64,000 bases of DNA from Wenzhouxiangella sp. XN24 (GTDB taxonomy: Bacteria > Pseudomonadota > Gammaproteobacteria > Steroidobacterales > XN24). The stretch is from NCBI RefSeq assembly GCF_011064545.1, contig NZ_JAAMFG010000017.1:124001-188000 (forward strand). Reading direction: 5' to 3'. Both the position numbers and the translations under genes were made by a program. Below are positions 1-64,000 of this stretch, piece after piece. A model generated the notes under the pieces. That model was not told the origin of the DNA. It saw only the letters and a program-made list of their open reading frames with translations, and did not search any database. Within the stretch, counting starts at the first letter, position 1, and each line of letters begins with the position of its first letter.

Positions 1-1
1 A

Positions 2-1060
2 GAAGAGATCGAGACACGCCGCAAGAGCGGCAAGGGCCTGACCCGGCCCGAGCTCTCGGTCGTCATGAGCTACGCGAAGATGTCGCTCTACGCGGAAATG
101 GTGCGCTCCAGTGTCCCGGAGGACCCGTATCTCGGCAAGGAACTGCAGCGTTATTTCCCGCAGCCTCTGCAAAGCCGTTACATCGACTACCTGCGGGAAC
201 ATCCGCTCGCGCGGGAGATCATCGCCACGATGATCACCAACAGCCTGGTGAACCGCATGGGTTCGGTGTTCGCTTTCCGCATGCAGGACGAGACCGGGGC
301 CGACATAGCGTCCGTGGCCCGGTCGTTCACCATCGCGCGGGAGGTCTTCGAGATCAGGGCCATCTGGGAAGCCATCGAGAGCCTCGACAACCGCATCGAC
401 GCCGCCGTGCAACATGCCATGCTGCGCGCCACCCAGGCGCTGATGAAGCAGGCCTCGCGCTGGTTGCTCGATCGACGCGACGAACTGCCGGACATCGCGG
501 TCGCGGTGGCCCGGCTCAACCCGGGCGTCATGGAGTTGCTGGAGTGCCTGCCGGAAGTGATGCAGGGCGCGCGCCTCGAGCGCTACGAGACCGCAGCGAA
601 GTTGTACGTGGAAACCGGCGTGCCCCGGTCACTGGCGCGCAAGATGGCGGCGCTGGCGCCGATGCATTCCGCGCTCGACATCATCGCGCTGGCCGAAAAC
701 TGCACCGTCGGCGTCCGCTATGCGGCCGAGGTATATTTCAGGGTGGGAGAGGCCTTGCAGTTGTACTGGATCTCGGACGAGGTGGACAACCTGCGCGTCG
801 AGGGCATGTGGCAGGCCAAGGCCCGCGGCAGCCTGCGCGACAATCTCTATGGCCTGCACCGCGCTTTGTGCGCCAACATGATGCAGGTCGCGCGCCCGGA
901 TCGCGATGCGCGCGCGGCCGTGGACGAATGGCTCGCCGCGCGCAGCGAGCGGGCTGCACATTTCAGCCAGACCCTGGACGAGATGCGGGATGGGGGCTCA
1001 CTGGATTTTGCCACGCTGTCCGTCGCGCTCCAGGAAATTCGCCGGCTCGTCCAGGACTGA
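2..1060 (+). CDS. NAD-specific glutamate dehydrogenase, C-terminal part (5' truncated by window)
   Basis: The open frame enters at base 2 without a start, so only the last 352 residues are present. Residues such as TRPELSVVMSYAKMSLY and the following helical segment with LVNRMGSVFAFRMQDETG match the C-terminal region of the very large (about 1600 residue) bacterial NAD-dependent glutamate dehydrogenase. That enzyme oxidatively deaminates glutamate to 2-oxoglutarate in the cytosol. The catalytic Lys and dinucleotide-binding parts must lie upstream, outside the window. It is followed after 31 bp by an NYN protein on the same strand. Family assignment is by recognised C-terminal sequence. The activity itself cannot be judged from this fragment. 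Confidence 0.85.
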   Translation, partial: EEIETRRKSGKGLTRPELSVVMSYAKMSLYAEMVRSSVPEDPYLGKELQRYFPQPLQSRYIDYLREHPLAREIIATMITNSLVNRMGSVFAFRMQDETGADIASVARSFTIAREVFEIRAIWEAIESLDNRIDAAVQHAMLRATQALMKQASRWLLDRRDELPDIAVAVARLNPGVMELLECLPEVMQGARLERYETAAKLYVETGVPRSLARKMAALAPMHSALDIIALAENCTVGVRYAAEVYFRVGEALQLYWISDEVDNLRVEGMWQAKARGSLRDNLYGLHRALCANMMQVARPDRDARAAVDEWLAARSERAAHFSQTLDEMRDGGSLDFATLSVALQEIRRLVQD

Positions 1061-1091
1061 CTGCGAGCCGCATGACACAAGGAAGGCAGAC

Positions 1092-1850
1092 ATGGCTACC
1101 GAACCGCTGATCGCGGTCTTCATCGATTTCGAAAACCTCGCGCTAGGCGTGCGCGACATGAAGGGCGACAACAAGTTTCACGTCGAACTCGTCATCAAGC
1201 GCCTGCTCGAGAAGGGCCGCCTGGTGTTCCGGCGGGCCTATTGCGACTGGAGCGGCTATCGCGAATACACCCGCGAGTTCCATTCCCAGGGCATCGAGAT
1301 GATCGACATCCCCCAGAGCCGGCACAGCGGCAAGAACAGCGCGGACATCCACATGGTGGTGGACGCGCTCGATCTCTGCTATGCCAAGCAGCATATCGAC
1401 ATATTCGCGCTGCTCTCGGGCGACAGCGATTTTTCGCCGCTGGTGTCCAAGCTCAAGGAGAACAACAAGCGCGTCATCGGTTGCGGCGTGAAGAGCTCGA
1501 CCTCGGACCTGCTGATCCACGGTTGCGACGAGTTCATCTACTATGACGATCTCGTCCGCGTGGCCGCCAAGCCGAAGCGCACCCGTGGCAAGACCGAGCC
1601 CAAGGACAAGAAGACCGAGGCGATGGACAAGCTGGTGGAAATCGTGGAGTCGCTGGACACGGATTACGACCAGCTCTGGGGCTCGATGGTCAAGCAGACC
1701 ATCAAGCGCGTGCACCCGGGTTTCAGCGAGAGCTATTACGGCTACAACAGCTTTTCCGACCTGTTGAAGGATGCGGAGAAGCGCGGCCTGATCGGCCTCG
1801 AGTACGACGAGAACCGCGGCAATTACCTCGTCAGCGCCACCACGCGCTGA
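1092..1850 (+). CDS. NYN-domain (LabA/DUF88-type) PIN-like protein with C-terminal OST-HTH-like region
   Basis: 252 residues. The N-terminal 150 residues form an NYN/PIN-like fold: AVFIDFENLALG gives the first acidic residues, HMVVDALDL the middle acidic motif, and LLSGDSDFSPLVSKLKE the SGDSDF motif typical of metal-dependent NYN nucleases. A Lys-rich linker (about residues 165-180) leads to a C-terminal winged-helix-like segment ending LEYDENRGNYLVS, as in LabA/OST-HTH proteins. The start at ATG 1092 follows GGAAGG by a suitable distance. The likely role is RNA binding or processing. The acidic triad looks intact, but the substrate is unknown. Confidence 0.8.
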   Translation: MATEPLIAVFIDFENLALGVRDMKGDNKFHVELVIKRLLEKGRLVFRRAYCDWSGYREYTREFHSQGIEMIDIPQSRHSGKNSADIHMVVDALDLCYAKQHIDIFALLSGDSDFSPLVSKLKENNKRVIGCGVKSSTSDLLIHGCDEFIYYDDLVRVAAKPKRTRGKTEPKDKKTEAMDKLVEIVESLDTDYDQLWGSMVKQTIKRVHPGFSESYYGYNSFSDLLKDAEKRGLIGLEYDENRGNYLVSATTR

Positions 1851-1890
1851 AACGCGCCGCAGCCGGCGCCAAGCACAGGAAGACTGATCG

Positions 1891-2637
1891 ATGGCACACA
1901 AACTGATCCTGCTTCGTCATGGCCAGAGCGAATGGAACCTCGCCAACCTGTTCACCGGCTGGGAGGACGTGGACCTCACGGACAAGGGTCGCGAGGAAGC
2001 GGCGGAAGCGGCCCGGCTCATCCAGGCCGAGGGACTCGAATTCGACCTGGCGTTCACCTCCACGCTCAAGCGGGCCATCCGCACGCTGTGGATCGTCATG
2101 GACGGGATGGACCGCATGTGGGTTCCGGTGCGGCGGGCGTGGGAGTTGAACGAGCGGCATTACGGCGCCTTGCAGGGTCTCGACAAGGCCGAAACCGTGC
2201 GGCGCCATGGCGAGGAACAGGTGCTGATCTGGCGGCGCAGCTACGACGTGCCGCCCCCGCCGCTGGAGGACGACGACCCCCGTCATCCCCGCTTCGAGGC
2301 CAAGTACGCAGACGTGGATCCGCAGCGCCTTCCCGCCGCGGAGTCGCTCAAGGACACGCTGGCGCGGGTCCGGCCTTTCTGGGAATCGGAGATCGCGCCG
2401 CAGATTCGCGCCGGACGCAACGTCATCATCGCCGCCCACGGCAACAGCCTGCGCGCCCTCGTGAAGATGCTCGACGACGTCAGCGAACAGGACATCGTCA
2501 AGCTCAACATACCGACGGGCATCCCGCTGCTGTACGAACTGGACGCGGAGCTGCGTTCGACCGGAAGCCGCTATCTCGGCGACCCGGAAGCGGCGCGCAA
2601 GGCCGCCGAGGCGGTTGCCAACCAGGCCAAGGCCTGA
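1891..2637 (+). CDS. gpmA: 2,3-bisphosphoglycerate-dependent phosphoglycerate mutase
   Basis: 248 residues, close to the usual 250. It interconverts 3- and 2-phosphoglycerate in glycolysis and gluconeogenesis. The phospho-acceptor His lies in [10 protein letters not shown] near the N-terminus, followed by [32 protein letters not shown] supplies the catalytic acid region, and [12 protein letters not shown] carries the second active-site His. The start is ATG 1891. It sits alone between the NYN gene and an aldo/keto reductase, all on the plus strand. Confidence 0.95.
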
Positions 2638-2689
2638 GCGGGCGCGAGGGCCACGTCCGGCAATGACCGGCGACAGGAGGAGTTCCATC

Positions 2690-3688
2690 ATGAGCGTGCC
2701 GCACACCCACCTCGGAAGACATGGCCTCCGCGTCAGCAGGCTCTGCCTCGGCACCATGAACTTCGGCTGGCACACCGACCGCAAGGCGGCGTTCGCGATG
2801 ATGGATCGTGCGCTGGAACTCGGCATCAACTTTTTCGACACCGCTGACGTCTATGGATGGTCGGCGACGCCCGGCGAGACCGAGCGTATCCTGGGCGAAT
2901 GGTTCGCCCTCGGCGACGGCCGGCGCGACGCCGTCGTGCTGGCGACCAAGGTGTACGGCAAGATGGAGGCCGTCTACCCACGCCCCGAGCCGAACAGCGA
3001 CGGTCCCGGCCTCTCGGCCTACAAGATACGCAAGCATTGCGACGCCAGCCTGCAGCGTCTCCGGACCGATCATATCGACCTGTACCAGATGCACCACGTC
3101 GACCGGGAATGTCCCTGGGACGAGATCTGGCAGGCCTTCGATGTCCTCATGCAACAGGGCAAGGTGACCTACCCGGGCTCGTCCAACTTCGCCGGCTGGG
3201 ATATTGCGACCGCCTGCCAGGAGGCATCGCGGCGCGGCACCCTGGGCCTGGTGAGCGAGCAGAGCACCTACCATCTCGATAACCGCATGGTCGAGCTCGA
3301 GGTGATCCCGGCCTGCCGGCACTACGGCCTGGGCCTGGTCCCGTGGAGCCCGCTCGGCGGGGGGCTGCTGGGCGGCGTGCTGCGCAAGCTCGAGGCCGGG
3401 CGCCGGGTCGACGAGGGCATGAAGAAATACATCGAATCGAAGCGGCCGCAACTCGAGCGCTTCGAAACGTTCTGCGACGAACTCGGCGAGGCCCCCGCCA
3501 CGATCGCGCTGGCCTGGCTGATGCATAACCCCGCCGTGACCGCGCCGATCATCGGTCCCCGCACCATCGAGCAACTCGAGAGCGCCGTCCGCGCTACCGA
3601 GGTGAGCCTCGACGCCGACGCGCTGAGTACGCTCGACGACATTTTCCCGGGTCCGGGGGGCGAAGCGCCGCAGGCCTACGCGTGGTGA
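2690..3688 (+). CDS. Aldo/keto reductase
   Basis: 332 residues from ATG 2690, chosen because GGAGG lies about ten bases upstream. The frame stays open further upstream, but that part reads through the end of gpmA. The beta-barrel signature is clear: LGTMNFGWHTD, then the catalytic Asp and Tyr in NFFDTADVYGWS, the Lys in LATKVYGK and the His in MHHVDRE. The C-terminal PIIGPRTIEQLESAV is the NADPH-binding region. It is probably a cytosolic NADPH-dependent carbonyl reductase of the YajO/Tas-like group. The substrate cannot be deduced. It converges on the copper ATPase with only 18 bp between stop codons. Confidence 0.9.
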   Translation: MSVPHTHLGRHGLRVSRLCLGTMNFGWHTDRKAAFAMMDRALELGINFFDTADVYGWSATPGETERILGEWFALGDGRRDAVVLATKVYGKMEAVYPRPEPNSDGPGLSAYKIRKHCDASLQRLRTDHIDLYQMHHVDRECPWDEIWQAFDVLMQQGKVTYPGSSNFAGWDIATACQEASRRGTLGLVSEQSTYHLDNRMVELEVIPACRHYGLGLVPWSPLGGGLLGGVLRKLEAGRRVDEGMKKYIESKRPQLERFETFCDELGEAPATIALAWLMHNPAVTAPIIGPRTIEQLESAVRATEVSLDADALSTLDDIFPGPGGEAPQAYAW

Positions 3689-3706
3689 AGCGGCCGCCCG
3701 AAACGC

Positions 3707-5995
3707 CTAGAGCGCCGCGCGTCGCAGGCGCAGCGCGTTGGTCACGACCGACACTGAACTGAAGCTCATGGCCGCTGCGGCGATGATCGGCGACAGCAGG
3801 ATCCCGACGAAGGGATAAAGTATCCCCGCTGCGACCGGGACGCCGGCGGCGTTGTAGACGAAGGCGAAAAACAGGTTCTGGCGGATATTGCGCATCGTCG
3901 CCCGCGACAGGCGCCGCGCCTGGGCAATGCCCATCAGGTCCCCGCGCAGCAGCGTGACGCCGGCGCTTTCGATCGCCACGTCGGTGCCGGTTCCCATCGC
4001 GATGCCGACGTCCGCGAGCGCCAGCGCAGGGGCGTCGTTGACCCCGTCTCCCGCCATGACCACGATGCGACCCTCGTCGCGCAGCCGCTGCACCACCCGC
4101 CCCTTGTCCTCCGGCAGGATCTCGGCCTCCACTTCGTTGATGTCCAGCTTGCGGGCCACCGCTTCGGCCGAGGTGCGATTGTCGCCCGTGAGCATGACCA
4201 CGCGGATGCCCTCGTCATGCAACGCCTTGACCGCAGCCGCCGTGGTTTCCTTGATCGGGTCGGCAATGGCGATGAGGCCGGCGATCCGGCCGTCCACGGC
4301 GGCGAAGATGACCGTGGCGCCGTCGTGCCGCAGGGACTCCGCTGCTTCGGCCTGGGCGGCGATGTCCACCCCCTCGTTCTCCATCAGCAGCCGGTTGCCC
4401 AGGGCGATGCGGCGCGCCTCGATCTCGCCGACCACGCCCTTGCCCTGCGGTGAGTCGAAGCCTTCGCTGGCGGGCAGCTCCAGTCGCAGTGCCCTGGCGT
4501 GCTCGATGATGGCTTCCGCAAGCGGATGCTCGCTGCCACGCTCGAGCGCCGCCGCGAGGCGGACGAGCTCCCGTTCCTCGAAGCCTTCCGCGGTCCGCAC
4601 GGCCGTCACCCGCGGCTTGCCCTCGGTCAGCGTGCCGGTCTTGTCGATCACGACCGTGTCGGCCTTTTCCAGCAGTTCGAGCGCCTCGGCGTTTCGCACC
4701 AGGATGCCGGCCTGCGCGCCACGGCCGACGCCCACCATGATCGACATCGGTGTGGCGAGCCCGAGGGCGCAGGGGCAGGCGATGATCAGCACGCTCACCG
4801 CGGCGATGAGACCCAGCGCCATCGCCGGCGGCGGGCCCCATAGCGACCAGGCGACGAAGGCGATCACGGCCACGAGGATCACGACGGGCACGAAGTAGCC
4901 TGCGACCTTGTCGGCCAGGCCCTGGATCGGCGCACGGCTGCGTTGCGCGTTGGCCACCATCTGCACGATCTGCGCCAGCATGGTGTCGCGCCCCACCTTG
5001 TCGGCCCGCATGATGAACGAACCCTGGTTGTTGATGCTGCCGCCAATCACGGTGTCGCCCGCCTCCTTGGGCACGGCGAGCGGCTCGCCGGTCACCATCG
5101 ACTCGTCCACGTAGGAGCGTCCTTCGAGCACTGCGCCGTCCAGCGGCACCTTGTCGCCGGGACGCACGCGCAGCCGGTCCCCGACTTTCACCTGGTCCAG
5201 CGGCACGTCCTCCTCGCCGCCCTGCTCGTCGAGACGCCTCGCGGTGGCGGGCGCGAGATCCAGCAGTGCGCGGATGGCGCCGGAGGTTTTTTCCCGCGCC
5301 CGCAACTCCAGGACCTGGCCCAGCAGCACGAGCACGACGATCACCGACGCCGCTTCGAAATAGACGGCGACAGACCCGTCCGGCTGGCGGAACATCTCCG
5401 GAAAGATGCCGGGCGCCACCGTGGCGACCACGCTGTAGAGCCACGCGACGCCGGTGCCGATCGCGATCAACGTGAACATGTTGAGGCTGCGGCGCACGAC
5501 GGAGCGCCAGCCGCGCACGAAGAACGGCCAGCCCGCCCAGAGCACCACCGGGGTCGCGAGCGCGAGCTGGATCCAGTTGGTGGTTTGCGGCGCGACGAGC
5601 TGGTCCAGGCCGAACAGGTGCCCGCCCATGTCCAGCACCAGCACCGGCAGCGCCAGCACGAGGCCGATCCAGAACCGCCGCGTCATGTCGCTCAGCTCTT
5701 CCGAGGGGCCGGTATCGGCGGTGACCTCCTCGGGCTCCAGCGCCATGCCGCAGATCGGGCAATCGCCCGGCCCTTCCTGCCGCACTTCGGGGTGCATCGG
5801 ACAGGTGTAGATGGTGCCCGGCGGCGCGGGAGGCGGCGGATGGCTCTCCCCGAGGTAACTTCCAGGGTCCTCGAGGAACTTATCGCGACAGCGGGGCGCG
5901 CAGAAATGCCAGGTCGTCCCGTCGTACTCCGCACGATATTTGCTGGTCTCGGGATCGACCGTCATCCCGCACACGGGATCCTTCGTTTCAGTCAA
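3707..5995 (-). CDS. copA: Copper-type heavy-metal P1B ATPase with N-terminal YHS and CPMHPEV domains
   Basis: 762 residues, inner-membrane metal exporter. The N-terminus has no classical CxxC HMA domain. It has a YHS domain ([15 protein letters not shown]) and a CPMHPEV...CPICGM heavy-metal-binding segment at about residues 65-88. Transmembrane helices flank the CPC ion motif ([13 protein letters not shown]). The catalytic core has [25 protein letters not shown] and [11 protein letters not shown]. The start is TTG at 5995, one base after the stop of the upstream 50-residue membrane protein. The first ATG (codon 11) would cut through the YHS motif, which supports TTG. Cu(I) export is the family expectation. 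Ag or other metals are possible. Confidence 0.9.
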
Positions 5996-5996
5996 C

Positions 5997-6149
5997 TCAG
6001 AGATGCATCTGGTTGACGCCGAACAGGCCGATCAGTCCGACGATGATCAGGTATGCCGCGACGATATAGTTCAACAGCCGCGGCACGAGCAGGATGAGAA
6101 TGCCTGCGATCAGCGATACCAGCGGCGTGAGGGTGAAATTCAAACTCAT
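5997..6149 (-). CDS. Small membrane protein, DUF3096-like
   Basis: 50 residues, [20 protein letters not shown] and onward, almost entirely hydrophobic with two membrane segments separated by a short PRLLNY turn. It resembles the small DUF3096 family. ATG 6149 is preceded by AGGA. Its TGA stop is one base from the TTG start of the copper ATPase, so translational coupling is likely. It may be a stabilising partner of the ATPase, but no function is established. About 200 bp upstream, up to 6345, is noncoding, with no confident promoter. Confidence 0.7.
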
Positions 6150-6345
6150 GACAGGAGTCCTCGGGGTTCCATGCAGCGCAGCAGGGATGCTGCGGCCCTG
6201 CTCGACGACACGCCCGGCAAGACGATACGACGAAGAGCATTCATCGCTAATAAGTGTAGCAACCGCCTCGCGGCCTGCAGCGCGCCAGGGCGGCGGGCCG
6301 GAGCTCGACGTCTGCGTGCGGCGGATGCAGGAGCGCGCTATCCCC

Positions 6346-7233
6346 CTAGCTGCGTGGCCCGGCCAGGGCGGCCTGGGCGCGCTCGCGGCCGAGCTCGATG
6401 AGTTCCTCGGCGCGGTAGAATTCATAGAACAGGCTGGCATCACGCGGGACGTCGATGACGATGTCCGGCGTGTAGGCCGCCAGCTTCATGCGGGCGATGG
6501 AGTTCTGCATCAGGTCGATCGACGCCGTCACCACGTCGATGATGCCCGGCAGCTTCGGATCCTTTGACCCGTCCTCCGCCTCGGACTCGGCCTCGGGAGA
6601 CCGGCCGTCCGTCGCATCCTGATCCGGATCCACCAGTTGCCGCGCCCGTTCACGCGAGCTGCGCGACGCGGCGTTGAGGTTCACCGCGATGATCATGTCG
6701 GCATCCTGGTTGAGCGCCGGCGCGATCGGGATCGGGTTCAGCAAGCCGCCGTCCACCAGGATCCGGCCGAGGTACACGTGCGGCGTGAACACCGTGGGAA
6801 TCGCAATGGACGCGCGGATGGCATCGAACAACGAGCCCTTGTTCAACCAGATCTCCCGCTGCTCGCGCAGATCCGTCGCCACGGCCGTGAAGCCGATGGG
6901 CAGGTCCTCGATGACATGATCGCCGACGAGTTCCTTGAGCACGCCCATCAGGCGATCGCCCTTGAAAAGGCCGGTCCAGCCGAAGGCAAAATCCAGCAGG
7001 CTGAACATGTCGCGCCTTTCGAGCTTGCGCGCCCATTCGGCATAGGGCTCGAGCTGGCCCGCCGCGTAGATTCCGCCCACCAGCGCGCCCATGGAGCATC
7101 CCGAGATGTAGACGATCTCGTGACCCAGCGACTCGATATGCTGGATGATGCCGATATGGGCGAGCCCGCGCGCACCGCCGCTGCCCAGCACCAGCGCCAC
7201 GCGCTTCCCCCGCTTGCCTTCCTGCTTGCTCAT
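6346..7233 (-). CDS. Patatin-like phospholipase (RssA-type)
   Basis: 295 residues from ATG 7233. The reading frame continues upstream into the preceding gene, but KRVALVLGSGGARGLAHIG near the new N-terminus marks the true start. This is the oxyanion loop GSGGARG, followed by the nucleophile elbow GCSMG and the catalytic Asp in VDGGLLNPIP, giving the Ser-Asp dyad of patatin lipases. There is no signal peptide, so it is cytosolic or peripheral. It is the last gene of the acyl-CoA operon. ATG follows the stop of the upstream crotonase by one base. It may release fatty acids that the rest of the operon degrades. Confidence 0.85.
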   Translation of the reverse strand: MSKQEGKRGKRVALVLGSGGARGLAHIGIIQHIESLGHEIVYISGCSMGALVGGIYAAGQLEPYAEWARKLERRDMFSLLDFAFGWTGLFKGDRLMGVLKELVGDHVIEDLPIGFTAVATDLREQREIWLNKGSLFDAIRASIAIPTVFTPHVYLGRILVDGGLLNPIPIAPALNQDADMIIAVNLNAASRSSRERARQLVDPDQDATDGRSPEAESEAEDGSKDPKLPGIIDVVTASIDLMQNSIARMKLAAYTPDIVIDVPRDASLFYEFYRAEELIELGRERAQAALAGPRS

Positions 7234-7234
7234 C

Positions 7235-8035
7235 TCACCTGACCGGCGGCCCGAACTGTGGCGTGTCGCCCGCCAGGCCGGCGCGCACCGCCTCCATCTG
7301 GTTGGCCTGCCCGAGGATCTGCATCTGCAGCTCCGCCTCCAGCGCGAGCCCGTCGTGCGACGGGCACTCCCAGGCATGGTTGAACAGCTGCTTGGCGCCG
7401 CGCACCGCATCGGGGGAGCGCTTCGCGATCGCTTCCGCCAGCGCGATCGCTTCCGCCAGCGGGTCATCGGCGAGGCGCGTCACCAGGCCCAGCCCGAGGG
7501 CCTCCTCGCCCGGGACGATGCGCCCGCTCCAGGCCAGCTCGAGCGCCACGTCGCGGCGTACGAGACCACGCAGCGTCTGGCTGCCGGACATGTCGGGGAT
7601 AAGGCCCCAGCGGATCTCCATGATCGAAAGGCGGGCGTCCGGGCGGGCAATGCGCAGATCGGCGCCCAGCGCGAGCTGGAGACCGCCGCCGAAGACTTCG
7701 CCGTGCAAGGCCGCAATGACCGGCACGGGACATTCGCGCCAGGCCCAGCCGGCGCGCTGCGCCAGGTTGGCCGCCTCGCCTTCGCGGCGCGACAGCAGCT
7801 TTAGAAACACCGCCTCGCCACCGGCGAACGACCCCAGGTCGATCCCGGCGCAAAAACTCTTCCCGGCGCCCGCGAGCACCACGGCGCGCAATTCCCGGTC
7901 CGCAGAGAGCGACCGCGCCGCTGCGTCCAGCGCATCAAAAGTGGCGGGATCCAGCGCATTGCGCTTTTCGGGCCGGGACAGGGTCACCACCGCCACGTGG
8001 CCGCGGCGCTCGATACTGACGCGTTCCTCGCTCAT
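7235..8035 (-). CDS. Enoyl-CoA hydratase/isomerase family protein (crotonase fold)
   Basis: 266 residues. The crotonase pattern is present: VVTLSRPEKRNALD, the CoA-binding oxyanion loop FCAGIDLGSF, and ALHGEVFGGGLQLALGADLRIA. The usual catalytic Glu region reads LSIMEIRWGLIPDMSGSQTL, resembling delta3-delta2-enoyl-CoA isomerase or dienoyl-CoA isomerase relatives more than classic hydratase, so the exact reaction is open. Residues LAEAIA are duplicated in tandem by a perfect 18-bp DNA repeat (7425-7460). It is encoded in the minus-strand acyl-CoA operon just before the patatin gene. Confidence 0.85.
   Translation of the reverse strand: MSEERVSIERRGHVAVVTLSRPEKRNALDPATFDALDAAARSLSADRELRAVVLAGAGKSFCAGIDLGSFAGGEAVFLKLLSRREGEAANLAQRAGWAWRECPVPVIAALHGEVFGGGLQLALGADLRIARPDARLSIMEIRWGLIPDMSGSQTLRGLVRRDVALELAWSGRIVPGEEALGLGLVTRLADDPLAEAIALAEAIAKRSPDAVRGAKQLFNHAWECPSHDGLALEAELQMQILGQANQMEAVRAGLAGDTPQFGPPVR
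7425..7460. repeat. Perfect 18-bp tandem duplication inside a crotonase gene
   Basis: GCGATCGCTTCCGCCAGC occurs twice back to back (7425-7442 and 7443-7460). It is in frame and adds six residues (LAEAIA) to a surface-type helix of the crotonase. The unit contains the palindrome GCGATCGC. Confidence 0.95.
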
Positions 8036-8038
8036 CGC

Positions 8039-9205
8039 TTACTCCTGTTGTTGCGGAATGACGCCCGCTGCGGCCAGCGCCTGCAGGGACGTCTCATCGT
8101 AGCCCGCCCGCGCCAGGATCGCATGGGTGTCTGCGCCCGGGTGGGGCGCTGCACGCGGCGCCTCCGGCGCGCTGCGGCTGAAACGCGGCGCCGGCGCGGC
8201 CTGGACCACGCCGCCGACCTCGACGAAGGTGCCCCGGGCCGCGTTGTGCGGATGCTCCGGTGCCTCCCCCAGCGACAGCACCGGCGCGAAACACGCGTCG
8301 CTGCCCTCGAGCAACGTGCACCACTCCGCGCGGCTGCGCGTCCTGAACACGGCGGCGATCTCGGCCTTGAGCGCCGCCCACGCCGAGGTGTCGGGACGGC
8401 CGAAACTGAAGGCGTGTGGCGCGAAACGCGCCGCGTCCAGGCCGAGGCGCTCGAGAAACTCGGCGTAGAACTCCGGCTCGATCGGCGCCACGGCGACATA
8501 TTTTCCGTCGGCCGTCTCGTAGGTGTCGTAGAAGTGCGCGGCCCCGCCGAGCATGCTGGCGCCCGGACGCTCGTCGAACAGCCCGAGCGCACGGAAACCG
8601 GAGAACATGTTCATCATCGAGGCCGCCCCGTCGAGCATGGCTGCGTCGATCACCTGGCCCGCACCGGAGCGCTCGCGTTCCAGCAAGGCACAGGCCAGGC
8701 CGAACGCGAGCAACAGCCCGCCGCCGCCGAAATCGCCCACCAGGTTCAACGGCGGCACGGGCTTGCCGCCCACGGGCCCGATGCTGTGCAACGCGCCGGA
8801 CAGGGCGATGTAGTTCAGGTCGTGGCCGGCGGCCCGGGCCAGGGGACCCTGCTGGCCCCAGCCGGTCATCCGCCCGTAGACGAGGCGCGGGTTCCGCTCG
8901 AGGCAGGTGTCCGGACCGAAGCCGAGCCGCTCCGCGACCCCCGGCCGAAAGGCCTCGAACAACGCGTCGGCGTCCTCCACCAGGCGCAGCAGCGCCACGA
9001 CACCCTCCGGCTTGCGCAGGTCCAGCGCGATGCTCTCGCGTCCGCGCGCCAGCGGATCGGGGAGCGGCGGCGCGGCGCGCGGCAGCGGCATGCGTTCCAC
9101 GCGCAGCACCCGCGCACCCATGTCGGCCAGCATCATCCCGCAATACGGCCCCGCCCCGAGCCCCGCAACCTCGATCACCGTCAGCCCCGTGAGCGGTCCC
9201 GCCAT
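8039..9205 (-). CDS. CaiB/BaiF family protein, alpha-methylacyl-CoA racemase-like
   Basis: 388 residues from ATG 9205, which overlaps the stop of the upstream gene by one base (TGATG). Family III CoA-transferase fold: [23 protein letters not shown] at the N-terminus. [18 protein letters not shown] and [19 protein letters not shown] then match the alpha-methylacyl-CoA racemase subgroup, in which the His of GHD and the Asp of GDF are the acid/base pair. The expected reaction is epimerisation of 2-methylacyl-CoA (branched fatty acid or sterol side chain) before beta-oxidation. A CoA-transferase role is the alternative. Its operon position among acyl-CoA enzymes supports the former. Confidence 0.8.
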
Positions 9206-10155
9206 CAACCGCGCTCCGGCCAGGGGACTCCGGCGGCACACGCCGCATCGAACTCGGCCTTGAGCCGTGCGCACAGCTCGGCCGTGCCCGGGACATCCCG
9301 GATGGTGCCGACGCCCTGGCCGGCCGACCAGATGGTCTTCCACGCCTGCGCCTCGTCACCGAGATCCTTGAGCTTGCCGCTGCCGAGACCGCGCTTCGCC
9401 AGCGCGGCGACATCGAAGCCGTTGTCCTCGAGGCTCTGGCGGAGAAAATTCGCCGGCACGCCCGACACGGCATCGGTGTAGACCACGTCCGCGGCACTGG
9501 CGGCCAGCATCATCTGCTTATAGGCCTCCGGCGCGAGGCTCTCCCGGGTGGCGATGAAGCGGCTGCCGATCCACGCGAGATCCGCCCCCATCATCAGCGC
9601 CGCCGCGACCTGCCGGCCGTCGCTGATGGCGCCCGCGAGCAGCAGCGTGCCGTCGAAGAACTGGCGGATCTCGCTGGCCAGGGCGAAGGGACTGGTCGGC
9701 CCCGCGTGTCCGCCCGCCCCGGCGCAGACGGCGATGAGCCCGTCCACCCCCGCCTCGGCCGCCTTGTGGGCGTGGCGCAGGCTGACGATGTCGTGGAACA
9801 CGATCCCGCCGTAGCCATGAACCGTCTTGACGAGATCCGGCACGGCGCCGAGCGAGGTGACGATGAAGGGCACCCGGTGGCGCACGCAGGCCTCGAGATC
9901 CTGTTCGAGCCGGGGGTTGGAGCGGTGCACGATGAGGTTCACTCCCCACGGCGCGTCGCTGTCGTTGAGCGCCCCGCCGACCTCGTCGAGCCATTCGACG
10001 AACTTGGCCGTGCTGCGCTGGTTCAGCGCCGGGAAGCAGGCCGGCACCCCGCTGCGGCAGGCCTCGATGACCAGCTGCGGCCCGGACACCAGGAACATCG
10101 GTGCCGCCACCGCGGGCACGGCGATCCGTCCGCGAAACGACTCAGGCAGTGCCAC
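9205..10155 (-). CDS. Nitronate monooxygenase / 2-nitropropane dioxygenase-like flavoprotein
   Basis: 316 residues, TIM-barrel FMN protein. It starts at GTG 10155 and overlaps the end of the acyl-CoA dehydrogenase gene by 14 bp. [17 protein letters not shown] is the N-terminal flavin strand, [14 protein letters not shown] the phosphate loop, and [32 protein letters not shown] the C-terminal FMN-phosphate site. The family includes nitronate monooxygenases and trans-2-enoyl reductase relatives. Within this operon a role on acyl-CoA intermediates is possible but inferred only from position. Confidence 0.8.
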
Positions 10156-11308
10156 GGCGCGGATCCAGGCCCATCGAGCGGGCGATGATTTCCTTCATGA
10201 TCTCGCTGCTGCCCGCGTAGATGCGGGATACGCGTGCGTTCGCATACAGCCGGGAGATGGCGTACTCGTCCATGTAACCGGCGCCGCCATGCAGCTGCAG
10301 GCACTCGTCGGTGACCCAGCCCTCGACCTCGCTGGCGAACAGCTTCGCCTCGGCCGCGACGTCCGCCGAGAGCTTGCCCTCGTTGTGATCCATGACGCAG
10401 CGATCGACGAAAGTCTGCGCGACGTCGATCCGGGTGCGCATCTCGGCCAGCTTGAACCGCGTGTTCTGGAACGCCGCGATCGCGTGGCCGAAGGCATGCC
10501 GTTCCTGCACGTACTCGAGCGTGAGCCGCAGGGCCGCCTCGGCCGCGGCCACGCAACCGCAGGCCACGATCAGGCGCTCCTCGGCGAGGAACTGCATCAG
10601 GTAATAGAAGCCCTTGCGCGGATCGCCGAGGACGTTCGCCTTGGGTACCTTCACGTTGTCGAAAAACAGCTCCGCCGTGTCCTGCGCCTTGAGGCCGAGC
10701 TTCTTCAGGTTGCGCCCGCGGCTGAAGCCCTCCATGCCACGCTCGACGAGGAACAGGCCGATCCCGTGCGGGTGCTCGGGCACGGTGCGCGCCGCGACGA
10801 TGAACACGTCGCCGTTGATGCCGTTGGAAATGTAGATCTTGGAGCCGTTCAGCACCCAGTGGTCATCGTGCTCCTCCGCGCGGCTGCGGATCCCTGCCAC
10901 GTCGCTGCCCGCCGACGGTTCGGTCATGGCGATGCCGAGAATCGTCTCGCCGCTGACACAGCCGGGCAGGAAACGCGCCTTCTGCTCGTCGTTGCCGAGC
11001 TGGCCGATATACGGGCCGCACAGCCGATTGTGCAGCGTGAGACCGAATCCGGCGTCGCCGTGGAAAGCGTTCTCCTCGATGAGGATCTGCTCGAAACGGA
11101 AATCCTCCACGCCCATGCCGCCGTAGTCCTCGCCGGCCCACATCAGGCAATAGCCCTGCTCGCCGGCTTTTTTGAACAACTCGCGATCGACGATCCCCGC
11201 CGCCAGCCAGTCGTCGAGATGCGGCGCGGCCTCGGCCTGGAGAAAGCGGGCGACGGAGTCGCGAAAGATCTCGTGCTCTTCCTCGAAGATGTTTCTTTGC
11301 ATGCTCAT
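10142..11308 (-). CDS. Acyl-CoA dehydrogenase
   Basis: 388 residues from ATG 11308, overlapping the stop of the upstream crotonase (ATGA). FAD-dependent dehydrogenase with the expected three parts: an N-terminal helical domain (HEIFRDSVARFLQAE), the middle signature AMTEPSAGSDVAGIRS, and the C-terminal QLHGGAGYMDEYAISRLYANARVSRIYAGSSEIMKEIIAR. In this signature the catalytic Glu position of short/medium-chain types falls within AGSSEIMK. It introduces the alpha-beta double bond in acyl-CoA. The chain-length specificity is not readable. Confidence 0.93.
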   Translation of the reverse strand: MSMQRNIFEEEHEIFRDSVARFLQAEAAPHLDDWLAAGIVDRELFKKAGEQGYCLMWAGEDYGGMGVEDFRFEQILIEENAFHGDAGFGLTLHNRLCGPYIGQLGNDEQKARFLPGCVSGETILGIAMTEPSAGSDVAGIRSRAEEHDDHWVLNGSKIYISNGINGDVFIVAARTVPEHPHGIGLFLVERGMEGFSRGRNLKKLGLKAQDTAELFFDNVKVPKANVLGDPRKGFYYLMQFLAEERLIVACGCVAAAEAALRLTLEYVQERHAFGHAIAAFQNTRFKLAEMRTRIDVAQTFVDRCVMDHNEGKLSADVAAEAKLFASEVEGWVTDECLQLHGGAGYMDEYAISRLYANARVSRIYAGSSEIMKEIIARSMGLDPRRGTA

Positions 11309-12081
11309 CGTCCCTTGAACTGGGCCTTGCGCTTGGCGACGAACGCGCCGATCCCTTCCTTCGCGTCCTCGCTCTCGAGGCAGGCCGTCTGCAGGTGCGC
11401 CTCGTAGGCGATCGCCTGCGTGAGGCTCAGGTCCATGGCGGCGCGCATCGCCAGCTTCGTGCGCGCCAGCGCCAGCGGTGCCCGTTCCGCAAGCTCGGCG
11501 GCCCAGGCCATGCTGTCCTCGTCCAGCCGCGCCGCCGGCACCACGCGATTCGCCAGCCCCAGCTCGAGGCAGCGCTGCGCCGGGATGCGTTCCGACTCGA
11601 TGCACAGCTGGTAGGCGCGGTGGTAACCGAGCTGGCGCGCCAGCAGCCAGGTGGCCCCACCGTCGGGAATCAGGCCGATGGCCGCAAAGGGCGAGAGCAG
11701 GTAGGCATCGTCGGCCATCACGACCAGGTCGCACACCAGGGCGAAGGACAGGCCGATCCCCGCAGCCGGCCCGGCGACCGAGGCGATCACCGGCTTCTCC
11801 ATGCCCGCGATCATGTCGAGCGTGGGCCGGAAGTCGGTGTTGATCACGTCCTCGACGCGCCGGTCCTTCGGGAAACCCTGCTTGAGATCCGCGCCGGCGC
11901 TGAACTTGCCTTCGGCGCCGCGCAGGATCACCGCCCGGATCTCGCGGTCGCCGGCCGCGCGTATCATGGCCTCGCGCAAGTCATCGGCCAGTTCCCGGTT
12001 GAAGGCGTTCAGCACGCCCGGACGATTCAGTGTCACCACCGCGACGGGGCCGTGGCGTTCGTAAAGGACGGTATCGGTCAT
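11305..12081 (-). CDS. Enoyl-CoA hydratase/isomerase
   Basis: 258 residues from ATG 12081, preceded by AGGAGAG. Crotonase features: VVTLNRPGVLNAFNREL, the oxyanion loop KFSAGADLKQGF and the second loop VAGPAAGIGLSFALVCDLVVMADDAYLLSPFAAIGLIPDGGATWLL. The PDGGAT segment is like that of PaaG/PaaF-type hydratase-isomerases. The C-terminus AKEGIGAFVAKRKAQFKGR is typical. It sits between the FadJ-like fusion and the acyl-CoA dehydrogenase in the operon. Confidence 0.9.
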   Translation of the reverse strand: MTDTVLYERHGPVAVVTLNRPGVLNAFNRELADDLREAMIRAAGDREIRAVILRGAEGKFSAGADLKQGFPKDRRVEDVINTDFRPTLDMIAGMEKPVIASVAGPAAGIGLSFALVCDLVVMADDAYLLSPFAAIGLIPDGGATWLLARQLGYHRAYQLCIESERIPAQRCLELGLANRVVPAARLDEDSMAWAAELAERAPLALARTKLAMRAAMDLSLTQAIAYEAHLQTACLESEDAKEGIGAFVAKRKAQFKGR

Positions 12082-12136
12082 CGATCTCTCCTGGGGCGAA
12101 AGCTGCGTCGCCCGGGGCGCATCGGTTACGTTCGAC

Positions 12137-14278
<2,142 letters not shown>

Positions 14279-14284
14279 CCCTTC

Positions 14285-15493
14285 TTATTGACGCTCGAGG
14301 ATGGTCGCGGTGCCCATGCCGGCCCCCACGCACAAGTTGACCAGGCCGGTGGCCAGGTCGCGGCGCTCCATCTCGTCGAGCAGCGTGCCGAGCACCATCG
14401 CGCCCGTGGCCCCGAGCGGGTGCCCCATCGCGATCGCCCCGCCGTTGACGTTGATCTGGTCGCTCGGCACATCCAGCTGCTGCATGTAGCGCAGCACGAC
14501 AGAAGCGAAGGCCTCGTTGAGCTCGAACAGGTCGATGTCGCCGCGCTTCATCTTCGCTTTTTCCAGGGCGCGTTCCGCCGAGGGTGCGGGCCCCGTGAGC
14601 ATGATGGTGGGCTCGCTGCCCACCGAGGCGAAGGCGCGAATCCGCGCGCGGGTCGCAAGCCCGAGATGTTCGGCCATCTGCTTGCTGGCCACGAGTACCG
14701 CGGCGGCGCCATCGACGATGCCGCTGGAATTGCCGCCGGTGTGCACATGGTGGATCGACTCCACATCGGGGTAACGCTGGATCGCCACCGAGTCGAAGCC
14801 CGCCTGCTGGCCGGGAATCTCGAAGGCGGCGCGCAAGCCGGCAAGGTCCTCGGCCGTGGTGCCCGGCCGCATGTGCTCGTCGCGGTCCAGCACGACGCGC
14901 CCCAGCCGGTCGCGCACCGGGAGGATCGAGCCCGCGAAACGACCCGCCTGCCAGGCCTCGGCGGCGCGGCGCTGGCTTTCCGCCGCGTAACGATCGCAGT
15001 CCTCGCGGCTGATGCCGTAGCGCGTCGCGATGAGATCGGCGCTGATGCCCTGGGGCACGAAGTAGGTGTTCCAGGCGACCTGCGGGTCCGTCGCCATGGC
15101 GCCGCCGTCCGAGCCCATGGGGACGCGTGACATGGACTCGACCCCGCCGGCGATCACCAGGTCGGCCTGGCCGGCCATCACCAGCGCCGCGGCGGTGTTG
15201 ACGGCCTCGAGGCCGGAGGCGCAGAAGCGGTTCAACTGCTTGCCGGGCACCGACTGCGCGTAGCCCGCATTGAGCGCGGCGACCCGTGCGACGTTGGCGC
15301 CCTGCTCGCCGACGGGGGCCACGCAGCCCATGATGACGTCCTCCACCAGCGCCGTGTCGAGTTCGTTGCGGTCGCGAATGGCCTCCAGCACCTGGGTCAG
15401 CAACTGGATGGGCGTAATGCCGTGGAGGGCGCCGTCGGGCTTGCCGCGGCCGCGCGGGGTGCGCACGTGATCGAGAATATAAGCGTCTGTCAT
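14285..15493 (-). CDS. Acetyl-CoA acyltransferase (thiolase)
   Basis: 402 residues. Thiolase signatures: the acylated Cys in [39 protein letters not shown] with the catalytic His, and the second Cys in [14 protein letters not shown]. It cleaves 3-ketoacyl-CoA with CoA in the cytosol. It is the first gene of an eight-gene minus-strand operon running to the patatin gene at 6346, with gaps or overlaps from minus 14 to about 55 bp. A TATAAT box and an imperfect dyad lie upstream. Confidence 0.93.
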
Positions 15494-15583
15494 GACTCGC
15501 TGTCCCGTAGGTGGTGGGCGTCCGGCTTCAGCGGCACAAGGCCGCCGGGCTGACGACTGGGGGCAATGGACGAGGCCGCGGAC

Positions 15584-15618
15584 CCGAAGTCATACGACCG
15601 TTTGACTCGGCCATTATA
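15584..15618 (-). promoter_or_regulatory. Putative promoter -10 and operator dyad for the acyl-CoA operon
   Basis: Reading the minus strand, TATAAT lies at 15618-15613 about 120 bp upstream of the thiolase start. No good -35 was found. Just downstream, CCGAAGTCA (15584-15592) and TGACTCGG (15603-15610) form an imperfect inverted repeat with an 11-bp centre. That is a position suited to a repressor such as a TetR-type fatty-acid regulator. The regulator is not in this window. Confidence 0.4.
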
Positions 15619-15720
15619 GCCGCGCAATTCTGACTACAGCATGTCGAAGAGAACTTCCTTGCTATGTTGCAGTGCATCCACGGGAGGGGTAGCGTTAACC
15701 CTTTAGGCGGAGCGATCGAT

Positions 15721-16515
15721 TTGCGCATCGGGGTGTTCGATTCGGGTCTCGGCGGGCTCTCCGTGCTCCGGGAGATCCGCCGTCGCATACCTGCGGCGAA
15801 TCTCACCTATCTCGCGGACTCGGCCTGGGTGCCATACGGCGCGCGCAGCGAGGACGTGATCCGGGTCCGCTCACTCGCGCTGTCGCGCTACCTGGTCTAC
15901 CACGGTCACGACATGATCGTCGTGGCGTGCAATACCGCCACTGCCGCCGCCGTGCCCCTGCTCCGGGAAACATTCCGCATCCCGATCGTGGGCATGGAGC
16001 CGGCGGTCAAGCCCGCCACCGCGGCGACCCGCAGCGGCGTGGTCGGCGTGCTCGCCACGGTGGGGACTCTGCAGAGTGCGCGCTTCGCCGCCCTGCTCGA
16101 CCAGTTCGGCGGCGACATCCAGGTGCTGACCCGGGCGTGTCCGGGTCTCGTCGAACAGGTCGAAGCGGGCGAACTCGACAGCGAGCTGACACGCGCACTC
16201 GTCACGCAGTTCGTCGCTCCGCTGGTCAGGGCGGGGGCCGATACGCTGGTGCTCGGCTGCACGCATTTCCCGTTCCTGCGGCCGCTCATCGAGACGACCG
16301 CGGGTCCGGACGTCCGGGTCATCGACACCGGCGAGGCCGTGGCCCGCCGGGTGCGCGAAGTGGCGCAGGCCGCGGGCCTGCAGGCCGGGGAACGCGGTGC
16401 GACGAATTTCTTCACCAGCGGGGATGCAGGCGCCTCGCTGGGGGCTTTACGGCGGCTTTGGGACGACGCGGCGACGCTCACGGAACTGCCGGCCGAATAC
16501 GCGGGCCGCAGCTAG
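15721..16515 (+). CDS. murI: Glutamate racemase
   Basis: 264 residues from TTG 15721, chosen because AGGCGGAG lies about nine bases upstream and the protein then begins LRIGVFDSGLGGLSVLREI. The alternative ATG at 15664 adds 19 unconserved residues and has no ribosome site. The two catalytic Cys are in VVACNTATAAA and LVLGCTHFPFLRPL. It supplies D-glutamate for peptidoglycan in the cytosol. Its stop overlaps the convergent HerA-like gene by four bases. Confidence 0.92.
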   Translation: MRIGVFDSGLGGLSVLREIRRRIPAANLTYLADSAWVPYGARSEDVIRVRSLALSRYLVYHGHDMIVVACNTATAAAVPLLRETFRIPIVGMEPAVKPATAATRSGVVGVLATVGTLQSARFAALLDQFGGDIQVLTRACPGLVEQVEAGELDSELTRALVTQFVAPLVRAGADTLVLGCTHFPFLRPLIETTAGPDVRVIDTGEAVARRVREVAQAAGLQAGERGATNFFTSGDAGASLGALRRLWDDAATLTELPAEYAGRS

Positions 16516-18020
16516 CGGGACTTGGACAGGGAACCGAGAATGCCCCGCAGCAGCGAGCGGCCCAGGCTGCGGCCCAGCTGGCTGCTCATGCTGCGCACCG
16601 CACTCTTGGTCGCCGCCTCGACATAGCCCTGGCGATTGCTGGCCCGGGGACGCCTGGATGCCGTGGCGCGCGCGGCTGCTTCGCGCTCGGCCGCTTCGCG
16701 TTGCGCCGCCTGTTCGGCGGCCGAAGCGGCAGCGGCCTGCTCGGCGCGTATCGCCAGGATCTCGTAGGCCGATTCACGGTTCACGAGCTGCTCATAGCGC
16801 CCGCCCACTGGACTGCGGCCGCGCACCACGCTGCGCTCCGCGTCGCTGATCGGACCGATGCGCGTGGCAGGCGGCGACATCAGGCAGCGTTGCACGATGC
16901 CGGGAATTCCCTTGGCCTGCAGAGTCGATACCAGCGCCTCGCCGACACCCAGCTCGGTGATCACGGTCTCGGTGTCCAGCGCGGGGTTCTGGCGGAAGGT
17001 CGTCGCCGCCGCGCGCACCGCTTTCTGGTCGCGGGGCGTGAAGGCGCGCAGCGCATGCTGGATGCGATTGCCCAGCTGGCCGAGCACCGGATCCGGCAGG
17101 TCCAGCGGGCTCTGCGTCACGAACCACACCCCGACACCCTTCGAACGCACCAGGCGCACGACCTGCTCGACCTTGGAGACCAGCGCCGGCGGCGCGTTGT
17201 CGAACAAGAGGTGCGCCTCGTCGAAGAAAAACACCAGCTTCGGCAGCGGTGCATCGCCCACCTCGGGCAGTTGCTCGAAGAGTTCCGCGAGCAGCCACAG
17301 CAGCGTGGTGGCGTACACCCGCGGCGAGTGAAACAACTCGCGGGCGTCCAGCACGTTGATGATGCCGCGGCCCGACAGGTCGGTGCGCATCAGGTCGACG
17401 AGCTCCAGCGCAGGCTCGCCGAAAAAGTTGTTGCCGCCCTGCGATTCCAGCGCGAGCAGGCGGCGCTGGATGGCGCCGATCGAAGCGCTCGTGATGCGCC
17501 CGTAACGTGTCGAGATCTCCTTGTGGTTCTCCGCGGCGTGGGCAAGCAGCGCGCGCAGATCCGGCATGTCGAGGAGCAAAAGCCCCTCTTCGTCCGCGTA
17601 GTGGAACACGACATGCAGCACGCCTTCCTGCGTCTCGTTCAGCTCGAGCAGTCGCGCGAGAAGCATCGGGCCCATCTCGGAAATCGTCGTGCGCAAAGGA
17701 TGCCCGCCCTTGCCGAACACGTCCCAGAACACCACCGGGGCAGGGGCGAATACCGGGGCCGGCATGCCGATGGTCGCCACGCGCTCGTCGATGCGCGGGT
17801 GCGGCGCGCCGGGCTGCGACAGGCCGGCGAGGTCGCCTTTCACATCGGCGAGGAATACCGGCACGCCGCGTGCCGAAAACGCCTCCGCCAGCACCTGCAG
17901 CGACACCGTCTTGCCGGTACCGGTCGCGCCTGCAATGAGGCCATGGCGATTCGCATAGCGTGGATCCAGCAACACGTGCCCGGCATCGCTGCCACCGAGT
18001 AGAACATGATTTTCCTGCAT
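16512..18020 (-). CDS. HerA-like ATPase (DUF853, YjgR type)
   Basis: 502 residues. Walker A is GATGTGKTVSLQVLAEAF near residue 30, and Walker B is KLVFFFDEAHLLFDNAP. WFVTQSPLDLPDPVLGQLGNRIQHALRAFTPRDQKAVRAA is the C-terminal helicase-like core typical of the YjgR/DUF853 family. The last 90 residues are Ala/Glu/Arg-rich and low-complexity (coiled-coil-like, AAAASAAEQAAQREAAEREAA in part). The biological role of this family is not settled. DNA translocation is inferred from the HerA/FtsK fold. Confidence 0.85.
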   Translation of the reverse strand: MQENHVLLGGSDAGHVLLDPRYANRHGLIAGATGTGKTVSLQVLAEAFSARGVPVFLADVKGDLAGLSQPGAPHPRIDERVATIGMPAPVFAPAPVVFWDVFGKGGHPLRTTISEMGPMLLARLLELNETQEGVLHVVFHYADEEGLLLLDMPDLRALLAHAAENHKEISTRYGRITSASIGAIQRRLLALESQGGNNFFGEPALELVDLMRTDLSGRGIINVLDARELFHSPRVYATTLLWLLAELFEQLPEVGDAPLPKLVFFFDEAHLLFDNAPPALVSKVEQVVRLVRSKGVGVWFVTQSPLDLPDPVLGQLGNRIQHALRAFTPRDQKAVRAAATTFRQNPALDTETVITELGVGEALVSTLQAKGIPGIVQRCLMSPPATRIGPISDAERSVVRGRSPVGGRYEQLVNRESAYEILAIRAEQAAAASAAEQAAQREAAEREAAARATASRRPRASNRQGYVEAATKSAVRSMSSQLGRSLGRSLLRGILGSLSKSR

Positions 18021-18032
18021 CAGAGTCCCCCG

Positions 18033-19346
18033 TTATCGCGTCACTTCTTCCAGTCGTTGCGCGCCCATCGACCCGGCCAGGCAGAACAACCCCAGTATCC
18101 CGATGGTCTCGGCGGTGCCGATCCATCCGGCCACCGCACCGAAAACCCCGCCCATGAGCAGCACGATCCCGATCACCGTGTTGCTCACGGCAACGTAGGT
18201 GGCGCGCGTCTCGGCCGTCGCCATGTCCACGAGATAAGTCTTCCGGCCGATACGAATCCCGGCATGGGCGATGCCCATGACGAAAAACGCCGCCAGGATC
18301 ACCACGCCGTCGGGCAATCCCGGCGAGCCCGCCATCTGCCAGCCGGCGATGCCGAGGCTCAGCAGGCCGGCAACGCCCGAGGCTGTGCGCAACACGTTCC
18401 GGCTGGAGCGATCAGCCATGCGCCCCCAGAAGCCGGCACTGACCGTCGCGGCGATACCGGCCGCGACCAGCAGCGCACCGAGTCCGCCGAGCCCGGCCTC
18501 GGTCTGCTCGCGCGCCAGCACAGCGTAAAAAGGCACCAGCAAAGCCGTCGAGACCAGCAGCGCGCGGGTGATGACGAAGCGCCGGAACAACCGGTCCGTA
18601 ACCAGTACGGACAGGCTCGCCAGGGCATCCCGACCGGCATTGCCCCCGCCCGCGGTCGCCCCGGGCGTCTCGCGAATGCCGGCGAACAAGGCGGCCGCAA
18701 ACAACCACAGGCCGGCGGCGATCAACAGCAACACGACGATGCCGCCGACATCGGCGGGCGTTCCACCGCCGAATTGCAGCCAGGCGCCGAGGAGTACGGT
18801 GACCACTCCCGCCATCGCCGTGGCGTAACCCGTGAGGGTGCCGCGGCGGGTCTTGGAGACTGTCTTGCCCATGACGTCCTTGTTCGCCACCGATGCGACC
18901 CCGCGCGCGATCGCGAACACGGTCAGCAGCCCGACGACGGCCCAGCCCGCCGCCGCGCCCTCGAGGGTCAGAGCCACGCCGGCGAACGCCGCGACACAAA
19001 GCCCTTGTACGATGCTGCCCCCGACCCAGAGCCATTTCCTGATCGGACGCGCGCGGATCGCTGCGGCCACGAACAACTGCGGCATGAGAGACAGGGACTC
19101 CCGGATCGGCACGAGCAGGCCGATGAAAAACGCGGGTGCGCCGGCCGCGGACAACAACCAGGGCAGCACCAGCTTCGCGCTGGCGATTTCGTCGCCGATC
19201 TTCGTACAGACGAGGGACGCGAGTTGCAGGAAGAAGTTTCCCGGCTGCTCCCGGCATGCGGCGTCGGGAATGTCCTTGCACACGCGTGCGTCCTCGTCGC
19301 CCGTGACAAGGTCGTAGAACGAACCGACCCAGGCCTGCCGCTTCAA
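18033..19346 (-). CDS. MFS transporter
   Basis: 437 residues with about twelve hydrophobic segments, for example PAFFIGLLVPIRESLSLMPQ and GWAVVGLLTVFAIARGVASV. KDVMGKTVSKTRRGTLTGYA resembles the loop 2-3 region of major-facilitator carriers. The start is TTG 19346, whose bases overlap the TGA of tyrA (TTGA), indicating coupling. A soluble N-terminal extension of about 40 residues with two Cys precedes the first membrane span. The substrate is unknown. Confidence 0.8.
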   Translation of the reverse strand: MKRQAWVGSFYDLVTGDEDARVCKDIPDAACREQPGNFFLQLASLVCTKIGDEIASAKLVLPWLLSAAGAPAFFIGLLVPIRESLSLMPQLFVAAAIRARPIRKWLWVGGSIVQGLCVAAFAGVALTLEGAAAGWAVVGLLTVFAIARGVASVANKDVMGKTVSKTRRGTLTGYATAMAGVVTVLLGAWLQFGGGTPADVGGIVVLLLIAAGLWLFAAALFAGIRETPGATAGGGNAGRDALASLSVLVTDRLFRRFVITRALLVSTALLVPFYAVLAREQTEAGLGGLGALLVAAGIAATVSAGFWGRMADRSSRNVLRTASGVAGLLSLGIAGWQMAGSPGLPDGVVILAAFFVMGIAHAGIRIGRKTYLVDMATAETRATYVAVSNTVIGIVLLMGGVFGAVAGWIGTAETIGILGLFCLAGSMGAQRLEEVTR

Positions 19347-20449
19347 GACTGGGGATTCTCCAGGTACCGTGCGCCGGCGCGCATCAACGCGGTAAAGGCT
19401 TCGACATCGTCCTGCGCGACCGCCTCCTCCACGGCCGCGGCTGCGGCTGCGAGCGCCTCCAGGGGCTCGATCCCGTGGGGGTTGGTGGACTGGATCTCGA
19501 AATAGAGTTCCGGGTTTTCCCGGGCGACCCGCGTGGCGACGCCCAGCTGCGCACCGAAGGTGGTGCTGGCGAATGCGGCCAGTTCGGCGATGTCCCGACC
19601 GCTGGCCGTGAGCGCCGTGAAGAAGGCGATATTCACGGCGTGGGACAGGCCCAGCACCCAGGCCACCAGGCGATCATGCTGCTCGAGGGACATCTCCGCC
19701 AAACCCGCCGAGGTCTGTTCGAACAGTGCGCGCACGGTGGCGAGAGCGGCGGGCGCGCCGATGTCGACGAGGATGACATGGCGTCCGGCGAGGAGGCGGA
19801 CGTCCGGACCGAACATCGGGTGAATCGAAGCGACCGCCACCCCGGCATCGCGCAGGGTGGCGAGTGCGGCGGCCACGGGCGCCTTGATCGAACCGATTTC
19901 CACCACCAGTCCTGCGGGCGAAAGGTCGGCCAGCTCCTCGAGAATCGCTGCGGTCGCGGCCAGCGGCGCCGCGACGATCACGAGTTCCGCATCACGTGCC
20001 GGGCCGCGCCAGTCGGCATGCCACGGCAGGCCTGCCACCGGACCGGCCGGATCGGCAACGCTCACCGCCCATCCCTGGGTGGCGAGGAACTCGGTGAACC
20101 AGCGGCCCATCCGCCCGGCGCCGCCGATCACCAGGGCGCTGCGCCCGGCGCCACCGCCGAACGCTTCCAGCCGATCCCGTTCCTGGCTGGTCAGCGAAGC
20201 CTCGATCATCGCGCCGACGAGGCGCTCGCCGAGCTCCGGGTCGAGCCCGTGGTGCAGGGCCCGCGCTCGCGCCAGTTCGCGCACCTCTCGCTCGCGCGAG
20301 TAATCACGCGTCGGCTGGCGATGACTCCGCTTGAGACGGCCGATCTCGGCGACGATGCGCTGGCGGCGTGCCGCCATGTCCACGAGCTCGCCGTCCAGTG
20401 CGTCGAGTTCCCCCCTGAGCCGGGCCAGTGCCTGCTGCGGATCCGTCAA
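19343..20449 (-). CDS. tyrA: Bifunctional chorismate mutase / prephenate dehydrogenase
   Basis: 368 residues. The N-terminal AroQ-type chorismate mutase (about 1-90) has LDALDGELVDMAARRQRIVAEIGRLKR and the Arg-rich helix. The dehydrogenase domain begins with ALVIGGAGRMGRWFTEFLATQGW and contains EIGSIKAPV and SIHPMFGPDVRLLAGRHVI with the catalytic His region. It converts chorismate to 4-hydroxyphenylpyruvate for tyrosine synthesis. The start is TTG 20449, because no ATG lies near the conserved N-terminus. This fusion is characteristic of gammaproteobacteria. Confidence 0.93.
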   Translation of the reverse strand: MTDPQQALARLRGELDALDGELVDMAARRQRIVAEIGRLKRSHRQPTRDYSREREVRELARARALHHGLDPELGERLVGAMIEASLTSQERDRLEAFGGGAGRSALVIGGAGRMGRWFTEFLATQGWAVSVADPAGPVAGLPWHADWRGPARDAELVIVAAPLAATAAILEELADLSPAGLVVEIGSIKAPVAAALATLRDAGVAVASIHPMFGPDVRLLAGRHVILVDIGAPAALATVRALFEQTSAGLAEMSLEQHDRLVAWVLGLSHAVNIAFFTALTASGRDIAELAAFASTTFGAQLGVATRVARENPELYFEIQSTNPHGIEPLEALAAAAAAVEEAVAQDDVEAFTALMRAGARYLENPQS

Positions 20450-20660
20450 GGCTCGCGCCCTCCATGCCCGAAAAGATCGCCAGCATAGCCCAGCGCATCG
20501 GCCGGGTCAGTCCCGTGTTTCTGCTGCCCGGCATCGACGCACCCGCAAACTCCGTCGCGGAATGGTTCGCCCGTTACGCGCCGGGTGCTGCAGAATGACG
20601 ACCGGTAAGGGAAATTCCCTACGTCGTCCAGCCGGAGTTGCGGCATCATGCTTCGTTGAC

Positions 20661-22376
20661 ATGCAACTGCTCGAGCGCCTTTTACTCGCCACGCGCGTCG
20701 TCCGCTGGCGCCTCACCTGGGCTCGCCGTAATCTCGATTACCGGCCGCCCGGCCGGCTGGACGCGCGCTTCGTGACCGCACGCGAAGCGGCGTCCAGGGT
20801 GCCGGATGGCGCCTGCTGCCTCTCGACCGGCATGGCAGGCAACGCGCGCTGTTCGACGCTGCTCTGGGCGATCCGGGAGCATTTCCAGGCGCACGGCAGA
20901 CCCCGGGGGCTGACGTGGATCGCCGTCGGCGGCCAGGGCGGCCGCGGCCGGGCGCCCGGCACCGTCGAGGAAGTCGGCCTCGACGGCCTGGTGACACGAT
21001 TCATTTCGGGTCATGTCGAGACGACCCGCTCGATGCTGGCGCTCGCCGAAGCAGGGCGACTCGAACTCCACGTCATGCCGCAGGGGGAGATGTGTTTCGC
21101 ACTCGAGGCGCAGGCCGACGGCCACGGCGACAACGTGGTACTGAGCCGCACCGGCGTGGGCACCGTGCTCGATCCCCGCTGCGGTCGCGGCTCCCCCGTC
21201 ACGCCGCAGGCACGCGACAATTTCATCGACTCTGACGGCGAGCAACTGTCGTTCCGCCTGCCGCGGCTGGAGGTGGCTGTCATCGCGGCGCCCTGGGCGG
21301 ATGCCGAAGGCAACATCTATCTGCATGACGCCGCCACCATCACCGAAATCCACGAAGCGGCACGTGCGGCGCGCGCGAATGGCGGCCAGGTCCTGGTGTC
21401 CGTCGCCGACGTGATTCCGGCCGATCCGTCGCGCGTGAGCCTGCCGGCCTCGATGGTGGACGCGATCGTGGTCAACCCTCGCCAGGAACAGAGCATCCTC
21501 GCGCCGCAACGCAAGGCCTGGCGACTGTTCTCGCCGGGCGGCGACGGCGACGATGCCGCGGCCATCGAGAAACTGCGCTACATCAACCGCTTCCTGCGCC
21601 TTACGCCGGTGCGCGGCCCGGTCGAGTGCGCGCTGGCGCGGCTCGGTGCCCACGTGTTCGCGAAAACCGTGCAGGCGCCGGCCTGCGTCAACATCGGCGT
21701 GGGCTACGGCGAAGAGGTCTGCCGGGAGCTCTACCAGAGCGAGCTTCGCCCCGCGCTCACCTTCACCACCGAGACCGGTGTCCTCGGCGGCCTGCCCGCC
21801 CCCGGCATCTACTTCGGTGCGGCCGTGAACCCCGAGCGGATGGAAAGCTCCGCCTGGATGTTCCGGCACTATCTCGAGAACCTGGACGCCACCGTCCTCG
21901 GCTTTCTCGAGGTGGATGCGGCCGGCAACGTCAACGTCTCCAGGCGCGGCCCCCGCCTGTCGAACTACGTCGGTCCCGGCGGCTTGCCGAGCATCACGGC
22001 CAGTGCGCGTACCTGCATCTTCGTCGGCAGCTTCATGCAGGGCGCAAAGTGGCGCGTGGAGCAGGGCCGGATGGTGCTGGAGCAGGCCGGCGAGCCCAAG
22101 CTCGTGGACACCGTGTCGGAAGTGACCTTCAGCGGCAGGCAGGCACTCGCGGATGGCAAGGAGGTCTGGTATGTCACGACGGTCGGCGCCTTTCGCCTGA
22201 CCCGCGGCGGGCTCGTGCTGGAAATGATCATGCCGGGCCTGGACGTCGAACGCGACATCCGGCCGAACTGCGGCGTCCGGTTCGGCCTGCCGCCGGCCGG
22301 CCCGATCGAAGCCCCCTCGTCCGTGCTGACCGGGGTAGACTATGCGCTGACCTGGGGCGTCGGCGCAGGACGCTGA
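20661..22376 (+). CDS. Fused-subunit family I CoA-transferase (YdiF/propionate CoA-transferase-like)
   Basis: 571 residues from ATG 20661. ATG 20595 is an in-frame alternative, and neither has a strong ribosome site. The alpha half has [23 protein letters not shown] and [21 protein letters not shown]. The beta half carries the catalytic Glu segment [24 protein letters not shown]. It would move CoA between carboxylic acids. Compared with the 531-residue YdiF type it has about 40 extra residues. It is followed after 11 bp by a ThDP enzyme, so the two probably act in one pathway. It is divergent from tyrA across about 210 bp that holds no convincing promoter. Confidence 0.8.
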
Positions 22377-22387
22377 AGGGGGAACAT

Positions 22388-24115
22388 ATGAACGGTGGCG
22401 CGCGAATCGCGCGGGTCCTGCACGATCGCGGGGTCCGGGAAATCTTTACTCTTTGCGGCGGGCACATCTCCCCGATCCTGGTCGAGGCGAAACGCATCGG
22501 CATCCGCATCACCGACGTGCGCGACGAGGCCACGGCCGTCTTCGCCGCGGATGCGCATGCCCGCCTGACCGGCATTCCGGGCGTGGCCGCGGTCACGGCC
22601 GGACCGGGTCTGACGAACACCATCACGCCGCTGAAGAACGCCCAGCTCGCGCAGTCACCGGTGCTGGTGCTCGGCGGAGCCACGGCCACCGCCCTGAAAA
22701 ATCGTGGCGCCCTGCAGGACATCGACCAGATGCCGCTGATGAAGCCCCACGTGAAGTACGCGCGCGCCGTGAAGCGATTGCGCGACCTCGCACCCGCCAT
22801 CGTCGAGGCCCTGGAAGCGGCCGACACGGGCGTGCCGGGACCGGTGTTCGTCGAGTGCCCGGTGGACCTGCTCTACGACGAGGAGATCATCCGCGGGTGG
22901 TATGCGGACAGCATGCCGCGCGGCGACAGCCTGGCGGACAAGGCCGTACGTTTCTACCTCGAACGACATACGAAAAGATTGTTCGCGGGCGGCCGGAAGA
23001 TGCCGAAGCCGGCGAGCGAATCGCCCGCGGTCCTGCCGCGTCCCCAGTCGATCCGCGACATCGCGCGACAGCTGGCCGCCGCCAGGCGGCCCGTCATGGT
23101 TTGCGGCAGCCAGGCCGTGGCGCGTGCGGCCGATGCCGATCTCCTGCGGGATGCGATCATCAAGCTCGGCATTCCCGTGTACCTCTCCGGCATGTCACGC
23201 GGCCTGCTCGGCGCGGAGCATCCGCTGCTGTTCCGGCATCGTCGCCGCGACGCCATCAAGGGAGCCGACCTCGTCATCCTCGCCGGCGTGCCCTGCGACT
23301 TCCGACTCGACTACGGCAAGCAGATCCGCCGCAGCGCGCGGCTGGTTTCGTTCAATCTCAGCCGCCGCGAGTTGCGCCTCAACCGCAAGCCGGACGACGC
23401 GCTGCTGGCCGACCCCGGGTTGTGCGTGCGCGATCTTGCCGACGCGATGAGCGGCAGCCCGCCGGATCGCAGCGAGTGGCTGGAGGAACTAGCTGCCCGC
23501 GACGCCGCGCGGGAGGCTGACATCGATGCACGCGCGGCCGTCGGCGGCGCAGGCGTGAATCCGCTCAGGCTGTGTCGCGAGATCGACAAGATCCTGCCGG
23601 ACGACAGCGTGCTGGTCGCCGACGGCGGCGACTTCGTGGGCACGGCCTCCTATGTCGTGCGTCCCCGCGGCCCCCTGCGCTGGCTCGACCCCGGCGCCTT
23701 CGGCACGCTCGGCGTCGGCGGCGGCTTCGCCATCGGCGCGGCGCGGGCCCGGCCCTCGGCGGAGGTCTGGATCCTCTACGGCGACGGCTCGCTCGGCTAC
23801 AGCCTCATCGAGTTCGACAGCTACGTGCGCCACGGACTCGCCCCCATCGCGATCATCGGGAACGACGCCTGCTGGGCGCAGATCGCGCGCGAGCAGGTGA
23901 AGATGCTCGGTGACGACGTCGGCGTGCGCCTGGCCCGGACGGATTACCACCGGGCCGCTGAAGGCCTCGGCGCGGCGGGACTGGTCATCAGCAGCGACGA
24001 CGAGATCGCGCCGACGCTGGCGAAGGCGCGCGAGCTGTCTGCCGCGGGTCAGCCGGTGCTGGTCAACGTGCACCTGGCCGAGACGGATTTCCGCGAGGGG
24101 TCGCTGTCGATCTAG
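22388..24115 (+). CDS. Thiamine-diphosphate enzyme (acetolactate synthase / oxalyl-CoA decarboxylase superfamily)
   Basis: 575 residues from ATG 22388, with AAGGGGGA upstream. The N-terminal PYR domain contains the activating Glu in [23 protein letters not shown]. The central domain is about residues 215-340. The C-terminal PP domain has the ThDP/Mg motif [30 protein letters not shown]. Family members include acetolactate synthase, oxalyl-CoA decarboxylase and 2-hydroxyacyl-CoA lyase. The adjacent CoA-transferase gene favours an acyl-CoA lyase/decarboxylase, but that is inference from context. Confidence 0.85.
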
Positions 24116-24149
24116 CCTGGCGCGGCTTCGGGACTGCGGACTCGAGGGG

Positions 24150-24306
24150 CGTATGCCGGGTTCCTTCGGGGCCGCAGGGGCGTCTGCCCGGGTTCCTTCG
24201 GCACCGCAGGGGGTCTGCCCGGGTTCCTTCGGCACCGCAGGGGCGTCTGCCCGGGTTCCTTCGGCACCGCAGGGGCGTCTGCCCGGGTTCCTTCGGCACC
24301 GCAGGG
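24150..24306. repeat. Five tandem 31/32-bp units
   Basis: Units start at 24150, 24181, 24213, 24244 and 24276, each ending in GCAGGGG or a close variant and containing GGGTTCCTTCGGCACC. The last unit runs directly into the left stem-loop. Cassette B carries one degenerate copy of the same unit (GCTCCTTCGGGACCGC near 26845-26860) at the equivalent place, so copy number differs. There are no spacers between units. Confidence 0.9.
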
Positions 24307-24308
24307 CC

Positions 24309-24369
24309 GACCCCTCATGGGCTCCCCTCGCTTAGAAATCTTTATGCGCTCGGTGAGCCCATGAGGGTC
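24309..24369. repeat. Left stem-loop of cassette A
   Basis: Arms CATGGGCTC (24316-24324) and GAGCCCATG (24355-24363) pair perfectly. They extend outward by CCCT/AGGG and, after one bulged base, GA/TC. The 30-base loop (24325-24354) contains CTTAGAAATCTTTATGCGCT. This loop is identical in cassette B, and 27 of its bases are the reverse complement of the right stem-loop's loop. Confidence 0.85.
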
Positions 24370-24444
24370 CGCCCCCGCTCGCACATCGACAACGGAAGCG
24401 CGCGGGGGCGCTTGAGCAAGCTTCGATGCGCCGACAGGACGAGA

Positions 24445-24639
24445 CCGCGCTCACGCATGCTCCGGCGCGGCAGCCGAACTGCGCCACGTTGGCTCCGGCT
24501 CCGGCACAGCGGCCGGATGGAACCGCGCTCCCTCCGGCTCCGGCACAGCGACCGAACGGAACCACGTTGGCTCCGGCAGCAGCGCGGAGGCGAGACGAGG
24601 CCACGCTGACTCCGGCAGGAGCGCAGCGGCCGGAGCGTG
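24445..24639. repeat. Five degenerate 39-bp tandem units (core of cassette A)
   Basis: Units start at 24445, 24484, 24523, 24562 and 24601 with an exact 39-bp spacing and a consensus like CCACGTTGGCTCCGGC followed by a CAGCGGCCGGA-type end. A sixth, weaker unit precedes at 24406. Because 39 is a multiple of three, open frames with a 13-residue periodicity appear on both strands. They are not conserved in cassette B and are not called as genes. Confidence 0.85.
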
Positions 24640-24689
24640 ACAGGGTTCCACGAGCGCATAAAGATTTCTAAGCGAGGGGAACCCTGTCA
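24638..24689. repeat. Right stem-loop of cassette A
   Basis: Perfect 12-bp arms TGACAGGGTTCC (24638-24649) and GGAACCCTGTCA (24678-24689) enclose a 28-base loop containing AAAGATTTCTAAGCGAGG. It is the inverted counterpart of the left stem-loop, with the same loop but different, self-complementary arms. Confidence 0.9.
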
Positions 24690-24690
24690 T

Positions 24691-24776
24691 GGTCCGGTCG
24701 CGGACCCCAGCGCAAGAGAAGCCGTGGTCCGGTCGCGGACCCCAGCGCAAGAGAAGCCGCGGTCCGGCCGCGAACC
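24691..24776. repeat. 35-bp tandem units each with a 6-bp hairpin
   Basis: GGTCCGGTCGCGGACC (arms GGTCCG/CGGACC, loop GTCG) starts at 24691 and 24726, with a degenerate copy at 24761, giving a 35-bp period. Cassette B has only one partial copy (27197-27209), which falls inside the thrC coding end. It lies between the right stem-loop and the stop of acr3. Confidence 0.85.
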
Positions 24777-24785
24777 CAGAAGGGG

Positions 24786-25880
24786 TCAGCCCGGCGCCCG
24801 CGCGACCTCGTCGGGGAAAAAGCGCCGCCGCAGCCACAGCGAGACGTGCACCAGGCCGATGAGCACCGGGACTTCGACCAGCGGCCCGATGACGGTGGCG
24901 AAGGCCACATCCGAGGCGATGCCGAAGATCGCGATCGCCACGGCGATAGCGAGCTCGAAGTTGTTTCCGGATGCGGTGAAGGCGAGCGTCGTGCTGCGCG
25001 AGTAGTCGGCGCCCGCCTTCTTCGCCATGAAGAAGCTGGCGAGAAACATCAGCACGAAGTAGATCGTCAACGGCATGGCGACCAACAGGACCTTGGCCGG
25101 GAACTGCAGGATCTGCTCACCCTTGAAGCTGAACATGACGATGATGGTGAACAACAGCGCGACCAGGGTGATCGGCGAGATGCGCGGGATGAACACCGTC
25201 TCGTACCACTCGCGGCCCTTCAACGGCAGGAGGAGGACGCGGCTCAGGATGCCCGCGGCGAAGGGAATGCCGAGATAGATCATCACGCTCCTGAAGATCT
25301 CGCCGATGGTGATGTCCGCCACGGTCTTGCCGCCGGCGCCGGTGACGCCCGACAGGTCGATGCCGAGCCAGCCGGGAAACACCGAGATGAACAACCAGGC
25401 CATCAGGCCGAAGGTCAGCACCTGGAACACGCTGTTGAGCGCGACCAGGCCCGCGGCATACTCGCTGTTGCCGTGCGCCAGCTGGTTCCACACCAGCACC
25501 ATGGCGATGCACCGGGCGATGCCGACCAGGATCAAACCGACCATCAGCTCCGGGTAGCCGGACAGGAATGCGATCGCCAACAGGAACATCAGCACGGGGC
25601 CGACCAGCCAGTTCTGGAGCAACGACAGGCCGAGGATCTTCCAGTCGCGAAACACCCGGCCCATTTCCTCGTAACGCACTTTCGCCAGCGGCGGGTACAT
25701 CATCAGGATCAGGCCCACGGCGATCGGGATGCTGGTCGTGCCGATGCTGAAGCGATCCAGCATGCCGGGCAATCCGGGCGCGAGGCGGCCGAGCGCGACG
25801 CCGAACGCCATGGCGACGAAAATCCACACCGTCAGGTAGCGATCCAGCAGCGTCATGCGCCGTGCGACGTTTTCGCTCAT
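24786..25880 (-). CDS. acr3: ACR3-family arsenite efflux permease
   Basis: 364 residues from ATG 25880. A GTG at 25916 would add 12 residues and overlap arsC. Ten hydrophobic spans are visible, for example [21 protein letters not shown] and [46 protein letters not shown]. That second stretch includes the conserved Cys in GIARCIAMV implicated in arsenite transport in ACR3. [20 protein letters not shown] is the second signature. It extrudes As(III) across the inner membrane and is the last gene of arsR-arsC-acr3. Confidence 0.93.
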
Positions 25881-25896
25881 GTCATTGTGTCCCGGT

Positions 25897-26400
25897 TCAT
25901 GAATCCCGCCCCGCACCGATGGCGGCGAGCCGTCGTTTCAGTTCGTCCGGCTCGAGTTTGTCCAGCGGCAGGTCCAGCAGTTGTGCGATGCGTGCCTCGA
26001 TCGCCCGCAAGGTTTCGGCGAAGGCGGCCCGTTGTGCGGCCTCCCCTTCGACGGATGCAGGATCGGGCAACCCCCAGTGCGCCGTGATGGGTCGACCGGG
26101 CCATACCGGACAGGCCTCGCCTGCGGCGCTGTCGCAAAGGGTGATGATGAAATCCAGTTCAGGCGCACCGGGTTCGGCGAACTCGTCCCAGCCTTTTGAA
26201 CGGAACTGCGCGACGTCGAAACCCTCATCGGCGAGCAATTCCAGGGCTGCCGGGTTGACCCGGCCGCGCGGGGTGCTGCCCGCGCTGTATGCCTCGAAAC
26301 GTCCACCGCCTGCGCGACTCAGTGCCGCCTCCGCAAGAATGCTGCGCGCGGAGTTGGCGGTGCACAGGAAAAGCACCCGGTAGATTCGTGGTTCTGTCAT
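25897..26400 (-). CDS. arsC: Arsenate reductase of the low-molecular-weight phosphatase type
   Basis: 167 residues from ATG 26400, overlapping the arsR stop (ATGA). The PTPase loop is [16 protein letters not shown], in which CTANSARS gives CX5[18 protein letters not shown] carries the additional conserved Cys residues expected of thioredoxin- or mycothiol-type reductases, and [12 protein letters not shown] matches family members. It reduces As(V) to As(III) in the cytosol for export by ACR3. It may use thioredoxin or glutaredoxin, which the sequence does not decide. Confidence 0.88.
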
Positions 26401-26774
26401 GCCCTGGTTTTCCCTTGTCTCGCCGTCGCGGGCCCCGATGCGGGTCCGGCGGCAGGCGCACAGGGCCGCGCACGCCCGCACAGCTCCGGGCGGCCTTCGC
26501 AGCAGTCCTCGGTGAGGTAGCCGAGCAGCGCGCGGATAGCGTCGGGCTCGACACGGTAGTGAATGAAACGACCGGTCCGCGTGGCCGTCACCAGGCCCGC
26601 GTTTTCGAGTGCCGCGAGGTGAAACGACAGGCTGGATGGCGGCAGTTCCAGTGTCCCGGCGATCTCCCCCGCAGCGAGCCCCGGTGCGCCGGCTTTCACC
26701 AGCAGGCGGAACACGCCGAGCCGGTGTTCGTGCGCCAGGGCCGAGAGACTTCGCACTGCGGAGGTCGTTTCCAT
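26397..26774 (-). CDS. arsR: ArsR-family arsenic-responsive repressor
   Basis: 125 residues. The winged helix-turn-helix spans about residues 15-80 with LAAGEIAGTLELPPSSLSFHLAALENAGLVTATRTGRFIHYRV. After it, C91, C92 and C99 (EDCCEGRPELCG) resemble the C-terminal As(III)-binding Cys cluster known from Acidithiobacillus-type ArsR. The usual alpha-3 site Cys pair is absent. The last 25 residues are Pro/Ala-rich. A perfect palindrome covers its start codon and predicted -10 box, giving likely autoregulation of the three-gene operon. Confidence 0.92.
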   Translation of the reverse strand: METTSAVRSLSALAHEHRLGVFRLLVKAGAPGLAAGEIAGTLELPPSSLSFHLAALENAGLVTATRTGRFIHYRVEPDAIRALLGYLTEDCCEGRPELCGRARPCAPAAGPASGPATARQGKTRA

Positions 26775-26796
26775 GTTTCGACTATAGTCGAAACAT
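26773..26796 (-). promoter_or_regulatory. 24-bp perfect palindrome: arsR operator overlapping -10 and start codon
   Basis: The core GTTTCGACTATAGTCGAAAC (26775-26794) extends one AT pair further on each side. On the minus strand TATAGT (26786-26781) is seven bases before the A of the arsR ATG, so transcription would begin at or next to the start codon (leaderless or near-leaderless). The -35 region is poor. ArsR binding is inferred from position and symmetry. Confidence 0.7.
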
Positions 26797-26864
26797 TGTC
26801 GCGCGGGAACCCTGGCTTCGATACCAGGACGGGCCGGGCAAGAGCTCCTTCGGGACCGCGCGGC

Positions 26865-26926
26865 GGGACGCCACGGGCTCCCCTCGCTTAGAAATCTTTA
26901 TGCGCTCGGTGAGCCCGTGACATCCC
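26865..26926. repeat. Left stem-loop of cassette B
   Basis: Arms CACGGGCTC (26872-26880) and GAGCCCGTG (26911-26919) enclose the same 30-base loop as in cassette A. After a small internal loop, GGGA (26865-26868) pairs with TCCC (26923-26926). Relative to A, the T:A pair in the stem is replaced by C:G on both arms, a compensatory change. Confidence 0.85.
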
Positions 26927-26930
26927 ACCC

Positions 26931-27118
26931 CGCTGCCGCATCGACAGGCATGGCGCCCCGAGGCGTTCCCACCATCCGCCGCTGCCGCATCGACAGGCAT
27001 GGCGCCCCGAGGCGTTCCCACCATCCGCCGCTGCCGCATCGACAGGCATGGCGCCCCGAGGCGTTCCCGCCATCCGCCGCTGCCGGATCGACGGGCCGGC
27101 GCCCCGAGACGTTTCCGC
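26931..27118. repeat. Four 49-bp tandem units (core of cassette B)
   Basis: Units begin at 26931, 26980, 27029 and 27078 with exact 49-bp spacing. Each starts CGCTGCCGCATCGACAGGCA or a close variant. The first three are nearly identical and the fourth is degenerate. Because 49 is not a multiple of three, the array cannot encode a repeating peptide. Confidence 0.93.
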
Positions 27119-27143
27119 ATGCTTCGGCCCAGCGGCCGGAACG

Positions 27144-27195
27144 TGACAGGGTTCCACGAGCGCATAAAGATTTCTAAGCGAGGGGAACCCTGTCA
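27144..27195. repeat. Right stem-loop of cassette B, overlapping the thrC end
   Basis: Arms TGACAGGGTTCC (27144-27155) and GGAACCCTGTCA (27184-27195), loop 27156-27183, identical to the copy at 24638-24689. The thrC stop codon (27174-27176) lies within the loop. Confidence 0.9.
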
Positions 27196-28490
27196 TGGTC
27201 CGGTCGCGAACTTTCACCGAGTAACTCCGCGAAGCCCGCGAACTCCGGCCCGATCTCCACGAAGTTCCGCGGCCGCGCCATCAGCTCGGCCAGCGCCGGC
27301 GGCAACGGCACCGTCTCACCGACGAGCGGCTCGACCACGTCCTCGAATTTCGCCGGGTGCGCCGTCGCGACGACCACCCAGGGTCGTTCTAACGCCTCGT
27401 GGCCCAACGTCTCCCAGGCGCGCACCGCGGTCGCCGTATGCGGGCACCAGGTGCGGCCGTAGCGCTTCGGGCCCGCGGCGATCGCGTCGCGAATCTCGAC
27501 GTCCGAGACGCGGACTGCGCGCGCCTCGCGCCGCGCCGCGGCCTCCGAGCCGGCCAGGTGCAGCAGGCGCTCCATGTTGCTCGGGTTGCCGACGTCCATC
27601 GCGGTGGCCAGCGTCTGCACCGTGGGGCGCGGCGCCCACGATCCGCCGGCGAAGAAATCGCCCACCGTCTCGTTGGCGTTGGTCGCCAGGACGATCGGCC
27701 CGACGGGCAGGCCGCAGTGCCGCGCCCAGATGCATGCGAGTGAGTTACCCAGGTTGCCGCTGGGAATGATGAATCCCGGTGTCTTGCCGGTGGCGTGAAA
27801 CACCCGCGTCGCAGCCCATGCGTAGTAGGCCATCTGCGGCAGCAGGCGGCCGATGCTGATGCTGTTGGCCGACGTGAGACAGGCGCGCTCGCGCAGCTCG
27901 GCATCGCCGAAGGCTTCTTTCACCATTCGCTGGCAATCGTCGAAGTCGCCGTCCACTCGCAGGCTGAGCACGTTGTCGCCCCAGGCCGTGAGCTGCGCCT
28001 CCTGGCGGTCCGAAACGCGGCCCTTCGGGTAGAGCAGCACGACGCGGAAGCCGGGCCGACCGTTGAATGCCGCCGCGACCGCGCCACCGGTGTCGCCGGA
28101 GGTCGCGACCAGCACCGTGCGCTCGTGTTCGCCGGCGAGCCGCGCGAGGCAGGCGGCGAGAAACCGCGCGCCGACGTCCTTGAAGGCCGCCGTGGGACCG
28201 TGAAACAACTCGAGCACGTGGAAGTCCCCCGCTTCGGTCAGCGGGGTCGGGAAATCCAGTGCTTCGGCGCAGACGTCACCCAGTGTCTCCGCCAGCGGAT
28301 CCGCAGCGAAAAACGGCGCCAGCACGCGCTCGGCCACCGTAGCGAGCTCGGCGTCCCGCGGCACGGCGTCGTAACCCGCTGCGGGGAAGCGCGCCGGAAC
28401 ATAGAGGCCGCCATCCGGCGCGAGGCCGGCCCGCATCGCGTCCCCGACGCTCGCCGGCGGCGCACCGCCGCGCGTGCTCAGGAACTGCAT
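27174..28490 (-). CDS. thrC: Threonine synthase
   Basis: 438 residues. PLP enzyme: the Schiff-base Lys is in FHGPTAAFKDVGARFLAACL. ATSGDTGGAVAAAFNGRPGFRVVLLYPKGRVSDRQEAQL and the phosphate-binding GFIIPSGNLGNSLACIWA also fit. It forms threonine from O-phosphohomoserine. The start overlaps the stop of the upstream kinase/dehydrogenase gene by one base (TGATG). The natural C-terminus appears to end near FAGFAELLGES. The last residues SRPDHDRVPLA and the TAG stop are read from repeat cassette B, so the tail is likely acquired. Confidence 0.92.
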   Translation of the reverse strand: MQFLSTRGGAPPASVGDAMRAGLAPDGGLYVPARFPAAGYDAVPRDAELATVAERVLAPFFAADPLAETLGDVCAEALDFPTPLTEAGDFHVLELFHGPTAAFKDVGARFLAACLARLAGEHERTVLVATSGDTGGAVAAAFNGRPGFRVVLLYPKGRVSDRQEAQLTAWGDNVLSLRVDGDFDDCQRMVKEAFGDAELRERACLTSANSISIGRLLPQMAYYAWAATRVFHATGKTPGFIIPSGNLGNSLACIWARHCGLPVGPIVLATNANETVGDFFAGGSWAPRPTVQTLATAMDVGNPSNMERLLHLAGSEAAARREARAVRVSDVEIRDAIAAGPKRYGRTWCPHTATAVRAWETLGHEALERPWVVVATAHPAKFEDVVEPLVGETVPLPPALAELMARPRNFVEIGPEFAGFAELLGESSRPDHDRVPLA

Positions 28491-30952
28491 CAGACGTCCG
28501 CGCCCAGGTAGGCGGTCAGCCGCAGCAGGTCGGCGAACACGCCGGCCGCGGTCACCCCTGGCCCGGCGCCGGGCCCCTGCACGACGAGCGGATTGTCCTT
28601 GTAGCGCCGGGTGACGAACTGCACCACGTTGTCCGTCAGCCGTGCATAGGCGAAGGGATGATCGGCCGGCAGTTCCTCGAGACCCACGACGGCCTTGCCG
28701 CTGCGCCCGTCGAGCCTCGCCACGTAACGCAGCACGTGGTCGCGGGCCCGGGCGGCTTCGAGCCGCTCGCGCATATCGTCATCGCCGGCCGCGAGCCCCT
28801 CGAGAAACTCGTCGATACCGCCGTCGGCGAGCGCCTCCGGCACCAGGCTCTCCACTTCGACCTGGTCGAGTTCGAGCTCCAGCCCCATCTCGCGTGCCAG
28901 GATCACCAGCTTGCGGGCCACATCGAGTCCGGACAGGTCGTCGCGCGGGTCCGGCTCGGTGAATCCCAGCGCCCGGGCTTCGCTCACGATGGCGGAAAAC
29001 GGCCTGGCACCGTCGTAGCCGTTGAACAGAAACGCGAGCGTGCCGGACAGGATGCCCTCGATGGCGATGATCTCGTCGCCGGTCTGGCGCAGGTCGCGGA
29101 GCGTCTGGATGATCGGCAGGCCGGCGCCCACGGTGGTCTCCCCGAGGTACCGCACGTTGGCTTCGCGGCGTGTCTCCTGGAGCCGTCGCCACACGTCCAG
29201 CGGGCCGGACGCTGCCAGCTTGCTCGGCGTGATGACGTGGATGCCGCGCGCCAGCCAGTCCGTGTAGCGCGCCGCGACGGCCGCGTTGCCGCTGCAATCG
29301 ATGATGACCGCGTGGGGCAGGTGTTCGGCCTGCACGTGATCCGCGAACGTGTCCAGGTCCGTCGGCTCTCCAGACTGCAGCGCTTCGCGCCATGTGCCGA
29401 GATCCACGGCTCGCGTCGCGAGCACCATGCGCCGGGAGCCGGCGATCGCCCGCACCCGTAAATCGACCCGCGATTCGCTGGCCAGGCGCGGGATCTCGCC
29501 GGCGACCTGGTCGAGCAGCTGGGCCCCCACGCCGCCGGGGCCGATCAGGCCGATCGAGACGGCCTGTGGCGAAAGATAGAAACTCGCGTGCACGGCGCGC
29601 AACGCGCGATCCGCCTCCTCGCTCGGGATCACCGCCGAGATGTTGCGTTCCGACGCGCCCTGGGCAATAGCCCGCACATTGACCCCGGCGCGGCCCAGTG
29701 CCCCGAACATCTTGGCCGCCACGCCGGGCATGCCCCGCATGCCCTCGCCGACCACCGCGAGAATGCTGCAGTCGGGGACGAGCTCGACGCCCTCGACCTG
29801 CACCTGGTGAATCTCGGCCGCGAAGGCATTGCGCACCGCTTCGCGCGCGCGCAGGCCGTCCTCCTCGGGCACCGCGCAGCAGATCGAGTGCTCGGAACTG
29901 CCCTGCGAAATCAACACCACCGAGATCCCGGCATTGCGCAAGGCCTCGAACAACCGGCTCGCGGTGCCCGGCACACCGATCAGGCCGGCGCCTTCGAGGT
30001 TCAGCAGGGCCATTCCCGCGATGGTGGTGACCCCCTTGACGCCGCCGTCGCTGCTCACCGCACCGATGCGCGTGCCGCTGCCTTCCGGGTGTGCGGTATT
30101 CCGTATCCATACCGGGATGCTGCGCGCCACGAGCGGCGCCATGGTGCGGGGATGCAGCACCTTGGCGCCGAAGTAGGCCAGCTCCATCGCCTCGTGCCAG
30201 GAGAGTTCGCGGATGATCGACACATCCGGAATGCGCCGCGGGTCGCCGCTCATGACCCCGTCGACGTCGGTCCAGATCACGACCTCGCCGGCCTCCAGCA
30301 GGGCGGCGAAAATCGATGCGGAGAAGTCGCTGCCGTTGCGGCCGAGCGTCGTCGGCCCGCCGCGCTCGTCGCGCGCGATGTAGCCGGTGATCACCCGCAC
30401 GGCGGGCGCCGGTGTCCAGCTAGCCGCGAACCGGGTCCGGGTCTGTTCCCAGGCGACGGCGGGGCCGAGCTCGCTGTCGATCACCGTCAGCGCGTCGCGC
30501 GCGTCGAACCAGTCAGCATCGATACCCCGGGTGGCGAGTGCCGCCGCCAGCAGGCGTGCCGACCAGAGCTCGCCATGCCCTGCAACCAGCGCGAACACCG
30601 CGGCCGGCGCACGGCCGATCAGCGCCGTGGCCTTCAAGACATCATTGATGTCCTCGCGTTCCCGCTCGATCGCGGTGTTCCAGGCGCCGAGCCGCTCGCG
30701 GTCGAGCAGCGCATGCGCCAGGCCATGGCAACGGGCCATCACGGCATCCAGCGCGGCAGACCAGTCCTCACCGGCCTCCGCCGCGCGCACCAGGCCATGC
30801 AGCGCGTCCGTGATACCGGCGGGGGCCGAGACCACCACGGCCACGGGCCGCGGTCCCGCCGACTCGACGATGGAGATGACGCGACGGAATTCATCCAGTC
30901 CCGCAAGGCTGGTGCCGCCGAATTTATGCACGATGTCGACATGGTTTTTCAT
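28490..30952 (-). CDS. thrA: Bifunctional aspartate kinase / homoserine dehydrogenase
   Basis: 820 residues from ATG 30952. The kinase domain starts VDIVHKFGGTSLAGLDEFRRV and includes GRNGSDFSASIFAALLEAGEVVIWTDVDGV. Two ACT-type regulatory segments (for example GVPGTASRLFEALRNAGISVVLISQGSSEHSICCAV) follow. The dehydrogenase domain has IGLIGPGGVGAQLLDQV and GILSGTLAFLF. It controls entry to threonine synthesis and is presumably feedback-inhibited through the ACT domains. thrC follows directly. No homoserine kinase gene of the usual thrB type lies between or beside them. Confidence 0.94.
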   Translation of the reverse strand: MKNHVDIVHKFGGTSLAGLDEFRRVISIVESAGPRPVAVVVSAPAGITDALHGLVRAAEAGEDWSAALDAVMARCHGLAHALLDRERLGAWNTAIEREREDINDVLKATALIGRAPAAVFALVAGHGELWSARLLAAALATRGIDADWFDARDALTVIDSELGPAVAWEQTRTRFAASWTPAPAVRVITGYIARDERGGPTTLGRNGSDFSASIFAALLEAGEVVIWTDVDGVMSGDPRRIPDVSIIRELSWHEAMELAYFGAKVLHPRTMAPLVARSIPVWIRNTAHPEGSGTRIGAVSSDGGVKGVTTIAGMALLNLEGAGLIGVPGTASRLFEALRNAGISVVLISQGSSEHSICCAVPEEDGLRAREAVRNAFAAEIHQVQVEGVELVPDCSILAVVGEGMRGMPGVAAKMFGALGRAGVNVRAIAQGASERNISAVIPSEEADRALRAVHASFYLSPQAVSIGLIGPGGVGAQLLDQVAGEIPRLASESRVDLRVRAIAGSRRMVLATRAVDLGTWREALQSGEPTDLDTFADHVQAEHLPHAVIIDCSGNAAVAARYTDWLARGIHVITPSKLAASGPLDVWRRLQETRREANVRYLGETTVGAGLPIIQTLRDLRQTGDEIIAIEGILSGTLAFLFNGYDGARPFSAIVSEARALGFTEPDPRDDLSGLDVARKLVILAREMGLELELDQVEVESLVPEALADGGIDEFLEGLAAGDDDMRERLEAARARDHVLRYVARLDGRSGKAVVGLEELPADHPFAYARLTDNVVQFVTRRYKDNPLVVQGPGAGPGVTAAGVFADLLRLTAYLGADV

Positions 30953-31032
30953 ATGACTGCGGAGCCTACGACAGCGGCTATTGCGCCGCAACGGACACGC
31001 GGGCCTTGCCGCCAGGCCCCGTCCCGTGGACG

Positions 31033-32091
31033 ATGCGCTGCGTGAACCTTGAAGATGCCCCCGATCTGCACGTCGCCGCCGCCTGGAACCTGGTGCCGGA
31101 ATCGATCAGGCCGCTGGGCAGCGGCCTGATCAACCGGACATTCTCGGCACTCGACCGGCGCGGCACGCGTTACGTGCTACAGCAGCTCAACCCGGTTTTC
31201 CCCCCCGAGGTCAACGAGGACATCGAGGCGGTCACCGCGCACCTGGCCGGGCGGGGCCTGTTGACGCCGCGCCTGGTGCGCGCCTGCGACGGGCGGCTGT
31301 GGTTGCCGGATGAGCGCGGCGCATGGCGGCTGATGACGCATATCGATGGCCGGGTCCTCGAGACGGTGACCAACGAAGCGCAAGCCGAGACCGCCGGCGA
31401 GTTGCTGGCAAACTTTCATCGGGCACTGGATGACCTGGGCCACCAGTTCCGTTCGGTGCGGCCGCCGGTGCATGAGCCCGAGAGACATCTGCGCGACCTC
31501 GAGCGGGCGCTCGAGGCGCACCGCGGACATCGGCTCTACCCTCAGGCCGCCGCGCTCGCCGCGGAAATCTTCACGGCGGCCCGGGCCCTCTCGCCTCTCC
31601 CCGCGACCGCACCGCGCGTCGTACACGGTGATCCCAAGATCACGAACCTGGTCTTCGCGGCGCATGAAGACCGGGCGCTGTGCATGCTCGATCTCGACAC
31701 GCTCGGGCGCATGGCGCTGCCGCTGGAGCTCGGTGACGCCTTCCGTTCCTGGTGCAATATCGCCTCCGAAGACGATCCGCGCAGCGGTTTCTCCGTCGGC
31801 CTGTTCGCAGCCGCGACGCGCGGCTACGGGGTGGTGGCCGGTGACTGGCTCAGTCGCGAGGAAGCAGGCGCCATGGTGGAAGCCACCGCGACGATCCAGG
31901 TGGAACTGGCCGCAAGATTCTGCGCGGACACGTTGAACGAGTCTTATTTCGGCTGGAATCCCAGGGCGTTTGCGAGCCGGGGCGAGCACAACCTGGCGCG
32001 GGCGCGGGGCCAGCTCAACGTGCACCGGTCGCTGGTGGCGCAGCGCGCGCGGCTCGAAACGCTGGTGTCCCGAGCCTTCACGCCGCACTGA
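31033..32091 (+). CDS. APH-fold phosphotransferase, N-acetylhexosamine kinase (NahK)-like
   Basis: 352 residues from ATG 31033. A TTG at 31006 would extend it by nine residues. LGSGLINRTFSAL is the nucleotide loop, and YVLQQLNPVFPPEVNEDIEAVTAHL resembles the ILQRIN..VF..P..ENI signature of NahK-like kinases. VVHGDPKITNLVFA gives the catalytic Asp and CMLDLDTLGRMALPLELGDAF the metal-binding DLDT. It differs from the type II homoserine kinase signatures I know. Because it is divergently transcribed from thrA and no thrB is present, a substitute homoserine-kinase role is possible but unproven. Confidence 0.7.
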   Translation: MRCVNLEDAPDLHVAAAWNLVPESIRPLGSGLINRTFSALDRRGTRYVLQQLNPVFPPEVNEDIEAVTAHLAGRGLLTPRLVRACDGRLWLPDERGAWRLMTHIDGRVLETVTNEAQAETAGELLANFHRALDDLGHQFRSVRPPVHEPERHLRDLERALEAHRGHRLYPQAAALAAEIFTAARALSPLPATAPRVVHGDPKITNLVFAAHEDRALCMLDLDTLGRMALPLELGDAFRSWCNIASEDDPRSGFSVGLFAAATRGYGVVAGDWLSREEAGAMVEATATIQVELAARFCADTLNESYFGWNPRAFASRGEHNLARARGQLNVHRSLVAQRARLETLVSRAFTPH

Positions 32092-32187
32092 AATGGTGCA
32101 GAGCACCTGCGGTAATCCCCGATTGCCGCCGGCGCCCCGGCCGCCCCAAAGTAAGTCTCCAAGCTACGGGCGTCCGAGGTATGTCCA

Positions 32188-32376
32188 TTGAACAAGCAGA
32201 CTCCCGAGCAGATCGGTTCCGAGGGCAGCGGCCTGATGAACCGCCTGGCCAAGCGCCCGGTGCGCATCCCCAGCCGTGTCGTGCTGGGCGGTGACAAGGA
32301 AGTGGTGATCGTGCACGAGGCCGAGGAATACCGGCTGCAGGTCAACCCGGAAGGGAAGCTCGTCCTCAGTCGCTGA
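32188..32376 (+). CDS. hemP: Hemin uptake protein HemP-like
   Basis: 62 residues from TTG 32188, with GAGGT seven bases upstream. The C-terminal half RIPSRVVLGGDKEVVIVHEAEEYRLQVNPEGKLVLSR matches the short HemP family (R-x-x-S..L..G..E..I.H....Y.L..T..GKLILTK). Family members lie near heme receptors. Here there is no TonB receptor nearby, and I see no convincing Fur box. The gene overlaps the convergent methyltransferase tail by 11 bp. Confidence 0.7.
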   Translation: MNKQTPEQIGSEGSGLMNRLAKRPVRIPSRVVLGGDKEVVIVHEAEEYRLQVNPEGKLVLSR

Positions 32377-32950
32377 ACGGCATGAACGACGCCGGAACCC
32401 GCTGCGCGAGCAACTGCGCAAGCGTGCGGCCGCCCATCACTCCCTCGCGATAAAAATGCAGCCGCAGTCCCGTCGCGAAGCCCAGCGCCTCGCCGGGCCG
32501 CGCGCGATGCGGGCTGTCGCCGTTGGCGGCCTGTAACACCACCTGCACCAGCAGCAGCCCGCCCGGCGCGAGGAGCCGCCGGGCCTCGGTGATGACTGCC
32601 GGCGAATAGAAATCCACGCACGTGACGAGGTCGAGGCCCGGGGTCACAGGGGGCAGGCCCTCGTCGAGGTCGGCCTCGATCACCTGGAGCCGGTCCGCAT
32701 AACCACCCTCGGCCGCGCGAGTGCGCAGCTTGTCCAGCGCGGCCGGCGAGATGTCCACCGCGGTCACCGAAAGTCCCCGTTGCGCGAGCCAGCCGGGCAG
32801 CTGGCCTTCGCCGCAGGCGATATCCAGCGCCCGGCCCGCATGCGGCAAAACACCCTCCATTTCGAGCACGAAGCGCTTCGGCGCCGGCCCCATCACGAGG
32901 CTTTCGGGGGCGTAGCGTGCATCCCAGCGTTCGCGGTCGGCCTGGCTCAT
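32366..32950 (-). CDS. Class I SAM-dependent methyltransferase (TehB-like)
   Basis: 194 residues from ATG 32950, overlapping the stop of fghA (ATGA). Motif I is ALDIACGEGQLPGWLAQRGL with the acidic residue VTAVDIS. DLVTCVDFYSPAVITEARRLLAPGGLLLVQVV forms the later strands. The N-terminal ERWDARYAPES is like thiopurine/tellurite methyltransferases. The substrate is unknown. Co-transcription with the formaldehyde genes suggests, but does not show, a detoxification role. Confidence 0.85.
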   Translation of the reverse strand: MSQADRERWDARYAPESLVMGPAPKRFVLEMEGVLPHAGRALDIACGEGQLPGWLAQRGLSVTAVDISPAALDKLRTRAAEGGYADRLQVIEADLDEGLPPVTPGLDLVTCVDFYSPAVITEARRLLAPGGLLLVQVVLQAANGDSPHRARPGEALGFATGLRLHFYREGVMGGRTLAQLLAQRVPASFMPFSD

Positions 32951-33810
32951 GGGGCACCCAGTACGGCAGCATGATGGTGAAGATGGTCCGCCATGAACGA
33001 GGCGATGAAATAGTAGCCGTGGTCGTAGCCGGCATGGCGGCGCAGCTCGAGAGGCTGGCCGGCGGCGGCGCAGGCTTCCTCCAGCGCCTCGGGATTCAGC
33101 TGCGCGGCCAGGAAAGGATCCTCGAGCCCCTGGTCCACGAGGATCGTGTGCGGTGAGCGCCGGCCCCGGCCGAGCAGTTCGGTGGCGTCCCAGTCCCGCC
33201 AGGCCGCCGGATCCGGGCCCAGGTAGGCGCTGAACGCTTTCTGGCCCCAGGGACAGCTTGCGGGGGCCGCGATGGGGGCGAACGCGGATACCGAGCGGTA
33301 GGTCTCGGGATGCCTCAGCCCCAGCACCAGCGCGCCGTGACCCCCCATCGAGTGCCCGAAGATGCCCTGGCGGCGCATGTCCGCGGGGAAAGCCGTCGCG
33401 ACGATCTCCGGCAGTTCGGCGGTGACGTAGCTGTACATCCGGTAGTGCCCCGCCCACGGCGACTCGGTGGCATCGACATAGAATCCCGCCCCGAGGCCCA
33501 GGTCCCAGGCCGCGTCCTCCGCATCCGGCACGCGTTCCCCCCGCGGGCTGGTGTCGGGCGCGATCAGCAGCAGGCCCCGCTCCGCCGCCACGCGCTGCGC
33601 CCCCGCCTTGATCATGAAGGTCTCTTCCGTGCAGGTGAGCCCCGACAGCCACGTCAGCACCGGTACCGCTCCGTTGCGCGCCGCCGGCGGCACGAAAGCG
33701 GCAAACCGCATCTCGCAGTCGTTGACCGCCGAGCGGTGCCGGTAATAGCCCACCGTCCCGCCGAAACAACGGTGCTCCGAGATCGTCTCGAGGAGATTGG
33801 CGATCGCCAT
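32947..33810 (-). CDS. fghA: S-formylglutathione hydrolase
   Basis: 287 residues, esterase D family. LTWLSGLTCTEETFMIKAGAQRVA is the N-terminal signature. GIFGHSMGGHGALVLGLRHPE carries the nucleophile Ser. DQGLEDPF and the C-terminal YDHGYYFIASFMADHLHHH supply the Asp and His. It hydrolyses S-formylglutathione to formate and glutathione in the cytosol. It follows frmA by one base and forms the standard formaldehyde-oxidation pair. The formate produced could feed the dehydrogenase encoded at 46.6-51.5 kb, though that enzyme is periplasmic. Confidence 0.95.
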   Translation of the reverse strand: MAIANLLETISEHRCFGGTVGYYRHRSAVNDCEMRFAAFVPPAARNGAVPVLTWLSGLTCTEETFMIKAGAQRVAAERGLLLIAPDTSPRGERVPDAEDAAWDLGLGAGFYVDATESPWAGHYRMYSYVTAELPEIVATAFPADMRRQGIFGHSMGGHGALVLGLRHPETYRSVSAFAPIAAPASCPWGQKAFSAYLGPDPAAWRDWDATELLGRGRRSPHTILVDQGLEDPFLAAQLNPEALEEACAAAGQPLELRRHAGYDHGYYFIASFMADHLHHHAAVLGAP

Positions 33811-33811
33811 C

Positions 33812-34918
33812 TCAGTACAACACCACGGAGCGGATGCTCTCGCCGCGATGCATGAGCTCGAAGGCGTCGTTGATGTCCTCGAGCGGCATCGTGTGCGTGA
33901 TCAGGTCGTCGATGTTGATCTTGCCCTCCATGTACCAGTCCACGATTTTCGGCACGTCGGTGCGCCCGCGCGCGCCGCCGAAGGCGCTGCCGCGCCAGTT
34001 GCGGCCCGTGACGAGCTGGAACGGGCGGGTCGCGATCTCCTGCCCGGCGCCGGCCACGCCGATGATGACGCTGGTGCCCCAGCCCTTGTGACAGCACTCG
34101 AGCGCCTGGCGCATCACCTGCACGTTGCCGATACACTCGAAACTATAGTCCACGCCGCCGCCGGTCACCGACACGATCTCGCCGACGACGTCGGCCACCT
34201 CCGCGGCATTGATGAAATCGGTCATGCCGAAGCGCTCGGCGAGGGCCGCCTTGGCAGGGTTCGTGTCGATGCCGATGATCCGGTCGGCGCCGACCATGCG
34301 CGCACCCTGCACCACGTTGAGGCCGATGCCGCCGAGGCCGAACACCGCCACCGTCGAACCCGGCTCCACCTTGGCCGTGAACACCACCGCGCCGATCCCC
34401 GTGGTCACGCCGCAGCCGATGTAGCAGACCTTGTCGAAGGGCGCATCCTCGCGGATCCGGGCCACGGCGATCTCGGGCAGGACGGTGTAATTGGAAAACG
34501 TGGAACAGCCCATGTAATGCAGCAGCGGGCGGCCGTCCAGGGAAAAGCGGCTGCTGCCGTCGGGCATCACGCCCCGACCCTGCGTGGCGCGTATGGCCTG
34601 GCAGAGGTTGGTCTTCGGGTTGAGGCAGAACTCGCACTCCCGGCACTCGGGGGTGTACAGCGGGATGACGTGGTCGCCCTTGCGCAGCGTCCGGACTCCC
34701 GGTCCCACGTCGACCACCACGCCGGCGCCTTCGTGGCCCAGGATCGCCGGGAAGGCACCCTCGGGATCCTCGCCGGACAGCGTGAACGCATCGGTGTGGC
34801 AGACGCCCGTGGCGCGAATCTCGACGAGGACCTCGCCCTCGCGCGGCCCGTCGAGGTCCACCGTCTCGATCGACAAGGGCTGGCCGGCTGCCAGGGCGAC
34901 TGCGGCGCGCGTCTTCAT
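33812..34918 (-). CDS. frmA: S-(hydroxymethyl)glutathione dehydrogenase / class III alcohol dehydrogenase
   Basis: 368 residues from ATG 34918 with GGAG upstream, matching the usual 369. Catalytic zinc site: [12 protein letters not shown] and GHEGAGVV. Structural zinc: [17 protein letters not shown]. The NAD site is [27 protein letters not shown]. It oxidises the glutathione-formaldehyde adduct to S-formylglutathione in the cytosol. A 135-bp divergent region separates it from the saccharopine-dehydrogenase-like gene. No FrmR-type regulator is encoded alongside. Confidence 0.96.
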
Positions 34919-35010
34919 GAGCGTCTCCGGATTTTGACTGACAGCCCGATTATGGAATCCGCGGTCCCGCATGACCACCTGCGCCCCGGCCGCGAGCCAT
35001 TCTTGCTATC

Positions 35011-35023
35011 GTAAGGCGCTTAC
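35011..35023. promoter_or_regulatory. Short dyad in the frmA / reductase divergent region
   Basis: GTAAGGCGCTTAC is a perfect inverted repeat (arms of five, centre GCG) about 30 bp before ATG 35054 and 90 bp from the frmA start. It could be an operator. No regulator is identified. Confidence 0.3.
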
Positions 35024-35053
35024 ATCGTATCCTCGCGAGGCCCGGCACAGGAC

Positions 35054-36283
35054 ATGAAAGATCGCGACTTCGACCTGGTCCTATGGGGCGCCACCGGCTT
35101 CACGGGACGCCTCGTCGCGGAGCACCTGGTCCGTGCCGGCAAGGATCGCAAGCTGCGCTGGGCGGTCGGGGGTCGCGATGCCGACAAGCTCGGGGCCGTG
35201 TTGCGCGACATCGGCGCGCCGCGGATCCCCGTGCTGCTCGGCGACAGTCACGACGCCGACTCCCTCGCCGGGCTGGCGCGCAGCGCGCGCGCGATCTGCT
35301 CCACGGTCGGCCCCTATGCGCTGCATGGCTCGGGACTCGTGGCCGCCTGCGCCGAAGCGGGCACGCACTATTGCGACCTGAGCGGCGAAGTCCACTGGAT
35401 GCGACAGATGATCGACGCGCACGAGGCGCGGGCGACCGAGACCGGCGCGCGCATCGTGCACTCCTGCGGCTTCGACTCGGTCCCCTCCGATCTCGGCTGC
35501 CAGTTCCTGCAGGAAGAGGCTCTCGCGCGCTACGGCCGCCCCTGCAGTTCGGTGAAATTATTCGTTCGGCGCATGAAGGGCACCTTCAGCGGCGGCACCG
35601 TGGCCAGCATGCTCAATGCGCTGGACGCGGCAAAACGCAATCCGGACGATCGCCGTGTGATGGGCGACCCTTACGCCCTGAATCCCGCGAAGCAGCGCAA
35701 GGGACCGGACGGACGCGACCAGGTCCGTCCCCTGCTCGACTCCGACGCCGACGGCTGGACCGCGCCTTTCGTCATGGCGAGCGTCAACACGCGGATCGTG
35801 AGGCGAAGCCATGCCCTGCTCGGCTGGCCCTGGGGCCACCGCTTCCGCTACACCGAGGCGGTGCTCACGGGCGAGGGCGCCGCGGGTTTCGCCCGCGCCG
35901 CCGCCGTCACGGCGGGCCTCGGCGCATTCATGGCCGCCGCCTCGCTGGGGCCGACCCGCGCGGTGATGAATCGCCTGTTTCTGCCGCAGCCGGGCGAGGG
36001 CCCCGACGAAGCGGCCCGCGAAGCCGGAGGCTTCGAGATGCTGCTGATCGGCCGGCACCCCACGGCGCCCGAGCGACAGCTCAGGGCCCGGGTCGTCGGG
36101 CGGCGTGATCCCGGCTACGGCGCCACGGCCCGCATGCTCGGCGAGGCCGCCCTGTGCCTGGCCCTCGACGAGGCTCGCCTGCCGGTCGGGGGCGGTTCCT
36201 GGACCCCGGCGACGGCCTTCGGCGGCCTGCTCCGGCAACGGCTCGAGGAGCGAGCCGACATCAGCTTTACCATCGACGAGTGA
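35054..36283 (+). CDS. Saccharopine-dehydrogenase-like NADP-binding protein (trans-acting enoyl reductase type)
   Basis: 409 residues. The Rossmann start DFDLVLWGATGFTGRLVAEHLV and STVGPYALHGSGLVAACAEAGTHYCDLSGEVHWMRQMID match the saccharopine-dehydrogenase-like family. IVHSCGFDSVPSDLGCQFLQEEAL is also diagnostic for this family, which includes the mycobacterial trans-acting enoyl reductases. AGGA precedes ATG 35054. The C-terminal half has a hydrophobic stretch around AAAVTAGLGAFMAAASL that may associate with membrane. The substrate is unknown. Confidence 0.82.
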   Translation: MKDRDFDLVLWGATGFTGRLVAEHLVRAGKDRKLRWAVGGRDADKLGAVLRDIGAPRIPVLLGDSHDADSLAGLARSARAICSTVGPYALHGSGLVAACAEAGTHYCDLSGEVHWMRQMIDAHEARATETGARIVHSCGFDSVPSDLGCQFLQEEALARYGRPCSSVKLFVRRMKGTFSGGTVASMLNALDAAKRNPDDRRVMGDPYALNPAKQRKGPDGRDQVRPLLDSDADGWTAPFVMASVNTRIVRRSHALLGWPWGHRFRYTEAVLTGEGAAGFARAAAVTAGLGAFMAAASLGPTRAVMNRLFLPQPGEGPDEAAREAGGFEMLLIGRHPTAPERQLRARVVGRRDPGYGATARMLGEAALCLALDEARLPVGGGSWTPATAFGGLLRQRLEERADISFTIDE

Positions 36284-36353
36284 GTGCCCGTCGAGGGCCT
36301 CCCCGGCCGGTGCTTCGCGTGGACCGCCCTGTTCGGATGAGGGAGATCAGCCG

Positions 36354-37805
36354 ATGAAAATAAGCTGGCGCGACTACGACCCGGGAACCGGATGGGACGA
36401 GCTGCTGGGCGCCCCCGGGCGACCCAGGCCCCATGCGCGCGAGTTGGCAAAACATCTCTCGGCACTGAGTGCGCAACAGCTGGGTCGGCGCCAGGATGCC
36501 GCGGAGCGCGCCATCCTCGAGATGGGCATCACTTTCACGGTCTACAGCGAAGGCCAGAATATCGATCGCGCCTGGCCGTTCGACATCATCCCGCGCATCA
36601 TCCCGGCAAGCGAATGGCGCCGCGTCGAGGCCGGGCTCAAACAGCGCATGACCGCGCTGAACCTGTTCATCGACGATCTCTACAACGAGCAACGGATCGT
36701 GGCGGACGGGCGCTTTCCCCGCGCGCTCCTGGAGACCTCCGGCAACTTCCGCAAGGAATGCAGGGGAGTCAAACCGGCCCATGGCGCCTGGGCGCACATC
36801 TGCGGCAGCGACCTGGTGCGTGATGCGGACGGCACGCTGTACGTGCTCGAGGACAATCTGCGCGTTCCCTCGGGCGTCTCCTACATGCTCGAAAACCGGA
36901 TCGTGACCAAGCAGGTCTTTCCGGAACTGTTTTCCCGCAACCGTATCCTGCCGGTGGACGATTACCCTTCCCTGTTGTTCGACACCCTCGCGTCGCTCTC
37001 CCCCCGGCCGCTGGACTATCCGGAAGTCGTCGTCCTGACACCCGGAATCTACAACTCGGCCTATTTCGAGCATGCCTATCTCGCCCAGGCGATGGGCGCC
37101 GAACTCGTCGAGGGCGGCGACCTGGTCGTCGCCGACGACGATTGCGTCTACATGCGCACGATCGCAGGCCTCGAACGCGTGGACGTGATCTACCGCCGGG
37201 TCGACGACACCTTCCTCGATCCTGACGAGTTCCGTCCCGACTCGATGCTGGGGGTGCGCGGGCTGATGCGGGCCTGGCGCGCCGGCAAGGTCGCGATCGC
37301 CAACGCCCCGGGCGCGGGCGTCGCGGATGACAAGCTGGTGTACGCCTACGTGCCGGACATCATCCGCTACTATCTCGACGAGGATGCCATCCTGCCCAAC
37401 GTGCCGACCTACGCCTGTATCGAAGAGAAGGACCGTCGGCATGTGCTGGAGAATCTTGCGAACCTGGTGGTCAAGCCGGTGAACGAATCCGGCGGCTACG
37501 GCATGCTGATCGGCCCCGCCGCGAGCCATGCGGACATCGACAAGTTCCGCCGGCTCGTGTCGCTGGAGCCGCGCAACTATATCGCCCAGCCGGTCCTCAG
37601 CCTGTCCACTGCACCGACCCTGGTCAACGGTCGACTCGAACCTCGCCACCTCGACTTGCGGCCTTTCAGCCTGCAGGGAGAACGCAACGAGGTGACCGCC
37701 GGCGGGCTGACTCGAGTCGCGCTCGTCGAGGGCTCCCTGGTCGTCAATTCGAGCCAGGGCGGCGGCAGCAAGGATACCTGGGTCGTCGAGAGCGAGGAGA
37801 GCTGA
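36354..37805 (+). CDS. Circularly permuted ATP-grasp protein (COG2308 type)
   Basis: 483 residues from ATG 36354 with GGGAG upstream. Family landmarks: RMTALNLFIDDLYNEQRIVADG, SDLVRDADGTLYVLEDNLRVPSGVSYMLENR, and the C-terminal NLVVKPVNESGGYGMLIGP nucleotide-binding segment. Proteins of this type are predicted ATP-dependent amide/peptide ligases and are encoded with alpha-E proteins and the proteasome-like Anbu peptidase. Here the alpha-E gene follows after two bases. Substrate and product are not known. Confidence 0.88.
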   Translation: MKISWRDYDPGTGWDELLGAPGRPRPHARELAKHLSALSAQQLGRRQDAAERAILEMGITFTVYSEGQNIDRAWPFDIIPRIIPASEWRRVEAGLKQRMTALNLFIDDLYNEQRIVADGRFPRALLETSGNFRKECRGVKPAHGAWAHICGSDLVRDADGTLYVLEDNLRVPSGVSYMLENRIVTKQVFPELFSRNRILPVDDYPSLLFDTLASLSPRPLDYPEVVVLTPGIYNSAYFEHAYLAQAMGAELVEGGDLVVADDDCVYMRTIAGLERVDVIYRRVDDTFLDPDEFRPDSMLGVRGLMRAWRAGKVAIANAPGAGVADDKLVYAYVPDIIRYYLDEDAILPNVPTYACIEEKDRRHVLENLANLVVKPVNESGGYGMLIGPAASHADIDKFRRLVSLEPRNYIAQPVLSLSTAPTLVNGRLEPRHLDLRPFSLQGERNEVTAGGLTRVALVEGSLVVNSSQGGGSKDTWVVESEES

Positions 37806-37807
37806 AC

Positions 37808-38743
37808 ATGCTGTCACGGGTGGCCGAACGCATGTACTGGGGCGCACGCTATCTCGAGCGTGCGGAGAATACCGCGCGGCTGGTGCGGGTCTACGATGCA
37901 GCCCTGCTCGACCTGCCGCGCGATGCGGGCGTCGACTGGCCCCTGCTGGTGGACATCTGTGGCGCCCGGCAGGATTTCGACGCACGCTTCCCCCAACCGG
38001 ATGATCGCGACACGTTGAGGTTCCTGATCGCCGATCCGGACAGCCCCAGCTCGATCGTCGCCTCGCTGGGCCAGGCCCGCGAGAATTTCCGCACCACCCG
38101 CGACCTGTGCCCGACCGAGGCCTGGCGTTGCGTCAACGAGCTGTACCTGTACGGGCGGAAGTCCCTGCCGAAAATCGCCTCGCCGCGCCGCCGCCACGAG
38201 GTGCTCTCGGAAATCGTCCAGGGCGTGCAGCAGCTGACCGGACTGCTGTCAGGCACGATGAGCCATGGCGACGCCTATCATTTCATTCGTCTCGGGCGGA
38301 ACCTGGAGCGAGCCGACATGACGACACGCATCATCGACATCGCGGCCGCCAGCCTGCTGGAAGCGGAGGATGCAGTCGCAAGATTCGAGAACACGCTCTG
38401 GATGGCGGTGCTCAAGTCGCTGTCCGGTTACCAGATGTACCGCCAGTACGTGCGCCGCCGGATCCGCGCAGAGGACGTCATCCGCTTCCTGCTGAACGAC
38501 CCGCTGTTCCCGCGAGCGGTCAGCCATTGCCTGCTGGAGCTGGAAGCCAGCATGTTGAAGCTGCCGAAACACCAGGCGCCGCTGCACTGCGCCGTGCGGC
38601 TGCAACGGATCCTCGACGCGCAACGCACGGGCGGCATCGAGAAGACGACGTTGCGAAACCTGATGGACGATCTGCAGCTGGAGCTCGCCCAGGTGCACGC
38701 CGAAGTCTCGGGCGCATGGTTCCTGCCGGACCGGGCCGCATGA
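37808..38743 (+). CDS. Alpha-E domain protein (DUF403/COG2307)
   Basis: 311 residues, mostly helical. MLSRVAERMYWGARYLERAENTARLVRVYDAALLD is the family N-terminus with its conserved ERAENTAR motif, and a second copy-like motif FIRLGRNLERADMTTRIIDIAA is at about residue 160. GAGGAG precedes ATG 37808. This family accompanies the permuted ATP-grasp gene and is thought to work with it. Its last bases overlap the metallopeptidase start (ATGA). Confidence 0.88.
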   Translation: MLSRVAERMYWGARYLERAENTARLVRVYDAALLDLPRDAGVDWPLLVDICGARQDFDARFPQPDDRDTLRFLIADPDSPSSIVASLGQARENFRTTRDLCPTEAWRCVNELYLYGRKSLPKIASPRRRHEVLSEIVQGVQQLTGLLSGTMSHGDAYHFIRLGRNLERADMTTRIIDIAAASLLEAEDAVARFENTLWMAVLKSLSGYQMYRQYVRRRIRAEDVIRFLLNDPLFPRAVSHCLLELEASMLKLPKHQAPLHCAVRLQRILDAQRTGGIEKTTLRNLMDDLQLELAQVHAEVSGAWFLPDRAA

Positions 38744-39771
38744 AGCTGTTCGATTGCAACTGCGGCGCGCGGGTGTTCTTCGACGACTACTGGTGCACCG
38801 CGTGCGGCGCGGACCTCGGCTATGCGCCTGAGAAGGCCGAGTTCCTTTCGCGCCCACCCGGAGAGACGTTTTTCGGCGCCGCCGACGGCGGGCAATGGAA
38901 AGCCTGTCGCAACCGGGACCTGCACACGGCGTGCAACTGGTTGCTGCCCGCCGACGATCCTGCCCACTTCTGCGTGGCGTGTCGGCTCAACAGCATCATC
39001 CCCAACCTCTCCACCGAGCACAATCTCGTGCTCTGGCGGCGCGTTGAACACGCCAAGCGGCGTCTCGTGTACAGCCTGATCCAGCTGGGCCTGCCGCTGG
39101 AGGCGGCGCACGGCCGCGCACCGCTGCGTTTCGAGTTTCTCGAGGACCAGCGCAGCAACCCGCAGGTCGCGGAGTCGCTCGTCATGACGGGCCATCGCGC
39201 AGGCATCATCACCATCAACCTGCTCGAGGCCGACGACGTCGCGCGCCACGTGGTCCGCGAACAGATGTCGGAAAGATACCGCACGCTGCTCGGGCATTTC
39301 CGCCACGAGAGCGGCCACTACTACCACGAACTGCTGGCGCCGCCGGGCCCGGCAAGAGACGAATTCCGCGCCCTGTTCGGCGACGAGCGCGACGACTACG
39401 CGACGGCGCTGGCGCGCTACCACGAGGCCGGCCCCGCGGCTGACTGGGGCGAGCGCTACGTCAGTCCGTATGCATCCAGCCATCCCCTGGAAGACTGGGC
39501 GGAATGCTGGTCGCACTACCTGCACATCACCGACGGACTGGAAACCGCCCGCGCCACGCACTTCGTCGCCGCACCGGCGGCCGACTGGGATGCCGAAGTC
39601 TCGCTATGGATATCCGTGTCGGTGCGGCTGAACGAGCTCGCACGCGGCCTGGGGGTCGATGATCCCTATCCCTTCGTCCTGAACGGTCCCGTGCGCGCCA
39701 AGCTGGCGTTCATTCATCGACGACTCGCAGCAACTCCGTGGGCCGGGGCGGCAGCGGCGGCAGGACACTGA
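38740..39771 (+). CDS. Zinc-binding metallopeptidase with N-terminal zinc ribbon
   Basis: 343 residues from ATG 38740. An N-terminal treble/ribbon (CNCGARVFFDDYWCTACG) is followed by a second Cys cluster (CRNRDLHTACNWLL and CVACRLN). The zincin motif is HFRHESGHYYHELLAPPG (HExxH), with DWAECWSHYLHI as the likely third-ligand region. There is no signal peptide. Co-translated with the alpha-E protein, it occupies the place often held by a transglutaminase-like gene in such operons. It overlaps the convergent Anbu gene by 62 bp. Confidence 0.8.
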   Translation: MKLFDCNCGARVFFDDYWCTACGADLGYAPEKAEFLSRPPGETFFGAADGGQWKACRNRDLHTACNWLLPADDPAHFCVACRLNSIIPNLSTEHNLVLWRRVEHAKRRLVYSLIQLGLPLEAAHGRAPLRFEFLEDQRSNPQVAESLVMTGHRAGIITINLLEADDVARHVVREQMSERYRTLLGHFRHESGHYYHELLAPPGPARDEFRALFGDERDDYATALARYHEAGPAADWGERYVSPYASSHPLEDWAECWSHYLHITDGLETARATHFVAAPAADWDAEVSLWISVSVRLNELARGLGVDDPYPFVLNGPVRAKLAFIHRRLAATPWAGAAAAAGH

Positions 39772-40465
39772 ACGCTTTCTCCACGTAGCCCTGCCAGCTG
39801 CGGCCCAGCTCGCGCAGGTAATCGTCGTCCGGCCCGAACACCATGTGGCGCAGGAGACGCGGCTTGCGCAGGTTGTAGATCAACACCTCGATCGGCGGGC
39901 CCACCGTGACGTTGCTCCGCATCGTCGCATCCATCGAGATCAGGGCGACACGCGCCGTGTCCTCGAGCGACAGCGAAGCCTTGACGAGGCGATCCAGGAT
40001 CGGCTTGCCGTACTTCGATTCGCCGATCTGCAGAAAAGGCGTCTGGCTCGAGGCGCGGATGTAGTTGCCCTCGGGATAGACCAGGAAGATGCCCGGGTCG
40101 CGGCCTGCGATCTGTCCTCCGAGGACGAAGGTCGCGGTCATCGCGCCGTCGTGCTCGCTGTTCTCGGCGTGCTTGCGTCGCTGCTCCGCGTTGATGGACC
40201 CGAGATACTCGGCCACCTCGGCCATGCTCGGCAGGGTCCTCAGATTGGGCTGCCGGTCGAACTCCAGGTCGTGGCGGATGCGCGTCCGCACGGCCTGTGT
40301 CGTGCCGAGATTGCCCGCGGAGAGAAGCACCAGGAACCGGTCCGCCTCTTCCACCAGCACGTGCATCTTGCCGAACACGCTCACCTGGTCCGGGCCCGCA
40401 TTGGTGCGCGAGTCCGAAGCGAACACGAGACCTTCATCCACCGAGATCGCCACGCAATATGTCAT
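39710..40465 (-). CDS. Proteasome-like peptidase Anbu (HslV-related)
   Basis: 251 residues. Starting MTYCVAISVDEGLVFASDSRTNAG, it presents Thr2 as the N-terminal nucleophile after Met removal, with an Asp/Lys context (SDSRTNAG, GKMHV) like proteasome beta subunits. Anbu is the ancestral beta-type subunit found with ATP-grasp/alpha-E genes and forms ring or helical assemblies. Here it is convergent with, not downstream of, its partners, overlapping them by 62 bp. ATG 40465 is required because the nucleophile must be residue 2. Confidence 0.85.
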   Translation of the reverse strand: MTYCVAISVDEGLVFASDSRTNAGPDQVSVFGKMHVLVEEADRFLVLLSAGNLGTTQAVRTRIRHDLEFDRQPNLRTLPSMAEVAEYLGSINAEQRRKHAENSEHDGAMTATFVLGGQIAGRDPGIFLVYPEGNYIRASSQTPFLQIGESKYGKPILDRLVKASLSLEDTARVALISMDATMRSNVTVGPPIEVLIYNLRKPRLLRHMVFGPDDDYLRELGRSWQGYVEKAFSVLPPLPPRPTELLRVVDE

Positions 40466-40544
40466 GCCGGCCTGTCCGAGTCGCCTGCCATCGATCGCCC
40501 CATTGTAGCGAAGCCGACGTCTCCGCTTGCTGACATTTCGGCGG

Positions 40545-40964
40545 TCAGGGGATGCGGATCTTGCCCGCGCCGGGGCCTGCGCCCGGCAGCCCGCCACCGC
40601 CCAGCCCGCCGCCACCCAGGCCACTGCCGCCGCCCTCCGGCACGATGATCGAGCTGGCCGCCTCGTGGCGCATTTCCTGCAGGCGCCGCATCGTCTCGCC
40701 CACCGCTTTCTCAGCGGCTGCGGCAAAGCCTTCCACCGCCTCCGACAACGAAGTCGACGGGATCTCGAACGACAGCGGCAACGCGCCTGCCGGCGTCATG
40801 ACCTGTGCCTGGCCTACATAAACCACCGATCGCGCCGGGTCCGGCGCACCGTCGGCGGTGACCGGGCTCAGGCGCTGGATGGTGCCCACCCGGCGGTCGG
40901 TAAAAATCTCCTCGAGATAGAGTTCGGCGGCATTCATGCCGGCGCCCATGTCCTGTTCTGCCAT
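40545..40964 (-). CDS. Conserved hypothetical protein with Gly-rich tail
   Basis: 139 residues from ATG 40964 (MAEQDMGAGMNAAELYLEEIFTD). An earlier in-frame start at 41006 is possible. It has the segment RRVGTIQRLSPVTADG and then VVYVGQAQVMTPAGALPLSFEIPSTSLSEAVEGFAAAAEKAV. The C-terminal 30 residues are GGGSGLGGGGLGGGGLPG-like low complexity. It is cytosolic by appearance, and I do not recognise its function. It lies between Anbu and the RRM gene on the same strand. Confidence 0.6.
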   Translation of the reverse strand: MAEQDMGAGMNAAELYLEEIFTDRRVGTIQRLSPVTADGAPDPARSVVYVGQAQVMTPAGALPLSFEIPSTSLSEAVEGFAAAAEKAVGETMRRLQEMRHEAASSIIVPEGGGSGLGGGGLGGGGLPGAGPGAGKIRIP

Positions 40965-41020
40965 CGCTGCGTCCTGTTCGGGTGTGTTTGCCGCGAACCT
41001 TAGCAAGTTACGCCAAGGGT

Positions 41021-41050
41021 GGAAACGAAAAGGGCCCCGGATGGGGCCCT
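41021..41050 (-). terminator. Rho-independent terminator after the RRM gene
   Basis: AGGGCCCC (41031-41038) and GGGGCCCT (41043-41050) pair around a four-base loop. On the minus strand the hairpin is followed by TTTTCGTTT. It lies 43 bp past the RRM stop codon. Confidence 0.85.
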
Positions 41051-41092
41051 CTCCGCAGAACGAACCCGAAGGATCCGTTCAAGCTGACGGTC

Positions 41093-41383
41093 TTACCAGC
41101 GACCGCCGCCGCCACCACCACCGCTGCGGGCGGGGCGCTCTTCGCGCGGCTTGGCCTGGTTGACCTTGATGTTGCGGCCGTTCAGGGGCTTGTCGTTCAG
41201 GCCCCGAATGGCTGCCTCGGCCTCGGAGCTGTTCGCCATCTCGACGAAGCCGAAGCCCTTGGACTGGCCCGAGAACTTGTCCGTGATAACAGTGGCACGA
41301 GTGACGGTACCGAATTCGGTGAAGGCGGTCCGCAGATCGTCCTCAGTCACGCTGTAGGCCAGATTTCCAACATAGATGTTCAT
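41093..41383 (-). CDS. RRM-domain RNA-binding protein
   Basis: 96 residues: a single RNA recognition motif with RNP2 (NIYVGNLAYSV) and RNP1 (SKGFGFVEM), followed by a basic Gly-rich tail (ARSGGGGGGGRW). Such small proteins are often cold-inducible RNA chaperones. It lies downstream of the DEAD-box helicase on the same strand. The 91-bp gap has a small hairpin (TGTCGT/ACGACA at 41415-41430) that could attenuate or terminate the helicase transcript. Confidence 0.93.
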   Translation of the reverse strand: MNIYVGNLAYSVTEDDLRTAFTEFGTVTRATVITDKFSGQSKGFGFVEMANSSEAEAAIRGLNDKPLNGRNIKVNQAKPREERPARSGGGGGGGRW

Positions 41384-41474
41384 AACTATTGCTCATTCCA
41401 TACAAAAAGTGCGTTGTCGTCATAACGACAGCAGTGGACGGCCAACGCACAAAGCGTCCGCTGCTGGGTTGCCC

Positions 41475-42746
41475 TCAGGGGCAAATTCTTCGATCCTGCG
41501 GCCTGGCGCCACGCGACCGGCGACCTTGTCGCTCCGGCACACCGCGGCCGCGGTTCTTGGCAGGTGGCGCGCCACGCCGCCCGGTCTCGATCGGTTCGGG
41601 ACGAATCGAGGGATCCGGCTCGAACCCGGCAATCATACGCTGCGGAATATTACGTTTGAGCAAGCGCTCGATATCCGCCAGCAAGCGCCGCTCGTCGACG
41701 CACACCAGCGACACCGCCTCGCCTTCGCTGCCTGCCCGACCGGTACGGCCGATACGGTGCACGTAGTCTTCCGAGACGTGCGGCAACTCGAAGTTGACGA
41801 CATGCGGCAACTGGTCGATATCCAGTCCGCGCGCAGCGACCTCGGTCGCCACCAGCGTCCGCACCTTGCCGGCCTTGAAGTCCGCCAGCGCCTTGGTGCG
41901 CGCCGCCTGGCTCTTGTTGCCGTGGATGGCCGCAGCGCTGATGCCATCGTGCTCCAGCTGCGTGGCGAGCCGGTTGGCGCCGTGCTTGGTGCGGGTGAAC
42001 ACGAGGACTTGGCGCCAGTCGCCCGTGCTCATCAGGTGCGACAGCAGCTCACGCTTGCGGGCGCGGTCCACCGGGTGCACGACCTGGGTGACGAGTTCGG
42101 CCGTGATATTGCGACGCGCCACCTCGATCTCCACCGGGTTGTCCAGCAGGCCGTTCGCAAGGGAGCGGATCTCGTCCGAGCAGGTCGCGGAGAACAACAG
42201 GTTCTGGCGCCGCTTCGGCAGCATGGCAAGCACGCGCCGGATGTCGCGGATGAAGCCCATGTCGAGCATGCGATCCGCTTCGTCGAGCACCAGGATCTCC
42301 ACGGAGGACAGGTCCACGGTGCGCTGTTGCGCGTGGTCGAGCAGGCGGCCCGGCGTAGCGACCAGGATATCGACGCCGCGCCGAAGCGTTGCGATCTGGG
42401 GATTGATGCTGACGCCGCCGAATACCACGGCGCACCGCAGCTGCGGGAGGTGGCGGCCGTATGTGTCCACGCTGGCGGCCACCTGGGCGGCCAGCTCGCG
42501 GGTCGGCACCAGCACGAGCGTGCGGATGCGCCTGCGGCCTTCAACAGGCCTGGCGGACAGGTGTTGCAACATGGGCAACGTGAAGCCGGCGGTCTTGCCG
42601 GTGCCCGTCTGGGCGCCTGCGAGAACGTCCCTGCCTTGCAGGATGACCGGGATTGCCTGGACCTGGATGGGGGTCGGCGTGTCGTAGCCTTCTTCAGCCA
42701 CTGCACGAAGAAGCTCGGCCGAGAGGCCGAGAGAGTCGAATGACAT
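41475..42746 (-). CDS. DEAD-box RNA helicase (RhlE-like)
   Basis: 423 residues from ATG 42746 ([21 protein letters not shown]). Motifs: Q motif [11 protein letters not shown], Walker [33 protein letters not shown] in [24 protein letters not shown] and [13 protein letters not shown]. The C-terminus is basic, with Arg/Pro-rich residues. It remodels RNA and is probably linked to ribosome assembly or cold growth. A consensus-like promoter lies about 140 bp upstream, so the mRNA has a long leader, as is common for cold-responsive helicases. Confidence 0.93.
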
Positions 42747-42889
42747 AAAAACGTGATCTCCTGATCTGTAACGCCTGCCGGAAGCTGGGCTCCGGCCGGT
42801 CAAGGCTCGATTGTTGTGTTGCTCGAGGCTGACCAGAAGGGCGTGCCGCAAGGGCCGGATGCAGACCGGTGTGCATCAGGAGTTCAGCG

Positions 42890-42917
42890 ACTATAACACA
42901 AGGAGGCGGATTGTCCA
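42890..42917 (-). promoter_or_regulatory. Sigma-70-type promoter for the DEAD-box helicase
   Basis: On the minus strand TGGACA (42917-42912) and TATAGT (42895-42890) are separated by 16 bp. Predicted transcription starts near 42883, giving a leader of about 137 bases before ATG 42746. Confidence 0.6.
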
Positions 42918-42974
42918 TGCCGGACCGGGGGCAGTCCGACTGGTATATTGCCGCTCCGTCTGTGCGATCGAAGC

Positions 42975-43979
42975 ATGAGCAGAAATCACGACCCCTCCCT
43001 CGCCTACCAGGACCTGCAGCCTGACGACATCCTCGATTCGGTGGAGCGCTTCGGCCTGCATTGCGATGGACGACTGCTGGCCCTGAACAGCTACGAGAAC
43101 CGGGTGTACCAGGTGGGCATCGAGGACGGCACGCCGGTGGTGGCGAAATTCTATCGCCCCGGCCGGTGGACGGACGCCGCGATCCTGGAGGAACACGGCT
43201 TCGCGTACGAACTCGCGGCGCGTGACATCCCCGTGGTCGCGCCCCTGCGCCACGATGGGCACAGCCTGTTGCAGCACGGCGAGTTCCGCTTCGCGTTGAC
43301 GCCCCGCGTGGCCGGCCGCGTGCCGCAGCTGGACGACCTGCGCCTGCTGCGCCAGGTGGGCCGGCTGGTGGCAAGACTCCACCTGGTGGGCAGCGGGGCG
43401 GCCTTCAGCCATCGTCCCCATCTCTCGCCCGCACTGTTCGGCCACGCATCGCGTGACGACCTGCTCGCCGGAGGTTTTCTTCCGGACTACATGGAGCCGG
43501 CGTACGCCAGCGTCTGCCAGGACCTGCTGGCGACGATCGAGGACCGCTGGGAGGCCGTGCAGGCTCGCCAGTTGCGCCTGCACGGGGACTTCCATCCCGG
43601 CAATGTCCTGGCGCTCGATGAGCAGGTCCACATCGTCGATCTCGATGACGCCTGCACCGGGCCGGCCATCCAGGACCTGTGGATGTTCCTGTCCGGCGAA
43701 CGCGCGGAGCAGGAACCGCAGTTGGCGGAGTTGCTCGCAGGGTACGAGGAATTCAGGCCCTTCGATCCCGCCGAACTCGCGCTCATCGAAGTCCTGCGTG
43801 CATTGCGGATCATGCATTACGCAGCGTGGATCGCGCGCCGCTGGACGGACCCCGCCTTTCGGGTCGCATTTCCGTGGTTCGGTACACCGAGGTACTGGGA
43901 AGACCACGTGCAGGCGCTGCGGGAGCAGCTGGCGCTGCTGCAGGAACCGCCGCTCGACTGGCGCCCGGCGGACCGCTGA
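42975..43979 (+). CDS. srkA: Stress response kinase SrkA (YihE/RdoA)
   Basis: 334 residues from ATG 42975. APH-like kinase: LLALNSYENRVYQVGIEDGTPVVAKFYRPGRWTDAAILEEH contains the family signature NSYENRVYQ and the ATP-binding Lys. RLHGDFHPGNVLALDEQVHIVDLDDACTGPAIQDLWMFLSG contains the catalytic loop HGDFHPGN and the metal-binding DLDD. A protein Ser/Thr kinase linked to envelope stress and cell survival in E. coli. It is divergent from the helicase. Confidence 0.93.
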   Translation: MSRNHDPSLAYQDLQPDDILDSVERFGLHCDGRLLALNSYENRVYQVGIEDGTPVVAKFYRPGRWTDAAILEEHGFAYELAARDIPVVAPLRHDGHSLLQHGEFRFALTPRVAGRVPQLDDLRLLRQVGRLVARLHLVGSGAAFSHRPHLSPALFGHASRDDLLAGGFLPDYMEPAYASVCQDLLATIEDRWEAVQARQLRLHGDFHPGNVLALDEQVHIVDLDDACTGPAIQDLWMFLSGERAEQEPQLAELLAGYEEFRPFDPAELALIEVLRALRIMHYAAWIARRWTDPAFRVAFPWFGTPRYWEDHVQALREQLALLQEPPLDWRPADR

Positions 43980-44025
43980 GTCGGCGAGCCGCCGGCCCTG
44001 CGATGGCCCGGGCGATACCCCAAAG

Positions 44026-44110
44026 CCCAGCCCAGCCCAGCCCAGTCCAGCCCAGCCCAGTCCAGCCCAGCCCAGTCCAGCCCAGCTCAGGTCAGCTCAG
44101 CCCAGCTCAG
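44026..44110. repeat. Pentanucleotide tandem array (CCCAG and variants, 17 units)
   Basis: Seventeen consecutive 5-bp units. Mostly CCCAG with TCCAG every third unit, forming a 15-bp higher-order repeat (CCCAGCCCAGTCCAG), then CTCAG/GTCAG variants. It lies between two convergent genes and includes the stop codon of the 93-residue protein at 44107-44109. Confidence 0.95.
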
Positions 44111-44388
44111 CTGCCGCGATTCTTTTTGGGCCCCGGCGTCAATTGCACGCGACCCGCCTTGCCGAGCCGGCGCTCGTTGAGCCGGATCACGATGTCCGCG
44201 ACCGCCTGGGTGACGGCCTGCAGGCTGCCTTCCCGGTGCCCGACGATGGCATTGGGGCCCTGCGCGATCTCGTAGCGGTACCAGGTTGCGGAGACAGCCC
44301 CCTCGGGCGCTTCCGCACGCGTGATGGACGACACCTTGAACGGATGATCCGTGCGCCCTGCGGCGGCTTTCTCGATCTTTTCAGTCAT
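44107..44388 (-). CDS. Conserved hypothetical small protein
   Basis: 93 residues starting MTEKIEKAAAGRTDHPFKVSS. The centre reads ATWYRYEIAQGPNAIVGHREGSLQAVTQAVADIVIRLNER, suggesting a small mixed alpha/beta fold with an aromatic strand. The tail is basic (GPKKNRGS). There is no signal peptide or membrane span, and I do not recognise a family. Its stop codon lies in the pentanucleotide array. It is divergent from the YgbA-like gene. Confidence 0.6.
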   Translation of the reverse strand: MTEKIEKAAAGRTDHPFKVSSITRAEAPEGAVSATWYRYEIAQGPNAIVGHREGSLQAVTQAVADIVIRLNERRLGKAGRVQLTPGPKKNRGS

Positions 44389-44468
44389 CTCCCCAGCTTA
44401 CTCCATCTGGGCGCGAATCGCCCGCGCAAGTGCCATCCTGAACGCCGGGGCATTCGAGAACCAGGGCG

Positions 44469-44483
44469 GATGCCTATTGCATC
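44469..44483. promoter_or_regulatory. GATGC-N5-GCATC dyad upstream of the YgbA-like gene
   Basis: Perfect inverted repeat GATGCCTATTGCATC ending 14 bases before ATG 44498, next to GAAGGGGG. The half-sites recall NsrR, which controls this family in E. coli, but the spacing is shorter than the NsrR consensus. It may instead be an mRNA hairpin close to the ribosome site. Confidence 0.35.
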
Positions 44484-44497
44484 TGAAGGGGGAAAAT

Positions 44498-44971
44498 ATG
44501 TATATAGCCTGCATGAATAAGCATGGCACTGCTGCAGGCGGCAGCCTGCTCCTCACGCCGCGCCTGCGGCGCGAGTACCGCACGATGGAATGCATGGTGG
44601 AGATCTGGTGCGCCGATCATCATGACGAGGCCGCGCGCCGGGGAGCCACCTGCGACGACTGCCGGGCGTTTCTGGCCTATGCGGAGCGGCGTCTCGAAAA
44701 ATGCCCCTATGGCGAAGCCAAGCCGACCTGTGCCAAGTGTCCCATCCACTGCTACAAGCGGGCGCAGCGCGAACACGCGCGAGTGATCATGGCTTATGCG
44801 GGACCGCGCATGACCTATCGACATCCCTGGCTGGCGCTCATGCACCTCGTCGACAAGGTGCGCAAAGTCGAGCATCCCATGGAAATCCGGCGCCGCAGGG
44901 CGCGCCGGGACGCCGCCGATCCGCACGCGACCACGCGCGAGAATGGGCCCGACGACAGACTGCAGGAATAG
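44498..44971 (+). CDS. Nitrous-oxide-stimulated promoter family protein (YgbA-like)
   Basis: 157 residues from ATG 44498 with a strong GAAGGGGG site. The family core is RRLRREYRTMECMVEIWCADHH-like: RREYRTMECMVEIWC, CDDCRAFLAYAERRLEKCPYGEAKPTCAKCPIHCYKRAQREHARVIMAYAGPRMTYRHPWLALMHLVDK. Six or more Cys suggest a metal or Fe-S site. E. coli YgbA is induced under nitrosative stress by loss of NsrR repression. Its biochemical role is not known. Confidence 0.85.
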   Translation: MYIACMNKHGTAAGGSLLLTPRLRREYRTMECMVEIWCADHHDEAARRGATCDDCRAFLAYAERRLEKCPYGEAKPTCAKCPIHCYKRAQREHARVIMAYAGPRMTYRHPWLALMHLVDKVRKVEHPMEIRRRRARRDAADPHATTRENGPDDRLQE

Positions 44972-45056
44972 GTTCGCGCCGGGCGGCCGACGGATCTGTT
45001 GCAGCGTGCGTGACGAATGCTACGATCAGGCAATCTGATCCGAAAGGTGGCTAAGC

Positions 45057-45800
45057 ATGGCCGGCGACCCGGTTTCCCGACGTGGTTTTCTGAAGCTCTG
45101 CGCCAGCACCGGCGCGCTCGTCGCGAGCAGCCCCTCGCTGCTGGCGGACTCGACGCCGGAACGAGTCCCGGCGCCCCCGGCGACGCTGGTGGATGCCACG
45201 GGATCGCCGCTGCGCATCGACCAGCTCGCCGTCGGCGAAAGCTATGTCTTTCACTATCCTTTCGTCAGCACGCCGTGTTTCCTGATCAACCTGGGCAAAC
45301 CCGCCCTCCCCCAGGAACGCCTGGAGATGGACGACGGTCGCAGTTACCGCTGGCGCGGCGGCGTCGGCCCGCAGCGCTCCGTGGTCGCGTTTTCCGCAAT
45401 CTGCGCACACCGCATGACCTACCCGACACCGACCGTCAGCTTCATCCACTACCGCCACGGGCCGATGGCTTTCACGGACAAGGACTACACGCCGACCGAG
45501 CGCGAGCAAGTGATCTACTGCTGCTCGGAAGGCAGCGTGTACGACCCCGCCGAGGGTTGCCGCGTGCTGGGCGGTCCTGCACCGCAACCCCTGGCGGCCG
45601 TGGACCTGGCGTTCGACGAACAGACGGGCGAACTGCGCGCTCTCGGCACCTATGGTGGCGACATGTTCGAGCGCTTCTTCGAGAAATTCGGTTTCCAGCT
45701 CGCCATGCAACAGGGCAGCGAGGCCATCAGGGCGCCGGCCGGGCCGACGACCACGGTGCTGCCGCTGGGCGAATACAGCCAGAACACCAACGTCTGCTAG
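45057..45800 (+). CDS. Tat-exported Rieske-like iron-sulfur protein with altered cluster ligand
   Basis: 247 residues. The Tat signal is SRRGFLKLCASTGALVASSPSLLA (R8-R9). The later part has a Rieske-like layout: C116-x-H118 in AICAHRMTYPTPTVSFIHY, and after 36 residues YCCSEGSVYDPAEGCRVLGGPAPQPLAAVDL. The second box, normally CxxH, reads C155-C-S-E158, so the second His ligand is replaced by Glu unless another residue substitutes. It is periplasmic if exported. No obvious partner oxidase is adjacent. It could be an electron carrier or a degenerate subunit. Confidence 0.7.
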   Translation: MAGDPVSRRGFLKLCASTGALVASSPSLLADSTPERVPAPPATLVDATGSPLRIDQLAVGESYVFHYPFVSTPCFLINLGKPALPQERLEMDDGRSYRWRGGVGPQRSVVAFSAICAHRMTYPTPTVSFIHYRHGPMAFTDKDYTPTEREQVIYCCSEGSVYDPAEGCRVLGGPAPQPLAAVDLAFDEQTGELRALGTYGGDMFERFFEKFGFQLAMQQGSEAIRAPAGPTTTVLPLGEYSQNTNVC

Positions 45801-46507
45801 GACTTCAGCAAGGCCTCCGCCTCCCGGTGGCCCTGCATGCGTGCGACCTCCGCGGGCGTGCGTCCGGCGCCATCGGTGGCCAGTGGCTCGGCGCCAGCTT
45901 CGAGGAGGCACTCCACGATCCCGGCGAAACCCCTGCCCGCCGCAATGTGTAACGCGGTCGCGCCCGACTCCTCCCGCGCCTCGAGTTCCGCCTGCCCCGA
46001 CGCCAGCAGCACTTCGACGGCCTCGATGTAGTTGCCGGAAACCGCCCGCATGAGCGGCGTCCATCCATAGGCATCCGGAGTCGCTGCTTCCGCGCCGCTC
46101 GCCAGCAACAGCTCGATGACCGTCGCCCTGCCCTTGGCCGCGGCAACCAGCAACGGCGTCCAGCCAATTCGGGCGCGCGCGTTCGCATCGGCACCGTTCG
46201 CCAGCAGGAAGGCGGCGGTCTCCACCTCGTCAGCCGCCGCCGCATACATCAGGGCGGTTCCGCCGTTTGCATTTCTTTCGTCGATTCCGGCGCCGGCCTC
46301 CACGAGGCGCCGGACCTCAGGGAGACGGCCCTCGCTGGCCGCAGCCATGAGCTCCGTCTTGCCGCTGGAGGAGGGCGCCGCATGCTCGTGAAGCGTCTCG
46401 AGGTTCCCGTCCCAGGACGGATAGTCCTCCGCGGAAGAGTCCGTGGCGGGCGCCGATCCTGCTGCAAGCAGCAGGCCGAGCACAATCGGTGTCAGCGTGA
46501 TTTTCAT
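45797..46507 (-). CDS. Exported ankyrin-repeat protein
   Basis: 236 residues with a signal peptide (MKITLTPIVLGLLLAAGSAPA). About five ankyrin repeats cover residues 48-236: GKTELMAAASEGRLPEVRRLVEAGA, GGTALMYAAAADEVETAAFLLANGA, GWTPLLVAAAKGRATVIELLLASGA, GWTPLMRAVSGNYIEAVEVLLASGQ and GATALHIAAGRGFAGIVECLLEAGA. It is a periplasmic protein-protein interaction module of unknown partner. Tail-to-tail overlap of four bases with the Rieske-like gene. Confidence 0.9.
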   Translation of the reverse strand: MKITLTPIVLGLLLAAGSAPATDSSAEDYPSWDGNLETLHEHAAPSSSGKTELMAAASEGRLPEVRRLVEAGAGIDERNANGGTALMYAAAADEVETAAFLLANGADANARARIGWTPLLVAAAKGRATVIELLLASGAEAATPDAYGWTPLMRAVSGNYIEAVEVLLASGQAELEAREESGATALHIAAGRGFAGIVECLLEAGAEPLATDGAGRTPAEVARMQGHREAEALLKS

Positions 46508-46546
46508 AGACTAAAGGATGCCCCGTCCGCACGAAAATCGCCAGCC

Positions 46547-46577
46547 AAAAAAACGGGGGCGCCGTTGAGGCGCCCCC
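46547..46577 (-). terminator. Rho-independent terminator of the formate dehydrogenase operon
   Basis: GGGGGCGCC (46555-46563) pairs with GGCGCCCCC (46569-46577) around a five-base loop. On the minus strand seven T residues follow. It lies 25 bp after the stop of the gamma subunit gene. Confidence 0.9.
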
Positions 46578-46601
46578 GCTCCGGTTTACGTCAACCTGGG
46601 G

Positions 46602-47702
46602 TCAGGTCGCCGCGTGCCCAGCCCCCCGTGGTGCTTCCACGTTGGCGGGGCGCGTGCCCTGCTTCTTGAGTTCGTCATACCAGACGCTGTGGTGCGCCTT
46701 GGCCCAGGCCTCGTCCACTTCGCCGGTGATCATCCCCTCGAGGGACCCTTCGTTGCCGAAGGTGCCGAGATAGATATGACCGACCGAGAAAGCGATCAGG
46801 CCGATGCCGCTGATGGCATGCGCGAGGTGTGCGATCTGCATCCCGCCGCGCTCCGTGCCGAGATTCGGGAACAGCAGGAACACTCCCGAGACCACCAGCA
46901 CGATCCCGCCGAAGAACAGGCTCCAGTACCAGATCTTCTCGCCGGCGTTGACGAAGCCGGCCGGCGGGTGCTTCGACTTGTCGAGGTAGCCGCCGCCCAT
47001 CTTGATCCAGGTCCAGTCATAGGCCTTCGGCAGGCTGTCCTTCAGCCACGGCACCATCATCATCACGAGGGTGACGATGAAGGGGACGGCCAGCCAGTCA
47101 TGCACCGGCTTCGCGATCGCGGCGAAGGCGGCGAAGCCCTCCTTGCCGAGGATCGGCGTGAGGACCATGCGCCCGAACAGCAGGCTGAGCCCGGTGATCG
47201 CCAGGATGATGAAGAGTGCCGCGGTGACCCAGTGGATCGTTCGATCGTACGTGCTCCAGCGCGTGATCGTCCGGCCGGTACGGTGTTCGAGCTTCACGGA
47301 ACCTGCAACGAAGTGGAACAACAGGATCGCCACGATGACGCCGAGCAGGCCGATGCCGCCCCAGCGCAACAGGGGCCCCTCGCGCACCGCGCGCCAGACG
47401 TCGCCGCCGCTCTGGATGAGCACGCCGGTTTCCTGGCCGGTCACTGCGCTGTAGCCGGACACGCCGCCCCGCGCCTGGCGCCAGAAATCACGCCGCTGCT
47501 GCTCCGATTGCGCGAGCTGTGCAGCATCATCGCCGGACTGGGCCTGCTGGGCTACCGCCTGCCCTGACGGGCCCTCGGTGAGCAGCCAGCCGCTCAGCGG
47601 CAGGATCATGGATAGACCCAGAATCAGCGCGACGCTCCAGACGATCCGGCGGGCTTTCCGCCGCTGGCGTCCGCTGACTTCCGATTGTGTATTGTCGACC
47701 AT
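46602..47702 (-). CDS. fdhI: Formate dehydrogenase gamma subunit, cytochrome b
   Basis: 366 residues from ATG 47702. A hydrophobic N-terminal helix (RIVWSVALILGLSMILPLSGWLL) precedes a long periplasmic insert. The cytochrome b core follows: TRWSTYDRTIHWVTAALFIILAITGLSLL, KPVHDWLAVPFIVTLVMMM, WYWSLFFGGIVLVVSGVFLL and HLAHAISGIGLIAFSVGHIYLGTFG, with the His residues expected to bind two hemes. It takes electrons from the periplasmic alpha/beta subunits to the quinone pool. The C-terminal VDEAWAKAHHSVWYDELK is typical of FdnI/FdoI relatives. Last gene of the operon before a strong terminator. Confidence 0.93.
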   Translation of the reverse strand: MVDNTQSEVSGRQRRKARRIVWSVALILGLSMILPLSGWLLTEGPSGQAVAQQAQSGDDAAQLAQSEQQRRDFWRQARGGVSGYSAVTGQETGVLIQSGGDVWRAVREGPLLRWGGIGLLGVIVAILLFHFVAGSVKLEHRTGRTITRWSTYDRTIHWVTAALFIILAITGLSLLFGRMVLTPILGKEGFAAFAAIAKPVHDWLAVPFIVTLVMMMVPWLKDSLPKAYDWTWIKMGGGYLDKSKHPPAGFVNAGEKIWYWSLFFGGIVLVVSGVFLLFPNLGTERGGMQIAHLAHAISGIGLIAFSVGHIYLGTFGNEGSLEGMITGEVDEAWAKAHHSVWYDELKKQGTRPANVEAPRGAGHAAT

Positions 47703-47736
47703 CACGTGGAATCCTCCCGTCGTGTGGGCTGAGTGA

Positions 47737-47919
47737 CTAACGGTCGCGCTGGTGTTCGACGCGATCCTCAAGGGCAGATCTCAGTTCTTCCGACCTGAGG
47801 TCCTCGACCAAGGGGTCGCTCGAACCCTTGTATACGCCAGGCTCGTAAACCGTGACATCCGAACAGCCCGCAAGAGCCACGGACGCCGCGGCCAGCAGAG
47901 CCAGGGTGATAATTCTCAT
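47737..47919 (-). CDS. Small lipoprotein in the formate dehydrogenase operon
   Basis: 60 residues: MRIITLALLAAASVALAGCSD is a lipoprotein signal with lipobox LAGC. The mature part is 42 residues, acidic/basic and helical at the end (VEDLRSEELRSALEDRVEHQRDR). It lies between the beta and gamma subunit genes, both on the minus strand. Role unknown. It may tether or stabilise the complex at the membrane. Confidence 0.75.
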   Translation of the reverse strand: MRIITLALLAAASVALAGCSDVTVYEPGVYKGSSDPLVEDLRSEELRSALEDRVEHQRDR

Positions 47920-47985
47920 CGTCTCTCTCCAGGACCGGTGCGGGGGCGGCCCGTAGGCCGCCCCGCCCGGTGTGTTATCACGCGC

Positions 47986-48573
47986 CTAGGCTTCCTTGTA
48001 GGCGGTTTCCCAGCCCCAGGTCTGCGGACGGCTGCCGCGCTTCAGGACGCGCTCGCGGTAGATGTCGGCGACCATGTCGCCATCACCCGCCAGCAGCGCC
48101 TTGGTCGCGCACATCTCCGCGCACAGCGGCAGCTTGCCCTCGGCGATGCGGTTGGTCCCGTACTTGATGTACTCGTCTTCCGAGTTGTTCTCCTCCGGGC
48201 CACCTGCGCAGAAGGTGCACTTGTCCATCTTCCCGCGGATGCCGAAGGCTTCCTTCTGCGGGAACTGGGGTGCGCCGAACGGGCAGGCATAGAAGCAGTA
48301 GCCGCAACCGATGCAAAGGTCCTTGTCGTGCAGGACGATGCCGTCGTCGGTGGTGTAGAAACAATCCACCGGGCAGACGGCCGCACAAGGCGCGTCCGTG
48401 CAGTGCATGCAGGCGACGGAGATCGAGCTTTCGCCCGGCAGGCCGTCGTCGAGCGTGACCACGCGGCGGCGATTCACGCCCCAGGGCACTTCGTGCTCGT
48501 TCTTGCACGCCGTTACACAACCGTTGCACTCGATGCAGCGCTCGGAATCACAAAGAAATTTCATTCTCGCCAT
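47986..48573 (-). CDS. fdhB: Formate dehydrogenase beta subunit, four-cluster ferredoxin
   Basis: 195 residues. Four [4Fe-4S] Cys groups: CDSERCIECNGCVTACKNEH, CMHCTDAPCAAVCPVDCF, CIGCGYCFYACPFGAP, and CTFC...CAEMC split by a loop. There is no C-terminal membrane helix, unlike E. coli FdnH, which agrees with the short FDH3-type beta subunit. It passes electrons from the alpha subunit to the cytochrome b subunit. It is probably exported as a complex with alpha by the Tat system, as it has no signal of its own. Confidence 0.94.
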   Translation of the reverse strand: MARMKFLCDSERCIECNGCVTACKNEHEVPWGVNRRRVVTLDDGLPGESSISVACMHCTDAPCAAVCPVDCFYTTDDGIVLHDKDLCIGCGYCFYACPFGAPQFPQKEAFGIRGKMDKCTFCAGGPEENNSEDEYIKYGTNRIAEGKLPLCAEMCATKALLAGDGDMVADIYRERVLKRGSRPQTWGWETAYKEA

Positions 48574-48587
48574 GGTGAGTTAACTCC

Positions 48588-51479
48588 TTACGCCGGGCGA
48601 ATCTGGCAGAGCGAGGCTTTGGTTTCCTGCATGTTCGTGACCGAGTCGTACCCGTAGGTAAACGCATCGTTCGCTGCAGAGCCCCGGACATACGGATGAG
48701 TGCCTTCAGGATACTTGGATAACAAGTCCTTGCCCTCGAACCACCCGCCGAAATGATACGGCGTGAACACGACGCCCCGGCCCACGCGGTTGGTGATCAT
48801 GGCCTTGAGCTTGATCACGCCGCCTTCCGGTCCGTCCATCCACACCCAGGTGTCGTCCTTGATGCCGCGATCGTTGGCGTCCGCCGGGTTGATCTCGACG
48901 AACATCTCCTGCTGCAGCTCGGCGAGCCAGGGGTTGGACCGCGTCTCCTCGCCACCGCCTTCGTACTCGACCAGGCGGCCGCTGGTGTGAATCAGCGGGA
49001 AGTCCTTGGAGAAGTCCTGGGCCTGGATCGAGCCGTAACGGGTCGGCAGGCGCCAGAAGGCCTTGCGGTCCTCGTAGGTCGGATACTCTTCGACCAGGTC
49101 GCGGCGGCTGGTGTACAGCGGCTCGCGGTGGACGGGAATCGGATCGGGGAAGTTCCACACCTTGCAACGCGCCTTGGCGTTACCGAAGGGCGCGCAACCG
49201 TGCTTGATGGCGACGCGCTGGATGCCGCCGGAGAGGTCGGTCTTCCAGTTCCTGCCCTCGGCCGCGACCTTCTCTTCCTCGGTCAGGTCATCCCACCAGC
49301 CGAGCTGCTTCAGCATGTCGGCGGTGAACTCGGGATAGCCGTCCTCGATCTCGGCGCCCTTGCTCCAGGAATCCTCGGCCAGCAGGTTCACGCCCTGGTA
49401 CTCCACGCCGAAACGGGCGCGGAAATTCAGGCCGCCTTCGGCCACCGGCTTGCTGGTGTCGTAGAGCACGTGCGTGCCGGGATGGCCCATCTCCGGGGTG
49501 CCCCAGCAGGGCCACGGCAAGCCGTAGGTCTCGCCGTCGCAGGGTCCGCCCTCGGCCTTCAGCGTCGTGACATTGAAGGTGTGCTTGTTCTCGAGGTGCT
49601 TCTTGAGGCGCTCCGGGCTCTGGCCGGTGTAGCCGATCGTCCACATGCCGCGGTTGAACTCCCGCGTGATGTCCTCGATCAGGGGCTCCTCGCCGTTCAC
49701 CTGGATGTTCTTGAACAGCTGGTCGGAGTAGCCGAGCTTCTTGGCGAGCTTGTACATGATCGTGTGATCAGGCAGCGACTCGAACAGCGGCTCGATGATC
49801 TTCTCGCCCCACTGGAGCGACCGGTTGGACGCGGTGCGGGACCCGTAGGTCTCGAACTGCGTGCAGGCCGGCAGCAGGTACATGCCTTCCTTGTCGCGAT
49901 CCGGCAGCACGGCGGTGTGCGTCGGGTAAGGATCGACGACGACCACCAGGTCCAGCTTCTCCAGCGCCTGCTTCTGCTCGGCGCCACGCACCTGGCTGTT
50001 GATCGCGTGACCCCAGAGGAACAGCGCTTTCAGCGCGGTCTTCTGGGAGACGTTCTCGTCCGATTCGTTGACGCCGTCGTACCAGCGCGACACGGTGATC
50101 CCCGGCAGGTTCATTGCCGGCACCATGTTCGATCCGTTGGGATAGCTGGCCTGGTCGAACCGCGCCTTCAGCCAGTCGAAGTCGACGTCCCACACGCGGG
50201 CCCAGTGCCTGTAGGAGCCCTCGGCGAGGCCGTAATAGCCGGGCAGCGTGTCGGCCAGGATGCCGAAGTCGGTGGCGCCCTGGACGTTGTCGTGGCCGCG
50301 GAAGATGTTGGCGCCGCCGCCGGACACGCCGACATTACCCAGCGCCAGCTGCAGCACGCTGTAGAGGCGCGTGTTGTTGTTGCCGATGGTGTGCTGCGTG
50401 CCGCCCATGCACCAGACGATGGTGCCGGGACGATGCTCGGCCATGGTCTGCGCGGCCTTCTTCACCTCGTCGCCGGGAATCCCGGTGACGTTCTCGACGA
50501 CGTCGGGGGTCCACTTGGCGGTCTCGGCCCGGATGTCGTCCATGAAGGCGACACGCTGGCGGATGTATTCCTTGTCCTCCCAGCCGTTCTCGAAGATGTG
50601 CCACAGCAGGCCGTAGATCAGGGGCACGTCGGTGCCCGGCCGCAGCCGCAGGAACTGGTCCGAATGCGCCGCGGTGCGCGTGAAGCGCGGGTCCGCGACG
50701 ATCAGCTTGGCGCCGTTCTCCTTACCGCGCAGCACGTGCTGCATCGAGATCGGGTGCGCCTCGGCGGCGTTGCTGCCGATGAAGAACATGCACTTGCTGT
50801 TGTGCATGTCATTGTAGGAATTGGTCATCGCGCCATAGCCCCAGGTGTTGGCTACGCCGGCGACCGTCGTCGAGTGGCAGATACGGGCCTGGTGGTCGAC
50901 GTTATTCGTCCCCCACATGGCCGCGTTCTTGCGATAAAGGTAGGCGCCCTCGTTGCTCATCTTCGCCGAGCCGACCCACATCACGCTGTCGGGGCCGTGC
51001 TTGGCGCGGATGTCCAGGAGGCGGTCGCCGATCTCGTTGATCGCCTGGTCCCATGACAACCGCTGCCACTTTCCGTTGACGTTCTTCATCGGGTACTTGA
51101 GCCGACGATCGCCATGCCCGTGCTCACGCACGGAGGCGCCCTTGGCGCAATGCGCCCCCAGGTTCAACGGGGAGTCGAAATCCGGTTCCTGGCCCGTCCA
51201 GACACCGTTCTGGACTTCGGCGACGACGCCGCAGCCGACTGAACAGTGGGTACAGACCGAGCGCTTGATCTCGATCGGGCCTTTCACCATCTCGCGGGCC
51301 GCCTGGGCCTGCGAGCGGCGCATCATCGCCGGGGGCAGCGCCGAGGCGATCGCGCCGGCGCCGAGCGCCAGGCCGGTCCGGCGCAGGAAGGCGCGCCGGT
51401 CGATCGCCCGACCCAGCACGCCGTTCAGTGCGCTGGTGGACTCGTTATTGGTAGCAGTAGTTTTCTTGGTCAGCTTCAT
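48588..51479 (-). CDS. fdhA: Formate dehydrogenase alpha subunit, Tat-exported Mo/W-bis-MGD protein (Cys type)
   Basis: 963 residues. Tat signal: DRRAFLRRTGLALGAGAIASALPP (residues 27-50). The [4Fe-4S] ligands are C76, C79, C83 and C111 (CTHCSVGC and AHCAKG). The metal ligand is C201 in NVDHQARICHSTTVAGVANTWGYGAMTNS, with the conserved His next to it. There is no in-frame TGA, so this is a cysteine, not selenocysteine, enzyme. GSNAAEAHPISMQHVL and the C-terminal molybdopterin-dinucleotide domain fit formate dehydrogenases. It oxidises formate to CO2 in the periplasm. Confidence 0.95.
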   Translation of the reverse strand: MKLTKKTTATNNESTSALNGVLGRAIDRRAFLRRTGLALGAGAIASALPPAMMRRSQAQAAREMVKGPIEIKRSVCTHCSVGCGVVAEVQNGVWTGQEPDFDSPLNLGAHCAKGASVREHGHGDRRLKYPMKNVNGKWQRLSWDQAINEIGDRLLDIRAKHGPDSVMWVGSAKMSNEGAYLYRKNAAMWGTNNVDHQARICHSTTVAGVANTWGYGAMTNSYNDMHNSKCMFFIGSNAAEAHPISMQHVLRGKENGAKLIVADPRFTRTAAHSDQFLRLRPGTDVPLIYGLLWHIFENGWEDKEYIRQRVAFMDDIRAETAKWTPDVVENVTGIPGDEVKKAAQTMAEHRPGTIVWCMGGTQHTIGNNNTRLYSVLQLALGNVGVSGGGANIFRGHDNVQGATDFGILADTLPGYYGLAEGSYRHWARVWDVDFDWLKARFDQASYPNGSNMVPAMNLPGITVSRWYDGVNESDENVSQKTALKALFLWGHAINSQVRGAEQKQALEKLDLVVVVDPYPTHTAVLPDRDKEGMYLLPACTQFETYGSRTASNRSLQWGEKIIEPLFESLPDHTIMYKLAKKLGYSDQLFKNIQVNGEEPLIEDITREFNRGMWTIGYTGQSPERLKKHLENKHTFNVTTLKAEGGPCDGETYGLPWPCWGTPEMGHPGTHVLYDTSKPVAEGGLNFRARFGVEYQGVNLLAEDSWSKGAEIEDGYPEFTADMLKQLGWWDDLTEEEKVAAEGRNWKTDLSGGIQRVAIKHGCAPFGNAKARCKVWNFPDPIPVHREPLYTSRRDLVEEYPTYEDRKAFWRLPTRYGSIQAQDFSKDFPLIHTSGRLVEYEGGGEETRSNPWLAELQQEMFVEINPADANDRGIKDDTWVWMDGPEGGVIKLKAMITNRVGRGVVFTPYHFGGWFEGKDLLSKYPEGTHPYVRGSAANDAFTYGYDSVTNMQETKASLCQIRPA

Positions 51480-51533
51480 CGCCGATTCTCCGCTGTTTGA
51501 CCGTTAGGGCATCGCATCCAGTCCCGGACGGGG

Positions 51534-51737
51534 CTAGATACGGGCCTTCTGGTAGTAAGTTCGGATGTGCGACGTCTCGTGGTAGCCCTTTTTCGCGGGC
51601 TTCGACGTCAGGGTCACTTCCGGCGCGGCGGTCGCCGTCCCGGTCGCGACGATCATCGCAGTCGCACCACCGGCCACTGCCAAACCCTTGAGGAACCGGC
51701 GCCTGCCGTTATATTCCGTCTCTTTTTTCAGGCTCAT
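51534..51737 (-). CDS. Formate dehydrogenase region Tat-target small protein
   Basis: 67 residues from ATG 51737, chosen because GGAG sits eight bases before it. A GTG four codons upstream is less likely. The Tat-type N-terminus is YNGRRRFLKGLAVAGGATAMIVATGTATA. The mature part is about 30 residues ending ETSHIRTYYQKARI. It belongs to the short family repeatedly found next to fdhA in such loci. The function is not established. Confidence 0.85.
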   Translation of the reverse strand: MSLKKETEYNGRRRFLKGLAVAGGATAMIVATGTATAAPEVTLTSKPAKKGYHETSHIRTYYQKARI

Positions 51738-51780
51738 TGTGCTCTCCACTTGAGTCCGCTCCGATTACAAAATCCAAATC

Positions 51781-52455
51781 TCAACTGAAACTCTTTTGCG
51801 CCGACGGCGTAGAAAGGAAATCGTTGAGATACCGTTTCTCCACCTCGATGAACTGCTCCCCGAGCTGGCCCACCGCGCGATAGAAACGCGCCGACGGGGC
51901 CGATTGCATGTCACGGAAGAAGCGGGCCATCCAGGGTGAAATGTGACGATCGAAAAATCCCGCCTGCTGCTCGAGCGAGGCCGGTTGATCGCCGGTGTTG
52001 ATCATGGCCATGACGTCACACAACGCCGCCGCATGATCCTCGGGCTCCTTGACGCCTTCCTGGCGCTCGAATCCCAGCTGGAGGAGTTCCTCGCGCAGGC
52101 GGGCAAGCGGCTGCTCCATGAGGAATCCGGTCATGTACCAGGAGCCGTAGGGCACCAGTTCGCCACGGCCCACGCCGATGAAGAGGTCGTGATACTCCTC
52201 TTCCAGCTCCGCGGGCGAACTGCGCCCCGCAGCGGTGCCGAGCATGCGCCAGGCCGCGCCGAGCAGGTCGTCCGAGTTCACCTCGTCCGCGTCGATTTCC
52301 GCCAGCAGGCTGAGGATCTGTTCGTCGGGCGCGGCGCCCAGTAACTGGGCCAGCAGGCTCCACGCATTGGCGCGCAACTGCTCTTCCGCGGCGATGCCAT
52401 TGATCGCTACGTCCCTTGAAACCTCCGCCCCGCCTTCAGTGACAGCGTCCGTCAT
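51781..52455 (-). CDS. TorD/DmsD-family redox enzyme chaperone
   Basis: 224 residues from ATG 52455. An upstream in-frame ATG at 52488 would add 11 residues, but it would precede the transcription start predicted from the sigma-54 site at 52491-52506. The all-helical TorD pattern is seen: AWSLLAQLLGAAPDEQILSLL, ELEEEYHDLFIGVGRGELVPYGSWYMTGFLMEQPLARLREEL and EPEDHAAALCDVMAMI. It should bind the fdhA Tat signal and help cofactor insertion before export. First gene of torD, Tat-target, fdhA, fdhB, lipoprotein, fdhI. Confidence 0.9.
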   Translation of the reverse strand: MTDAVTEGGAEVSRDVAINGIAAEEQLRANAWSLLAQLLGAAPDEQILSLLAEIDADEVNSDDLLGAAWRMLGTAAGRSSPAELEEEYHDLFIGVGRGELVPYGSWYMTGFLMEQPLARLREELLQLGFERQEGVKEPEDHAAALCDVMAMINTGDQPASLEQQAGFFDRHISPWMARFFRDMQSAPSARFYRAVGQLGEQFIEVEKRYLNDFLSTPSAQKSFS

Positions 52456-52490
52456 CGAATGCTCGTCTTTATCATTATGGTCAATCATTT

Positions 52491-52506
52491 AGCAACATTC
52501 AGGCCA
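52491..52506 (-). promoter_or_regulatory. Putative sigma-54 promoter of the torD-fdh operon
   Basis: On the minus strand TGGCCTGAATGTTGCT matches the -24/-12 consensus TGGCAC-N5-TTGCW with exact GG to GC spacing and two mismatches (CT for AC). The predicted start of transcription is near 52480, 25 bases before ATG 52455. It lies in a 160-bp AT-rich gap between the torD and ferredoxin genes. Confidence 0.6.
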
Positions 52507-52615
52507 TGTATTTAGGGAATGACGGGCTATAAAGAGAGGAAAAATTACCAAGATAAATACCTATATGGGATCAATTGGGTCATTTTGTCCGCAAGTCGGT
52601 TAACAATGTCGCAGA

Positions 52616-54283
52616 TCAGGCGCCGGGAACGCCAGGGCCGCCGGACTTGAACATGTCCTTGACGCGGCAGTGCTCGCACATCTGCAGGCGACGGCGGGAG
52701 GCTTCGTCCTGGAACATCCAGTGCCCTTCCAGCTTCTTCAGCATCGACTCCAGCAGGGAGCGGGTGCCGAACGGCTTGCCGCAGGCCACGCAACAGAAAG
52801 GCTGCTCCTCGTTGAGGATCCGCGGCTGCTGGCGCAGCTCGGCGTCGTAGAGAAAACGGGTATGCAGGGTGATCGCGTCTTCCGGGCAGGCCTTTTCACA
52901 AAGGCCGCACTGCACGCAATTCCACTCCGTGAACTTCAGTTGCGGCAGGTCGCCGCCGGCATCCAGCGCCGCCACAGGGCAGACGCTGACGCAGCCCATG
53001 CACAGCGTGCACGCGTTCTTGTCGACCTTGATTTCCCCGAATGGCGCGCCGGCGGGCAATTCCGTCGTCTTGCGCGGCGCCGGGGCATGCCGGTGCAGGT
53101 GCTCGATCGCCAGCCGCAGGATCGCGCGCTTGTCGTCGGGTAACGCAAACCTGGCCGGCTTGGCGATGCCGGCGGCCGGGAGCGCGCCCCACCAGCCGGC
53201 CGGATCGGCCGCGGCGCTGGCGCTGCTGATCACAGTCAGGCTCTCGGGAGGGAAGCCCATGCCCTCGAGGATTCCGCGGCCGAAAAGCACTTGCGCCTCG
53301 ATCTCCGTGACCATGCGTCGCGGGGCAGTGTCGGTCACTACGACGACCACCGCCCGGGCCCCGTAGGCCAGCAGCGCCAGCCAGGTGTCCAGCCCGACCG
53401 AGCCGACTTCCTCCACCTCCAGCGGCAGCACGTCCTCCGGCATCTCGGGGCCGAGCGTCTCGGCCACGGTCTTGCTCGACCAGGCGTCGTGAATGAGCAC
53501 CACGGGACTCTCGCCGCCGGCGTCGCGGAACGCGCCGAGGAACAGCTTCAGATGGGCCAGCAGGTCGCTGACTGCCGGGAAGGCATAGCTCATCGCGCCG
53601 CTCGGGCAGGCTGCGACGCAACTCCCGGCACCCTGGCACAGGTAGGGATCGACGCTGACTTTTTCCCCGATGGAGGTGATCGCCAGCGTCGGGCAGGCAT
53701 CGATGCAGCGCGTGCAGCCGACGATGCCGCTGCCGCCGTGCGCGCAGATGTCCGGGTTGTAATTGAAATACTTGGGTTTCTCGAACTCCCCGCTCATCTC
53801 GGGAATCTCGGCGAGCGCCTTCTCGAGCTTGGCGTCGTCGCCCGCGGGCGCGTAATACCCGACCGGCGGCACCTCGTGCGTCATCAGCGGCACGGGGGAA
53901 AGATCGAGCACCAGGTCGAAGAAACTCCCCGGGTTGCCGGCCGCCTCGGACAGCGACACCGTGCCGTCGGGCGTTTCGAGATTGACCGTGAAGCGACCGA
54001 GCCGGCCCTCGATTTCGGGCCGCCCGCCGCGCACGACGACACGCCCCTCGCGGGTGCCGGGCTCGGGCCGCGCCGCAGAAGGCACGAGCACGGTACAGGG
54101 AATCGCTTCGCCGAGTCGGCGCGCCAGCGAAAGCGCGAGATCCTCCTCGCCCACGATGACCAGTCGGCCACTCGATTTATAGGTCACGATCGAGGTCGGC
54201 TGGCCCTCGATCGAAACAGGCATCTGCAATGCCTGGGCGCGCGCGCGCCCGGCGCTGCTCGTGGCGGGAAGCTCATGCGTCAC
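52616..54283 (-). CDS. Multi-cluster 4Fe-4S protein of the formate dehydrogenase locus
   Basis: 555 residues from GTG 54283, with AGGAG about ten bases upstream. The frame is open further but would read through the DUF3306 gene. Cys groups: CTRCIDACPTLAI, CQGAGSCVAACPSGAM, CTLCMGCVSVCPVAAL, CVQCGLCEKACPEDAI, then CVACGKPFG and CEHCRVKDMF near the end. The N-terminal 170 residues (RLVIVGEEDLALSLARRLGE) look like a cofactor-free Rossmann-like domain. This protein regularly accompanies DUF3305/DUF3306 and fdh genes. It probably transfers electrons or takes part in maturation. No signal peptide, so cytosolic. Confidence 0.85.
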   Translation of the reverse strand: MTHELPATSSAGRARAQALQMPVSIEGQPTSIVTYKSSGRLVIVGEEDLALSLARRLGEAIPCTVLVPSAARPEPGTREGRVVVRGGRPEIEGRLGRFTVNLETPDGTVSLSEAAGNPGSFFDLVLDLSPVPLMTHEVPPVGYYAPAGDDAKLEKALAEIPEMSGEFEKPKYFNYNPDICAHGGSGIVGCTRCIDACPTLAITSIGEKVSVDPYLCQGAGSCVAACPSGAMSYAFPAVSDLLAHLKLFLGAFRDAGGESPVVLIHDAWSSKTVAETLGPEMPEDVLPLEVEEVGSVGLDTWLALLAYGARAVVVVVTDTAPRRMVTEIEAQVLFGRGILEGMGFPPESLTVISSASAAADPAGWWGALPAAGIAKPARFALPDDKRAILRLAIEHLHRHAPAPRKTTELPAGAPFGEIKVDKNACTLCMGCVSVCPVAALDAGGDLPQLKFTEWNCVQCGLCEKACPEDAITLHTRFLYDAELRQQPRILNEEQPFCCVACGKPFGTRSLLESMLKKLEGHWMFQDEASRRRLQMCEHCRVKDMFKSGGPGVPGA

Positions 54284-54995
54284 GTGGCGGCTGCTCCTGG
54301 TCGTTGTTCGGATCGATTTCCGCGGTTTCTTCGCTCGGGCCGGTCGCCGCCTGCTCGCCGGTCTCACCCGGCTGACGAGCGGCAGCCCGATCATTATCGC
54401 CGCCCGCGGGATCCCCACCGGCAGCCTCACTCTCCACAGACGGTGCGGACCCGGCGTCCGTCGCCGCCACGCCGCCCGCTGCCGTTCCCGCCGCCGCGTC
54501 GTCGGTCGCCGCGGCCTCCGCCGCCTCCAGTTGCTTTTTGAGCAGCCTGGCTGCGGCATGCTTCATGTCGGAGGTCACTATGTCGCCCAACGCCGGGTAG
54601 TTCCGGTAGTCGTCGATGTAGTCGTCGAGCTCGCTGATGACATTGAACTTCTCGCTGCGGAACAGCTTGCGCAGGGCCTGCTTGCGCAAGCCCGCGCTGA
54701 CGCGCGGCGACATGAAGGCACTGAAGTCCGAGTCCGGCGTCAGCGATTCGAGCGGCGGCATATCCTCGTCACCCGGCGGCTCGCCTTCGGCCTCGGGTGC
54801 AGGCGCGGGGGATGCTTCGGCCAAAGGCGCCTCTGCAGGTGCATCGGCGTGCTCCGCAGCCGGCGGCGCCTGCTCGGGCGCCTTGTTCTGCGCCTTGAGC
54901 CGGGACCAGCGACTGAGGAACGACTCCTCGTCCTTGTGCTCCTCGTCGGCAGGCGCCGCCGGCGCGCCTGGCCTGGCCTGTTCGCGATCAGCCAT
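54273..54995 (-). CDS. DUF3306 protein
   Basis: 240 residues. SFLSRWSRLKAQNKAPE opens the conserved region, and DEDMPPLESLTPDSDFSAFMSPRVSAGLRKQALRKLFRSEKFNVISELDDYIDDYRNYPALGDIVTSDMKHAAARLLKKQLE is the family core. It is surrounded by Ala/Pro/Glu-rich stretches that are probably disordered. Cytosolic. The family is known only as a companion of Mo/W formate dehydrogenases. Its end overlaps the next gene by 11 bp. Confidence 0.85.
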   Translation of the reverse strand: MADREQARPGAPAAPADEEHKDEESFLSRWSRLKAQNKAPEQAPPAAEHADAPAEAPLAEASPAPAPEAEGEPPGDEDMPPLESLTPDSDFSAFMSPRVSAGLRKQALRKLFRSEKFNVISELDDYIDDYRNYPALGDIVTSDMKHAAARLLKKQLEAAEAAATDDAAAGTAAGGVAATDAGSAPSVESEAAGGDPAGGDNDRAAARQPGETGEQAATGPSEETAEIDPNNDQEQPPRDA

Positions 54996-55001
54996 GGCGG
55001 A

Positions 55002-55490
55002 TCACTGCACTCCGTCGCCCGACAACTCGTCGCGGCGGCGCTTGCGCCGCTTCTGCGGCTTGAAATGCGTCATCACGAATTCTTCGAGCTGCGGAATGAT
55101 CTCGGCCGGGATCGGCACCGCGAACACCTTGCAATCCGCTTCCGTCGCACTGGTGGACTGATCATGGTCCGCGGTCACGGCGATGGGCAGCAGTTCGCCG
55201 CCCTCCTCCTCGCTGCAGATGATAAACAGCGAGGGCTCCGTTGCGGTCAGGTTGAACCAGTAGGTTTCCGCCGCATCGCGATAAAGCTCGAGCCGCAGGC
55301 CGTCCCACAAGTACTGCGCTACGCCGTCGGCCTCGCTGAGCAACTGGCGCCGCGCCTCGCCAGCGGCGAACCTTTCGCCCGCGAGAACCGCCACGCCTTC
55401 CCAGTTGAGGATCGTCCAGCCGGAACGGCTGATCTCCTTGCGAGCCAGCACGACCGCGACCGGGATATTTACCAGAGGTTGGAAACGCAT
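55002..55490 (-). CDS. DUF3305 protein
   Basis: 162 residues. PVAVVLARKEISRSGWTILNWEGVAVLAG and QYLWDGLRLELYRDAAETYWFNLTATEPSLFIIC are the family core. It ends with a basic tail KPQKRRKRRRDE. Leads the minus-strand group DUF3305, DUF3306, Fe-S protein, which lies upstream of the torD-fdh operon. Function unknown, but it always appears with formate dehydrogenase in the loci I recall. It is divergent from the HTH/PBP regulator. Confidence 0.85.
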   Translation of the reverse strand: MRFQPLVNIPVAVVLARKEISRSGWTILNWEGVAVLAGERFAAGEARRQLLSEADGVAQYLWDGLRLELYRDAAETYWFNLTATEPSLFIICSEEEGGELLPIAVTADHDQSTSATEADCKVFAVPIPAEIIPQLEEFVMTHFKPQKRRKRRRDELSGDGVQ

Positions 55491-55642
55491 ATCTTGAAGG
55501 CTGTCGTGGGGGTTCCGGGGGCGGAATCTTCTCGGACAGATAGACTACCAGTTCGATCTGCGTCCTGCTTGCACTTTCCTGAGTCCTTCAAGCATACGGA
55601 ATGTTTCTTGCATGACTCAAGTGCCTGCGATCTGGGTCTTTG

Positions 55643-55664
55643 GCTCCTTTGATCAGGAGCTTTT
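55643..55664 (+). promoter_or_regulatory. Hairpin plus T-run in the leader of the HTH/PBP regulator
   Basis: GCTCCT (55643-55648) and AGGAGC (55655-55660) pair around TTGATC and are followed by TTTT, 15 bases before ATG 55679. It could be a weak attenuator, or an operator of the regulator. The second arm contains AGGAG, a second ribosome-binding-like sequence that the hairpin would hide. Confidence 0.4.
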
Positions 55665-55678
55665 CGCCGGAGGAAGAC

Positions 55679-56629
55679 ATGAGCCGTGCCATCATCGAGA
55701 ATCCCGCAGCGGGCGCTCCGGACGCCGCGGTTACGCGAGGCGACGACCTGCCGCGCTTCATGAGCGTCAAGCAGGTCGCCCGTTACCTCCAGGTCAACGA
55801 AAAAAAAGTCTACGCGCTGGTCGCGGACAACATCATTCCAGCCACCAAGGTGACGGGCAAATGGCTGTTTCCCCGCGACCTGGTGGACCAGTGGCTGCTC
55901 GAATCGAGTCATGGGGGCCTGCTGACGGACCGGATGCTCATCGCGGGCAGCGACGACCCGGTGATCTATCGCGCCATCATGCACGTGGCGAACGAGGTGC
56001 AGGCGCGCGCCCTGATCAGCTACACCTCGACCGGCACCCAGCTGGGACTGTCCCTGCTTGCCCGGCGGCGTGCCGACATCTGCGGCATCCACTGGGGGCC
56101 GGCGGAAGAGAGCCAGCAGCGCCACCCGGCCTTGCTCAAACAGCATCCGCCGCACAATGACTGGATTCTCGTGCGCATCTTTCTTCGCGAACAGGGCCTG
56201 ATGGTCGCCCCCGGGCTGGCCGGCAGCGATCCCGAGCAACTTTTTGCCCGGGAAAACCGCTGGGTGATGCGCCAGGAGGGTGCCGGCTCGCAACGCTTCC
56301 TGCAGGAGGTCGTCACGCGCCACGGGCTCGACCCGGCCGCGCGCCGCGTCACGTCCATGGCCTATTCCGAACGCGACGCGGCGTCCGCACTGGCGATGGG
56401 CTACGCCGACGTGGGCATCGGCATCCGCGCTGCAGCGACGGAATTCGGGCTCGACTTCATCCCGATCGGCTGGGAGGCCTTCGATTTCGCGATGCACCGC
56501 GGCATGTTCTTCCGGACGCTCTTCCAGAAGTTGATCGATTACCTGCGTGGCAGCGAGTGTCGCCGTCTCGCGCAGAAATTCGGCGGTTACGACTTCGGCC
56601 AGACCGGCAACCTGGTCTGGCCGGTGTAG
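55679..56629 (+). CDS. Excisionase-type HTH regulator with periplasmic-binding-protein-like (PBP_like) domain
   Basis: 316 residues from ATG 55679, with GGAGGA just upstream. The HTH segment is FMSVKQVARYLQVNEKKVYALVADNIIPATKVTGKWLFPRDLVDQWL (about residues 28-75). The rest is a PBP_like domain of the kind seen fused to MoeA: RMLIAGSDDPVIYRAIMHVAN, SYTSTGTQLGLSLLARRRADICGIHWGP, GAGSQRFLQEVV and MGYADVGIGIRAAATEFGLDFIPIGWEAFDFA. It probably senses molybdate or tungstate and controls the flanking formate dehydrogenase or transport genes. Confidence 0.85.
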   Translation: MSRAIIENPAAGAPDAAVTRGDDLPRFMSVKQVARYLQVNEKKVYALVADNIIPATKVTGKWLFPRDLVDQWLLESSHGGLLTDRMLIAGSDDPVIYRAIMHVANEVQARALISYTSTGTQLGLSLLARRRADICGIHWGPAEESQQRHPALLKQHPPHNDWILVRIFLREQGLMVAPGLAGSDPEQLFARENRWVMRQEGAGSQRFLQEVVTRHGLDPAARRVTSMAYSERDAASALAMGYADVGIGIRAAATEFGLDFIPIGWEAFDFAMHRGMFFRTLFQKLIDYLRGSECRRLAQKFGGYDFGQTGNLVWPV

Positions 56630-56665
56630 GCCGGCCTCCGCCCCCGTCTCGGAGAGCGGCAGCGG

Positions 56666-56887
56666 TCAGGACAATTCCAGCTCCCCGTCGATCTCCCGCT
56701 CGATACCGAGCGCCGGCAACTGCAGCGTGACCTTCGCGGCCACCGTGGTGCCCGGACCCAGCCGCCCCGCAGCCACGGCTTCCCGGATCGCGGCCTCTAT
56801 CTCACGTTGCGAAGTGATGCCCACCACCTTGAGGAACTTGCGGATCTCCAGGTTGAACTTGTCTTCGTCGAGCGCGGCTGTCGTCAT
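56666..56887 (-). CDS. DUF6494-like small protein
   Basis: 73 residues: DEDKFNLEIRKFLKVVGITSQREIEAAIREAVAAGRLGPGTTVAAKVTLQLPALGIEREIDGELELS. Two helices and a beta hairpin are likely. It matches the small family often found near Mo-enzyme or tungstate genes. There is a strong AGGAG before ATG 56887. Encoded just downstream of the sigma-54 activator, on the same strand. Confidence 0.75.
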   Translation of the reverse strand: MTTAALDEDKFNLEIRKFLKVVGITSQREIEAAIREAVAAGRLGPGTTVAAKVTLQLPALGIEREIDGELELS

Positions 56888-56933
56888 CTTGTGTTCTCCT
56901 CGATAGGGGTCAATCGATAGGGGTGAATCGTGT

Positions 56934-58310
56934 TCAGGCGGACTCGGTGTTGCCCGGCCCGAGCTGCATGCGCCGTTCCAGCGTCTTGCGGGAGATGCCC
57001 AGGCGGCGGGCGGCAGCTGACTTGTTGCCGCCCAGCGCGTTCAGAACGCGCGCCATGTGGTGTTCTTTGACTTCTTCGAGCGTCCAGTCGAGAGGATACT
57101 CGGCAACCGGTCTCGGCGCCTCCTGTTCCGCCGGCGCGAGCTGCTCGGTGGCCAGCGCGCCGAGCATCAGGCTCCGTTCGACGAAATTCTTGAGTTCCCG
57201 GACATTGCCGCGCCAGGCATGGTCCTGCAGGCGCGCGATGGCACGCGTGTCGAGGGCCAGCGGTTCCACGCCGAGCCGGGCCGAAAGCACGCCCATGAAA
57301 TGCCGGGCGAGGGTCGCGATGTCGTCGAGCCGGTCCCGCAACGGTGGCAAATTGACCTGCGCCACGTTGAGACGGAAATACAGGTCCTCGCGAAAACGGC
57401 GCTCGCGCACCAGCGCCAGCAGATCGTGCTGGGTCGAAGCGACGATGCGCGCGTCGACCGGAATCTCCCGGTCGGATCCCACGGCCCTGATGGTGCCCTC
57501 CTCGAGGACGCGCAACAGCTTGACCTGCAGGGGAAACGGCATCTCGCTCACCTCGTCGAGGTACAACGTGCCGCCCCTGGCGGCGACGAACAATCCCTCG
57601 CGACCCTGGTGGGCGCTCGTGAATGCGCCCTTCGTGTGACCGAACAATTCACTTTCGAGCAACTCGGGGGCGATCGCGCCGCAATTCACGGCGACGAAGT
57701 CGCCCCGCCGGGTGCTGCAGGCGTGCAGCCAGCGGGCGACCAGCTCCTTCCCGGTGCCGGTCTCTCCCTCGATCAGGACCGTGCCGGGCAGAGGCGCAAT
57801 CCGCCGCACCAGGTCGCGGACCTGGCGCATCAGGGCGCTGTCCCCCACGAGCTCGCGCTCCCGCGCTTCCGCCGCGCCCGGATCGGGCAGCCGGGTCGGC
57901 GCACGCGCGGCCGGCCCCACCGCATGACGTTGCAATGCCGCGAGGAGCGCCTCGGTGACGATCGGCCATTCCAGGACATCCGCCGCTCCCCGACGCATCG
58001 CCTCGAGGACGGTTGCCGAATCAGCGGCCTCCAGGGCGAGCACGATGGCCTGCGCGGCGCCTTCGCGGCGCAGGCTGTCGATCCAGTCGAGCGCCGGAAT
58101 GTCCTCCAGCCCGCCGTCCACCACCAGGAACTCGAACTCGCAACGCGTCATCAGCCGCTTCGCCTTGAGCGCGTTCTCGGCGGAATCCACCAGGGCGACA
58201 TGCTTGCCCAGCGCAGCGCGCAGCCGGCTGCGTTCAGCCGGTCGTCCTCCGACGAGGAGCACGGAGGACGCCTTCAGTGATACCGGGCCGGCTGCGTTCG
58301 TCGAATCCAA
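56934..58310 (-). CDS. Sigma-54-dependent activator with degenerate receiver domain
   Basis: 458 residues from TTG 58310, chosen because CAGGAG lies eight bases upstream. An ATG at 58400 lacks this. Receiver-like residues 15-130 (SSVLLVGGRPAERSRL) lack the acidic pair after the first strand and the conserved Lys (VLEWPI), though an Asp is kept in FLVVDGGL. The AAA+ domain has GETGTGKELVARWLH, KGAFTSAHQGREGLF (GAFTSA instead of GAFTGA) and LYLDEVSEM. The Fis-type HTH is GGNKSAAARRLGISRKTLERRM. It probably activates the two sigma-54 promoters nearby by a phosphorylation-independent cue. Confidence 0.9.
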   Translation of the reverse strand: MDSTNAAGPVSLKASSVLLVGGRPAERSRLRAALGKHVALVDSAENALKAKRLMTRCEFEFLVVDGGLEDIPALDWIDSLRREGAAQAIVLALEAADSATVLEAMRRGAADVLEWPIVTEALLAALQRHAVGPAARAPTRLPDPGAAEARERELVGDSALMRQVRDLVRRIAPLPGTVLIEGETGTGKELVARWLHACSTRRGDFVAVNCGAIAPELLESELFGHTKGAFTSAHQGREGLFVAARGGTLYLDEVSEMPFPLQVKLLRVLEEGTIRAVGSDREIPVDARIVASTQHDLLALVRERRFREDLYFRLNVAQVNLPPLRDRLDDIATLARHFMGVLSARLGVEPLALDTRAIARLQDHAWRGNVRELKNFVERSLMLGALATEQLAPAEQEAPRPVAEYPLDWTLEEVKEHHMARVLNALGGNKSAAARRLGISRKTLERRMQLGPGNTESA

Positions 58311-58395
58311 GAAAAACACTCCTGGTGGGCGAAAATGAACGACAGGGAACAGATCGAACACGAGAAACGGAATGCTACGAGCTGGGTCATAAATA

Positions 58396-58461
58396 CGCAA
58401 TGCACAGGGCGTTTATGGTCTTTATTGTCGCAATGCGTCAATTTGACCAGTAGCATTTGCG
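58396..58461. promoter_or_regulatory. Candidate upstream activator sites for the tup promoter
   Basis: CGCAATGC occurs at 58396-58403 and 58429-58436, with an inverted near copy GCATTTGCG at 58453-58461. A dyad GTCAATTTGAC (58437-58447) sits between the last two. They lie 45-110 bp upstream of the sigma-54 box, a normal position for enhancer sites. Binding by the adjacent activator is inferred. Confidence 0.45.
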
Positions 58462-58505
58462 AAGCGAGAGATAAAGGGTGACACAGACCGAGCGCAAAGG
58501 GAAAA

Positions 58506-58521
58506 TGGCATTGCAATTGCA
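58506..58521 (+). promoter_or_regulatory. Putative sigma-54 promoter of the tup-mob-moe operon
   Basis: TGGCATTGCAATTGCA matches TGGCAC-N5-TTGCA with a single mismatch and exact -24/-12 spacing. The predicted start is near 58532, 44 bases before ATG 58576. It lies in the divergent region from the sigma-54 activator gene. Confidence 0.7.
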
Positions 58522-58575
58522 TGGACTCGCCGGGCAAAAGCCACCGTTGAATTCCCAGGACATCCCACCGATCGC

Positions 58576-59280
58576 ATGAACGACATCTCCAGCGCTTTCG
58601 CGATGGCGGCGAAACTGGTTTTCGGACTCGATCCCGAGCTCGTGGCCATCGTGCTGCTGTCGCTGCAGGTCAGCGTGGGGGCCGTGTTGCTCGCCACGCT
58701 GGTGGCCCTGCCGCTCGGCGCGGTGGTCGGGATGTTCCGCTTCCCGGGCCGACGGGCGGTCACGATCTCGCTGAATGCGCTGATGGGCCTCCCGCCGGTG
58801 GTGGTCGGCCTGCTGGTCTACATGATGCTGTCGCGCAGCGGGCCGCTTGGCGAATTCGGCCTGCTGTTCACGCCCGCCGCCATGATCATCGCGCAGTTCG
58901 TGCTCGTGGTCCCCATCATCGCGGCTTTGACCCGCCAGACCATCGAAGACCTGCACGAGGAGTACGACGAGTACCTGCGCTCGATGGACGCCAGCCGCCT
59001 GGACAGCATCGCCACGCTCTTGTGGGACGGCCGCTTCCGGTTGCTGACCGCGATCCTGGCGGGCTTCGGGCGCGCGATCGCCGAGGTGGGCGCGGTGCTG
59101 ATCGTCGGCGGAAACATTCTCCACCACACCCGCGTCATGACGACCAGCATCGCCCTGGAGACCAGCAAGGGAAACCTCGCGCTGGCATTGGCGCTCGGCC
59201 TGATCCTCATCGTGATCGCGGCCGCCATCAATGCCGCCGCAACACTCGTCGGGGAGGTGGCCCATCGTCGCTACGCCTGA
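58576..59280 (+). CDS. tupB: Tungstate-type ABC transporter permease
   Basis: 234 residues with five to six membrane spans, such as LVAIVLLSLQVSVGAVLLATLVALPLG and ALMGLPPVVVGLLVYMML. The permease cytoplasmic loop is EEYDEYLRSMDASRLDSIATLLWDGRFRLLTAILAGFGRAIAEVGAVLIVGGNI. The pattern NALMGLPPVVVGL with GRAIAEVGAVLIVGGN is the TupB/WtpB-like group rather than ModB. It imports tungstate or molybdate. No tupA binding-protein gene is found in this window. Confidence 0.85.
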   Translation: MNDISSAFAMAAKLVFGLDPELVAIVLLSLQVSVGAVLLATLVALPLGAVVGMFRFPGRRAVTISLNALMGLPPVVVGLLVYMMLSRSGPLGEFGLLFTPAAMIIAQFVLVVPIIAALTRQTIEDLHEEYDEYLRSMDASRLDSIATLLWDGRFRLLTAILAGFGRAIAEVGAVLIVGGNILHHTRVMTTSIALETSKGNLALALALGLILIVIAAAINAAATLVGEVAHRRYA

Positions 59281-59341
59281 CCATCGCGGCGCCACGCCCG
59301 GGACCTCGCCAGGTGCGGTGTCCGGCGTCCACACCGCGCTG

Positions 59342-60046
59342 ATGCCGCTCGAAGTCCGTGGACTCCGTTTCGTCATGGGCGAGAAACGGATACTCGACGA
59401 CGTTTCCTTCGTCATCGGCCACACTGCACGCACCGTCGTGCTGGGCCCGAACGGCGCGGGCAAAAGCGTGCTTTTGAAACTCTGCCACGGTTTGCTGCGC
59501 CCCACGGCGGGCAGCATCAGCTGGAGCGGCCGTACGCCCGCCCAGGACCGCCGGCGGCGCGGCATGGTGTTCCAGCGCCCGGTCCTGCTGCGGCGCTCGG
59601 TCGCGGCCAACCTGCGCCACGGCCTTCGCCTGCATGGCGTGGTGCGCACGCGGCAGTCGGCGCTGGCGCGCGAAGCGCTGCAGGCGGCCGGCCTCGAGGA
59701 CAAGGCGGAGCAGTCCGCCCGCACCTTGTCGGGCGGCGAGCAGCAGCGACTCGCCATGGCGCGCGCCTGGGTCCTGCGACCCGAGGTGTTGCTCCTCGAC
59801 GAACCCACCGCCAACCTGGACCCGGCGGCGACCCGCAGCATCGAGCAACTGATCCGCGGCTTTGAGGCCGCCGGGACGCATGTCATCATGACGACGCACG
59901 ACATCGGCCAGGCACGGCGTCTGGCGACCGACGTGCTTTTCATTCACCATGGCCGGTTGCTGGAGCATTCGCCGGCGGAGCGATTTTTCGCTGCGCCGTC
60001 AAGCCCGGCTGCCGCGCAATTCATCAGGGGAGACCTGCTCGCTTGA
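59342..60046 (+). CDS. tupC: Tungstate-type ABC transporter ATP-binding protein
   Basis: 234 residues if started at ATG 59342 (MPLEVRGLRFVMGEKRIL), which fits the usual N-terminus. GTG 59318 or ATG 59231 are alternatives, none with a clear ribosome site. Walker A LGPNGAGKSVLLKLCHG, Q-loop GMVFQRPVLLRRSV, signature LSGGEQQRLAMARA, Walker B LLLDEPTANLDPA and the switch His TTHDIGQA are all present. No ModC-type TOBE domain follows. It powers import through tupB. Confidence 0.88.
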   Translation: MPLEVRGLRFVMGEKRILDDVSFVIGHTARTVVLGPNGAGKSVLLKLCHGLLRPTAGSISWSGRTPAQDRRRRGMVFQRPVLLRRSVAANLRHGLRLHGVVRTRQSALAREALQAAGLEDKAEQSARTLSGGEQQRLAMARAWVLRPEVLLLDEPTANLDPAATRSIEQLIRGFEAAGTHVIMTTHDIGQARRLATDVLFIHHGRLLEHSPAERFFAAPSSPAAAQFIRGDLLA

Positions 60047-60660
60047 ACTCACGCCGCAAGCTTCCTGTGACGGCCGTCATCCTCGCCGGTGGCCGCGCCA
60101 CGCGCATGGGCGGCACGGACAAGGGCCTGGTGGAGCTTTGCGGGCGCCCGATGATCGAGCACGTCCTGGCGGCCCTCGAGCCCCAGGTCGAGCACATGGT
60201 CATCAATGCCAATCGCAATCTCGAACGTTACGCCGCGTTCGGCCGTCCCGTGGTGACCGATGCCGACGGGGCGTTCCTCGGTCCCCTGGCCGGCCTCTCG
60301 GCAGGCCTGGGCGCCGCCACCACCGATCTCGTGCTGACGGTGCCGTGCGACTGTCCCCTGCTCGTCCCTGATCTTGCCCACCGCCTCCACGCGGCAATGC
60401 AGCAACAGGATGCGGAGATCGCGGTCCCGTTCGACGGTGAACGGCTGCAACCGGTGTTCGCGCTGGTGCAGCGCAAGCTCGCCGACAGCCTGGCGGCCTA
60501 TCTCGCGGCCGGCGACCGCAAGATCGATCTCTGGTTCGCCCGGCATCGCCTGGCCCGGGTAGACTTCTCGGATTGCCCGGAAAACTTCGTCAACGTGAAC
60601 GACCCGGCGGAGCGCAGCGCGCTGGAAGCCCGGCTCATGGCCGGAGACCCAGGCGCCTGA
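60043..60660 (+). CDS. mobA: Molybdenum cofactor guanylyltransferase
   Basis: 205 residues from TTG 60043, which overlaps the tupC stop (TTGA). VTAVILAGGRATRMGGTDKGLVEL is the GTP-binding signature. VTDADGAFLGPLAGLSAGL and LTVPCDCPLLVPDLAHRL supply the Mg-binding Asp residues. The C-terminus NVNDPAERSALEARL is typical. It attaches GMP to Mo-molybdopterin to make the MGD cofactor that the formate dehydrogenase needs. Confidence 0.94.
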   Translation: MNSRRKLPVTAVILAGGRATRMGGTDKGLVELCGRPMIEHVLAALEPQVEHMVINANRNLERYAAFGRPVVTDADGAFLGPLAGLSAGLGAATTDLVLTVPCDCPLLVPDLAHRLHAAMQQQDAEIAVPFDGERLQPVFALVQRKLADSLAAYLAAGDRKIDLWFARHRLARVDFSDCPENFVNVNDPAERSALEARLMAGDPGA

Positions 60661-60694
60661 CGGGACCGGGTCCAGTCACGGCCAGGAACAGACT

Positions 60695-61951
60695 ATGAAA
60701 CACCAGAACGCCGGTTGCGGCGGACATGACGATGCGGCCCAGACGCTGCAACAGGCGCTGGCGCGGATCACCGCGGAGATCAGCCCGGTGGAGGGCTTCG
60801 AGCTGCTCGCCACGCGCGATGCGCTCGACCGCGTGCTGTATGCGCCGATTCACTCGACAGTCGATGTCCCCGCCCACACGAACTCCGCGATGGACGGCTA
60901 TGCGCTCGCAGGGGCACAACTGCCCGGCGACGGCTCCCGCGCGTTCCGCGTGATCGGCACGGCATGGGCCGGACGGCCGTTCGACGGCACGGCGGGCGAA
61001 GGCGAATGCGTGCGCATCATGACCGGGGCCACGGTGCCCGCCGGCACCGACACGGTCGTCATGCAGGAACAGGTGCAGCGCGAAAGCGACACCGCGATCA
61101 TCGGTACGGGCCACAAGCCCGGCCAGAACGTTCGCTTCGCCGGCGAGGACCTCAAGGCCGGCGCGATCGCCCTGGACGCGGGCGTGTTGCTGCGCCCGGC
61201 CCATCTCGGCCTGATCGCCTCGCTCGGCGTCGGCGAGGTGCGCGTGCGGCGCCGCCCGCGGGTTGCGTTCTTCTCGACCGGCGACGAGCTCGCCTCGATC
61301 GGCGAAACGCTCGGCCCCGGGCAGATCTACGACAGCAACCGCTACACGCTGTACGGCATGCTGCAGCGGCTCGGCGTGGAGGTGATCGACCTCGGCGTGG
61401 TGCGCGACCGGCGCGAGGACCTCGAACAGGCCTTCCTGGCGGCGGCCGCGCAAGCCGACGCGGTCATCACCTCCGGCGGCGTATCGGTGGGCGAGGCGGA
61501 TTTCGTCACCGAGACCCTCGACCGGATCGGCGAAGTCGGTTTCTGGACCGTGGCCATCAAGCCCGGTCGGCCGATCGCCTTCGGCCGGGTCGGCGGCGCG
61601 CTGTTTTTCGGCCTGCCGGGCAACCCCGTCTCCGTCATGGTGACGTTCTACCAGCTGGTGCAGCCGGCGCTGCAACGGCTCAAGGGACTCACGGCGCCGG
61701 AGATCGTGCCGCGGGTGACCGCCACGCTCACCACGCCGTTGCGCAAGAAGGCGGGGCGTCGCGAATTCCAGCGCGGCCTGTTGAGTGTCGCAGCGGACGG
61801 CGGCTACCGCGTCGAAGCCACGGGGCGACAGGGGTCCGGTATTCTGCGCTCCATGGCCCACGCCAACTGTTTCATCGTGTTGCCCGAGGACTGCGGCTCG
61901 CTGGACGCAGAGACCGAAGTCGAAGTCCAGCCTTTTGCAGCGCTGTGTTGA
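60695..61951 (+). CDS. moeA: Molybdopterin molybdenumtransferase
   Basis: 418 residues. DVPAHTNSAMDGYAL carries the active-site region, and VRIMTGATVPAGTDTVVMQEQV the conserved MTGA. VAFFSTGDELASIGETLGPGQIYDSNRYTLYGML, ITSGGVSVGEADFVTETL and FGLPGNPVSVMVTFYQLVQPAL complete the family. It inserts molybdate, or tungstate, into adenylated molybdopterin. Same operon as tupBC and mobA. Confidence 0.95.
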   Translation: MKHQNAGCGGHDDAAQTLQQALARITAEISPVEGFELLATRDALDRVLYAPIHSTVDVPAHTNSAMDGYALAGAQLPGDGSRAFRVIGTAWAGRPFDGTAGEGECVRIMTGATVPAGTDTVVMQEQVQRESDTAIIGTGHKPGQNVRFAGEDLKAGAIALDAGVLLRPAHLGLIASLGVGEVRVRRRPRVAFFSTGDELASIGETLGPGQIYDSNRYTLYGMLQRLGVEVIDLGVVRDRREDLEQAFLAAAAQADAVITSGGVSVGEADFVTETLDRIGEVGFWTVAIKPGRPIAFGRVGGALFFGLPGNPVSVMVTFYQLVQPALQRLKGLTAPEIVPRVTATLTTPLRKKAGRREFQRGLLSVAADGGYRVEATGRQGSGILRSMAHANCFIVLPEDCGSLDAETEVEVQPFAALC

Positions 61952-61988
61952 AACTCACTCCTTGAAATCGATCACGAGCAACCCGAAC

Positions 61989-62507
61989 ATGAGCAAACCG
62001 GAATTCGTCTCGTTGAACATCGCCGTCCTGACCGTCTCCGACAGCCGCGGCGAGGATGAAGACAAGTCGGGCAAGCTGCTGGTCGAGCGACTGACCAAGG
62101 CGGGCCACCGCTGCGCGGAGAAGCGCATCGTGCGGGACGACGTCTACGCGATCCGCGCCGTGGTGTCGGCGTGGATCGCCGCTCCCGAAGTGCACGCCGT
62201 GATCACCACCGGCGGCACCGGCGTCACGGGGCGCGACGGCACGCCGGAAGCCGTGGCGCCGCTGCTCGACAAGGTGCTCGACGGCTTCGGCGAGATCTTC
62301 CGCATGATCTCCTGGCAGCAGATCAAGACTTCCACCATCCAGTCGCGCGCCGTCGCAGGGGTCGCCAACGGCACCTACATCTTCTGCCTGCCCGGCTCTT
62401 CCGGCGCCTGCGCCACCGGCTGGGACGAGATCATCGCGGCGCAGCTCGACCGGCGCACGCGGCCGTGCAACCTGGTGGAGCTGATGCCGAGGCTGCTGGA
62501 GACGTGA
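61989..62507 (+). CDS. moaB: Molybdopterin adenylyltransferase-type protein MoaB
   Basis: 172 residues from ATG 61989. LNIAVLTVSDSRGEDEDKSGKLLVERL, HAVITTGGTGVTGRDGTPEAVAPLLDK, GEIFRMISWQQIKTSTIQSRAVAGVANGTYIFCLPGSSGACATGWDEIIAAQLD and the end RTRPCNLVELMPRL match MoaB. It adenylates or binds molybdopterin ahead of MoeA. Archaeal and some bacterial MoaB proteins serve tungsten enzymes, which agrees with the tup importer. Confidence 0.93.
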   Translation: MSKPEFVSLNIAVLTVSDSRGEDEDKSGKLLVERLTKAGHRCAEKRIVRDDVYAIRAVVSAWIAAPEVHAVITTGGTGVTGRDGTPEAVAPLLDKVLDGFGEIFRMISWQQIKTSTIQSRAVAGVANGTYIFCLPGSSGACATGWDEIIAAQLDRRTRPCNLVELMPRLLET

Positions 62508-63583
62508 GGCGCGACGACGGGCGGGCGCTGGTGGTCGGCACCCAGAAAGGCCTGTTCATCGCGACACCCTCGGCCGAGGGATGGCAGCTCGATGGACCGC
62601 ACATCGCCGGCTACGAGATCATCCACACCTGTGCGCCACCCGATGAACCGGGCGTGCTCTACGCGGCGGCGAGCCACAAGGTCTGGGGATCGCACATCTA
62701 TCGCAGCGAAGACGGGGGCCGTAACTGGACCTCCCTGCCGAGCGCGCCACAGCATCCGCCCGGCGTGCATCGCACTGCGCTGAAAGCCATCTGGTACCTG
62801 GCCGCAGCACCGGGCGGCCGGCTCTATGCCGGGATCGATCCGGCAGGGCTGTTCCTGAGCGACGATCGGGCCGCCAGCTGGCAGGCGGTGACGGGGCTCA
62901 ACGCGCATCCGACACGAGACAGCTGGGAGCCGGCACGCGGCGGGTTCTCGCTGCATTCCATCTACATCGACCCGATGAATCCCGCCCGGCTGTGGGCCGC
63001 GATCTCTGCGGGAGGCGTGTATCGCAGCGAAGACGGCGGGAGGCGCTGGACGCCGGCCAATCACGGCGTCCGGGCGGAAAACCTGCCCACACCGTACCCG
63101 GAAAGCGGCCACAACGTGCATCGCCTGGTCATGCACCCGGCCCGGCCGGACCGACTCTACCGCCAGTGCTACCACGGCACGTGGCGCAGCGACGACGGGG
63201 GGCGCAGCTGGATCGAGATCACGGCCGGCCTGCCGGGCAACTTCGGCTACGCCATCGCGGTCGATCCGCGCGACCCGGACACGGTGTTCCAGGTGCCCGA
63301 GTCGGACTCGCACATGCGCGCCGTGGTGGACGGGCGGCTCCGCGTGTATTGCAGCCGTGACGCCGGCGCCACCTGGCGCTCCATGAGCGATGGCCTGCCC
63401 GCCGCGCATGCGTGGATCACCGTACTGCGGGAGGCGCTGGATGCGGACGATGCGGGCGGCGTGTTCTTCGGCACGTCCGGCGGCCACGTCTTCGCCAGCC
63501 TCGACGGCGCCCGGACGTGGGAACCGGTCGCCGGTTTCCTGCCCCGCGTGCTCTCGGTCAAGGCATTGCGGAGGCCCTCTTGA
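62504..63583 (+). CDS. Asp-box (BNR/sialidase-like) beta-propeller protein
   Basis: 359 residues from GTG 62504, overlapping the moaB stop (GTGA). At least six Asp-box motifs occur: SEDGGRNW, SDDRAASW, SEDGGRRW, SDDGGRSW, SRDAGATW and SLDGARTW, spaced as in sialidase or Vps10-type propellers. No signal peptide is apparent, so despite the sialidase resemblance it may be cytosolic. The catalytic residues of sialidases are not evident. It is translationally coupled to the molybdenum genes on both sides, but its role there is unknown. Confidence 0.75.
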   Translation: MRRDDGRALVVGTQKGLFIATPSAEGWQLDGPHIAGYEIIHTCAPPDEPGVLYAAASHKVWGSHIYRSEDGGRNWTSLPSAPQHPPGVHRTALKAIWYLAAAPGGRLYAGIDPAGLFLSDDRAASWQAVTGLNAHPTRDSWEPARGGFSLHSIYIDPMNPARLWAAISAGGVYRSEDGGRRWTPANHGVRAENLPTPYPESGHNVHRLVMHPARPDRLYRQCYHGTWRSDDGGRSWIEITAGLPGNFGYAIAVDPRDPDTVFQVPESDSHMRAVVDGRLRVYCSRDAGATWRSMSDGLPAAHAWITVLREALDADDAGGVFFGTSGGHVFASLDGARTWEPVAGFLPRVLSVKALRRPS

Positions 63584-64000
63584 CCGATCTCCTCGACCTG
63601 CTCTGCGCACGCGACGGCATCGTCTGCACGACGGGGGCGGGCGGCAAGAAAAGCGTGCTGTTCGCGATCGCCGCAAGACACCCCGGGCGAATCGCGTTCA
63701 CCACGACGGTGCGCACCCTGCCGCCGCCCGCCAGTCTCGGCGCTCGGATCGTCATCGCGCCCGAGGATCGGCTGGAGCAGGACATCGTCGCGCTCGGGGA
63801 CGCGCGCTTCGTCGCCTACGCCTGCCCGGGCAGCAAGCCCGGTCGACTGGCGGGCGTGCCGCCGCCCAGGATCGACGCCCTGCATGCCGCCCTTCATTTC
63901 GACATCACGCTCGTTAAGGCCGATGGCGCCCGCATGCGCTGGGTCAAAGCGCCTTCGGCCGAAGAGCCTGTGCTGCCGCCGGGCATCACCACGCTGATTC
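63580..64000 (+). CDS. yqeC: YqeC-like accessory protein for Mo hydroxylases (3' truncated by window)
   Basis: 140 residues are visible from TTG 63580, which overlaps the previous stop (TTGA), before the window ends. The N-terminus LLCARDGIVCTTGAGGKKSVLFAIAARHPGRIAFTTTVRTLPPP has the P-loop-like GAGGKK(S/T) motif, and FDITLVKADGARMRWVKAPSAEEPVLPPGITTLI continues the family pattern. YqeC is associated with selenium-dependent molybdenum hydroxylases. The likely next genes lie beyond 64000. Confidence 0.8.
   Translation, partial: MTDLLDLLCARDGIVCTTGAGGKKSVLFAIAARHPGRIAFTTTVRTLPPPASLGARIVIAPEDRLEQDIVALGDARFVAYACPGSKPGRLAGVPPPRIDALHAALHFDITLVKADGARMRWVKAPSAEEPVLPPGITTLI

Follow-up and report, generated by a model that had tools for sequence, protein, structure and literature searches.

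A glutamate stands in place of a cluster histidine in the Rieske-like protein encoded in the window (the whole 64,000-nucleotide stretch from Wenzhouxiangella sp. XN24 that was analysed). The substitution is conserved among relatives and is not the result of decay, confirming the observation made in the original prediction. The explanation that we favour, with moderate confidence, is that this is a Tat-exported periplasmic Rieske-type [2Fe-2S] protein with a Cys2-His-carboxylate cluster, and the likely electron-transfer partner of the adjoining FDH3. The family suggests a classic electron carrier that has been re-tuned, in which glutamate or aspartate at the place of a ligand histidine accompanies a particular kind of formate dehydrogenase. 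The features of the locus are listed in Table 1.

Table 1. Features of the Rieske-like gene and of the neighbouring fdh genes (window positions).
Feature	Position	Strand	Basis
Rieske-like protein, 247 aa	45057..45800	+	Profile match to SoxF and AioB
Tat-type signal sequence (RRGFLKLC), end approximate	45057..45140	+	TIGR01409, 23.2 bits vs cut-off 16.7
Box I, C116-A-H118	45402..45410	+	C116 and H118 invariant, 42/42
Box II, C155-C156-S157-E158	45519..45530	+	E158 at ligand His position (SoxF/AioB register)
S160-V-Y162, Ser/Tyr pair tuning Rieske clusters	45534..45542	+	S160 42/42; Y162 Tyr 38, Phe 4
C247, C-terminal cysteine, candidate disulfide partner of C156	45795..45797	+	42/42; putative pairing
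Ankyrin-repeat protein, signal-like N-terminus, convergent	45797..46507	-	Pfam Ank; stop codons overlap in CTAG
FdhC, formate dehydrogenase cytochrome b subunit	46602..47771	-	TIGR01583, 187.7 bits vs 115.85
FdhB, FDH3 beta subunit	47986..48573	-	NF038355, 348.9 bits vs 240
FdhA, FDH3 catalytic (molybdopterin) subunit	48588..51479	-	TIGR01591 best match, 474 bits, below cut-off 666
TorD-like chaperone	51781..52488	-	NF003442, below cut-off

The two boxes had been read correctly, as CAH from residue 116 and CCSE from residue 155 of the 247-aa open reading frame (codons TGC GCA CAC and TGC TGC TCG GAA), and box II is directly followed by GSVYDPAEGCRVLGGPAP. A Tat-type signal, in line with the predicted export, was supported by TIGR01409, which scored above its cut-off on the window protein, and by R8 and R9, present in 41 of 42 family members. 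A Pfam scan of the window protein returned no Rieske domain, with TAT_signal below cut-off. The gene is present as a single copy in the window genome. Directly upstream, on the same strand, is a gene for a YgbA_NO (nitrous oxide-stimulated promoter) family protein (window 44474-44971, +), and a YgbA_NO-related ORF also lies upstream of the Rieske-like gene in several relatives. A tandem array of the 5-base unit AGCCC (17.6 copies, 86% matches) is located further upstream, at window 44024-44111.

The description of the protein as Rieske-like was upheld by the family profile, which matched SoxF in the PDB at 4.1e-17, AioB chains at 7.6e-16 or weaker, and other Rieske proteins. The sequence of the window protein by itself also found SoxF (8.9e-11) and AioB. 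In the register of the profile, C155 falls on a ligand cysteine, C156 on a proline and E158 exactly on the ligand histidine of SoxF and AioB, as expected if a glutamate has taken the place of a cluster histidine, while S157 falls on a disulfide cysteine in SoxF and a glycine in an AioB variant. The NCBIfam model TIGR03171 matched all 42 full-length members, and Pfam PF00355 matched only 5 of them, the window protein not included. Two AlphaFold models built on three-sequence alignments (window, L002 and L003) had pLDDT values of 41.7 and 45.3 and are of no use for geometry; in a Foldseek search with the second, poor as it is, AioB and SoxF took matches 1-12, in agreement with the sequence result.

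Homologous loci were collected from several overlapping samples, and the counts of relatives take in the starting genomes. Among near genomes, 14 of 97 gave relatives (four of them weak matches to ordinary CPCH Rieske proteins), as did 14 of 396 genomes of the order, 18 of 369 of the class and 4 of 398 of the phylum. A search of one large family, started from an Asp-type member, gave relatives in 14 of 120 genomes, and in another class, with 210 genomes searched, the starting genome was the sole carrier. A Rieske-like gene was also present on two MAG contigs of a MAG collection; the viral contigs searched contained no relatives, and the plasmid search returned only four AioB-like matches at about 26%. 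Altogether 46 loci were collected, of which 45 reach box II (the fragment L087 ends before it). The full-length alignment has 42 rows, leaving out the fragments L034, L082 and L087, and L074 with its misplaced start, of which the final 238 residues were used in the tree. The proteins of L002 and L003 are identical to those of L006 and L008 and were counted once.

Across the 45 loci with box II, residue 158 is Glu in 29, Asp in 10 and His in 6, and nothing else, whereas the residues on either side vary freely in the 42 full-length rows (S/A/L/G at 157 and G/R/K/Q/H/N/A/D at 159). The nearest relatives of the window protein, from the same genus and 75% identical, have a Glu-type box II, and CCSE or CCAE is found in them and in all other Glu-type relatives, which rules out a sequencing error or chance. 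Seven positions (C116, H118, C155, C156, S160, D163 and C247) are invariant in all 42 rows, and Y162 is Tyr in 38 and Phe in 4; passages of PMC3758308 describe equivalents of this Ser/Tyr pair as tuning known Rieske clusters. Residue 158 is therefore best explained, on these alignments, as a metal ligand, since only Glu, Asp or His occurs there, it is in the register of the ligand histidine, the other ligands are invariant and the Ser/Tyr pair is conserved. A decayed Rieske protein that has lost its cluster would account for the one missing canonical ligand. We consider this very improbable, however, as there are 20 invariant columns in 42 sequences from many families, the reading frames are open with no internal stops, and Glu and Asp interchange at 158. 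The conservation of E158 and its surroundings agrees with the earlier argument against simple decay and disfavours the alternative, raised with it, that the cluster is lost.

The two remaining conserved cysteines could perhaps be explained most simply by a disulfide between C156 and C247, because both are kept whichever residue stands at 158, and the family lacks the canonical disulfide. The cysteines that form this disulfide in bc1-type Rieske proteins (CxHxxC and CxCH) would be at 121 and 157, and neither position is Cys in any of the 42 rows, residue 121 being T/S/V/A/M. In 4 of the 42 members the mature part has no cysteines beyond 116, 155, 156 and 247, and therefore C156 and C247 are the only possible pair in these if 116 and 155 are ligands. 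As the structure models are poor, support for this putative disulfide comes from the sequences only.

The invariance of C156 and C247 is also what would be expected of a Cys3-His cluster, in which one of them is the fourth ligand and E158 a second-shell residue. This arrangement seems unlikely to us because both cysteines are just as constant in the six members of the His type, where the four ordinary Cys2-His2 Rieske ligands are kept, and because position 158 is limited to ligand-type residues. Of the two ligand sets originally offered, Cys2-His-Glu is therefore favoured, as far as sequence can tell, and Cys3-His is disfavoured. The invariant vicinal Cys pair and C-terminal Cys, together with the lack of a Pfam Rieske match, could instead indicate a protein with no 2Fe-2S cluster, which would have a mononuclear metal site or carry out thiol-redox reactions through C155, C156 and C247. 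We give this a similarly low probability, as the register, the Ser/Tyr pair and the existence of His-type members all fit a Rieske cluster.

In the Cys2-His-carboxylate cluster that we prefer, C116 and C155 would bind one iron, and H118 would bind the other together with the E158 carboxylate, whose place is taken by Asp or His in relatives. With the usual disulfide between box I and box II absent, the C156-C247 disulfide would probably pin the tail near the cluster. An anionic carboxylate in place of a neutral histidine would be expected to lower the potential of the cluster and alter its proton coupling, and a lower potential could suit a low-potential donor such as FDH3, if electrons flow in this direction.

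It had been proposed that homologues with a His at this position would overturn the Glu reading. Such homologues do exist, but only as a separate branch with another gene neighbour; the close homologues have Glu, and another branch mostly Asp. In a tree that kept box II and was rooted with AioB and three order-mate Rieske rows, one branch parted 6 His rows from 37 carboxylate rows (SH-aLRT 95), three changes accounted for H, E and D at 158 (two of them taken by D) and the root fell on the His side. The change at 158 is therefore likely to have gone from H to E, as the outgroups have His, though this direction is not settled. With column 158 masked and AioB removed, the carboxylate rows did not form exactly one clade, and forcing them together cost 0.95 log-likelihood units (p-AU 0.247); the His/carboxylate split was kept in this analysis, with root and direction left free. 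As the tree has the His and carboxylate types parting just once, the link of this change with the gene partner counts only once.

The presence of FDH3 was scored by its beta subunit (NF038355), which was found in 37 of the 39 Glu/Asp genomes and in none of the 6 His genomes. The two Glu/Asp genomes in which it was not detected, G677 and G735, are 72% and 85% complete. Within the same order, FDH3 was present in 14/14 carriers of the Rieske-like gene vs 0/21 non-carriers (Fisher p 4e-10, kinship uncorrected), and in the large family of the Asp branch in 12/12 carriers vs 7/14 non-carriers (Fisher p 0.006, kinship uncorrected), the 35 non-carriers having been chosen by hand from the genomes of the near and large-family searches. 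In one genus, five genomes have both the gene and FDH3, and six others tested have neither. As half of the large-family non-carriers have FDH3 with no Rieske-like gene, FDH3 does not require this protein. The FDH3 beta match in one genome (G003 C112, 16964-17500) contains one in-frame TAG.

The gene neighbourhoods of 43 loci (the window and 42 others) were derived from a home-made choice of ORFs by conservation with no gene finder, which under-calls FdhB especially, and some contigs end nearby, making absences weak. Of 28 Glu-type neighbourhoods, 22 include the ankyrin-repeat protein, 21 include FdhC and 20 include FdhA; among the Asp-type ones, FdhA and FdhB were near in 1 of 9. In most loci the Rieske-like gene and the fdh operon converge, and in L054 and L058 the gene is co-directional, 46 and 52 bp after FdhC. 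All six His-type genes, by comparison with 0/37 Glu/Asp genes, are directly preceded by the gene of a flavoprotein resembling that of flavocytochrome c sulfide dehydrogenase (FCSD). Two of these flavoproteins were scanned with Pfam, and the others belong to the same protein cluster. There were no CxxCH ORFs of at least 70 aa within 4 kb in the six His-type loci, and therefore the His-type protein may stand in there for FCSD's cytochrome c subunit.

Several other genes were observed around these loci. In L069 (5137-8974) the His-type gene lies between two FCSD-like flavoprotein genes, all in the same direction. A protein of about 190-210 aa is encoded beside FdhC in five distant loci (for example L055 4665-5228 and L065 2897-3532), the L055 copy having no Pfam or NCBIfam match, and in L065 and L067 a cNMP-binding/patatin protein (767 and 782 aa; Pfam for L065 only) lies between the Rieske-like and ankyrin genes. 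In the window, a long ORF with several 4Fe-4S domains (52616-54559, -) is located upstream of the fdh operon.

The protein most likely functions as an electron carrier, because the carboxylate types are partnered by FDH3 and the His types by an FCSD-like flavoprotein. The main rival is a role in FDH3 maturation or stability, in which the Rieske-like fold binds a cluster or metal and, with the ankyrin protein, assembles or protects periplasmic FDH3 with no electron transfer. The ankyrin-repeat neighbour, the partly separate transcription implied by the convergent gene order, and the Asp branch, which co-occurs with FDH3 yet is unlinked to it, are all consistent with such a factor, as is the 40-56 kb stretch of the window, which contains no CxxCH cytochrome c ORF of at least 80 aa except one 85-aa ORF antisense inside fdhA. 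We nevertheless regard it as rather unlikely, as the family has conserved both the ligands and the tuning residues of an electron-transfer cluster, and the partner of the His-type relatives is a redox flavoprotein. Counting against the electron carrier are the poor quality of the structure models, the failure of PF00355 to match the window protein, the mostly unlinked Asp-type genes and the genomes with FDH3 alone; in addition, FDH3 has its own iron-sulfur and cytochrome b subunits, and therefore an extra carrier is not obviously needed.

The effects of ligands on the potential and proton coupling of Rieske clusters are known mainly from designed mutants. In this family, nature supplies His, Glu and Asp variants of a single scaffold, the residue type being matched to the gene partner, which makes ligand control of potential and proton coupling directly testable. 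If the electron-carrier explanation is true, it also names an overlooked component of FDH3-containing bacteria, as the Pfam Rieske model misses 37 of the 42 members. More tentatively, with confidence a little short of even, we propose that the fourth ligand forms a His/Glu/Asp series within one Rieske family, whose carboxylate forms would be low-potential carriers adapted to FDH3 and stabilised by a C156-C247 disulfide; this may be the first Rieske fold with a cluster ligated by a carboxylate. In the open-licence full text of PMC, subscription papers being outside its scope, there was apparently no paper describing a Glu- or Asp-ligated Rieske protein or a Rieske-like gene beside FDH3.

When compared with known systems, the family departs from the Rieske ligand motif CxH...CxxH, the window protein having CxH...CxxE, and Glu or Asp takes the place of the last His in 39 of 45 loci. 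With the model of the bc1 Rieske subunit (TIGR01416) the window protein scored 15.4 bits vs a cut-off of 97.4. The window genome has a separate bc1 Rieske protein (G000 C21), as do 44 of 45 carrier genomes at E 1e-15, and therefore the Rieske-like protein is not its replacement. With SoxL2 (TIGR03171, 1.8e-24) the window protein scored 86.3 bits vs a cut-off of 582.1, making it a relative and not a member. The best solved relative is SoxF (Rieske protein II of Sulfolobus, PDB 1jm1), which shares the FxYP...PCFL and GPAP stretches and has colinear boxes but, unlike the window family, contains CVHLGC and CPCHGS, with two ligand histidines and the usual disulfide cysteines.

AioB is also a Rieske protein of the Tat type, and it partners a molybdopterin enzyme from the DMSO-reductase superfamily. 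However, it has the ligand histidine, is smaller, and neighbours AioA instead of FDH3; the window protein scored 41.1 bits (1.5e-10) with the AioB model TIGR02694 vs a cut-off of 95.65, and has FDH3 and no AioA as neighbour. RsrR, which does not have a Rieske fold, differs from the family reported here. A precedent for Cys2-His-Glu ligation of a [2Fe-2S] cluster is described in passages on RsrR, an Rrf2-family regulator that draws its ligands from two subunits (PMC11138216).
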